The notes beneath the pieces were generated by a model. That model was not told where the DNA came from. It ran no database searches and saw only the letters and a list, made by a program, of their open reading frames with translations. From an uncultured Clostridium sp. (GTDB taxonomy: Bacteria; Bacillota; Clostridia; TANB77; CAG-508), in assembly GCA_946578345.1 (NCBI GenBank), contig CAMOBD010000011.1, forward strand, positions 1 through 36,762: a stretch of DNA of 36,762 nucleotides, read 5' to 3'. Below are positions 1 to 36,762 of the stretch, in pieces. Both the position numbers and the translations under genes were made by a program. Positions within the stretch are counted from its first letter, which is position 1. Every line of letters starts with the position of its first letter.

Positions 1-1968
1 GTTGGTCTTCAAACAGATGCTCCTTTAAAAAGAGCTATTATGCCAAATGGTGGTATAAGAATAGTTGAAAAATCAGCAGCAGCTTATGGATTTAAAGTAG
101 ATCCAGAAACAGAATATATTTATCATAATTTAAGAAAAACACATAATGATGGTGTTTTCGAAGTATATACACCTGATATAAGAGCTGCAAGAAGTTCACA
201 CCTTCTAACAGGTCTTCCAGATGGATATGGACGTGGTAGAATAATAGGTGACTACAGAAGAGTTGCTCTATATGGTGTAGACAGATTAATAGAAGAGAAA
301 AAAGTAGAACTTGAAATCTTAGACACAGATGAATTCACAGAAGATATTATAAGAAGACGTGAAGAAGTATCTGACCAAATAAAAGCATTAAACGACTTAA
401 AAGCTATGGCTGCAAAATATGGATTTGATATTTCTATGCCAGCTTCAAACGCTAAAGAAGCTATTCAATGGTTATACTTCGGATATCTAGGAGCTGTAAA
501 AGACCAAAATGGTGCTGCAATGAGTATTGGTAGAACATCTACTTTCTTAGATATATTCATTGAAAGAGATATTCAAAATGGTACTTTAACAGAAGAACAA
601 GCTCAAGAATTAATGGATCAATTTGTAATAAAATTAAGATTAGTAAGATTCCTAAGAGCACCAGAATACAATGAACTATTTAGTGGAGACCCAGTTTGGG
701 TAACAGAAAGCATTGGTGGTATGGGAATTGATGGTAGAACATTAGTTACAAAGAACTCATTCAGAGTACTTCATACATTAGATAACTTAGGACCAGCTCC
801 AGAGCCAAACCTAACAGTATTATGGTCAAATAATTTGCCACAAGGATTTAAAGATTATTGTGCAGATGTTTCTATTAGAACATCAGCAATTCAATATGAA
901 AATGATGATTTAATGAGAATTACTTTAGGTGATGATTATGGAATAGCTTGTTGTGTATCTGCAATGAAGATTGGTAAACAAATGCAATTCTTCGGAGCTA
1001 GAGCAAACCTTGCAAAAACTTTACTTTACGCTATTAATGGTGGTAGAGATGAAAATTCAGGAAAACAAGTTGCACCTAAATTCCAACCTATTACATCTGA
1101 ATACTTAGACTATAATGAAGTTATGGAAAAATTTGATGTAATGATGGATTATGTTGCAAAAATATATATTAAAGCATTAAATGCAATCCACTATATGCAT
1201 GATAAATATTCATATGAAGCATTAGAAATGGCTTTACATGATAGAGATGAAGATATTTTAAGAACTATGGCATGTGGTATAGCAGGTCTATCAGTAGCAG
1301 CTGATTCACTTTCTGCAATAAAATATGCTAAAGTAAAAGTTATAAGAGATGAAACAGGACTAGCTGTTGACTATCAAGTTGAAGGAGATTTCCCAAAATA
1401 CGGAAATGATGATGATAGAGTTGACCAAATCGCTGTTGACATTGTAAAATCATTCTTAAGAAAATTGCAAAAACATCACACATATAGAGGATCAAAACAT
1501 ACTTTATCAATACTAACAATCACATCAAATGTTGTTTATGGTAAAAACACAGGAAACACACCTGATGGAAGACGTGCAGGAGAGCCATTTGGACCTGGTG
1601 CTAACCCACTTCATGGAAGAGATGCAAATGGAGCATTAGCAGTAATGAACACAATAGCAAAACTTCCATATGAATATTCAGAGGATGGAATTTCATTCAC
1701 ATTCTCAATTACACCAGCAGCACTTGGAAAAGATGAAGAAACTAGAGTAAATAACTTAGTAAGCATGCTTGATGGATACTTTAAACAAACTGGACATCAC
1801 ATTAATGTAAACGTATTTAATAGAGAATTGTTAATGGACGCAATGGAACATCCAGAAAACTATCCACAACTTACAATCCGTGTTTCAGGATATGCTGTTA
1901 ACTTCATCAAATTAACAAGAGAACAACAATTAGATGTTATACACAGAACTATTCATGAAAGAATTTAG
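1..1968 (+). CDS. pflB: Formate C-acetyltransferase (pyruvate formate-lyase), 5'-partial
   Basis: Converts pyruvate and CoA to acetyl-CoA and formate by a glycyl-radical mechanism in the anaerobic cytoplasm. The reading frame is open from base 1 (it starts [12 protein letters not shown]), so the N-terminus lies outside the window; about 655 residues are visible. The adjacent catalytic cysteines are in the I-A-C-C-V-S-A-M motif (codons from 949), and the radical glycine is in R-V-S-G-Y-A-V near the C-terminus (codon at about 1888), as in the E. coli enzyme. The gene for its activase follows on the same strand. Directly after the TAG stop lies a long foldback element (1969-2100), probably ending or processing the transcript. 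Identification is from clear family motifs; only the true start cannot be seen. Confidence 0.97.
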
Positions 1969-2100
1969 ATAAGAGTTAAAGATAATTGGTTTTGGCGTTG
2001 TTACTTCGAGGTATAAATTTAATCAACGTACACAAAGTACGCCTCATAGATTTATACCTCTCGTGCCTAGCCAAAATCCAATTCTTTTTAACTCTTTTAT
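1969..2100 (+). repeat. Family A foldback element, copy A1 (divergent), 3' of pflB
   Basis: A long imperfect hairpin starts right after the pflB stop. The outer arms AAGAGTTAAA (1971-1980) and TTTAACTCTT (2087-2096) pair. Inside them TTTTGGCGTTGTTACTTCG on the left and CGTGCCTAGCCAAAAT on the right match the ends of copies A2-A4. The middle holds a stem GAGGTATAAAT/ATTTATACCTC and a small inner hairpin CGTAC/GTACG. It has the same orientation relative to the preceding gene as the other copies, but most of its inner stem sequence differs. It probably acts as a terminator or 3'-end stabiliser; mobile origin is inferred. Confidence 0.75.
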
Positions 2101-2116
2101 CTTTAGGAAGAAACTT

Positions 2117-2247
2117 TTTGAACAAAAGGGACAGACCTTTATTTAGCACTTTGTGATAAACTCAATTATTATAATTTAGCACATTCTGCTCTAGGTGTGT
2201 CCCTCTTGTTTCAAATTTGAAACAAATGCTCCGTCCCCTTTGTTTCA
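2117..2247. repeat. Family B foldback repeat, copy B1
   Basis: Contains the modules aacaaaagggacagacct, aggtgtgtccct, the palindrome TTGTTTCAAATTTGAAACAA and aaatgctccgtcccctttg followed by tttc. The same modules recur at 2992, 15315, 20463, 24914, 28669 and 31487. It fills most of the gap between copy A1 and the pflA ribosome-binding site (AGGAGG, 2254-2259). No coding potential is seen. Confidence 0.75.
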
Positions 2248-2264
2248 CAAATTAGGAGGTTTTT

Positions 2265-3005
2265 ATGACTGAACAAATTAGCAATAACAAACAAACAATT
2301 GGTAGAATTCATTCTTTCGAATCTTTTGGTGCAGTAGATGGACCTGGAATAAGATTTGTAGTATTTTTTCAAGGTTGTGGTCTTCGTTGTAAATATTGCC
2401 ACAACAGAGATACTTGGGCTGTAAACGCAGGAATGGAATATACAACTGATGAGTTACTTGCAAAAATTTTAAGATACAAAAACTATTTCACTGTATCAGG
2501 TGGAGGTGTTACTCTATCTGGTGGAGAGCCTTTGTTACAACAAGACTTTTTATTAGAGCTATTACCAAAACTAAAAAAACAAAAAATACATGTTACAATT
2601 GATACATCAGGTAACTTCCCTATCACAGATAAAATGAAGAAAATAATAGAGCTAGCAGATTTATTTTTACTTGATATAAAATGTATCAATGATGATATTT
2701 GTAAGGACTTAGTTGGTGTTTCTAATAAACTAGAACTTGAATTTGCAAGATATCTAAGTGATATAAATAAAGACATGTGGATTAGACAAGTCTTAGTTCC
2801 TGGAATAACTGACCATGAAGATGACTTGCTAGAATTAAAAGATTTTTTAGCAACTTTATCAAATGTAAAAAAAGTAGAAATTCTTGCTTACCACGACTTA
2901 GGTAGATTTAAATGGGAAAATCTTGGTTGTAATTATGAATTAGAAGATGTACCTAATGCTACTACAGAAGATGTAGCAAGAGCTAAAAAGATTTTGTCGC
3001 TTTAG
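2265..3005 (+). CDS. pflA: Pyruvate formate-lyase activating enzyme (radical SAM)
   Basis: Installs the glycyl radical on pyruvate formate-lyase using S-adenosylmethionine and a [4Fe-4S] cluster. The protein is 246 residues, the usual length. The radical-SAM cysteines are C38, C42 and C45 (CxxxCxxC, in F-Q-G-C-G-L-R-C-K-Y-C-H-N), preceded by the family signature S-F-G-A-V-D-G-P-G-I-R and followed by the SAM-binding S-G-G-E-P motif near residue 88. The start is set by AGGAGG five bases upstream of the ATG. The gene follows pflB on the same strand, separated by two repeat elements, so it may have its own promoter or be read through from pflB. The last codons and stop lie inside repeat copy B2, so the C-terminal L-S-L may be repeat-derived. 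Confidence 0.97.
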   Translation: MTEQISNNKQTIGRIHSFESFGAVDGPGIRFVVFFQGCGLRCKYCHNRDTWAVNAGMEYTTDELLAKILRYKNYFTVSGGGVTLSGGEPLLQQDFLLELLPKLKKQKIHVTIDTSGNFPITDKMKKIIELADLFLLDIKCINDDICKDLVGVSNKLELEFARYLSDINKDMWIRQVLVPGITDHEDDLLELKDFLATLSNVKKVEILAYHDLGRFKWENLGCNYELEDVPNATTEDVARAKKILSL

Positions 3006-3122
3006 GGACAGGCCTTAAAACGACAAAAGGGACACACCTATTAAGTTTAACACTTTTTTCCTATAGGTGTGTCCCTTTTGTTCGAAATTTCGAACAAATG
3101 CTCCGTCCCCTTTGTTCGAGTT
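2992..3122. repeat. Family B foldback repeat, copy B2, between convergent pflA and dnaJ
   Basis: Starts inside the pflA coding end with TTTTGTCG, pairing with CGACAAAA at 3020-3027 around a gggacaggcctt core. It continues with gggacacacct and aggtgtgtccc, the palindrome TTGTTCGAAATTTCGAACAA, then atgctccgtcccctttgttcg. It reaches to within 8 bases of the dnaJ stop on the other strand. It probably serves as the shared 3'-end structure of both genes. Confidence 0.8.
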
Positions 3123-3129
3123 CGAGTGC

Positions 3130-4305
3130 TTACAACCCAAATATGCCTTTTTTCTTTACTGGTGGTTGCTCATTCATCGTTTTAGCAAGTTCTACTAGTA
3201 AATCTCTTTGCTCTTTTGTAAGTTTCTTTGGAACTTGCAAAAGAACTGTAAATACAAAGTTACCTTGTGAGCTATTATTTATATTTTTAAAACCTTTTCC
3301 TCTTATGGTGAACTTTGTTCCTGGTTGTGTTCCATCTGGTATTTTATACTTTTCTTTACTTCCATCAACCATAGGAACTTCTATTTCCGCACCCAGTGTA
3401 GCTTGTGTAAAAGTAATTGGTACTTCGCAAAGTACATCCTGTCCTTTTCTTGTAAAAATACTATGTCTTTTTACATGAACTGTTATGTATAAATCTCCCT
3501 TTGCGCCTCCTTTTTCTCCTGGCTCGCCTTCTCCTCTAAGTACTATTGTCTGATTTTCATCAATACCTGCTGGAATTTTTACTGTTACTTTTACTTGCTT
3601 TCTAACAGTACCTTTTCCTCTACATTCAGGGCATGGCTCAGGGATTATTTCTCCTGTACCATTACAATTTGTACAAGGTCTTACTGTTTGCATTTGACCA
3701 AATATTGTGGTCTGGGTTTGCTTTATTTGACCTGTTCCATGACACATGCTACATGTTTGCTTCTTTGTTCCAGGTTTTGCTCCCTCTCCATGGCACATAC
3801 TACATGTTTCATTTCTAGTTAAATTAATTTGTTTTTCAGTTCCTAAGAAAGATTCTTCAAAAGTTATATCTAGGTTGTATCTTAAATCTGCACCTTGTCT
3901 TGGTCCATTATTAGTTCTTGAAGAGCTTCTTCCTCCAAAACCGCCTCCGAAAAAAGATGAGAAGATATCTCCTAAATCTCCAAAGTCTCCGAAGCCATCA
4001 AATCCTCCTGAAGATGAATATGAATAATATCCATTTCTTCCTGCACCAAAAGGACCTCCTGCTCCTCCAAAACCTTGGCTAGGGTCGGCTGTTCCAAATT
4101 GGTCATACATTTTTCTTTTTTCTGGATTTGATAAAGTTTCATATGCTTCATTTACTTCTTTAAATTTAGCCTCTGCCTCTTTTTTATTATCAGGATTAGC
4201 ATCTGGATGATATTTTTTAGCAAGTTTTCTATATGCTTTTTTTAATTCTTCCTCACTCGCATTTTTATCTACTCCCAATATTTCATAATAATCCTTATTT
4301 GCCAT
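3130..4305 (-). CDS. dnaJ: Chaperone DnaJ (Hsp40)
   Basis: Co-chaperone that delivers clients to DnaK and stimulates its ATPase in the cytoplasm. It has 391 residues, a type I DnaJ. In order: an N-terminal J domain with the H-P-D motif near residue 33, a Gly/Phe-rich linker (about 75-125), a zinc domain with four CxxCxGxG repeats ([32 protein letters not shown]) and the C-terminal peptide-binding domain. The ribosome-binding site AAGGAG precedes the ATG. It is the last gene of the hrcA operon, after the MazG-like gene with 12 bases between, and it converges on pflA with repeat B2 between them. Confidence 0.97.
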
Positions 4306-4317
4306 TTACTTCTCTCC

Positions 4318-4692
4318 TTAAAAAGTCTTATTATTATATTTATTTTTATTATCTGCCACATAATCTCTTGTCATGTTTGTATTATGCTTATCTATATATG
4401 CCTTTGAAAATTCCTCTGGAGTTATTTTTAATCTATTTAAAACTTCCATATAGTAGTTTTGTACATCAGTCATCTCCTCAACAAATCTGCCTCTTACTTC
4501 TGGATTTTCCATAATTGCATCTATTCCCTTTTTCTTTATAATTGATATACATTCTCCTATTTCTTCTATCATATATAGCATATGATTCTTAGCTGCATTA
4601 GGCTCCATATCGTTCCATTTTTCTTTATTTACTTCATATAAATCAAACTGCATTTGTTGCATTTCCGATACACTTAAATTTTCTTTCGACAT
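4318..4692 (-). CDS. MazG-like nucleotide pyrophosphohydrolase family protein
   Basis: A small all-alpha protein of 124 residues. The helical segment M-I-E-E-I-G-E followed about 30 residues later by V-E-E-M-T-D gives the ExxE...ExxD metal-binding pattern of the MazG/dUTPase-2 superfamily, which hydrolyses (d)NTPs to monophosphates. The substrate cannot be told from sequence. The start chosen is the ATG at 4692, because AGGAG lies 7 bases upstream; an in-frame ATG 7 codons earlier has no ribosome-binding site. It sits between dnaK and dnaJ, an unusual insertion in a heat-shock operon, suggesting co-induction under stress. Family assignment rests on motif recognition and is moderately sure. 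Confidence 0.65.
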   Translation of the reverse strand: MSKENLSVSEMQQMQFDLYEVNKEKWNDMEPNAAKNHMLYMIEEIGECISIIKKKGIDAIMENPEVRGRFVEEMTDVQNYYMEVLNRLKITPEEFSKAYIDKHNTNMTRDYVADNKNKYNNKTF

Positions 4693-4720
4693 ATTCTTTC
4701 TCCTATATTTCATGTAGTTT

Positions 4721-4743
4721 GAGGTTGGAGTCTTTCCAACCTC
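4721..4743 (-). other. Intra-operon hairpin between dnaK and the MazG-like gene
   Basis: GAGGTTGGA and TCCAACCTC form a perfect 9-bp stem with a 5-base loop downstream of the dnaK stop. No T-run follows on the transcribed strand, so it looks like a processing or stabilising hairpin that could set dnaK mRNA above downstream mRNA, rather than a full terminator. Confidence 0.55.
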
Positions 4744-4769
4744 TTATCTAAAACCAATTATCTTCACAA

Positions 4770-6686
<1,917 letters not shown>

Positions 6687-6739
6687 TTAAATATATAAGC
6701 AACATCTTCGCCCCATTTATTACTTATATAAAATTAAAA

Positions 6740-7201
6740 TCAATCTAAATTAAACATGACCTTAACCCATGTTTTGACTATCTCCATTATTAGCCAATTT
6801 AAAAATATTAATACGGCAATTATTGCATTTATTGCCACAAACAAAATTCTTGCTAATAAAACTTCTGCTACAAAAGCCATTACTATGGCTAGCACTACAA
6901 AATATCTTTTCGATTTGTAATTTGCTATTCTGTCTAGTATTATAACAATTGTAAAACCTAATACAACATACACAGCAGTTACAATCAAAAATTGCGGTAT
7001 TTCACTTATACCATGTAAAATAAAATAATTTATTTGTGTTATAACAATTTTTATTAACATTAAGATTGTATATAGTGCTACGCTCAGAATTTTAGGATGT
7101 TTAATTCCTGAAAACATTACTCTGTAAATAATATTAAATAAAACTGCATAAATAACAATATTTATTAGAATATTTCCAATACTTGCAATTAATACCATCA
7201 T
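6740..7201 (-). CDS. Small multi-pass membrane protein of unknown function within the hrcA operon
   Basis: The 153-residue protein is highly hydrophobic, with about four predicted membrane segments (near residues 5-30, 38-60, 67-88 and 102-138) separated by short basic loops such as Y-K-S-K-R-Y. I do not recognise the family. It lies between grpE (21 bases away) and dnaK on the same strand, so it is presumably transcribed with the chaperones; the usual order has dnaK directly after grpE. About 107 bases without a gene separate it from dnaK. A role in the membrane during heat or envelope stress is a guess from context only. Confidence 0.7.
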   Translation of the reverse strand: MMVLIASIGNILINIVIYAVLFNIIYRVMFSGIKHPKILSVALYTILMLIKIVITQINYFILHGISEIPQFLIVTAVYVVLGFTIVIILDRIANYKSKRYFVVLAIVMAFVAEVLLARILFVAINAIIAVLIFLNWLIMEIVKTWVKVMFNLD

Positions 7202-7222
7202 ATTATCCCCTAATTATTAGCT

Positions 7223-7741
7223 CTAGTTAGCAACTACTACCATAGAATGACGTATTACTTTATCGCCAATTTTATAGCCTTTTCTATACTCTTGTACTAT
7301 TTCTTTTTCACCCTTTGTACCATCTTGCACGCTGCTTACTGCCTCATGTAATTCTGGATCAAAAGTATTTCCTACTGTTTCAATCTCTGTAACTCCTCTT
7401 GCTGATAAAACATCTTTAAATTGCTTTAATACAAGTTCTATTCCTTTCTTGTATTCCTCATCTTTAGTTTCAACTTCTGCTGCCTTTTCCAAGTTATCTA
7501 AAATTGGTAAGAAATTTGAAACTATATCTGCTACTAAAGAATTATACATTCCATCTCTTTCTTTAACATTTCTCTTTTTGTAGTTGTCAAATTCTGCAGC
7601 AACTCTTTTTAATCTATCTTCTGTCTCATCTATTTGCACTTTTTGAGACTCAATTTGCTTTTTTAATTCGATAATTTCATCTGCCTTTTTATTTTTTTCT
7701 TTCATTTCTGCATCTTGAATATCTTTTTCTTCATTTTCCAT
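7223..7741 (-). CDS. grpE: Nucleotide exchange factor GrpE
   Basis: Releases ADP from DnaK and acts as a thermosensor in the chaperone cycle. It has 172 residues: a charged, coiled-coil N-terminus (about 1-75, rich in Glu/Lys), then the conserved core R-V-A-A-E-F-D-N-Y-K-K-R and a C-terminal beta domain containing F-D-P-E-L-H-E-A-V and G-Y-K-I-G-D-K-V-I-R. It starts 3 bases after the hrcA stop, which implies translational coupling in the order hrcA-grpE. Confidence 0.97.
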   Translation of the reverse strand: MENEEKDIQDAEMKEKNKKADEIIELKKQIESQKVQIDETEDRLKRVAAEFDNYKKRNVKERDGMYNSLVADIVSNFLPILDNLEKAAEVETKDEEYKKGIELVLKQFKDVLSARGVTEIETVGNTFDPELHEAVSSVQDGTKGEKEIVQEYRKGYKIGDKVIRHSMVVVAN

Positions 7742-7744
7742 TCT

Positions 7745-8755
7745 CTATCCCTCATCCTTTCCATTCAATTTCTTACTAATATACTTCATAACTGAAATAA
7801 CTTTAGAATAGTCCATTCTAGTTGGTCCTATTATTCCTATTGTACCCAAATCTTTATTTTTATACCTATGTTTGAATGTAACTATACTAAAATCTTTAAG
7901 CTTTTCGTTTTCATTTTCATTTCCTATATATACATTGATGTCGTTCGCAAATCCTGTATTTAACAAATCTGCTACAATCTCTTTTTGATCAATAACATTT
8001 ATGAAATTTCTAGCAACCTCTAAGCTCTTAAATTCCGGTAAATCAAATGCTTTGTTAGCTCCTTCTAAATATATCTTTTCTTCTTCATTTATAGCTTTGG
8101 TCAATTGTTCCATAATTGGTTTTATAACACCCAAACTATAATTCATATGAGAAAAAATATATTCTTCTAAAGGTTTGTCAATAAAATCTAATGGCTTTCC
8201 TCTTAGCTTATTGTTGAATATAAAGTTTAAAGTGTCTACTTGTTCTTCTGATATATCTTGGTCAAACTTTATTATAGTTTCTTTTATAGTTCCTGTATCT
8301 GTTAAAATTACCGCCATAAGCATCCTGCTGCCAAGCAAAACAAATTTTATTTCTTGTATGTTTTGCATTTCTGTTCTTGGACCAATTGCAAGTGTTGTAT
8401 AATGAGTTACTTCTGAAATAGTACTTGTAGCAATTTTGGTCAAGTCTTCAATGTCGTTTACTTTGTCCATTAATTTTGCTTGTATATATTTTATCTCAGC
8501 CAAGCTAATATTTTTATCATTTAAGAGTTCATCTACATACAATCTGTATCCTTTTGCTGATGGTACCCTTCCACTCGAAGTATGAGTTTTTTCAATATAA
8601 CCTACTTTTTCCAAGTCTGCCATTTCATTTCTGATTGTCGCACTACTAAAATCCAATCCATATTTTTTTACTATACTTCCTGAGCTTACGGGCTCTGCTG
8701 TATTAATGTATTCTTCTACGATTGCTTGCAGAATTCTCTTTTTTCTTTCATCCAA
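7745..8755 (-). CDS. hrcA: Heat-inducible transcription repressor HrcA
   Basis: Represses chaperone operons by binding CIRCE, with activity tuned by GroEL in known systems. It has 336 residues. The N-terminal winged helix contains D-E-R-K-K-R-I-L-Q-A-I-V-E-E-Y and the recognition region S-S-A-T-I-R-N-E-M-A-D-L-E, followed by T-S-S-G-R-V-P-S and K-G-Y-R-L-Y-V-D. The central and C-terminal parts form the dimerisation/inserted domain. It is the first gene of the operon. A CIRCE operator lies 14 bases upstream of its start, so it is autoregulated. Confidence 0.97.
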   Translation of the reverse strand: MDERKKRILQAIVEEYINTAEPVSSGSIVKKYGLDFSSATIRNEMADLEKVGYIEKTHTSSGRVPSAKGYRLYVDELLNDKNISLAEIKYIQAKLMDKVNDIEDLTKIATSTISEVTHYTTLAIGPRTEMQNIQEIKFVLLGSRMLMAVILTDTGTIKETIIKFDQDISEEQVDTLNFIFNNKLRGKPLDFIDKPLEEYIFSHMNYSLGVIKPIMEQLTKAINEEEKIYLEGANKAFDLPEFKSLEVARNFINVIDQKEIVADLLNTGFANDINVYIGNENENEKLKDFSIVTFKHRYKNKDLGTIGIIGPTRMDYSKVISVMKYISKKLNGKDEG

Positions 8756-8769
8756 TTTTTACACCTCTT

Positions 8770-8796
8770 TTAGCAATTAATTGATTAGAGTGCTAA
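8770..8796. promoter_or_regulatory. CIRCE operator for HrcA
   Basis: TTAGCAATT, nine bases, then GAGTGCTAA. The right half is a perfect CIRCE half-site; the left half has two mismatches to TTAGCACTC. It sits between the predicted -10 element and the hrcA start codon, the classical position. Confidence 0.93.
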
Positions 8797-8807
8797 ACTT
8801 TATATAT

Positions 8808-8834
8808 ATTATATCCAAAATTAGCAAATGTCAA
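8808..8834 (-). promoter_or_regulatory. Promoter of the hrcA-grpE-dnaK-dnaJ operon
   Basis: On the minus strand TTGACA (8829-8834) and TATAAT (8808-8813) are separated by 15 bases; with TAATAT as -10 the spacing would be 17. Both fit a SigA-type promoter directing transcription into hrcA through CIRCE. Confidence 0.7.
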
Positions 8835-8847
8835 TACTTATTGCTAA
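8821..8847. promoter_or_regulatory. Second, degenerate CIRCE-like palindrome over the -35 box
   Basis: TTAGCA, 15 bases, TGCTAA: the same outer hexamers and the same 27-base span as the true CIRCE 25 bases away, but with weaker inner positions (TTAGCAAAT and TATTGCTAA). It covers the -35 element. Part of it resembles the upstream context of the tRNA promoter at 11136-11164, so it may be promoter context rather than an operator. Confidence 0.4.
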
Positions 8848-8873
8848 TTTTTATTGTGAATTTTGTGTGAAAA

Positions 8874-8905
8874 ATACAGCCATGCGTTTTATAACATGAC
8901 TGTAT
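8874..8905 (-). terminator. Rho-independent terminator downstream of the dinD remnant
   Basis: ATACAGCCATG and CATGACTGTAT form an 11-pair stem (one G-T pair) with a 10-base loop; on the minus strand it is followed by TTTTT. It separates the accessory stretch from the hrcA promoter. The 8906-9066 stretch between it and the dinD remnant holds no convincing gene. Confidence 0.7.
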
Positions 8906-9066
8906 TAGAAATAATATATCACGATTTCCGTCTACTCGTATTTGTTCTTCCATAGATTTTCTAATTCCCATACTATTACTCCTCTATATCTTATGTCATA
9001 TAAATAATACTACAACTGTCTTTTATTTGCAATATCAATATATAAGAAATATAAATTTTCATATTA

Positions 9067-9565
9067 ATTTTTAACTCTTTTTTATTTTCTTTTTCTAATT
9101 GTTTTAACCTCTTCTTAGGTGTTGGTAAATTTTCTGGCATAGTTCCGACCAACCTCTTCATCTTCAGTTAGCATACCATATTCTTTTTCGCTAATTTCTT
9201 GTTTTCTGGTTTGAACTGCAAAATATGTCTGAGCAAGAGCAATAATTTTTTCTACTATCTCCATTTTGTGCAATTAAATAACAAGCATAGCGAGTTAGTT
9301 TATAGTCTTCAATAAATTCTTCTTTACCTTTTCCAGAAATTATTGGCTTACTGATATCAGTAAAACAATCTTTCATTGAAATTCCGCTATTTTTACATGC
9401 AGCCATTGCTTTATCAATAATTTTCTTAAAATTTTGCCATTTTACATATTGTAAAATTGGCATTAGTTCTCTTGCATACCAATATTCAGTCCCATTTTCA
9501 TCAATATGCTTAATATCTTCAAATGTTTGATTATTGTAATTTTCACTCTTTTCTATCTTGTTCAT
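9067..9565 (-). pseudogene. dinD: Decayed DNA-damage-inducible protein D (DinD) gene
   Basis: The first 106 codons match the N-terminal BRO-N-like part of DinD (F-E-D-I-K-H-I-D-E-N-G-T-E-Y-W-Y-A-R-E-L, then L-T-R-Y-A-C-Y-L-I-A-Q-N-G-D). In a run of six A residues (9246-9251 on the plus strand) the frame slips by one base; the next frame reads I-I-A-L-A-Q-T-Y-F-A-V-Q-T-R-K-Q-E-I, as expected for the family. After L-T-E-D-E the central part of the protein is missing and a third frame gives the C-terminal G-T-M-P-E-N-L-P-T-P-K-K motif (about 9147-9067). So one indel plus an internal deletion of over 100 residues. DinD is SOS-induced in E. coli; its function is poorly known. AAGGAG precedes the ATG, and a LexA-box-like palindrome lies further upstream. 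Confidence 0.8.
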
Positions 9566-9633
9566 ATTTCTATCATCTCCTTTATTTTTAAGTAAATCAT
9601 TGATACCTTGTATTTAAAATATTTATCACATAA

Positions 9634-9674
9634 TTTCAAAACATATGTTTATATATAGTCTTTTAAAAATAAAA
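9634..9674 (-). promoter_or_regulatory. Promoter-operator block of dinD with a LexA-box-like palindrome
   Basis: Contains AAACATATGTTT (9639-9650), which differs from the Firmicute LexA box core GAACATATGTTC only at the symmetric outer bases. It lies just downstream of a TATATA -10-like element on the minus strand. The whole block is a near copy of 10841-10881 upstream of the HD-domain gene. SOS control is inferred. Confidence 0.5.
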
Positions 9675-9710
9675 ATCGCATTTACCTCTATATTTTTCCA
9701 ATACATATTT

Positions 9711-9854
9711 TTACTCATTTATAGACTTTATTAAAAATTTGCATCCTTCACTAACTAAATTAGAATTAATAGCTTCTTCATATGAGAAAAATTTGTATCC
9801 CATACATTTTTCAGGCTCCATAATATTTATATCTCCATCAATATAATTTTTCAT
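9711..9854 (-). pseudogene. Nudix hydrolase C-terminal fragment
   Basis: A 47-codon reading frame whose product contains I-M-E-P-E-K-C-M-G-Y-K-F-F-S-Y-E-E-A-I, the segment that follows the Nudix box in ADP-ribose/NTP-type Nudix proteins. The Nudix box itself (GX5EX7REUXEEXGU) is absent. Just upstream, in another frame, I-G-V-I-V-H-I-E-D-N-N-E-K-L-Y resembles a Nudix strand and then meets a stop. It lies directly after the HD-domain gene. No good ribosome-binding site is seen. Best read as the 3' remnant of a degraded gene. Confidence 0.45.
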
Positions 9855-9881
9855 TATTGTCTTCGATATGAACTATTACTC

Positions 9882-10790
9882 CTATTTTATTCTTTTTCCT
9901 TGTACTAAAGGATTCAAATCTCTTATTTTTACATTTGGTAGATTAATCTTTGGTATTTCATCAACTGTTATATTTTCAAATTTATCAAAATATTCAAGTA
10001 ACTTCGGATCTTTTGTTTTCTTTAATTTATAAATTAAATCTTCTTCATTTGCTACGTATAATTCTTCATAAGTAATATATTCATTATCAATTCCATATTT
10101 TGTAATATAAGCTAAAAGTTCCATCATATAATTATCTTCATTAGAATGACAATAAATATCTATACTTTTACTAATTTCTAAAACTTTATTTGCAATATTT
10201 TTTGTCTTAAAACCTATTTCATTATTATAAATTTCTATGTCGTTTATAATATTCTTTATATCTTCATAATCTACATTCTTTGTCCAAGAAATTCCTGTAA
10301 GTATTACTCCATCTAATCTATCCGCACATACTTTTGGACGATTATTATCAACTATGTTATATTGTTTGAAATTAATAATATCTTCGATTTCAATATTGTC
10401 TTCTTTCAAGCATCTATTTAGATATGTATCATTTTTTAATATTTTCTCTGTATTTTCTTCTGTACTTTCTTGATTTTCATAATCTTTATTCATATAATCT
10501 ATTACATGTGAGAAACATGGAGTAGCAATATCATGAAATAATCCCGCCAAAGTAGCTTTTTTATTTTTAGTACATTTCCAAGTTAATAATGCAACTGTTA
10601 ATGAATGATCATATCTTGAAATATTTTCTTTAAAATCATATATATTTTTAGATGCATAATCCATTCCGCAAAAGTATCCTACTTTCTTTAGTCTAGTTAG
10701 ACAAGGTGTATCTAAATATTTATTTAAAAAGTTAGGTCTTTCACCATATTCTAATGTATCTAAATAAAATTCAAGTAAAGTATCTTTCAT
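9882..10790 (-). CDS. HD-domain phosphohydrolase (dGTPase/SAMHD1-like)
   Basis: The 302-residue protein has the HD metal-dependent phosphohydrolase pattern: H62 in S-R-Y-D-H-S, H86-D87 in G-L-F-H-D-I and D157 in C-A-D-R-L-D. This arrangement is known from dGTPases, SAMHD1 and other HD enzymes; the substrate cannot be read from the sequence. There is no signal peptide or membrane segment, so it is probably cytoplasmic. AAAGG precedes the ATG. It lies in an accessory stretch between tRNA genes and a dinD remnant, and its upstream region carries the same promoter-operator block as dinD, suggesting shared, perhaps DNA-damage-linked, control. A role in nucleotide metabolism or phage defence is possible but unproven. 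Confidence 0.75.
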   Translation of the reverse strand: MKDTLLEFYLDTLEYGERPNFLNKYLDTPCLTRLKKVGYFCGMDYASKNIYDFKENISRYDHSLTVALLTWKCTKNKKATLAGLFHDIATPCFSHVIDYMNKDYENQESTEENTEKILKNDTYLNRCLKEDNIEIEDIINFKQYNIVDNNRPKVCADRLDGVILTGISWTKNVDYEDIKNIINDIEIYNNEIGFKTKNIANKVLEISKSIDIYCHSNEDNYMMELLAYITKYGIDNEYITYEELYVANEEDLIYKLKKTKDPKLLEYFDKFENITVDEIPKINLPNVKIRDLNPLVQGKRIK

Positions 10791-10840
10791 TGCTTTTCTT
10801 ACCTTTCCATATCTTGTTCATATATTCATCGTCTTTTTAT

Positions 10841-10881
10841 TCAAAAAACATATGTTTGTATATAGAGTTTTAAAATAAAAC
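10841..10881 (-). promoter_or_regulatory. Promoter-operator block of the HD-domain gene with a LexA-box-like palindrome
   Basis: AAACATATGTTT at 10846-10857 lies directly downstream of a TATATA -10-like element on the minus strand, 55 bases before the start codon. Apart from a few changes, the block matches 9634-9674. See the paired entry for the LexA interpretation. Confidence 0.5.
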
Positions 10882-10901
10882 AAGATTAAACTTGTTTTAT
10901 T
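10874..10901 (-). terminator. Terminator of the tRNA transcription unit
   Basis: AATAAAACAAG and CTTGTTTTATT form a perfect 11-bp stem with a 6-base loop directly after the tRNA-Tyr CCA end; the transcribed strand continues with T-rich sequence (TTTTATTTTAAAA). Confidence 0.75.
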
Positions 10902-10986
10902 GGTGGGCAGGGATGGATTCGAACCATCGTACTCAAATGAGACTTGATTTACAGTCAAGCGCCTTTAGCCACTCGGCCACCTACCC
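10901..10986 (-). tRNA. tRNA-Tyr (anticodon GTA)
   Basis: The 86-base gene includes an encoded CCA. The acceptor stem GGGTAGG pairs with CCTGCCC (one T-G pair). The anticodon loop CTGTAAA carries GTA between CTTGA and TCAAG. A long variable arm makes it class II, as expected for bacterial tRNA-Tyr. The T arm is GATGG-TTCGAAT-CCATC. Confidence 0.96.
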
Positions 10987-11040
10987 GAAAAATATTATAT
11001 TTTATAAAAAAATAATTACAATAATATTTTTTTATAAAAA

Positions 11041-11117
11041 TGGTGCGCCCTCAAGGATTCGAACCTTGGACCTACCGGTTATGAGCCGGTTGCTCTGACC
11101 AACTGAGCTAAGGGCGC
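11041..11117 (-). tRNA. tRNA-Met (anticodon CAT)
   Basis: The 77-base gene includes CCA. Acceptor stem GCGCCCT pairs with AGGGCGC. The anticodon loop CTCATAA lies between ACCGG and CCGGT. The G1-C72 pair and the lack of three G-C pairs at the base of the anticodon stem argue against an initiator tRNA. Elongator Met is likeliest, although a lysidine-modified Ile tRNA also has CAT and cannot be fully excluded. Confidence 0.9.
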
Positions 11118-11135
11118 ATCTCAAACGCAATTTAA

Positions 11136-11164
11136 AGTATAAACTATTTTTAGGCATTTGTCAA
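11136..11164 (-). promoter_or_regulatory. Promoter of the tRNA-Met/tRNA-Tyr unit
   Basis: TTGACA (11159-11164) and TATACT (11136-11141) with an ideal 17-base spacer on the minus strand, about 12 bases from the predicted start of transcription to the first tRNA base. Confidence 0.88.
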
Positions 11165-11290
11165 TACTTTTTGCTAAAAAATTTATATTCCAATTTTTGT
11201 AAATTAGTTTAATTTTTTAAATTCTTCGTATACTTTTTGCTTTTTTGAGTAGACTAGTATTGATAGCAATAATGAAAGGAATGATTTTAC

Positions 11291-11485
11291 ATGAAAATTA
11301 TCGATAAAATAGCATTAGCATTAGTTATTATAGGTGCTATCAACTGGGGACTTATTGGTATATTTAACTTTAATTTAGTTGATACTATATTTGGTGCTAT
11401 GTCTATAATTAGTAGAATTATCTATATACTAGTTGGTATCTCTGGATTATGGGCTATAAGATTATTATTTGTTGACAATGACTAA
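11291..11485 (+). CDS. DUF378 family small membrane protein
   Basis: A 64-residue protein with two hydrophobic segments (about 6-26 and 37-58). The N-terminal half I-G-A-I-N-W-G-L-I-G-I-F-N-F-N-L-V is the DUF378 (YuzA-like) hallmark. Function is unknown in the family; it is probably an integral membrane protein. AAAGGA precedes the ATG by 9 bases. It stands alone on the plus strand between the divergent tRNA promoter and a convergent gene, with a strong terminator after it. Confidence 0.88.
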   Translation: MKIIDKIALALVIIGAINWGLIGIFNFNLVDTIFGAMSIISRIIYILVGISGLWAIRLLFVDND

Positions 11486-11560
11486 TTGAAATACGAAGCA
11501 AAAACATGAAAAAATTTTATAAAATTTATTTTTATAAATACTTAAATAGCTCAAAGTTTT

Positions 11561-11600
11561 AAAAGTCTGATAACTATTTTATAATAATTATCAGACTTTT
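11561..11600 (+). terminator. Bidirectional terminator after the DUF378 gene
   Basis: AAAAGTCTGATAA and TTATCAGACTTTT form a perfect 13-bp stem around a 14-base loop; T-rich on both strands. Confidence 0.8.
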
Positions 11601-11614
11601 AGTTTAGAAACAAA

Positions 11615-11652
11615 ATATGAGGTAGCATTTTTAATATTTTCTACCCTCATAT
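11615..11652 (-). terminator. Terminator of the coiled-coil gene
   Basis: ATATGAGG-TAG pairs with CTACCCTCATAT (one bulged base), 11 bases after the stop of the minus-strand gene and followed there by ATTTTGTTT. Confidence 0.65.
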
Positions 11653-11662
11653 CTAATATAAT

Positions 11663-12532
11663 TTATTCTTCTCCTCTACCCTCTGGCAAAGCATTTGGTA
11701 CTTGTACAACAACTCTAATCTTCATTATATATGATATTGCTTTTACTATTTTGCTATTCTTAATACGTTGCCATAATGAAGGTTTTACTTCTACTCTAGT
11801 TTGTTCTAAGTACTCTTGATTTTCAGCAGTTTGCTCTACAGTTGGCTGTGTCACTATTTGAGATACTTCTTGAATAGGCTCTTCTTTAACTTCTTCTACT
11901 ACTGGCTCTTCTGGTGTAGGTATTAATTTTAAAGCATCTGCTACTTCAATTCCTATATAGCTTAATGCTTTTGACCTATCTTCTATTCTTTCCATGTCTA
12001 TTTCTATATGTAAGTTTGTCTCCAAGTTACCAATTCTAGCATTTATTAATTTAACTGCATCTTGGCAATTCTGAGATGTAGAAGATTTGCTTCTTCCTAT
12101 TACACCTAGAGTTTCTATTATATCCTCAGAAAAATCTCCTGATATATTTTTTACTGTTTCTTTCCAATCATCGGCTTTGTTTTCTACTGCATCCAAAGCT
12201 TCTTTTAAACTAGCTGCTAAAGAAATATTTTTCTCTCTTTGTCTAATCAATTCTTCTATTCTTTTTGTATTCTCTTCAAATTGATTTGTTGCATATTCAA
12301 CTAGTCCATAAGCTGCTTTATATACGCTTGCTGGAAAGTTTTTCTTCTTTGGATATTCTATTAAATATGTTTTTATTGATTCTATTAAATCTTTAAAATA
12401 TGCATCATCTTCTAATTGTATGATTTGTTTTTTACTATTTGGATTAATTAGTTTTTGTACTTTATCAATATTTGATAAAATCTTCTCTTCCGTGATTACC
12501 ATTCTCACGTTTACTATGCCAGATCTAGACAT
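11663..12532 (-). CDS. Hypothetical protein with helical N-terminus and acidic linker
   Basis: I do not recognise this 289-residue protein. Residues 10-190 are mainly charged helix (for example E-E-N-T-K-R-I-E-E-L-I-R-Q-R-E-K), likely coiled coil. A Pro/Glu/Val/Gln-rich linker follows (about 208-250). A basic, amphipathic C-terminal stretch contains S-L-W-Q-R-I-K-N-S-K-I-V-K-A-I-S and then a hydrophobic strand. No signal peptide is seen. A good promoter (12625-12653) and AAGGAGG precede it, so it is a monocistronic, expressed gene. The C-terminal helix could contact the membrane, but that is a guess. Confidence 0.75.
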   Translation of the reverse strand: MSRSGIVNVRMVITEEKILSNIDKVQKLINPNSKKQIIQLEDDAYFKDLIESIKTYLIEYPKKKNFPASVYKAAYGLVEYATNQFEENTKRIEELIRQREKNISLAASLKEALDAVENKADDWKETVKNISGDFSEDIIETLGVIGRSKSSTSQNCQDAVKLINARIGNLETNLHIEIDMERIEDRSKALSYIGIEVADALKLIPTPEEPVVEEVKEEPIQEVSQIVTQPTVEQTAENQEYLEQTRVEVKPSLWQRIKNSKIVKAISYIMKIRVVVQVPNALPEGRGEE

Positions 12533-12624
12533 TGTAAACCTTACCTCCTTTTATCCTATGTAATGCTTATTTCCGTAAGTCTTTTTCAACTTTATAGGAT
12601 TACTATTTTATCAATTTCACTATA

Positions 12625-12653
12625 ATTTTATTACAACTTTTCCTTTAAGTCAA
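12625..12653 (-). promoter_or_regulatory. Promoter of the coiled-coil gene
   Basis: TTGACT (12648-12653), 17 bases, TAAAAT (12625-12630) on the minus strand. An 11-base inverted repeat (ATTTCCGTAAG at 12569-12579, CTTACGGAAAT at 12684-12694) brackets it. Confidence 0.78.
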
Positions 12654-12703
12654 GAGTTTTTTTGTAATTATTTGTCTTTTTTTCTTACGGAAATATAACT
12701 TTC

Positions 12704-14566
12704 CTATTTCTTCTTAATCTCTTCATATCTTTTAATTTTCATTGTAGTTGTTTTTACAAATTCATCATGTTTTATCTCTAATTTTTTGATAGCCTTGTAT
12801 GATGTAAGTTGCTTATTTACTTCTTTTATTATATTCCAAATTATTTTGTATACAGCATCTTCATCTAAATCTTTTCCATATTTTTCTTCTATTTCTTCAT
12901 AGTTTGGTATTACTCTAGCAGTAATGACCAGTTCTTTTTCACCTTCTACTTCCTTACCATAAACCATACATTCCTTTATTTCAGTATGCTTTGAAAGTAA
13001 TAACTCTATTTCTTCTGGATAAATATTTTTTCCGTTTTGAGTTACTATAACATTCTTGCTTCTACCTGTAATGTACAAGAAACCATCTTTGTCCATATAT
13101 CCAACATCACCAGAATGAAACCATCTCTTTCCATCTTCTTCAAAAATAGCCTCTTTTGTAGCTTCTTCATCTTCATAATAACCAATCATTAAAGTTTTGC
13201 TTGAGATTAATACTTCTCCCTCTCCATTTTCATTTGGATTATCTATTCTAAGTTCTGCTCCTACTACTGCTTTTCCTGCTGATCCAACTCTTGTATCGAA
13301 ATCAGGTGTCAAAGCTGCAATAGGTGCTGTCTCAGTAAGTCCATATCCTTGCAAGAATAAAATACCAATATCTTCAACCCATTTTCCAATTTTAGCATCA
13401 ATTGGAGCAGCAGCTGAAACTATAATTCTTATTCTTCCACCTAAATTTTCATATATTTCATTAAATACTTTCCTTTTAATGTCCACTCCCACAGCCTTTA
13501 GCGCATTAGTAACATGTATCATAGAATTTACTAATCCTTCTTTTTTGCTTTTTTTAATATTAGCATTAATTTTCCTATATAAGCTTTCTACAAGAAGTGG
13601 TACAGTCAAAAGTGCTGTTGGCTTAGTTTCTTGCAAATCAGAAACTATATGTTTTAATCCTTGGCACACACTTATAGATGCTCCAATTCCAAATGGCAAT
13701 AAGAAACCAATTGAAGATTCATAAGTATGATGTAATGGAAGTATTGACATCAATCTATCATCTGGAGTAAGCTTTACATATGCAGTTGCAGCATTAACAT
13801 TTTCTGCAAGATTTCTATAACTTAGCATAACTCCTTTTGCGTTAGATGTTGTTCCTGATGTGAATATTAAAACCTTAAAATCATCTGGATTAACATCTAT
13901 TCCCATAAAACTATTGTCTCCACCATTTACTAGTGCTTTTCCTTCTTCTATTAAATAATCCATTCCCACAAACCTTCCATCAATTTCATGGTCAGAATTC
14001 ATTTGTATAAAGTATTTTACATCTGGCAAATTCTCTGCTACTTTTTTTATTACATCAGCTTTTTTAGTAGAAAATATAACAGCTGAAGCCTTAGCTCTTT
14101 TTATAACATTTTCTATTTCATTTTCTGGCAATTCTTTATCAACTGGAACTGCAATTCCAGCTCCACAAAGCATTGTCATATATGACACATACCAATGATG
14201 AGTATTTTCACCAATTATGATAATTCTTGTATCTTTTAAATCCAATTTTCTTGTTAGTGCTGTTCCAAATCCTATTACTTCATTTTTGAATTGATTATAT
14301 GTAATTTCTGTCCATTCCCCTTTTGGATTAAACTTCTCTAGCAAGAAAGTTCTATCAGCATACTCTTTTGATGAATTTATGAATATCTGTTTAACAGTTG
14401 AAAAATGTGTTCCTTCATAATTTTTCTTATCCTTTTTCTTTTGATTTTCCTCTGCCTTCTTCAATTTGTCCATATCAACTTTTACTTCATCGATTTCTGA
14501 TACTTCTTTCATATTGAATTTTGGAAATTTGAAATCAGGTATTTTAAAATCTTTTAATATTCTCAT
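12704..14566 (-). CDS. AMP-forming long-chain acyl-CoA synthetase family protein
   Basis: Activates a carboxylic acid, probably a fatty acid, through an acyl-adenylate and transfers it to CoA. It has 620 residues from the chosen start. ANL-superfamily motifs in order: A3 I-F-T-S-G-T-T-S-N-A-K-G-V near residue 230, A5 G-Y-G-L-T-E-T-A-P, A7 H-S-G-D-V-G-Y-M-D, A8 I-T-G-R-S-K-N-V-I-V and the final lysine region T-T-T-M-K-I-K-R. The start at 14566 is preferred because GGAGG lies 5 bases upstream; a start 12 codons earlier has no such site. It lies downstream of and co-directional with a TetR-type regulator, with a perfect palindrome at 14581-14595 just before the gene. Exact substrate is uncertain. 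Confidence 0.88.
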   Translation of the reverse strand: MRILKDFKIPDFKFPKFNMKEVSEIDEVKVDMDKLKKAEENQKKKDKKNYEGTHFSTVKQIFINSSKEYADRTFLLEKFNPKGEWTEITYNQFKNEVIGFGTALTRKLDLKDTRIIIIGENTHHWYVSYMTMLCGAGIAVPVDKELPENEIENVIKRAKASAVIFSTKKADVIKKVAENLPDVKYFIQMNSDHEIDGRFVGMDYLIEEGKALVNGGDNSFMGIDVNPDDFKVLIFTSGTTSNAKGVMLSYRNLAENVNAATAYVKLTPDDRLMSILPLHHTYESSIGFLLPFGIGASISVCQGLKHIVSDLQETKPTALLTVPLLVESLYRKINANIKKSKKEGLVNSMIHVTNALKAVGVDIKRKVFNEIYENLGGRIRIIVSAAAPIDAKIGKWVEDIGILFLQGYGLTETAPIAALTPDFDTRVGSAGKAVVGAELRIDNPNENGEGEVLISSKTLMIGYYEDEEATKEAIFEEDGKRWFHSGDVGYMDKDGFLYITGRSKNVIVTQNGKNIYPEEIELLLSKHTEIKECMVYGKEVEGEKELVITARVIPNYEEIEEKYGKDLDEDAVYKIIWNIIKEVNKQLTSYKAIKKLEIKHDEFVKTTTMKIKRYEEIKKK

Positions 14567-14580
14567 TTTATCCTCCATTC

Positions 14581-14595
14581 GAGCAATTATTGCTC
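14581..14595. promoter_or_regulatory. Palindrome in front of the acyl-CoA synthetase gene
   Basis: GAGCAAT-T-ATTGCTC is a perfect 15-base inverted repeat 14 bases upstream of the chosen start codon and downstream of the TetR gene. A TetR-family operator is a reasonable guess; no second copy is seen at the TetR promoter. Confidence 0.4.
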
Positions 14596-14677
14596 TACTC
14601 AAATTTATTTTAGCCTTGTTTTATAATAATTTGTCTATATCATTATTTGTTATTTTCTATGCTACTATTAAATTTAT

Positions 14678-15250
14678 TTATGCACGTAAGTTCTTCAAAA
14701 ATGTACTATCTATTTGCTTAAACAAATCTTGAACATTTACTTTTTCATGTTTCATTTTATATATATAACTAGAACATGTAAAACCAAATATTCCTGATGC
14801 AATAACATTTGCGTCCTTATCTACTATTTCTCCTTTTTTTATGCCATCTTTAACTATTTTTTCAATTATCTGTATATATTCAAATAAATATTTCTTACAT
14901 AATTTATTTCTTTCATCATTTCCCCATATTTGGCTAAGTATAATTGTCATAAAGTTTTCATATTTAAACAATAATTTAATTTGAATTAGTACAACCGCTC
15001 TTAACTTATCCAATGAATTGCTCATCTTATCGGTTTTGATACTAATACTATTTTTTAGTAACTTCATACCCTCATCAACTAAAAAATTAAAGATTTCTTC
15101 TTTACTAGAAAAATGATAATATAAAGTGCCTTTAGCTACTCCTACAGTAGCAGTTATCTCCTCAATGCTAGTCGCATCATACCCTTTCTCTGCAAACAGT
15201 TTCATAGAGGCTTCAAATATCTTTCTTTTTGTTTTATTCATATACTTCAC
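14678..15250 (-). CDS. TetR/AcrR family transcriptional regulator
   Basis: The 190-residue protein has the TetR N-terminal helix-turn-helix: R-K-I-F-E-A-S-M-K-L-F-A-E-K-G-Y-D-A-T-S-I-E-E-I followed by G-V-A-K-G-T-L-Y-Y-H-F-S-S-K-E-E-I-F (residues 8-53). The C-terminal ligand domain is variable and does not name the ligand. It lies upstream of the acyl-CoA synthetase gene in the same direction, so a fatty acid or acyl-CoA ligand is plausible (FadR-like logic), which is inference. Its promoter overlaps a CAAGTACTTG palindrome that could be an autoregulatory site. Confidence 0.92.
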   Translation of the reverse strand: MKYMNKTKRKIFEASMKLFAEKGYDATSIEEITATVGVAKGTLYYHFSSKEEIFNFLVDEGMKLLKNSISIKTDKMSNSLDKLRAVVLIQIKLLFKYENFMTIILSQIWGNDERNKLCKKYLFEYIQIIEKIVKDGIKKGEIVDKDANVIASGIFGFTCSSYIYKMKHEKVNVQDLFKQIDSTFLKNLRA

Positions 15251-15260
15251 CCTTGGACAT

Positions 15261-15296
15261 ATTATATAATTTATTTATAAATTATGCAAGTACTTG
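15261..15296 (-). promoter_or_regulatory. Promoter of the TetR gene with an overlapping palindrome
   Basis: TTGCAT (15284-15289), 17 bases, TATAAT (15261-15266) on the minus strand. CAAGTACTTG (15287-15296) is a perfect palindrome across the -35 box. Confidence 0.7.
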
Positions 15297-15314
15297 TATA
15301 ATTTTTTGACCAAT

Positions 15315-15354
15315 TCGAACAAAGGGGAACGAATGCTTCGTCCCCTTTGTTCGA
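15315..15354. repeat. Family B foldback repeat, copy B3 (minimal), 3' of mreB
   Basis: TCGAACAAAGGGG and CCCCTTTGTTCGA pair almost end to end, with inner ACGA/TCGT pairing round atgc. It is the shortest copy and begins three bases beyond the mreB stop, so it probably serves as its terminator or 3' hairpin. Confidence 0.8.
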
Positions 15355-15356
15355 GA

Positions 15357-16355
15357 TTATCTTCTTCTATCTAATGTATCTAAATTATCTAATGCTTTTC
15401 CTGTTCCTAATGCTACACAAGATATTGGCTCTTGTGCTATCATTACATTTATTCCAGTTTTTGATTGCAATAGTTTATCTAATCCATCAATTAGGCATCC
15501 TCCACCTGTCATGTATATTCCCCTATCGCTTATGTCTGCAGCAAGCTCTGGTGGTGTTTTCTCTAAAACTGAATGTACACTGTCTACTATCATCATTGCT
15601 GGCTCTATTAATGCTTCAAGCATCTCACTTGAATGAATTGTTATATTTTTTGGAAGTCCTGTAACCAAGTCTCTTCCTCTTATTTCCATTTCTGTATCTT
15701 GTATTTTTGGATATACACATCCAACATTTATTTTTAAGTCTTCTGCTGTACGCTCTCCAATCATGATATTGTGCTTTCTCTTTATGTATTTTACAATTGC
15801 TTCATCAAATTTATCTCCAGCGACTTTAAGAGATTCGCTTACAACAGATCCTCCCAAAGAAATTACAGCAATATCTGTTGTTCCACCTCCTATATCTACA
15901 ACCATATTTCCACATGGTTTTGATATATCTATCCCTGCACCAATTGCAGCAGCTATTGGCTCTTCTATTAAGAACACTTTTCTAGCTCCTGCTTGTGATG
16001 CAGCATCTATAACTGCCTTTTTTTCAACTTCTGTTACTTGTGATGGTATACATATCATTATTCGTGGAGAAAAAATAAATTTACCACATATTTTATTTAT
16101 AAAATACTTAAGCATCTTTTCTGTAACAGTATAATTAGAAATAACTCCATCTCTTAAAGGTCTTGTTGCTACAATATTTCCTGGTGTTCTACCAAGCATT
16201 CTTCTTGCCTCTTTGCCAACTGCAAGAACTTCTCCTGTATTATTGTCAACAGCAACTACAGATGGCTCTCTTAATACTATTCCTTTCCCTTTTACATATG
16301 CAATAACTGTTGCAGTTCCTAAATCTATCCCTATATCTTGTCCCCACTTAAACAT
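15357..16355 (-). CDS. mreB: MreB/Mbl family rod-shape protein
   Basis: Bacterial actin that guides cell-wall synthesis along the membrane. It has 332 residues. Actin-fold motifs: phosphate-1 G-I-D-L-G-T-A-T-V near the start, phosphate-2 D-I-G-G-G-T-T-D-I-A in the middle and the adenosine motif M-T-G-G-G towards the C-terminus. The MreB signature A-R-R-M-L-G-R-T-P-G is near residue 55. AAAGGAAG precedes the ATG. No mreC or mreD lies nearby, so it could be a stand-alone paralogue (Mbl/MreBH type). Its promoter region carries tandem repeats and a 25-bp palindrome. Confidence 0.92.
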   Translation of the reverse strand: MFKWGQDIGIDLGTATVIAYVKGKGIVLREPSVVAVDNNTGEVLAVGKEARRMLGRTPGNIVATRPLRDGVISNYTVTEKMLKYFINKICGKFIFSPRIMICIPSQVTEVEKKAVIDAASQAGARKVFLIEEPIAAAIGAGIDISKPCGNMVVDIGGGTTDIAVISLGGSVVSESLKVAGDKFDEAIVKYIKRKHNIMIGERTAEDLKINVGCVYPKIQDTEMEIRGRDLVTGLPKNITIHSSEMLEALIEPAMMIVDSVHSVLEKTPPELAADISDRGIYMTGGGCLIDGLDKLLQSKTGINVMIAQEPISCVALGTGKALDNLDTLDRRR

Positions 16356-16387
16356 TTCTATTATCTTCCTTTCTGCTATTTAATTCT

Positions 16388-16412
16388 ATGAAATATTTCA
16401 AAAATATTTCAT
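16388..16412. promoter_or_regulatory. 25-bp palindrome in the mreB leader
   Basis: ATGAAATATTT and AAATATTTCAT are perfect inverted arms around a 3-base centre, between the predicted transcription start and the mreB ribosome-binding site. Could be an operator or a leader hairpin. Confidence 0.5.
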
Positions 16413-16433
16413 TTATGTTACAATTATGTTACA

Positions 16434-16462
16434 ATTATATTACATTTATTACAAAATAGCAA
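16434..16462 (-). promoter_or_regulatory. Promoter of mreB
   Basis: TTGCTA (16457-16462), 17 bases, TATAAT (16434-16439) on the minus strand. Two exact tandem copies of TGTTACAATTA (16416-16437) and a third degenerate one (16438-16448) overlap the -10 and start region. Confidence 0.68.
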
Positions 16463-16503
16463 ATACTTTTTGTAAATTTGTACTAATTTTCTGTACACAA
16501 AAT

Positions 16504-16554
16504 AAATAAAATACCTCTCTATATATTTATATTATACAAAAAGGTATTTTATTT
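16504..16554 (-). terminator. Terminator after the FxLYD-like gene
   Basis: AAATAAAATACC and GGTATTTTATTT pair over 12 bases, 18 bases past the stop of the minus-strand gene; T-rich sequence follows. Confidence 0.65.
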
Positions 16555-16572
16555 ATACATTTTTCATAAAAA

Positions 16573-16998
16573 TTATTCTTTGACATCAGTTACAGTCACA
16601 TAAAATCTATCTACATTATCTACTTTAAATTTTAGTTCATATGTTTTAGTTTGTCCAACAGATATTGTTCCTATATCTATATATTCCCTCGATATAACTT
16701 CATTATTTTCATCGCACAATAAAAATAATAAATATCTGTTAGTTATATCTTCTTCTCCTTCATTAATAACTTCCCCTCTTACATATCCATTAACATTAGT
16801 AGCCTTTGCTTCTGATACTGTAACAGTAGGATTACTAGCATTAATTTCATATGATTGTATATCATGATACATAGCCTTAACAGTCATATATGTACCTATG
16901 CCGACAAAAGCAAAAATTATAATGAAGTATATAAGATATCTTTTCAAATTGTTGGTTTGTACCCTAGTCTCTACAAACCAAAAGTCCTCATAGCTCAT
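16573..16998 (-). CDS. Single-pass membrane protein with an FxLYD-like extracellular domain
   Basis: The 141-residue protein has a short charged cytoplasmic N-terminus, one membrane segment (about 20-43, Y-L-I-Y-F-I-I-I-F-A-F-V-G-I-G) and an outside beta domain. The pattern V-R-G-E-V-I-N-E-G-E-E-D-I, then L-L-F-L-L-C-D-E-N-N-E-V-I, then G-T-I-S-V-G-Q-T-K-T-Y resembles FxLYD domains of Firmicute surface proteins. No lipobox. Function is unknown. It lies downstream of lexA in the same direction (about 80 bases apart). The family call is moderate; the topology is clear. Confidence 0.68.
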   Translation of the reverse strand: MSYEDFWFVETRVQTNNLKRYLIYFIIIFAFVGIGTYMTVKAMYHDIQSYEINASNPTVTVSEAKATNVNGYVRGEVINEGEEDITNRYLLFLLCDENNEVISREYIDIGTISVGQTKTYELKFKVDNVDRFYVTVTDVKE

Positions 16999-17079
16999 TG
17001 TATCCTCCTAAATAATTCAAATAATATTACTCCATCTTCTTTGTTACTTTTGTTTTTACATTCTATTTTCTCATTTGAA

Positions 17080-17793
17080 TTATATCTTTCTAATTACTCC
17101 TATTACTCTACCTAAAATTTTGCAATCTGGCACTATTATTGGGTCCATTGTGCTATTTTCTGGTTGTAGTCTAATATGGTCTTTTTCTTTATAAAATGTT
17201 TTTACTGTAGCTTCATCTTCAATTAATGCAACAACCATTTGTCCATTTTCAGCCACATTTTGTCTTCTAACTAATATATAGTCTCCATCCAAAATACCAG
17301 CTTCTATCATACTCTCTCCTCTAACTACAAGTATGAATGTTTGGCTATTTCCCGCCATTTCCAAAGGTATTGGGAATGTATCTGTTACATTTTCTACTGC
17401 AAGTATAGGTTGTCCGGCTGTAACTTTTCCTATTACAGGCACATCAACCAATTCTTTTTTATTATGAAATACTGTCCAAGGGTCAGTTCTTTCTGCTTTT
17501 TTTCTTGTTGAGTATGTATCATCTTCAGTCTTTAGCACTCTTAAAGTTCTACCCTTTTGACTTTCCTTCTTTATGTAGCCAAGTTTTTCCAACTTATTTA
17601 AATAAGTATGAACTGTTGCAGTAGAACTTAGTCCTACTGCTGCACCAATTTCTCTTACAGATGGTGCATAACCATTTTTGTTTATTTCTTGTGTAATATA
17701 TCTCATAATTTGCTTTTCTCTTACAGTTAATGGTTTTCTTTTAGCCATTCTTTTAGCATCTCTTTTCTCTTTTTCTTCTCCTACAGGTCTCAT
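17080..17793 (-). CDS. lexA: LexA repressor
   Basis: SOS repressor that self-cleaves when RecA filaments form. It has 237 residues, about 20-25 longer than usual because of a basic N-terminal extension ([17 protein letters not shown]). The winged helix follows: [18 protein letters not shown]. The cleavage site is A126-G127 in V-T-A-G-Q-P; the catalytic pair is S161 (R-G-E-S-M) and K198 (A-T-V-K-T). GGAGG nine bases before the first ATG supports the long form; an internal Met (M-A-K-R-K-P-L-T) would give the usual length. No GAACnnnnGTTC box is visible upstream, so autoregulation is not evident. Confidence 0.95.
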
Positions 17794-17824
17794 AAATCAA
17801 TACCTCCAAATTTCATTTTACAAT

Positions 17825-17853
17825 ATATTATCATACAAACAAAAGAATGTCAA
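17825..17853 (-). promoter_or_regulatory. Promoter of lexA
   Basis: TTGACA (17848-17853), 17 bases, TAATAT (17825-17830) on the minus strand. Confidence 0.8.
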
Positions 17854-17887
17854 ACATTTTTTTGGTATTTTATAACTTTTTTTGTTA

Positions 17888-18013
17888 AAGCTTGGAAAAT
17901 AATTGTTATTTTGGCTAGGCAAACGAGCAAGAAAACCGGAAGCGTGCTTTTTGCACGTTGAGGATTTTCGCATGCGAAGTTTAACAACGCCAAAATGCAA
18001 TTATTTTTCAAAC

Positions 18014-18014
<1 letters not shown>
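17888..18014 (-). repeat. Family A foldback element, copy A2, 3' of obg
   Basis: The arms AAG-TTGAAAAATAATTG and their near complement pair (a few mismatches) around ATTTTGGC. Inside, the AAACGAGCAAGAAAACC side lies opposite GGATTTTCGCATGCGAAG, and the centre is the small hairpin GCGTGC-TTTTT-GCACGT. The outer arm starts at the obg stop codon. A short reading frame through the repeat is a by-product of the repeat sequence and recurs in copy A3. Confidence 0.85.
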
Positions 18015-19427
<1,413 letters not shown>

Positions 19428-19434
<7 letters not shown>

Positions 19435-20441
19435 TCAAAATAATCTAATCTCATAGCATGTCTTACTTTTCTCATTGTTTCTTTTGCATCTTTTCTACCT
19501 TTTTCTGTACCTTCTATCAACAATTTATCAACTAGTTCTGGTCTTTCTTCATAATATTTTCTCTTTTCTCTCATAGGAGCTAAATAGTCTATTATATTTT
19601 GTGCAAGTTGTTTCTTACAAGCTACACAACCTCTTTTACCAGCCTTGCACTCTTCGCAAACTGCTTTGCACTCTTCTTCGCTTGAGAATAAATTGTGATA
19701 ATATGAAACCATACATACATCTGGATTTCCTTTATCATCTTTTCTTATTCTATTAGGGTCTGTTACTGCACTCATAACCTTTTTAGTTATCTCTTCTGGA
19801 GTATCTGAAAGATATATAGCATTTCCTAAAGATTTACCCATCTTATCATTTCCATCAAGTCCTTTTATTCTCTTTGTTTCAGATAGTACCGCTTCTGGCT
19901 CAACTAAAACTTCTCCATAAATGCTATTGAACTTTCTTACAATTTCTCTACATTGTTCTATTAAAGGAAGTTGGTCCTCTCCTACTGGCACATACTTTCC
20001 TTGGAATGCAGTTATATCAGCTGCTTGGCTTACTGGATAACCTAAGAATCCATAAGTAACACTTTCTCCAAATAGCTCTTTCTTTTGAGCAATTTCTGTT
20101 TTTACAGTTGGATTTCTTTCTAGTCTAGCTATAGTAACTAGGTTAGAATAAAATACTGTAAGCTCTGCTATCTCTGGTATCATTGATTGAATTACAATTG
20201 TTGTCTTTTCCGGGTCAATGCCTACTGATAGATAATCAAGCATAACCTCTCTTACATTTTTTCTTACCTTTTCTGGATTATTAAAATTGTCTGTTAATGC
20301 TTGCACATCAGCAATTAAAATATGTGGGTCATATTCTCCTGAATTTTGCATTTCAATTCTATTTACCAATGAGCCAAAATAATGACCTATATGTAACTTT
20401 CCTGTTGGTCTATCTCCTGTTAAAATTTTCTTTTTTTCCAT
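19428..20441 (-). CDS. trpS: Tryptophan--tRNA ligase
   Basis: Class I synthetase that charges tRNA-Trp. It has 337 residues. HIGH motif K-L-H-I-G-H at 15-20 and KMSKS variant D-K-M-G-K-S near 199-204. An unusual Cys-rich stretch has C243, C258, C262, C265, C272 and C275; the spacing C-x21-C-x6-C-x2-C is one residue off the pattern that holds a [4Fe-4S] cluster near the anticodon-binding region in Thermotoga TrpRS, so an Fe-S form is plausible. GGAGG precedes the ATG. No T-box leader is visible; family B repeat B4 occupies the upstream gap. Confidence 0.96.
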
Positions 20442-20462
20442 ACAAATTCCTCCTTAACTTTA

Positions 20463-20574
20463 TTTGTCGTTTTTGGGACAGGCCTTTTCGCGACAAATCG
20501 CATCTTAATATCTCCACTAAAAAGTAAGACCTATCCCTTTTGTCCAAGTTCTTGGACGAGAAAGAGTGTCCCAA
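20463..20574. repeat. Family B foldback repeat, copy B4, between the HEPN gene and trpS
   Basis: TTTGTCG and CGACAAA pair around a gggacaggcctt core, the same submodule as the start of B2. Further on come ctatcccttttgtcc, the palindrome TTGTCCAAG/CTTGGAC and agagtgtccc. It begins 7 bases beyond the HEPN stop. Confidence 0.75.
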
Positions 20575-20581
20575 ACGTTCA

Positions 20582-20968
20582 CTAGATTTCACTTAATTTT
20601 TTCTCTAACTTTTCAAACTCAGTAACATACTTCTCTTTTATTCTATCATATATTTCTCTTGATGTATCTTCATCATACAAATGTGCTAACGAATTTCTAT
20701 CAAGCATTATATCAATCCATGTTTCACCATCATCGATTAGCCCTTGTTTAAAAGCCATTTGTATATTTTCTCTTGGACTACCTGTTTTTTGAGAAACACC
20801 TAAGTATTCCAAACAGTCTTTCATAGTTTTCCATGCTAATTCAAATGTAAATTCAAATCTATGTAAAACTCCATCGATTACTATTTCTGTTTTTTCTTCT
20901 TGCAAAGCTTCTTCTAAACGCTTTAATGCCTTTTTGTACTCTTCAAATCTTTCTTTAAATCTATTCAT
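20582..20968 (-). CDS. HEPN-type nucleotidyltransferase partner protein (HI0074/HepT-like)
   Basis: An all-helical protein of 128 residues with the RX4HXY motif R91-N-S-L-A-H96-L-Y98, the catalytic signature of HEPN ribonuclease toxins, and the conserved F-T-F-E-L-A-W-K-T-M-K helix of the HI0074 substrate-binding family. In MNT-HEPN modules the HEPN protein is the toxin and the nucleotidyltransferase silences it by modification; in older annotation it is a nucleotidyltransferase substrate-binding protein. It follows the nucleotidyltransferase gene by 14 bases. RNase activity is inferred from the motif. Confidence 0.85.
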   Translation of the reverse strand: MNRFKERFEEYKKALKRLEEALQEEKTEIVIDGVLHRFEFTFELAWKTMKDCLEYLGVSQKTGSPRENIQMAFKQGLIDDGETWIDIMLDRNSLAHLYDEDTSREIYDRIKEKYVTEFEKLEKKLSEI

Positions 20969-20982
20969 AGTTTCACCTTCTT

Positions 20983-21273
20983 TTATTCAAATTTTATTCC
21001 ATCTCTTTCTATTGCATCTAGCAATTCTTGCTTTTTCACTTTATTTACAAATACTATATCGACCATATATGGAATATCTAGCAAATCAAAAGAATTAAGT
21101 ATTTTATAATATTGTTCTTCGTCTATTTCTCCTTTTACTGCCAAATCCAAATCTGATCCATTTTTATAGTCTCCTCTAGCTCTAGATCCAAATACTATAA
21201 ATTCATAGTCAGAATATTTATTTATAACTTCTTTTATTTTTTGATAACTTCTATCTGTTAAACCATATTTCAT
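20983..21273 (-). CDS. Minimal nucleotidyltransferase (MNT, HI0073/MntA-like)
   Basis: A 96-residue protein of the pol-beta nucleotidyltransferase superfamily: G29-S30-R-A-R-G and the catalytic D41-x-D43 in G-S-D-L-D-L. In characterised MNT-HEPN systems this partner AMPylates or otherwise modifies the HEPN toxin at its conserved tyrosine. Its start (GGGGAAG upstream) lies 9 bases after the znuB stop, so it is in the same transcript as the metal transporter, an unusual position for a toxin-antitoxin pair. Antitoxin order (MNT first, then HEPN) fits. Confidence 0.86.
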   Translation of the reverse strand: MKYGLTDRSYQKIKEVINKYSDYEFIVFGSRARGDYKNGSDLDLAVKGEIDEEQYYKILNSFDLLDIPYMVDIVFVNKVKKQELLDAIERDGIKFE

Positions 21274-21282
21274 AAACTTCCC

Positions 21283-22129
21283 CTATCTTCCCTTTACTTT
21301 TCCTTTCACAGCTAAAGTAATAAAATATATTGCACCTGAAATAATTACTATCATTGGTCCTGTTGGTATATTAAAGTAATATGATAATATTAGTCCTGCT
21401 ATTCCTGAAAATAACGAGAATATCACTGCATACAAGTGATACCATCGCATATTTTTTGCGATATTTCTACTTGATGCTGCTGGCAATATTAGTAATGAGT
21501 TTATTAATAATATTCCTATCCACCTGATTGATATCATTACTACAATTGCTATTAATATTGCAAAAATATTATCTATCTTTTTAGTCTTTATTCCTTTGCT
21601 TTTTGCAAGTGTTGTATTAATACTTGTTAAGTGTAATTTGTTAAATGTAAAATACCAGAATACTAATACTACAATTGCTATTAAAAATACATATAATATT
21701 TCTGAATCTGTTATACTTAAGATATCTCCAACAAGATAACTTGAATATTGATTAAAGCTACCTGTTTGTGCTAATATTGCAAGTCCTAATGCTATTGCAA
21801 TAGATGAGAATACACTTATTATTGTATCTGCTCCATATGTAGTCTTGTTTTTTACATAGTTTAAAAGTAGTGCAAATCCTATTGCAAATATTATCATTCC
21901 TATATTTAGATTACTTATTCCTATTAAACTTCCGAAGTGCTATACTTGTCAATGCTGAATGTCCTAATGCATCTGAGAAAAATGCCATTTTATTGTTTAC
22001 TATCATTGTTCCCAGTATTGCAAATATTGGTGTGATTAATAAAATTGCAAGTAGTGCATTCTTCATGAATTCATAATTCATAAATTCAAACGGAAGTATT
22101 ATTTCTAGTATGTTATCTATTAGTTCCAT
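21283..22129 (-). pseudogene. znuB: Zinc/manganese ABC transporter permease, split by a +1 frameshift
   Basis: ABC-3 family permease that moves Zn2+ or Mn2+ inward. The first 65 codons (22129 to about 21935) end in G-H-S-A-L-T-S-I-A-L and then run into a stop at 21911. Skipping one base at CTT-C-GGA (21937-21931) restores the family sequence G-S-L-I-G-I-S-N-L-N-I-G-M to the end at 21283. The corrected product would be about 281 residues, the normal length, with eight or so membrane segments. No other damage is seen. It could be a recent mutation, an assembly error or programmed +1 frameshifting (see findings). The ribosome-binding site is GGGAGG, 12 bases before the ATG. Confidence 0.88.
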
Positions 22130-22163
22130 TCTTGTGCATTTCCTCCCTTAATTACTAGTGTTA

Positions 22164-22290
22164 TTAGAGTAAAAAGAATTACTGTTTTGGCTAGGCAAAC
22201 GAGCAAGAAAACCGGAGGCGTGCTTTTTGCACGTTGAGGATTTTCGCAGCGAAGTTTAACAACGCCAAAACGTGATTATTTTTACTCTAA
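22164..22290 (-). repeat. Family A foldback element, copy A4, between znuC and znuB
   Basis: Outer arms TTAGAGTAAAAA (22164-22175) and TTTTTACTCTAA (22279-22290) are perfectly complementary over 12 bases and include the znuC stop codon. The rest matches A2 and A3. It lies inside the znuA-znuC-znuB transcript, where it could lower permease expression or separate the genes. Confidence 0.86.
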
Positions 22291-23015
22291 CCCAACTCTC
22301 CAAACCTATTCTTAAACTCAAGACTCCTAAACACATCATCTGGTTTTCCTTCTTTTATTACTTCTTTGTCTAGTAAAATTACTTTGTCTGCATATTTTTT
22401 CGCTAAATCCAAATCATGAGATACTAGTATTATTGACATATCATATTCAGACTTTAGTTTGCTTATAATATTATAAAATTCTTTTATACCATTTCTATCA
22501 ATTCCTGATACTGGCTCATCTAAGATAAGTAGATTTGGCGTTGGCTTTGTCGCTATTGCTATTAATACACGTTGTAATTCTCCTCCTGATAAATCTCCAA
22601 TGCTTTTATCTATCAAGTTCTCAGCACCAAATATTTTTAAATGCTCTTTAATTTCGTTATATATTTTTTTATCTTTTCTCAAGAATACTGGTATATGCGT
22701 AATGCAAGATGCAAAAAGATCATAAACTGTAGTTGGCATGTGTTTTTCTACATTTATACTTTGTGGCACATACCCAATCTTTATTTTCTTGGTTACATTA
22801 TCCTTTTTATCCATAAAGGTAATGTCCCCAGTGTGTTCAATTTCTCCTAAAATAGCTTTAAGTAATGTACTCTTTCCAGCTCCATTGCGACCAATTATTA
22901 CTGTCAATTCTCCGCAATGAATATGAATACTTACATCTTTTAAAATTACTTCATTCCCTATTTTAACTCCAATATTATTGATTTTTGTGCAGTGTAATCC
23001 ACATGCTTTCTCCAT
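22287..23015 (-). CDS. znuC: Zinc/manganese ABC transporter ATP-binding protein
   Basis: Energises the metal importer. It has 242 residues from the chosen start. Walker A G-R-N-G-A-G-K-S-T near residue 44, Q-loop V-P-Q, signature L-S-G-G-E near 145, Walker B L-L-I-L-D-E-P and the switch H in V-S-H-D. The N-terminus M-E-K-A-C-G-L-H-C has a Cys/His motif that might sense or bind metal. The start at 23015 has GGAGG 5 bases upstream; an ATG four codons earlier overlaps the znuA stop (TAATG) but has no ribosome-binding site. Co-transcribed with znuA. Confidence 0.93.
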   Translation of the reverse strand: MEKACGLHCTKINNIGVKIGNEVILKDVSIHIHCGELTVIIGRNGAGKSTLLKAILGEIEHTGDITFMDKKDNVTKKIKIGYVPQSINVEKHMPTTVYDLFASCITHIPVFLRKDKKIYNEIKEHLKIFGAENLIDKSIGDLSGGELQRVLIAIATKPTPNLLILDEPVSGIDRNGIKEFYNIISKLKSEYDMSIILVSHDLDLAKKYADKVILLDKEVIKEGKPDDVFRSLEFKNRFGELG

Positions 23016-23026
23016 TTCTTCCTCCA

Positions 23027-23920
23027 TTATTTAAGTAATTGTAAATTTTCTTCCATAGCATTAATATATGCATCTTTGCCCATGCTTCCAGATAAACCTG
23101 AATTAAGTTCATATATTGTTGCTCCTGTTTCATTTGCAATAGTTTCGGCATTTGCTTTATTGTCATTCTTATCAATTATTATCATTTCAATGTTTTCTGC
23201 TTTTGCTTCATCTATTATGCTTCTTAACATTTCCGCTGACATTGTGCTTTCTTCATGGTCTGTTTCTACTGTTGTCATTTCTAGCCCTAATTCTTGTCCC
23301 ATATATTCAAATGCTTCATTTAAGCATATTCCTTTCTTTCCCTTTAATCCTTCTAATTCACTTAAGTATCTTTCTCTTAATTGTTTCAATTCTTCTATGT
23401 ACTGATTAGCATTTTTCTCATAGATTTCTGCATTTTCAGGATTATTTGCCTTTAATCCCTCTGCAACATTTTCTACTTGAATAATATATTTTTCAATGCT
23501 TGTCCAAAGATGTGCATTTATCTCGTCTTCATCAGATATTAAATTTTGAATATTTGTACTTGAGTCTATTATCTTCATTTCTTGATTAGAAGTTATCGCC
23601 TTATCTATAAAACTTTCCATTCCAAGTCCATTTGTAATAAATATATCTGCATTTTCTAACTTTTTCATATCTTCTGTTGTAAGAGTGTAATCATGTAAAC
23701 ACCCAACATTTACATCTGCCATATTTTCTAGCTCTACATTTTCTGCTCCATCAGTTATATTTTCCGCTATTATATACATTGGATAAAATGATGTTACTAT
23801 TTTAGTTGTATTATCATTTTGAGTTTCTGACTTGTTAAGATTTTTCCATACTATCAATCCTACAATACCTATTATGCAAATTACGATTATTAATATAATA
23901 ACTAGTTTTTTTCTTTTCAA
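23027..23920 (-). CDS. znuA: Zinc/manganese ABC transporter substrate-binding protein
   Basis: Captures Zn2+ or Mn2+ outside the membrane (cluster A-1/ZnuA family). It has 297 residues. The N-terminal hydrophobic segment (6-25) has no lipobox cysteine, so it is probably a membrane-anchored rather than lipid-anchored protein, unlike most Gram-positive relatives. Metal-ligand candidates are H76 (G-C-L-H-D-Y) and H137 (N-A-H-L-W). At the third ligand, where relatives have H-x-A-F-x-Y, this protein has N201-E-A-F-E-Y. H222 in E-T-D-H-E-E-S may act instead. First gene of the transporter operon; Zur-like sites lie upstream. Confidence 0.9.
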   Translation of the reverse strand: MKRKKLVIILIIVICIIGIVGLIVWKNLNKSETQNDNTTKIVTSFYPMYIIAENITDGAENVELENMADVNVGCLHDYTLTTEDMKKLENADIFITNGLGMESFIDKAITSNQEMKIIDSSTNIQNLISDEDEINAHLWTSIEKYIIQVENVAEGLKANNPENAEIYEKNANQYIEELKQLRERYLSELEGLKGKKGICLNEAFEYMGQELGLEMTTVETDHEESTMSAEMLRSIIDEAKAENIEMIIIDKNDNKANAETIANETGATIYELNSGLSGSMGKDAYINAMEENLQLLK

Positions 23921-23943
23921 TTTTCTCTCCTATTCTTTATTTC

Positions 23944-23968
23944 CGTAATATTTGACGTAATAAATTAC
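23944..23968. promoter_or_regulatory. Candidate Zur operator upstream of znuA
   Basis: Two CGTAAT half-sites (23944-23949 and 23956-23961); the second is part of the inverted repeat GTAAT-AA-ATTAC (23957-23968). The known Bacillus Zur core is CGTAATnATTACG; here the centre has two bases, so the match is imperfect. Confidence 0.4.
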
Positions 23969-23972
23969 TACA

Positions 23973-24845
23973 TTAATATGATACCATTTTTTTACTTATC
24001 TTGCAAGCATTTTTTATCTCCTCAATATTGTTTTGTACTGCCTCATATCCGCACCTAAAACACTTTTCTATTTTATCTTTTTCTAGTAGTCCAACTTTGT
24101 CTGTATGAACATTTAATACATAGTCGCTTTTTTCAAGCTCATTTTCTATTATTTTATTCCCCATTATATCAATTGTTTTCATCACTATATCCATTATATT
24201 GCTATCTTTTTCAAGTTGGTCTCCATCAAATTTAACTGCTAAAACCTTATCTGCTCCTTGTTTTTTCACTTCTTCAACCGGCACATTATCTAAAGCTCCT
24301 CCATCCATAAAAGCATGTTCTTGCATTGTACACAAATTAAAAACTGCTGGGAAACTACTACTAGCTCTTACAGCTTTTCCAATATTTATATCTGTTATAT
24401 ACTTTCCCTCTGCATTGTCTTCTGGTATTTGATTAGTGAATACATATTCTCTTTCATTCAAAATATCAACAGTTGGAATTACAATAGGCATTTCTATACT
24501 TCCTATATTTTCTCTTTCTTTATTCCTGGCAAGCATATCAAATACTTCTTCAATACTCTCTCCTTTTCTGAAGCCTCTTAACACAGTTTTTTTATCTATC
24601 AAATTTTTAATGCCATTAAATATATGAAACCTACTTTCTCCAATTATCTTATTGTAATTTGATTTAAACAAATTATATATCTCGTCTGGCTTATACCCAA
24701 CAGCATATAAGCTAGCCACCATACTACCAGCACTCGTTCCACCAATTATATCTATTTTTATATCATTTTCCTCTAATGCCTTTATAACTCCTGCATGAGC
24801 AATTCCTCTAATTCCTCCACCAGACAAAGCTAATCCTATCTTCAT
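23973..24845 (-). CDS. Patatin-like phospholipase (RssA/YlbK family)
   Basis: A Ser-Asp dyad acyl hydrolase of 290 residues. Oxyanion loop G-L-A-L-S-G-G-G-I-R-G near the start, nucleophile S38 in G-T-S-A-G and D181 in D-G-G, the standard patatin set. No signal peptide, so it is cytoplasmic or peripheral; the lipid substrate is unknown. AAGGAG lies 12 bases before the ATG. It stands alone upstream of the znu operon on the minus strand, with repeat B5 between it and rpsR. Confidence 0.92.
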   Translation of the reverse strand: MKIGLALSGGGIRGIAHAGVIKALEENDIKIDIIGGTSAGSMVASLYAVGYKPDEIYNLFKSNYNKIIGESRFHIFNGIKNLIDKKTVLRGFRKGESIEEVFDMLARNKERENIGSIEMPIVIPTVDILNEREYVFTNQIPEDNAEGKYITDINIGKAVRASSSFPAVFNLCTMQEHAFMDGGALDNVPVEEVKKQGADKVLAVKFDGDQLEKDSNIMDIVMKTIDIMGNKIIENELEKSDYVLNVHTDKVGLLEKDKIEKCFRCGYEAVQNNIEEIKNACKISKKMVSY

Positions 24846-24913
24846 ACAACAATAATTCTCCTTTTATATTATTGTATATATTATTAGCTTTTTGGGTGAA
24901 TTTTAAACAGCAA

Positions 24914-25053
24914 AATGAAACAAAGGGGACGGAGCATTTGTTTCATTTTTGCAACAAAAGGGACACACCTTAATTCAAATGTCATAAAAACATTATTAGG
25001 TGTGTCCCCAACGTTTCATTTTTGCAACAAATGCTCCGTCCCCTTTGTTCGAT
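24914..25053. repeat. Family B foldback repeat, copy B5, 3' of rpsR
   Basis: gaaacaaaggggacggagc, then atttgtttc, then atttttgcaac, aaaagggacacacct, aggtgtgtcccc and a closing aaatgctccgtcccctttg. The outer and inner modules form nested inverted repeats. It begins 1-2 bases after the rpsR stop. Confidence 0.82.
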
Positions 25054-25054
25054 T

Positions 25055-25339
25055 TTATTCAGCTGTATATGGTAATACTGCTATTTGTCTTGCTCTTTTT
25101 ACTGCTAATGTTATATCTCTTTGATGTTTTGCACATGCTCCTGTTGCTCTTCTTGGAAGTATTTTTCCTTTATCATTAACAAATTTTCTTATTTGGTCAG
25201 CATTTTTGTAATCTAACACTAAATCCTTATCTGCACATAAAGGACATACTTTCTTTCTCATTTTTCTAAATTTTGGATTGTAATCATTATCAGCATTGTT
25301 GTTTCTATTATTTCTTTTATTCTTTTTGTTATCAGCCAT
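25055..25339 (-). CDS. rpsR: 30S ribosomal protein bS18
   Basis: Component of the 30S platform, binding as a pair with bS6. It has 94 residues: an Asn/Lys-rich N-terminal extension ([12 protein letters not shown]) and the conserved core [19 protein letters not shown] and [10 protein letters not shown]. It keeps C-P-L-C and C-A-K-H, so it is the zinc-binding (C+) form; zinc-free paralogues are made under zinc limitation in some bacteria, and none is seen here. Last gene of rpsF-ssb-rpsR. Confidence 0.97.
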
Positions 25340-25441
25340 TTTAATTTCACTCCTTACCTTTCATAATTTGTAAGGTCATTTTGCTATTTGTAATAACAAT
25401 TCATGCCATAATCAATCTAGCATATTGTTATCTTAACTTAC

Positions 25442-25882
25442 CTAGAATGGTAAATCATCTCCAGAAGATATTTCAAAATCCGAATTTGCTCCTCCAGCTG
25501 TTGGCATTGCTCCAAATGTTGCATCAAAGTTTGATGAAGTACTCTCTCCATCTCTTTTGCTATCTGCAAAATATGCTTCCTCTGCTACAACTTCTGTAAC
25601 ATAATGCTTTTGTCCTTGGTCGTCATCCCAAGTTCTTGTTTGAATTCTTCCTGTTATAGCTACTTGTTGACCTTTTTTATAGTATTTACTACAGAATTCT
25701 CCTAATTTTCCCCAAGCTACTATGTTTATAAAGTCAGCTTGTCTTTCTTCTCCTTGTCTTACAAATCTTCTATTAACTGCTAAGCTAAATGTAGCAACTA
25801 ATGTATTATTTGTTTGTGTGTATCTTACTTCTGGGTCTCTTGTTAGTCTACCCATTAAAATTACTTTGTTCATATTTTTCAC
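25442..25882 (-). CDS. ssb: Single-stranded DNA-binding protein
   Basis: Coats ssDNA in replication, repair and recombination. It has 146 residues: an OB fold beginning M-N-K-V-I-L-M-G-R-L-T-R-D-P-E-V-R-Y and F-S-L-A-V-N-R-R-F, then a short low-complexity linker and the acidic tip D-D-L-P-F that recruits partner proteins. Sits between rpsF and rpsR, the conserved Firmicute order. Confidence 0.97.
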   Translation of the reverse strand: MKNMNKVILMGRLTRDPEVRYTQTNNTLVATFSLAVNRRFVRQGEERQADFINIVAWGKLGEFCSKYYKKGQQVAITGRIQTRTWDDDQGQKHYVTEVVAEEAYFADSKRDGESTSSNFDATFGAMPTAGGANSDFEISSGDDLPF

Positions 25883-25933
25883 CTTTTACCTTTCTTTTAA
25901 TAAAGGCCCCCGAACGGGTTATAGCAATTATTA

Positions 25934-26212
25934 CTATTTTTTAACTACTATAAATTTAATTATGTCATCTGTTATTCTGTAATTTCTTTCAAGTTCTGCA
26001 ATTAGTTGTGGGTTAGCTTCGAAATCATATACAACATAATATCCTTCTTTGTTTTTCTTAACTTCATAAGCTAATTTCTTTTTACCTAATTCATTAACTT
26101 TTTCTACTTTTCCGTCAGTATTAATTAATGTCTCAAATCTCTCGATTAATGCTTTTAAAGCTGTTTCTTCGACATTAGGATTAATAATGACAACACTTTC
26201 GTATTTGTTCAT
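25934..26212 (-). CDS. rpsF: 30S ribosomal protein bS6
   Basis: Small-subunit protein that pairs with bS18. It has 92 residues, starting M-N-K-Y-E-S-V-V-I-I-N-P and including K-K-L-A-Y-E-V-K-K-N-K-E-G-Y-Y-V, typical of bS6. AGGAGG precedes the ATG. First gene of the operon; its leader contains two hairpins that may be sites of feedback control by the bS6:bS18 pair known in other bacteria. Confidence 0.97.
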   Translation of the reverse strand: MNKYESVVIINPNVEETALKALIERFETLINTDGKVEKVNELGKKKLAYEVKKNKEGYYVVYDFEANPQLIAELERNYRITDDIIKFIVVKK

Positions 26213-26216
26213 TACC

Positions 26217-26249
26217 GTTCACCTCCTCTTGGATATATAACCTATGAAC
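26217..26249 (-). promoter_or_regulatory. Leader hairpin enclosing the rpsF Shine-Dalgarno
   Basis: GTTCA and TGAAC pair at 26217-26221 and 26245-26249 and enclose the AGGAGG. A bS6:bS18 binding leader is known for this operon in many bacteria, but I cannot match its consensus with certainty here. Confidence 0.35.
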
Positions 26250-26264
26250 TAGTCATAAGTAAGG

Positions 26265-26286
26265 AAAAAATAGCACCGCTATTTTT
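26265..26286 (-). promoter_or_regulatory. 5'-terminal hairpin of the rpsF leader
   Basis: AAAAATAGC and GCTATTTTT pair around a 3-base loop, about 5 bases after the predicted transcription start; on the minus strand it ends in T6. It could be an attenuator or an mRNA-protecting 5' hairpin. Confidence 0.5.
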
Positions 26287-26297
26287 CTAACAGTACT

Positions 26298-26326
26298 ATT
26301 TTAGCATAAATTTGAAGTTTACGCAA
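26298..26326 (-). promoter_or_regulatory. Promoter of rpsF-ssb-rpsR
   Basis: TTGCGT (26321-26326), 17 bases, TAAAAT (26298-26303) on the minus strand, divergent from the glmS promoter. Confidence 0.65.
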
Positions 26327-26347
26327 GAGTTTTTTTCAAAAAAACAT

Positions 26348-26376
26348 TTGACACATTTTGCATTTTATAGTAATAT
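26348..26376 (+). promoter_or_regulatory. Promoter of glmS
   Basis: TTGACA (26348-26353), 17 bases, TAATAT (26371-26376). The transcript would begin about 60 bases before the ribozyme cleavage site. Confidence 0.78.
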
Positions 26377-26429
26377 ACTACCATAGTAAGAAGCATTACA
26401 AATATACAAAACAAAAGAAAGGAGTTTGT

Positions 26430-26660
26430 AGAATTAGTAGAAAGCGCCTGGACGTAGGATTACACGCATTTATGTTTTGTAGTTTAAAGTAAATTATATG
26501 CTACATAAGTATAGACATAAATATACACTAACAACCTACGTTGACGAGGAAGAAACTTATCGAAATATTCGGCGGATGGTTTCTTGGCATCTGATTACTG
26601 CCATAAATATTAGTTAAAAACTGATAGTAATACCAGAACAAAGCTAATAGGGTAATCTTT
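26430..26660 (+). ncRNA. glmS ribozyme (glucosamine-6-phosphate riboswitch)
   Basis: Self-cleaving mRNA leader activated by glucosamine-6-phosphate, lowering glmS expression. The conserved core is visible: AAAGCGCCTGGAC at 26441-26453, GACGAGGAAGAAAC at 26541-26554, ATCGAA and CGGCGGATGG at 26559-26580, then GGCATCTG and GGGTAATC. GGACGTAGG pairs with CCTACGTT to close P2, with a long A/T-rich insertion (about 70 bases) in that arm. Cleavage is expected between A26443 and G26444. The 3' limit is approximate. The sequence from there to the glmS ribosome-binding site shows no gene. Confidence 0.95.
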
Positions 26661-26813
26661 ATTTGTATTGCTTTCTTAGAAAAACAGCTTGTTAAAGATT
26701 TATTTGCAGGAGCAATTAATCATTTAAAAAGTAATTCTATTATTTACTTTTGGTGTAATTTATTTTGCTTTAATATATCTTTAATACAAGCCAATTTTAA
26801 GGAGGTATTTTTT

Positions 26814-28667
26814 ATGTGTGGTATTGTAGGATACGTAGGTAGCAAAAAAGCTACACCTATATTAATTGATGGGCTAATGAGCCTAGAGTACAGAGGTTAT
26901 GACTCTGCAGGTATTGCAACTATTGAAAAAAATGGCGTTAAGGTTATGAAAGATAAAGGAAGAGTTAAAAACTTAAATGATTTAGATGGAATAGATGCTT
27001 TGGAAGGAACAGTTGGTATTGCTCATACAAGATGGGCAACCCACGGAAAACCATCTAAAGAAAACTCTCACCCACATATGGATAATAGTGGTTGCTTTGC
27101 AGTAGTTCATAATGGAATTATAGAAAATTATGCAGATTTAAGAGAATTTTTAAGTTCTAAAGGATATAAATTTTTATCTCAAACAGATACAGAAGTAATT
27201 CCTAATCTAATACATTATTACTATACAAATGGTCCTGTTTCTGTTTTAGATAATGAAGAAGATAAATTTTTAGGTGCTGTAAAATCAGCAGTTTATGATT
27301 TAAAAGGAAGTTATGCTATCGAGGCTATTTACAAAGGTTGCCCTAATGAGGTAGTTGTTGTTAGAAAAGATAGCCCTCTTGTTATAGGAAAAGCTGAGGG
27401 AGAGAATTATATAGCATCTGATATTCCTGCTATATTAAAATACACAAAAGACTTCTATTTACTAGATGATAACGAATTTGCTGTTGTAAAAGGAGAAAGT
27501 GTTAAATTTTATGATAATAGCTTAACAGAGCATAACAAAGCAATAAAGAATATTGAATGGGACGCAAATGCTGCTGGAAAAGACGGATACGAAGATTATA
27601 TGCTTAAAGAGATTTTTGAGCAACCAACTTCTATAAGAGAAACAATCGGTTCAAGATTCCGTTTAGGAGAAAAATGCTCTTTTGATGATATAGAAATCAC
27701 AAAAGAATATCTTAGCACAGTAAACAGAATATATTTTGTAGCTTGTGGAACAGCAATGCATGCTGGATTAGTTGGAAAAACTTTAATGGAAAAACTTTGC
27801 AACATTCCTACTGAAGTTGATATAGCTTCTGAATTTAGATATAGAGACCCAATAATTGATAAACATACTTTATGCATATATATCAGCCAATCTGGAGAGA
27901 CAGCTGATACAATTGCAGCTTTAAAACTTGCTAAATCTAAAGGAGCTAAAACACTTGCTATTTCTAATGTTATAGGAAGCTCTATAACCAGAGAAGCAGA
28001 CTATTCTATATATACGCATGCAGGACCTGAAATAGCTGTTGCATCTACTAAAGCATATACATCTCAAGTAGTGCTAGTTGCAATTTTAGCAATGCATTTT
28101 GCTGAAATTTTAGGAAGCTATGATCAAAAAGCAATTGAAAGTTTAAAAGAAGATATGATAGATTTACCTGCAAAAATAGAACAAATATTAGATAATACAG
28201 AGCCAATTGAAGAATTTGCTAAGAAAGTATATACAGAAAAAGATATGTTCTTCCTTGGAAGAGGAGCTGATTACAGTGTTGCACTAGAAGGCTCATTGAA
28301 ACTAAAAGAAATATCATATATACACTCTGATGCATATGCTGCAGGAGAACTAAAACACGGACCAATTGCACTTATAGAAAATGGAGTTACAGTAATAGGA
28401 ATTATTACTAATCCAAATTTAGTAGAAAAATCAATTAGTAATATTCAAGAGGTAATTACAAGAGGTGCAAAAACACTTATTATTACAAACCAAATACTTC
28501 CAAATAGTCATTTCGATTATGTAATAAACATACCAGAAACAAATCCACTTATCTCTCCTATTTTATCTGTAATACCAATGCAACTTCTTTCTTACTACAT
28601 CTCAAAATTCAAAGGATTAGATGTAGATAAGCCAAGAAATCTTGCAAAATCAGTTACTGTGGAATAG
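26814..28667 (+). CDS. glmS: Glutamine--fructose-6-phosphate aminotransferase (isomerising)
   Basis: Makes glucosamine-6-phosphate from fructose-6-phosphate and glutamine, the first step to UDP-GlcNAc for peptidoglycan. It has 617 residues: an N-terminal class II glutaminase with nucleophile Cys2 (M-C-G-I-V-G-Y), R-G-Y-D-S-A-G and T-H-G-K-P-S, then two SIS isomerase domains with V-A-C-G-T-A and S-Q-S-G-E-T, and the C-terminal A-K-S-V-T-V-E. AAGGAGG precedes the ATG. Controlled by the upstream ribozyme. Family B repeat B6 begins one base after the stop. Confidence 0.98.
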   Translation: MCGIVGYVGSKKATPILIDGLMSLEYRGYDSAGIATIEKNGVKVMKDKGRVKNLNDLDGIDALEGTVGIAHTRWATHGKPSKENSHPHMDNSGCFAVVHNGIIENYADLREFLSSKGYKFLSQTDTEVIPNLIHYYYTNGPVSVLDNEEDKFLGAVKSAVYDLKGSYAIEAIYKGCPNEVVVVRKDSPLVIGKAEGENYIASDIPAILKYTKDFYLLDDNEFAVVKGESVKFYDNSLTEHNKAIKNIEWDANAAGKDGYEDYMLKEIFEQPTSIRETIGSRFRLGEKCSFDDIEITKEYLSTVNRIYFVACGTAMHAGLVGKTLMEKLCNIPTEVDIASEFRYRDPIIDKHTLCIYISQSGETADTIAALKLAKSKGAKTLAISNVIGSSITREADYSIYTHAGPEIAVASTKAYTSQVVLVAILAMHFAEILGSYDQKAIESLKEDMIDLPAKIEQILDNTEPIEEFAKKVYTEKDMFFLGRGADYSVALEGSLKLKEISYIHSDAYAAGELKHGPIALIENGVTVIGIITNPNLVEKSISNIQEVITRGAKTLIITNQILPNSHFDYVINIPETNPLISPILSVIPMQLLSYYISKFKGLDVDKPRNLAKSVTVE

Positions 28668-28668
28668 A

Positions 28669-28749
28669 TGAAACAAAGGGGACGGAGCATTTGTTTCATT
28701 TTTGCAACAAAAGGGACACACCTACTATTTTTTACAATTAGGTGTGTCT
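28669..28749. repeat. Family B foldback repeat, copy B6, 3' of glmS
   Basis: tgaaacaaaggggacggagc, atttgtttc, atttttgcaac, aaaagggacacacct and aggtgtgtct. The first part is almost identical to B5. The GAAACAAA/TTTGTTTC and ACACACCT/AGGTGTGT arms form two hairpins, the second followed by TTTTA, so it probably terminates glmS. Confidence 0.82.
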
Positions 28750-28760
28750 TTTATTAACAT

Positions 28761-28769
28761 TTATCCACA
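28761..28769 (+). other. Perfect DnaA-box match
   Basis: TTATCCACA, the consensus DnaA box, in the gap between glmS and bofA. It is a single site; there is no cluster of boxes or A/T-rich unwinding region typical of oriC around it. Confidence 0.35.
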
Positions 28770-28806
28770 AACTTTTTTGAAATGTTGATAATATGAATCT
28801 TTTTTC

Positions 28807-29070
28807 TCATCCTAAAATAATCTTTAACACTACAAGCAACGCTGCGCCTGGCACTCCTAACAATCCCACTATAACTGCGGTCAACAAATTAAGTCCTATA
28901 TGAAATCCAAAATTCATACCAACTAGATTTATAATATATATTAACACTCCACCCAAAATCGAATTAAAAACTAATTTTAAAATACTCTTTAATGGCCATA
29001 TAAATATTCTTCCAAATATAAATAGAAAAATTATACATGCTAAAAAAGTAATTACAGTATTAAAATCCAT
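28807..29070 (-). CDS. bofA: BofA family membrane protein (pro-sigma-K processing inhibitor)
   Basis: In Bacillus, BofA holds the SpoIVFB protease inactive during sporulation. The 87-residue protein has two to three membrane segments and the family signature L-V-F-N-S-I-L-G-G-V-L-I-Y-I-I-N and G-L-L-G-V-P-G-A-A-L-L in the C-terminal half. A DUF2508 gene lies upstream on the same strand, the same pairing as yaaL-bofA in Bacillus. It hints at a spore-forming ancestry but does not prove sporulation. The ribosome-binding site (GGGAGAGG) is 13 bases from the ATG, rather far. Confidence 0.85.
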   Translation of the reverse strand: MDFNTVITFLACIIFLFIFGRIFIWPLKSILKLVFNSILGGVLIYIINLVGMNFGFHIGLNLLTAVIVGLLGVPGAALLVVLKIILG

Positions 29071-29241
29071 ATTTATTATCAGTCCTCTCCCATATGTCTA
29101 CTTTTATAATATAATGCAACACAATATTTTGACTTACTAATAAATATGATTTATTTTGGACAAATATGCTTGTGTATTTAATACTTATATAAAACTATTT
29201 TAATAAATTTACTTATATAATTTCTTGATCTTATTATATGC

Positions 29242-29517
29242 TTACGCCTTATTTTTTCTAATATATATTTCGTTTATCATGTCTAACACAATTCCTTTTT
29301 TCTGTGCTTTCTTCATTAGATAGTCTAACTTTGTTTGATTTGCCTTAATCTGATATGAATAATAGTCTATTAGCCCTTCTTCTGCATATTCAAAATTTTT
29401 ATTTGCAGCATCTAACTCATTTTTTGTCTTTATTATACTTACAATAAGCTCAAGATTTTTCTCATCTTCAGACTTGTCCTCAATTTTGTTTTCTCTTACA
29501 TATTCTTCATATGACAT
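29242..29517 (-). CDS. DUF2508 (YaaL-like) family protein
   Basis: A 91-residue, charged helical protein. The pattern A-E-E-G-L-I-D-Y-Y-S-Y-Q-I-K-A-N-Q-T-K-L-D-Y-L is typical of DUF2508, a small protein usually encoded next to bofA and recR in Firmicutes; function is unknown. The start at 29517 has GGAGG 4-5 bases upstream; an in-frame ATG four codons earlier lies within that ribosome-binding site. The 171-base gap to bofA shows no gene. Confidence 0.8.
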   Translation of the reverse strand: MSYEEYVRENKIEDKSEDEKNLELIVSIIKTKNELDAANKNFEYAEEGLIDYYSYQIKANQTKLDYLMKKAQKKGIVLDMINEIYIRKNKA

Positions 29518-29613
29518 ATATACCTCCAAATTATTTCCTCAAAATTATTCTATTTCCATTATATGCAAAATTTTGTAATTTATTCATACTTCTTCTTTAT
29601 CTTATTTTTCTGC

Positions 29614-29649
29614 AAAGAAATAGATGGATTAATCTCCATCTATTTCTTT
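29614..29649 (-). terminator. Terminator overlapping the end of the small membrane-protein gene
   Basis: AAAGAAATAGATGGA and TCCATCTATTTCTTT form a perfect 15-bp stem around 6 bases; the left arm on the coding strand encodes the last residues (E-I-D-G-D) and the loop holds the stop codon. Confidence 0.7.
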
Positions 29650-30006
29650 TTCAATTATTTGTAGTTTTCGTTTTTGACGTTGGTTTAAGTAACTAAATAC
29701 CTCTGTTGATTTTGCCAATTTAAGAAGATTCTTGATATCTTCTTGCAGTTCTTCTACCTTTTCTTCTTCAATTTTTTTCGTAAAATCATTTTTCAATACT
29801 TTCATCCTCTCATACTTCTGTATGAGAATTTTATAAATATCATTAGTTGTTTCTAACCGACAAATCGAAGAATATAACATTATTAGCGTCACTACAGTAG
29901 TCAAAAGCATAATTAATGCCACGACAACATGGCTTTTCATAATATGATAAGCCATTAGTGCTACTGCTATTAATACTAGCAAAACCTTACTACCAACTTT
30001 TTTCAT
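29629..30006 (-). CDS. Hypothetical membrane protein with C-terminal coiled coil
   Basis: I do not recognise a family for this 125-residue protein. It has two adjacent hydrophobic segments (about 7-24 and 26-46) followed by a Lys/Glu-rich helix (residues 60-125) likely to be coiled coil in the cytoplasm. AAAGGATG precedes the ATG. It lies upstream of the DUF2508 gene on the same strand, divergent from serS. A terminator hairpin overlaps its stop codon. Confidence 0.7.
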   Translation of the reverse strand: MKKVGSKVLLVLIAVALMAYHIMKSHVVVALIMLLTTVVTLIMLYSSICRLETTNDIYKILIQKYERMKVLKNDFTKKIEEEKVEELQEDIKNLLKLAKSTEVFSYLNQRQKRKLQIIEKEIDGD

Positions 30007-30106
30007 TAGTTTTCATCCTTTCTTATTAGGTGCAATTTGCACCAATAAATTATATATGATATGCAAGGTCCATTATAACATAATTTTGTTAAATATGCAA
30101 ATTTGA

Positions 30107-30128
30107 CAAAACTCCCCTTTGTTCGAGG
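30107..30128. repeat. Family B remnant, copy B7
   Basis: acaaaactcccctttgttcga resembles the terminal module cccctttgttcga of the other copies; the rest is missing. It lies directly upstream of the serS promoter. Confidence 0.45.
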
Positions 30129-30130
30129 GC

Positions 30131-30159
30131 TTGATATTTTTGCCATTTGGTGGTAAAAT
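30131..30159 (+). promoter_or_regulatory. Promoter of serS
   Basis: TTGATA (30131-30136), 17 bases, TAAAAT (30154-30159). The leader would be only about 30 bases, too short for a T-box. Confidence 0.75.
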
Positions 30160-30195
30160 ATGCATATGTTATTTATCCAAGGAAGGAGTATGTTT

Positions 30196-31491
30196 ATGAT
30201 AGACATTAAATTTTTAAGAGAAAATCCAGATGTGGTTAAAGAAAATATCAAAAAGAAATTCCAAGACCACAAATTAGTTTTAGTAGATGAAGTTTTAGAG
30301 CTTGATAAAAAGAACAGAGAAGCCAAATTAAAGGGCGACGATCTACGTATGAGAAGAAATTCTTTAAGTTCTGAAATTGGTAATCTTATGAAGTCTGGTA
30401 AAAAAGATGAAGCAGAAAAAATAAAAGTTCAAGTTCAAGAAATAAATAAAGAATTAGAGGAAAATGAAAAATTAGAAGCAGAATATTCTACTCAAATTAC
30501 AGAAAGAATGATGAAAATTCCAAACATTATTCATGAGTCTGTTCCAATTGGCGAAGATGATAGCAAAAATGTTGAGATTGAAAAATTTGGAGAACCAGTA
30601 GTTCCAGATTATGAAATTCCATATCATGCTGATATAATGGAAAGCTTAAATGGTTTAGACTTAGATTCTGCGCGTAGAGTCGCAGGAAATGGTTTCTATT
30701 ATCTTATGGGAGATGTAGCAAGACTTCACTCTGCTATACTTTCATATGCTAGAGATTTTATGATAAATAAAGGATTTACTTATTGTATTCCACCATTTAT
30801 GATTCGTAGCGATGTAGTAACTGGTGTTATGAGTTTTGAAGAAATGGATGCAATGATGTATAAGATAGAGGGAGAAGATTTGTATTTAATTGGAACAAGC
30901 GAACATTCTATGATTGGAAAGTTCAAAGGACAAATTCTTCAAAAAGCTGATATGCCATATACAATGACATCTTATTCTCCTTGCTTTAGAAAGGAAAAAG
31001 GTGCACATGGTATAGAAGAACGTGGTGTGTACCGTATACATCAATTTGAAAAGCAAGAGATGATAGTTGTATGTGAGCCAGAAGATAGTTGGAAATGGTA
31101 TGACAAATTATGGTCATATACTGTTGAGCTATTTAGAAGCATGGATATTCCAGTACGTACACTTGAATGTTGTAGTGGAGATTTAGCAGATTTAAAAGCT
31201 AAGAGCTGTGATGTTGAAGCATGGAGTCCAAGACAAAAGAAATACTTTGAAGTCGGAAGTTGTTCTAATTTGACAGATGCTCAGGCAAGAAGATTAGGAA
31301 TTAGAATTAAAGGAGAAAAAGGAAATTACTATGCACACACTTTAAACAATACTGTTGTTGCTCCACCACGTATGTTAATTGCATTCTTAGAAAATAACTA
31401 CAATGAAGATGGTAGTATCAATATTCCAGAAGTACTTCGTCCATACATGGGTGGAACTTCAAAATTAGTACCAAAAGGAAAACAACTTTGA
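30196..31491 (+). CDS. serS: Serine--tRNA ligase
   Basis: Class II synthetase charging tRNA-Ser and tRNA-Sec. It has 431 residues from the chosen start: an N-terminal long coiled-coil arm (about 25-105, rich in Lys/Glu) that binds the tRNA variable arm, then the catalytic core with motif 2 F-R-K-E-K-G-A-H-G-I-E-E-R-G-V-Y-R-I-H-Q-F and motif 3 near the end. The start at 30196 (M-I-D-I-K-F-L) has AAGGAG 7 bases upstream; the longer open frame runs through the promoter region. The stop codon TGA lies inside repeat B8. Confidence 0.97.
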   Translation: MIDIKFLRENPDVVKENIKKKFQDHKLVLVDEVLELDKKNREAKLKGDDLRMRRNSLSSEIGNLMKSGKKDEAEKIKVQVQEINKELEENEKLEAEYSTQITERMMKIPNIIHESVPIGEDDSKNVEIEKFGEPVVPDYEIPYHADIMESLNGLDLDSARRVAGNGFYYLMGDVARLHSAILSYARDFMINKGFTYCIPPFMIRSDVVTGVMSFEEMDAMMYKIEGEDLYLIGTSEHSMIGKFKGQILQKADMPYTMTSYSPCFRKEKGAHGIEERGVYRIHQFEKQEMIVVCEPEDSWKWYDKLWSYTVELFRSMDIPVRTLECCSGDLADLKAKSCDVEAWSPRQKKYFEVGSCSNLTDAQARRLGIRIKGEKGNYYAHTLNNTVVAPPRMLIAFLENNYNEDGSINIPEVLRPYMGGTSKLVPKGKQL

Positions 31492-31579
31492 CAAAAGGGA
31501 CACTCAAAAACGTCAAAAAACTTTGACAAAAAAGAGTGTCCCAAAGTGTAAAGAAAAATTGACGAAAAGGAGTGTCCCT
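31487..31579. repeat. Family B foldback repeat, copy B8, between serS and ysxC
   Basis: tttgacaaaagggacactc and tttgacaaaaaagagtgtccc form an inverted pair, followed by ttgacgaaaaggagtgtccct. It contains the serS stop codon and supplies the ribosome-binding site AAGGAG of the next gene. Confidence 0.78.
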
Positions 31580-31580
31580 A

Positions 31581-32168
31581 ATGTTAATCAAAAATCCAGA
31601 ATTTAAGATTTCTGCAGTTAGTCCTAAGCAATATCCAGATGATGGTTTACCACAAATTGTATTGGTAGGCAAATCAAATGTTGGTAAATCATCATTTATT
31701 AATACTATGGTAAATAGAAAAAAATTGGCGAGGACAAGTAGTGAGCCAGGCAAGACTAGACAAATTAATTTTTATAACATGGATAATAAATTCTATTTTG
31801 TAGACCTACCTGGTTATGGCTACAGCAAGATGTCTAAGCAAGAACAAGTAAAGGTTGGAAAGTTTATTGAAGAGTATTTGAATAAGAGTAAAAATATTGC
31901 ACTTATAATCTTTTTAATAGATATAAGGCATTCTCCTACAGAGAATGATAGACTAATGTACAACTATGTTATTAATTCTAACAAGCCTTGTATAATTATC
32001 GCAAATAAAGCTGATAAAATAGCTGTAACAAAAGTAGATGCTCAAGTAAAAGCTTTACAAAATGAACTAAATCCATTAAAAGATTTTACATTCTTTCCAT
32101 ATTCGTCAGAAAGACGTATCTATTCAGATAATATATGGACTGAAATAAAGGCATATATTGACATTTAA
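31581..32168 (+). CDS. engB: Ribosome biogenesis GTP-binding protein YsxC/EngB (YihA)
   Basis: GTPase needed for 50S subunit assembly. It has 195 residues. G1 G-K-S-N-V-G-K-S-S near residue 31, G2 region with P-G-K-T-R-Q, G3 D-L-P-G-Y-G-Y and G4 N-K-A-D; the S-S-E segment near the end is G5. The start ATG at 31581 has AAGGAG 8 bases upstream, inside repeat B8; a GTG three codons earlier is possible but has no good site. The promoter of the next gene overlaps its stop codon. Confidence 0.96.
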   Translation: MLIKNPEFKISAVSPKQYPDDGLPQIVLVGKSNVGKSSFINTMVNRKKLARTSSEPGKTRQINFYNMDNKFYFVDLPGYGYSKMSKQEQVKVGKFIEEYLNKSKNIALIIFLIDIRHSPTENDRLMYNYVINSNKPCIIIANKADKIAVTKVDAQVKALQNELNPLKDFTFFPYSSERRIYSDNIWTEIKAYIDI

Positions 32169-32186
32169 GCTATTTTATGGTATACT
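32158..32186 (+). promoter_or_regulatory. Promoter of the first small twin gene
   Basis: TTGACA (32158-32163), 17 bases, TATACT (32181-32186): near-consensus, overlapping the ysxC stop. Predicted start about 32193, right before the CACGTT hairpin. Confidence 0.87.
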
Positions 32187-32195
32187 ATTTTGTGC

Positions 32196-32211
32196 CACGT
32201 TATTAAACGTG
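32196..32211 (+). promoter_or_regulatory. 5'-terminal leader hairpin of the first twin gene
   Basis: CACGTT-ATTA-AACGTG followed by AGTA; the same stem and the same AGTA follow at 32628-32642 for the second gene. Confidence 0.75.
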
Positions 32212-32229
32212 AGTAAATAATGGAAGGGA

Positions 32230-32248
32230 GACCAGAAACACAATGGTC
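32230..32248 (+). promoter_or_regulatory. Start-codon hairpin of the first twin gene
   Basis: GACCA and TGGTC pair (loop of 9 bases), so that the TG of the start codon lies in the stem, just after the Shine-Dalgarno GAAGGGAG. The second twin gene has an analogous, stronger hairpin. Confidence 0.55.
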
Positions 32249-32473
32249 ACTGTAAAATTCTCTGATAGCAATAACGCAAGAATGTTCCACGGAGCCATGG
32301 ATGAGCAATTTCCTTTGCTCATGATAAAAGCTTCTCCAAGCACGTTAACCGGCTCGGATGTTACTGTCACAATTCCTAATGGCAGTGATTTTGGCTACAA
32401 TCAGTCAGAGCTGGAAAGAGTTGTCAGGTCGCTTGCAGCCAACTATCATGGAACTTTTATATCTGTGGCATAA
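32243..32473 (+). CDS. Small protein of unknown function (twin 1)
   Basis: I do not recognise this 76-residue protein. It is soluble-looking, with a beta strand-like start V-T-V-K-F-S-D-S-N-N-A, a central V-T-V-T-I-P-N-G-S and a C-terminal helix S-E-L-E-R-V-V-R-S-L-A followed by H-G-T-F-I. The same pattern (K-F-x-D..A..F, V-x-V-T, L...SLA...G) recurs in the next gene, so the two are probably distant paralogues. G+C is about 43% by hand count, far above ysxC next door (roughly 25% in two sampled lines), with codons such as tcg, agg, ctc and ggc. It has its own promoter, leader hairpin, GAAGGGAG and terminator, so it is likely well expressed. Confidence 0.8.
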   Translation: MVTVKFSDSNNARMFHGAMDEQFPLLMIKASPSTLTGSDVTVTIPNGSDFGYNQSELERVVRSLAANYHGTFISVA

Positions 32474-32493
32474 ATCGATGTTTCGATTTATGC
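32468..32493 (+). other. Hairpin over the stop codon of twin 1
   Basis: GCATAAATCGA and TCGATTTATGC are perfect 11-bp arms with a 4-base loop; the stop codon TAA lies in the left arm. The true terminator follows at 32504. Confidence 0.6.
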
Positions 32494-32503
32494 TCTTCCG
32501 AAG

Positions 32504-32535
32504 CAGAGACTCCTGTGGGGTCTCTGTTAATTTTG
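32504..32535 (+). terminator. Terminator of twin 1
   Basis: CAGAGAC and GTCTCTG with inner CC/GG pairs, followed by TTAATTTT: a strong intrinsic terminator. Confidence 0.85.
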
Positions 32536-32589
32536 CTATTAAAATATTACAATTTTATTCTGATTTATGTAAATTTACTTATGTATCTA

Positions 32590-32618
32590 TTGACTTTACT
32601 GCATATTTGTAATATAAT
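32590..32618 (+). promoter_or_regulatory. Promoter of the second small twin gene
   Basis: TTGACT (32590-32595), 17 bases, TATAAT (32613-32618). Predicted start about 32625, directly before the second CACGTT hairpin. Confidence 0.87.
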
Positions 32619-32627
32619 ATTTGTTAC

Positions 32628-32642
32628 CACGTTTTGAACGTG
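32628..32642 (+). promoter_or_regulatory. 5'-terminal leader hairpin of the second twin gene
   Basis: CACGTT-TTG-AACGTG followed by AGTA, the same stem as at 32196 with a different loop. Confidence 0.75.
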
Positions 32643-32662
32643 AGTACTATTTTTTGGAAGGA

Positions 32663-32678
32663 GGACATTATTATGTCC
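32663..32678 (+). promoter_or_regulatory. Start-codon hairpin of the second twin gene
   Basis: GGACAT-TATT-ATGTCC: a perfect 6-bp stem in which ATG is the start codon and GG is the end of the Shine-Dalgarno AAGGAGG. Likely affects translation initiation. Confidence 0.65.
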
Positions 32679-32924
32679 AAGAAGCCAGCTTATATGTACA
32701 AATTTAATGATGAAACTGCTGCTGCTACTTTCTTAGAGCAGGCAAATCAGCTTCGCGAATCAAAATTTGTGCAGCATCCTATCGATGCAAAAACACAAGT
32801 ACGCGACCCAAAAAAAGTGCTCGTCACTGGCTCTGGGAGCCTCATTTTTGACACCAATCTCAAAAATAAACTTGATAGTCTTGCATCAGAGCTTGATGGC
32901 TCTTACGAGCCCTTAGTTCGCTAA
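32673..32924 (+). CDS. Small protein of unknown function (twin 2)
   Basis: An unrecognised 83-residue protein. It starts M-S-K-K-P-A-Y-M-Y-K-F-N-D-E-T-A-A-A and has K-K-V-L-V-T-G-S-G-S-L-I-F and N-K-L-D-S-L-A-S-E-L-D-G-S-Y, paralleling twin 1 segment by segment. No signal peptide or membrane segment. The start at 32673 follows GGAAGGAGG; an upstream in-frame ATG lies within the leader and has no such site. Codon use is again less A/T-biased than the neighbours (gcg, ctc, cgc, gtg). It is a separate transcription unit with its own promoter and terminator. Confidence 0.8.
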   Translation: MSKKPAYMYKFNDETAAATFLEQANQLRESKFVQHPIDAKTQVRDPKKVLVTGSGSLIFDTNLKNKLDSLASELDGSYEPLVR

Positions 32925-32939
32925 CCTTCCAAACACAAT

Positions 32940-32968
32940 AACCCGAAAGTCCATTGGACTCTCGGGTT
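32940..32968 (+). terminator. Bidirectional terminator between twin 2 and the DUF951 gene
   Basis: AACCCGAAAGTCC and GGACTCTCGGGTT pair (one mismatch) around ATT, between two convergent genes. Confidence 0.8.
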
Positions 32969-32971
32969 CAT

Positions 32972-33154
32972 TTATATGTTCGAGACTTTCTTCACTATCA
33001 TCTTAAGTGCTTTTGGTCTTTCTATCATTATTGTGTGACCGCAACCAAGGCATTTTAGTTTAAAGTCTACTCCTACCCTAGTTATCTCCCACAACTTACT
33101 TCCACAAGGATGCTGTTTTTTTGTTCTAACTACATCTCCAACATTATACTCCAT
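32972..33154 (-). CDS. DUF951 (YyzM-like) small protein
   Basis: The 60-residue protein matches the DUF951 pattern: a beta-rich start V-G-D-V-V-R-T-K-K-Q-H-P-C-G, then W-E-I-T-R-V-G-V-D-F-K-L-K-C and G-C-G-H-T-I-M-I-E-R. Three cysteines (H-P-C-G and C-x-x-C) suggest a zinc site. Function is unknown; it may bind nucleic acid. GGAGG precedes the ATG. Confidence 0.85.
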   Translation of the reverse strand: MEYNVGDVVRTKKQHPCGSKLWEITRVGVDFKLKCLGCGHTIMIERPKALKMIVKKVSNI

Positions 33155-33232
33155 TACAGCTCCCTCCTTAACTTTTATTTTGTAGCAATCATTGTCTTAA
33201 TTTCTCTAAAGCAAATATATTTTTACTGAAAA

Positions 33233-34888
33233 CTATTCGTTCTCCATTGCCTTTTCCAAACGCTTTATCACACTGTCTTTTCCTAGCACTTGCATTATTT
33301 CGTACATGTCTGGTGTGTTTTGTCTTCCTGTTAGTGCTACTCTAAGTATTGTACTAATATCTCCTACATGTCCTGGCCAGTTTTCTGGATTTGCTTTAAA
33401 TTCTTTTACTTCTCTTGCATATCCCATTTCTTCTGCTAACTCTTTTATTTTATTAAACCACATATCTTTATCATCATTGATATCAAAATGTTTTTCAATA
33501 TATGATTTTAAAATTTTGCGTATTTCTTCCTTATCTGATATTTTTGCATAATCATATGTAACATTACCTTCAAAGAATTTTTTATCATACATATATATAA
33601 TTGAATTCTTTACATTTGACCATTTTGCGATATCTTTTCTAGGCTTTTTATTTCCTCTCTCGATGCCTAAAACTTTCAAAGAAAACTCCTTATCCTCTAG
33701 CATTTCTTCTAATTCTTTATCATATTCTTTTGCCCATTCTAGTGCATTTTCATATACTTCTTCTGCTGACATCTTTGAAATTACAGTTTTTCCTATGTCT
33801 AGTAATTTCACCATATCAAATAATGCTCCGCTTACACTCATCTTGTTTAATTGGAAATCGAATTCATCTAAGCTTTTATCTGGGTTTGCTCTTCTCCAAT
33901 TTTCGAAGTTAGAATTTGCTATATTTAATAGATACTCTTTAACTACTATTGGTGGTATTCCTTCTTCTTTATAGTACTCTACAGCTGCCTCTGGATCCTT
34001 TCTTTTGCTTAATTTACGCTTATTCCCATTATCATTTTTCATAATAGGTGCTATATGAGCATATTTTGGAGCCTTGAAACCTAATTCATGGAATAATTGC
34101 AAATGTAATGGCATAGAAGATAGCCACTCATCTCCACGTATTACAAGAGTTGTTCTCATTAAATGGTCATCTACTGCATGTGCAAAATGATATGTTGGAA
34201 GTCCATCTGCTTTTATGATTACTATGTCTTGGTCATTTTCTGGGAAATCCACATTTCCTTTTATTACATCATGATGTTTTATTTTTCTGTCTTCTCTTCC
34301 TGGTGATTTAAAACGAATTATATATTTTTCTCCATTTCTTATTTTTTCTGCAGCTTCTTCTACAGTTAAATTTCTACACTTTGCCCATACTCCATAATAT
34401 CCAGGTCTAATCTTTGCCGCTTCTTGTTTCTTTCTTATTTCTTCTCCCTCTTCTGGAGTACAGAAACATGGATATGCTTTTCCTTGTTCCATCAAGTATT
34501 TTGCATATGCCTCATATATATCTTTTCTTAAAGATTGTTTGTATGGTCCATAATTTCCTTGTTCTTCTGTCTCTGTTATCATACCCTCATCAGGAGCCAT
34601 ATCAAAATCTTTAAGTGCATTAACTATACCAGTAACACCATTTTCTACTTCTCTTTTTTGGTCAGTATCTTCAACTCTTAAAAAGAATACACCACCTGTT
34701 TTTTTAGCCATTTCTCTTGCAACTAACGCTTGATACAAACCACCTATATGCACAAATCCTGTTGGACTTGGTGCAAACCTTGAAACAACTGCTCCTTCTG
34801 GTAATTCCCTTGCTGGATATTTTTCCTCATAATATGATATTTCCTTTGCATCTGGAAAAATCAAATCTGCTAATTCCTTGTAATTCAT
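33233..34888 (-). CDS. gltX: Glutamate--tRNA ligase
   Basis: Class I synthetase that attaches glutamate to tRNA-Glu (and possibly tRNA-Gln in bacteria without GlnRS). It has 551 residues. The HIGH motif is F-A-P-S-P-T-G-F-V-H-I-G-G and the KMSKS motif is the variant K-L-S-K-R-K-D-P. It is longer than the usual 470-490 residues, with about 30 extra residues before the Rossmann fold and an extended C-terminal anticodon domain. GAAGGGAG precedes the ATG. It lies just downstream of the RNase J gene. Confidence 0.95.
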   Translation of the reverse strand: MNYKELADLIFPDAKEISYYEEKYPARELPEGAVVSRFAPSPTGFVHIGGLYQALVAREMAKKTGGVFFLRVEDTDQKREVENGVTGIVNALKDFDMAPDEGMITETEEQGNYGPYKQSLRKDIYEAYAKYLMEQGKAYPCFCTPEEGEEIRKKQEAAKIRPGYYGVWAKCRNLTVEEAAEKIRNGEKYIIRFKSPGREDRKIKHHDVIKGNVDFPENDQDIVIIKADGLPTYHFAHAVDDHLMRTTLVIRGDEWLSSMPLHLQLFHELGFKAPKYAHIAPIMKNDNGNKRKLSKRKDPEAAVEYYKEEGIPPIVVKEYLLNIANSNFENWRRANPDKSLDEFDFQLNKMSVSGALFDMVKLLDIGKTVISKMSAEEVYENALEWAKEYDKELEEMLEDKEFSLKVLGIERGNKKPRKDIAKWSNVKNSIIYMYDKKFFEGNVTYDYAKISDKEEIRKILKSYIEKHFDINDDKDMWFNKIKELAEEMGYAREVKEFKANPENWPGHVGDISTILRVALTGRQNTPDMYEIMQVLGKDSVIKRLEKAMENE

Positions 34889-34913
34889 AGTTTTTTACTC
34901 CCTTCTATTTCTA

Positions 34914-36762
34914 TTATAGCTCCATAATAATCGGAAGAATCATCGGATTACGCTTCGTTCTTTGGAAAATATAGTCTCTCAAATCATCTTTTAAAGTTGA
35001 TTTTATAGTAGACCAATCACGTACTCCCTCTTCTTCAAACATTCTTACTTCTTCATTAATTACCTTTTTCACATCATCCATTAAAGTTTCAGATTCTCTA
35101 ACATACACAAATCCTCTTGATACTACATCTGGTCCAGAGACTATCTCGCCTGTGCTTCCGTCCATTGTCATTACTATTACAATTAGTCCATCTTGAGATA
35201 AATGTTGTCTATCACGAAGAACTATGTTACCAACATCTCCAACACCTAATCCATCAACTAATATTTTGCCACATGGAACTGATGCAGTAATTTCTGCTTT
35301 ATCTTTATTTAATTCTAAAGTCTTACCATTTTCTAATATAAATATATTTTCTGCTGGTATTCCCATTAGTTTTGCTGTCTCTGCATGTGCTCTTAATTGT
35401 CTATACTCACCATGAACTGGTATAAAATATTTTGGTTTTGCAAGTGATATAATTAGTTTCTGTTCTTCTTGACAAGCATGTCCTGATACATGGACATTTT
35501 CCAATGCACTATATATAACTTCTGCACCTATTTGCATCAAATCATTTATTACATTTGATACTAATTTTTCATTACCTGGAATTGGTGTTGCAGATATTAT
35601 TACCATATCATTTGGAGTAATAACTACTTTTTTATGCTCTCCTGCTGCCATTCTAGTTAACGCTGACATTGTTTCTCCTTGACTTCCTGTTGTAATTATT
35701 ACTAATTGGTCGTCTGTGTAGTTTTTAATCATATCTATGTCTATGAACATATTCTCTGGAGCATCTATATATCCTATTTCTCTTGCAGTTTCTATCATAT
35801 TTATCATGCTTCTACCACAAACAGCAATCTTTCTTCCATATTCTTTTGCAGAGTTTACAATTTGTTGTACTCTATGAACATTTGAAGCAAATGTTGCTAC
35901 AACAATTCTCTTTTTATTGTTTTGGAATAATCTATCAAATACCTCTCCTATAGTTCTTTCAGACATTGTATAACCTTTTCTCTCTGAGTTAGTACTATCT
36001 GCCATTAATGCTAGTATCCCCTTGTTTCCTAGTTCTGCAATTCTTCCTAAATCCATTAATTGGTCATCAATAGGTGTAAAATCCACTTTAAAGTCACCTG
36101 TGTGAAGCACTACTCCTACTGGTGTGTGAATTGCAAGCATAACAGAGTCTGGTATACTATGGTTACTTCTTATAAATTCAACTTTAATACTACCAAAATT
36201 TATTGTTTGCCCTTGCTCAACTGTTACTAATTTTGTAGAAGATAATAATTTATGTTCTTCTAATTTATTTTTTATTAGTCCTACTGTTAATTTAGTAGCA
36301 TAAATAGGTATATTAATTTGTCTTAAAATATATGGTATAGCACCTATATGGTCCTCATGTCCGTGTGTTACCACTAAACCTTTTATTTTCTCCTTATTTT
36401 TCTCCAAATATGTTACATCTGGTATAACTAAGTCTACACCTAGCATATCATCTTCTGGGAATTCTAGTCCACAGTCAACTAAAACTATTTCATTTCCATA
36501 TTCAAAAACTGTTATGTTTTTTCCTATTTCATCTAACCCACCTAATGGTATTATTTTTAAATTCTCTTTTTTAAATTCAAATTTTGTCGCATTTCTTCTT
36601 TTATTCTCAGTCTTCTTTTCTATTAATTCTCTTTCAATTCTACTTTCTAATATTTTATCATTTCTACTCTCATTATTTCTATTACTTCTTACGTCCTTAC
36701 TATTCTTTCTAACTCCTTTTCTAGTTTCTTTTTTTACCTCACTTTTCTCTTTTCTTTGTTCA
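34914..36762 (-). CDS. rnj: Ribonuclease J, 5' end beyond the window
   Basis: Endo/5'-3' exoribonuclease of the metallo-beta-lactamase beta-CASP family that processes rRNA and degrades mRNA. The zinc motif is T-H-G-H-E-D-H-I-G (HxHxDH), followed by H-T-G-D-F-K-V-D and the beta-CASP S-N-V-H-R region and P-V-H-G-E-Y-R. The frame is open to the window end, reading upstream through I-P-L-G-G-L-D-E-I-G-K-N and a Lys/Arg/Asn/Glu-rich, probably disordered extension of over 60 residues, which is unusual but seen in some Clostridia. About 616 residues are visible. The start codon is not in the window. Confidence 0.95.
   Translation of the reverse strand, partial: EQRKEKSEVKKETRKGVRKNSKDVRSNRNNESRNDKILESRIERELIEKKTENKRRNATKFEFKKENLKIIPLGGLDEIGKNITVFEYGNEIVLVDCGLEFPEDDMLGVDLVIPDVTYLEKNKEKIKGLVVTHGHEDHIGAIPYILRQINIPIYATKLTVGLIKNKLEEHKLLSSTKLVTVEQGQTINFGSIKVEFIRSNHSIPDSVMLAIHTPVGVVLHTGDFKVDFTPIDDQLMDLGRIAELGNKGILALMADSTNSERKGYTMSERTIGEVFDRLFQNNKKRIVVATFASNVHRVQQIVNSAKEYGRKIAVCGRSMINMIETAREIGYIDAPENMFIDIDMIKNYTDDQLVIITTGSQGETMSALTRMAAGEHKKVVITPNDMVIISATPIPGNEKLVSNVINDLMQIGAEVIYSALENVHVSGHACQEEQKLIISLAKPKYFIPVHGEYRQLRAHAETAKLMGIPAENIFILENGKTLELNKDKAEITASVPCGKILVDGLGVGDVGNIVLRDRQHLSQDGLIVIVMTMDGSTGEIVSGPDVVSRGFVYVRESETLMDDVKKVINEEVRMFEEEGVRDWSTIKSTLKDDLRDYIFQRTKRNPMILPIIMEL

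Follow-up and report, generated by a model that had tools for sequence, protein, structure and literature searches.

Stem-loops at the 5' terminus stabilise Bacillus mRNAs. In B. subtilis, the hairpin at the ribosome binding site of sigG (5 bp, -6.2 kcal/mol) cuts translation 2-4 fold without a known ligand, and translation nearly stops when the hairpin is made stronger (PMC5942855). De Smit and van Duin studied the hairpin of the MS2 coat gene, which includes the start codon together with part of the Shine-Dalgarno sequence (SD); in the account given in PMC9894550, expression tracks the stability of this hairpin. High transcription combined with low translation is one known route to precise low doses, which is the topic of PMC6325141. 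As to genomic context, gut Clostridia carry a hypervariable island of small genes between purF and radC that includes acrIIA22 (PMC8545432). Start-codon hairpins have so far been known singly; here, one lineage seems to build them repeatedly, on different fast-evolving small genes and always together with a strong promoter and a 5' hairpin.

The window, that is, the whole stretch of 36,762 nucleotides that was analysed, comes from an uncultured Clostridium sp. In it, the engB/ysxC GTPase gene (31578..32168, + strand) and a DUF951 gene (32972..33154, - strand) are the conserved left and right borders of a variable spot, which here holds two small genes that we call twin 1 and twin 2. Elsewhere in the window, a glmS ribozyme (87.6 bits; 26432-26659, +) lies upstream of a 617-aa ORF (26814-28667), and the stretch between serS and engB (31488-31580) contains direct and inverted copies of TTTGACAAAA / GGGACACTC / GAGTGTCCC, possibly a dispersed repeat.

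The promoter of twin 1 (TTGACA-17-TATACT with an extended -10 TG; 32158..32186, +) overlaps the end of engB. The leader begins with a 5'-terminal hairpin, CACGTT-ATTA-AACGTG (32196..32211, +), followed by AGTA, which also follows the hairpin of twin 2. In the start hairpin (32230..32248, +), GACCA (32230-32234) pairs with TGGTC (32244-32248) across a 9-nt loop, the order being an SD-like GGAAGGGAG, GACCA, the loop GAAACACAA and TGGTC. Of the ATG (32243-32245), the TG is paired and the A unpaired; codon 2 is paired as well. The ORF of 76 aa (32243..32473, +) is followed by an intrinsic terminator with a 12-pair stem (32502..32528, +). For twin 2 we find the promoter TTGACT-17-TATAAT (32590..32618, +), the leader hairpin CACGTT-TTG-AACGTG with its AGTA (32628..32642, +) and a start hairpin (32663..32678, +) that pairs GGACAT (32663-32668) with ATGTCC (32673-32678) across the 4-nt loop TATT; this stem takes in the complete ATG and codon 2 as well as the GG that ends the SD AAGGAGG. 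Behind the ORF of 83 aa (32673..32924, +) there is a 13-pair stem (32940..32968, listed without strand), which is scored as the terminator of the minus-strand DUF951 gene and probably also ends the twin 2 transcript. Both 5' hairpins sit just downstream of predicted transcription starts. The two start hairpins are those that an earlier note on this DNA had described, different in sequence and alike in arrangement.

We asked how unusual such structures are within the genome. At 37 C the ATG of twin 1 is predicted to be unpaired with a probability of 0.35 and that of twin 2 with one of about 0.04. The cost of opening the SD and start is 8.3 kcal/mol (94th percentile) and 10.5 kcal/mol (98th percentile), respectively, as compared with 226 gene starts of the same genome. 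These ordinary gene starts were taken from 400 kb of this one genome, and a start stem was defined as at least 5 Watson-Crick pairs covering at least 2 bases of the start codon. Only one of the 226 has such a stem. When 690 SD-preceded ATG ORFs in 1.14 Mb of the same genome were considered, six were found to carry a start stem of 5 bp or more, twins included; the four non-twin ORFs either match promoters weakly or are set in frame within genes, and the twins are the only ones among the 690 to combine a consensus promoter, a 5'-terminal hairpin and a start stem. In both twins, then, the stem over the start or SD is more stable than is usual for the genome, as it would be in a damping hairpin like that of sigG.

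For a comparison across species we retrieved the DUF951 locus from 30 genomes of the same genus and from 80 further contigs. Note that all genomes compared are metagenome assemblies and that their transcription starts are predicted. The host species of the relatives are gut bacteria, uncultured Clostridia, several of them from chicken and rabbit. The spot between engB and DUF951 is hypervariable: it contains many different small ORFs, none in some species and two in a few, and alignment-based locus searches found no conserved block by which the spot could be recovered. About a dozen of the 30 same-genus genomes carry an orthologue of twin 2 at this position, with 28-49% identity. The closest pairs of this family have dN/dS values of about 0.10-0.15 (0.038/0.365, 0.176/1.40 and 0.197/1.29), which shows that the family is protein-coding and under purifying selection. 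For twin 1 no confident relative was found; the gene at its position in L065 has 26% identity to it in a two-sequence alignment and a homologous leader. Searches of IMG/VR, phages and plasmids returned no relatives, so that a mobile origin is unsupported, although divergence may hide such relatives. Furthermore, a second engB-DUF951 locus with another small gene was seen in the twins' own assembly (L060, contig C114; engB 76% and DUF951 81% identical). It may be a foreign contig, since the assembly is listed at 3.25% contamination.

From these loci we picked 35 small genes by rules on ORF, SD and locus, not on hairpins, and curated the set by hand. Seven ORFs at the same spot in other genera, acidic or long, were left out because they are genes of another kind (L086, L087, L088, L096, L107, L110 and L131). 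Six of them (all except L131) code for acidic proteins of greater length and repetitive look; their SDs are strong and their starts lie outside any such stem. The third codon positions of both twins are richer in G and C (GC3 0.42 for twin 1, 0.39 for twin 2) than those of all 226 background genes (mean 0.18, maximum 0.38); raised GC3 is common to most small genes at the spot.

Start stems of at least 5 bp were found in 17 of the 35 small genes across related Clostridia, as compared with the single case among 226 ordinary starts (Fisher P = 4e-16). None of the seven ORFs left out has one, so that with them the total is 17 of 42. The upstream arms differ, and each fits its own codon 2: GGACAT/ATGTCC, GGTCAT/ATGACC, GCCAT/ATGGC, TGCCA/TGGCA, CGCCA/TGGCG and GACCA/TGGTC. 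Swapping the downstream halves among the genes left on average 5.6 stems instead of 17 (at most 12 in 2000 shuffles). A MAFFT alignment of the leaders leaves the start stems unaligned, and for this reason we tested co-variation by permutation. An upstream CA in register is present in 17 non-redundant small genes, and 14 of these also match codon 2 in at least its first two letters, versus 8 of 109 in the background; permuting codon 2 gave a mean of 5.6 matches (P = 0.0002, a significance that shared ancestry inflates somewhat, as only the closest duplicates were removed and the remaining genes were treated as independent). At codon-2 position 1 the pairs are C-G (8), A-T (6) and T-A (1), and at position 3 G-C (6), C-G (1) and T-A (1). 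Three pair types at each of these positions require several independent double changes. Compensating changes thus keep the pairing in relatives, though not in all, which is the pattern of a damping hairpin. In summary, about half of the small genes found at the homologous locus have the start stem. The earlier note had named a lack of conserved pairing among orthologues as what would refute its reading, and these results speak against such a lack.

The other 18 of the 35 small genes, including some P0002 orthologues (L085, L089 and L011), are without a start stem of at least 5 bp. Some of them, L043, L089 and L114, appear from sequence and folds to hide the SD instead: L043 can pair AGGAgtgTCCT, as read from the sequence, and for L089 folding predicts an SD stem of 9-10 bp. 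The median cost of opening the SD and start is 7.2 kcal/mol for the small genes, as compared with 4.1 for the background, partly because the small genes are higher in G+C; the codon-2 shuffle is free of that bias. The loops of the start stems are A/U-rich, 3-9 nt long and variable in sequence, and share no motif.

The leaders have further properties in common. Nearly all small-gene promoters consist of a TTGAC-type -35, 17 nt and TATAAT, and in 34 of 35 genes the promoter score is 12-14 (background median 10.1). A stable hairpin lies in the first 32 nt in 83% of the small genes versus 23-36% of other promoters of the genome. These 5' hairpins vary in their letters and stay paired, for example CACGTT/AACGTG, CACGAT/ATCGTG, TCAGGT/ACTTGA and ATTCATC/GATGAAT. 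The twins share the hairpin frame CCACG...CGTGAGTA with four genes from other species; in L031a, L031b, L065a, L069, L085 and L043 the CACG/CGTGAGT frame is preserved and the inner pairs have changed. In the twins' own genome, the element CACGTTN(2-8)AACGTGAGTA has just two copies, both in the twin leaders. Another group of genes at the spot (L064, L066, L076, L077, L082, L092, L097, L114 and L060) has a second type of leader, ATGTTCaatAGAAC ... ATTTGTTC...GAACAAAT, in which the GTTC..GAAC and ATTTGTTC..GAACAAAT stems can pair in two mutually exclusive ways.

A search of the leaders with the Rfam 15 covariance models matched no bacterial cis-regulatory family; the families that it did return are unrelated and score at chance level. 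We also built a covariance model of the leader (97 positions), which is essentially a sequence model, as only 3 pairs were retained in its automatic structure. Below about 46 bits its hits therefore mostly reflect promoter plus SD, and these were read singly. Scores above 67 bits occur at the engB-DUF951 locus only. The weaker hits include orphan small ORFs elsewhere with the same layout, and from these we chose examples by eye: GTACATTTCAATGTAC (L181), GGTCATATAATGACC (L185) and GACATTATTATGTC (L182), as well as L179, in which TGTCATTG...CAATGACA pairs from farther upstream. Elsewhere in the genomes of the genus, the orphan small genes L179, L181, L182, L184, L185 and L187 combine a strong promoter with a start or SD that is occluded, and most of them have a 5' hairpin.

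What do the twins code for? Neither protein was assigned to a family by Pfam, NCBIfam, PHROGs or PADLOC. A sub-threshold match of twin 1 to prok_STING (12.3 bits against a cut-off of 27.1) was dismissed. AlphaFold2 predicts a ferredoxin-like fold, beta-alpha-beta-beta-alpha-beta, for twin 2 (pLDDT 83.7) and, less surely, the same topology for twin 1 (pLDDT 75.7, from only 2 sequences). Comparisons with Foldseek and VIA-align gave generic ferredoxin-like matches only (best Foldseek E = 3e-3). The earlier note had called the twins paralogous, which sequence comparison leaves unproven: BLASTP finds nothing at E<=100 and profile-profile comparison gives a probability of 3.4%. Paralogy is argued by the shared leader, the adjacency and the matching predicted topology alone; with these, a common descent of the twins is plausible.

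Control of the twins at the level of translation, by way of the start stem, is well supported by the pattern of recurring and co-varying stems; the stem is almost certainly under selection as a brake, or gate, that sets how often these strongly transcribed genes are translated. This part of the suggestion in the earlier note stands, whereas the effectors that it named fare less well: temperature is disfavoured by a nearly flat predicted accessibility of the ATG, and a protein or small RNA finds no positive support in loops that lack a motif or in orthologues that lack the stem. We lean towards a brake in cis that needs no ligand and that damps a strongly transcribed monocistronic mRNA to a low dose of protein. 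Each twin would be a single-gene unit with a near-consensus sigma-70 promoter, a stable hairpin at the 5' end and a folded start, on which a ribosome would initiate only once the stem of 5-6 bp opens; translation per mRNA would thus be low in spite of strong transcription and a protected 5' end. By analogy with the measured cases, the start hairpin would lower translation of the twins. The 5' hairpin would stabilise the mRNA, and the whole may serve to keep a small, fast-evolving protein at a low and steady dose. If only stability matters, loops are expected to vary in sequence and length; that they do so argues against a conserved binding motif, and an obligatory ligand switch is made less likely by those orthologues that have no stem. 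The ligand-free brake explains the data with fewer assumptions than the named effectors do. On the other hand, a ligand that tightened or loosened the stem would leave an identical footprint in the sequence.

It is possible, if rather unlikely, that the twins are autoregulated, the small ferredoxin-like protein binding its own start hairpin and shutting off translation like a ribosomal protein or a phage coat protein at its operator. The predicted fold has the topology of RRM domains and of ribosomal protein S6, variants of which are among the Foldseek and VIA matches; at this one locus the hairpin evolves fast, as does the protein; and one of 19 locus proteins has a sub-threshold match to Pfam RRM_1 (E = 0.067). 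However, the ferredoxin-like fold is widespread and none of the matches is specific: sequence profiles of RRM or other named ferredoxin-like families gave nothing above cut-off, and among the structural matches designed proteins and HMA domains rank equally high. Moreover, the hairpins have no conserved loop or bulge motif, stem-less orthologues exist, and start stems are also found on unrelated small genes at other loci. In a stronger form of autoregulation, to which we give a small chance, the spot would be a place of diversification: every small ferredoxin-like protein there would recognise the hairpin at its own start codon, and RNA and protein would co-evolve fast. If true, these pairs would be a natural series of orthogonal protein-RNA autoregulators.

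Equally improbable seems a shared trans factor, a small RNA or RNA-binding protein that opens or closes the leaders, possibly via the 5' hairpin. The CACG/CGTGAGT frame, kept in six genes in spite of the inner-pair changes, would fit such a factor, as would the two exclusive pairings of the second leader type. Common descent of the leaders explains the frame, however, and other genes at the spot have entirely different 5' hairpins; besides, the exact CACGTT...AACGTGAGTA occurs just twice in the twins' genome, in the two twin leaders, and strong leader-model hits are confined to the locus.

The remaining explanations fare far worse. Short start stems with A/U loops resemble some RNA thermometers, but the hosts are gut bacteria and an equilibrium calculation gives an unpaired ATG with a probability of 0.024 at 20 C and 0.052 at 50 C for twin 2, and of 0.34 and 0.37 for twin 1, which makes a thermometer very unlikely. 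Just as unlikely are DNA operator sites that overlap the start codon by accident: GGACAT-N4-ATGTCC is an inverted repeat in DNA too, but the letters of the repeat change from gene to gene (GGTCAT/ATGACC, GCCAT/ATGGC, CGCCA/TGGCG, GACCA/TGGTC) and its spacing from 3 to 9, while it is always anchored on the ATG, about 40-70 nt past the predicted transcription start. Chance, or a by-product of strong SDs and common second codons (GGAGG and then ACAT, with TCC or GCA as codon 2, does recur), has next to no probability and is refuted unless the comparison set is unrepresentative, as none of 32 background genes with the same codon-2 dinucleotides has a stem of more than 3 bp and the permutations gave P<=0.0005 (downstream halves) and P = 0.0002 (codon 2).

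These observations point to a class of small genes that are transcribed strongly and translated sparingly. The stems form a natural series on which the effect of a start hairpin on dose could be measured, and the layout may help to recognise genuine small genes that annotation overlooks in metagenomes.

How does the locus compare with the known systems? Like the purF-radC island, it is a short stretch of small ORFs that turn over between two conserved genes in gut Clostridia. It is a different locus, however, and no phage or plasmid relatives were found; AcrIIA22 has 54 aa and a PC4-like fold, whereas the twins are predicted to be ferredoxin-like. Like the stabilising stem-loops of Bacillus, the 5' stems of the twins lie at or next to the predicted transcription start; their stabilising role is putative. 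The twin 2 stem takes in the start codon and part of the SD, as the MS2 coat hairpin does, but MS2 is an RNA phage with a polycistronic RNA and a hairpin of 27 nt. The separate replicase operator of MS2 also contains a start codon and is bound by the coat protein. With sigG, the twins share a short hairpin in the leader of a Firmicute mRNA (5 bp in sigG), conserved as a structure in relatives (PMC5942855). The sigG hairpin pairs the SD with the upstream leader, whereas in the twins the start codon and codon 2 are paired, and the twins have an extra 5'-terminal hairpin that is absent from the sigG account. Finally, sigG is an old, conserved gene, whereas the twins are fast-evolving orphans in a variable locus.
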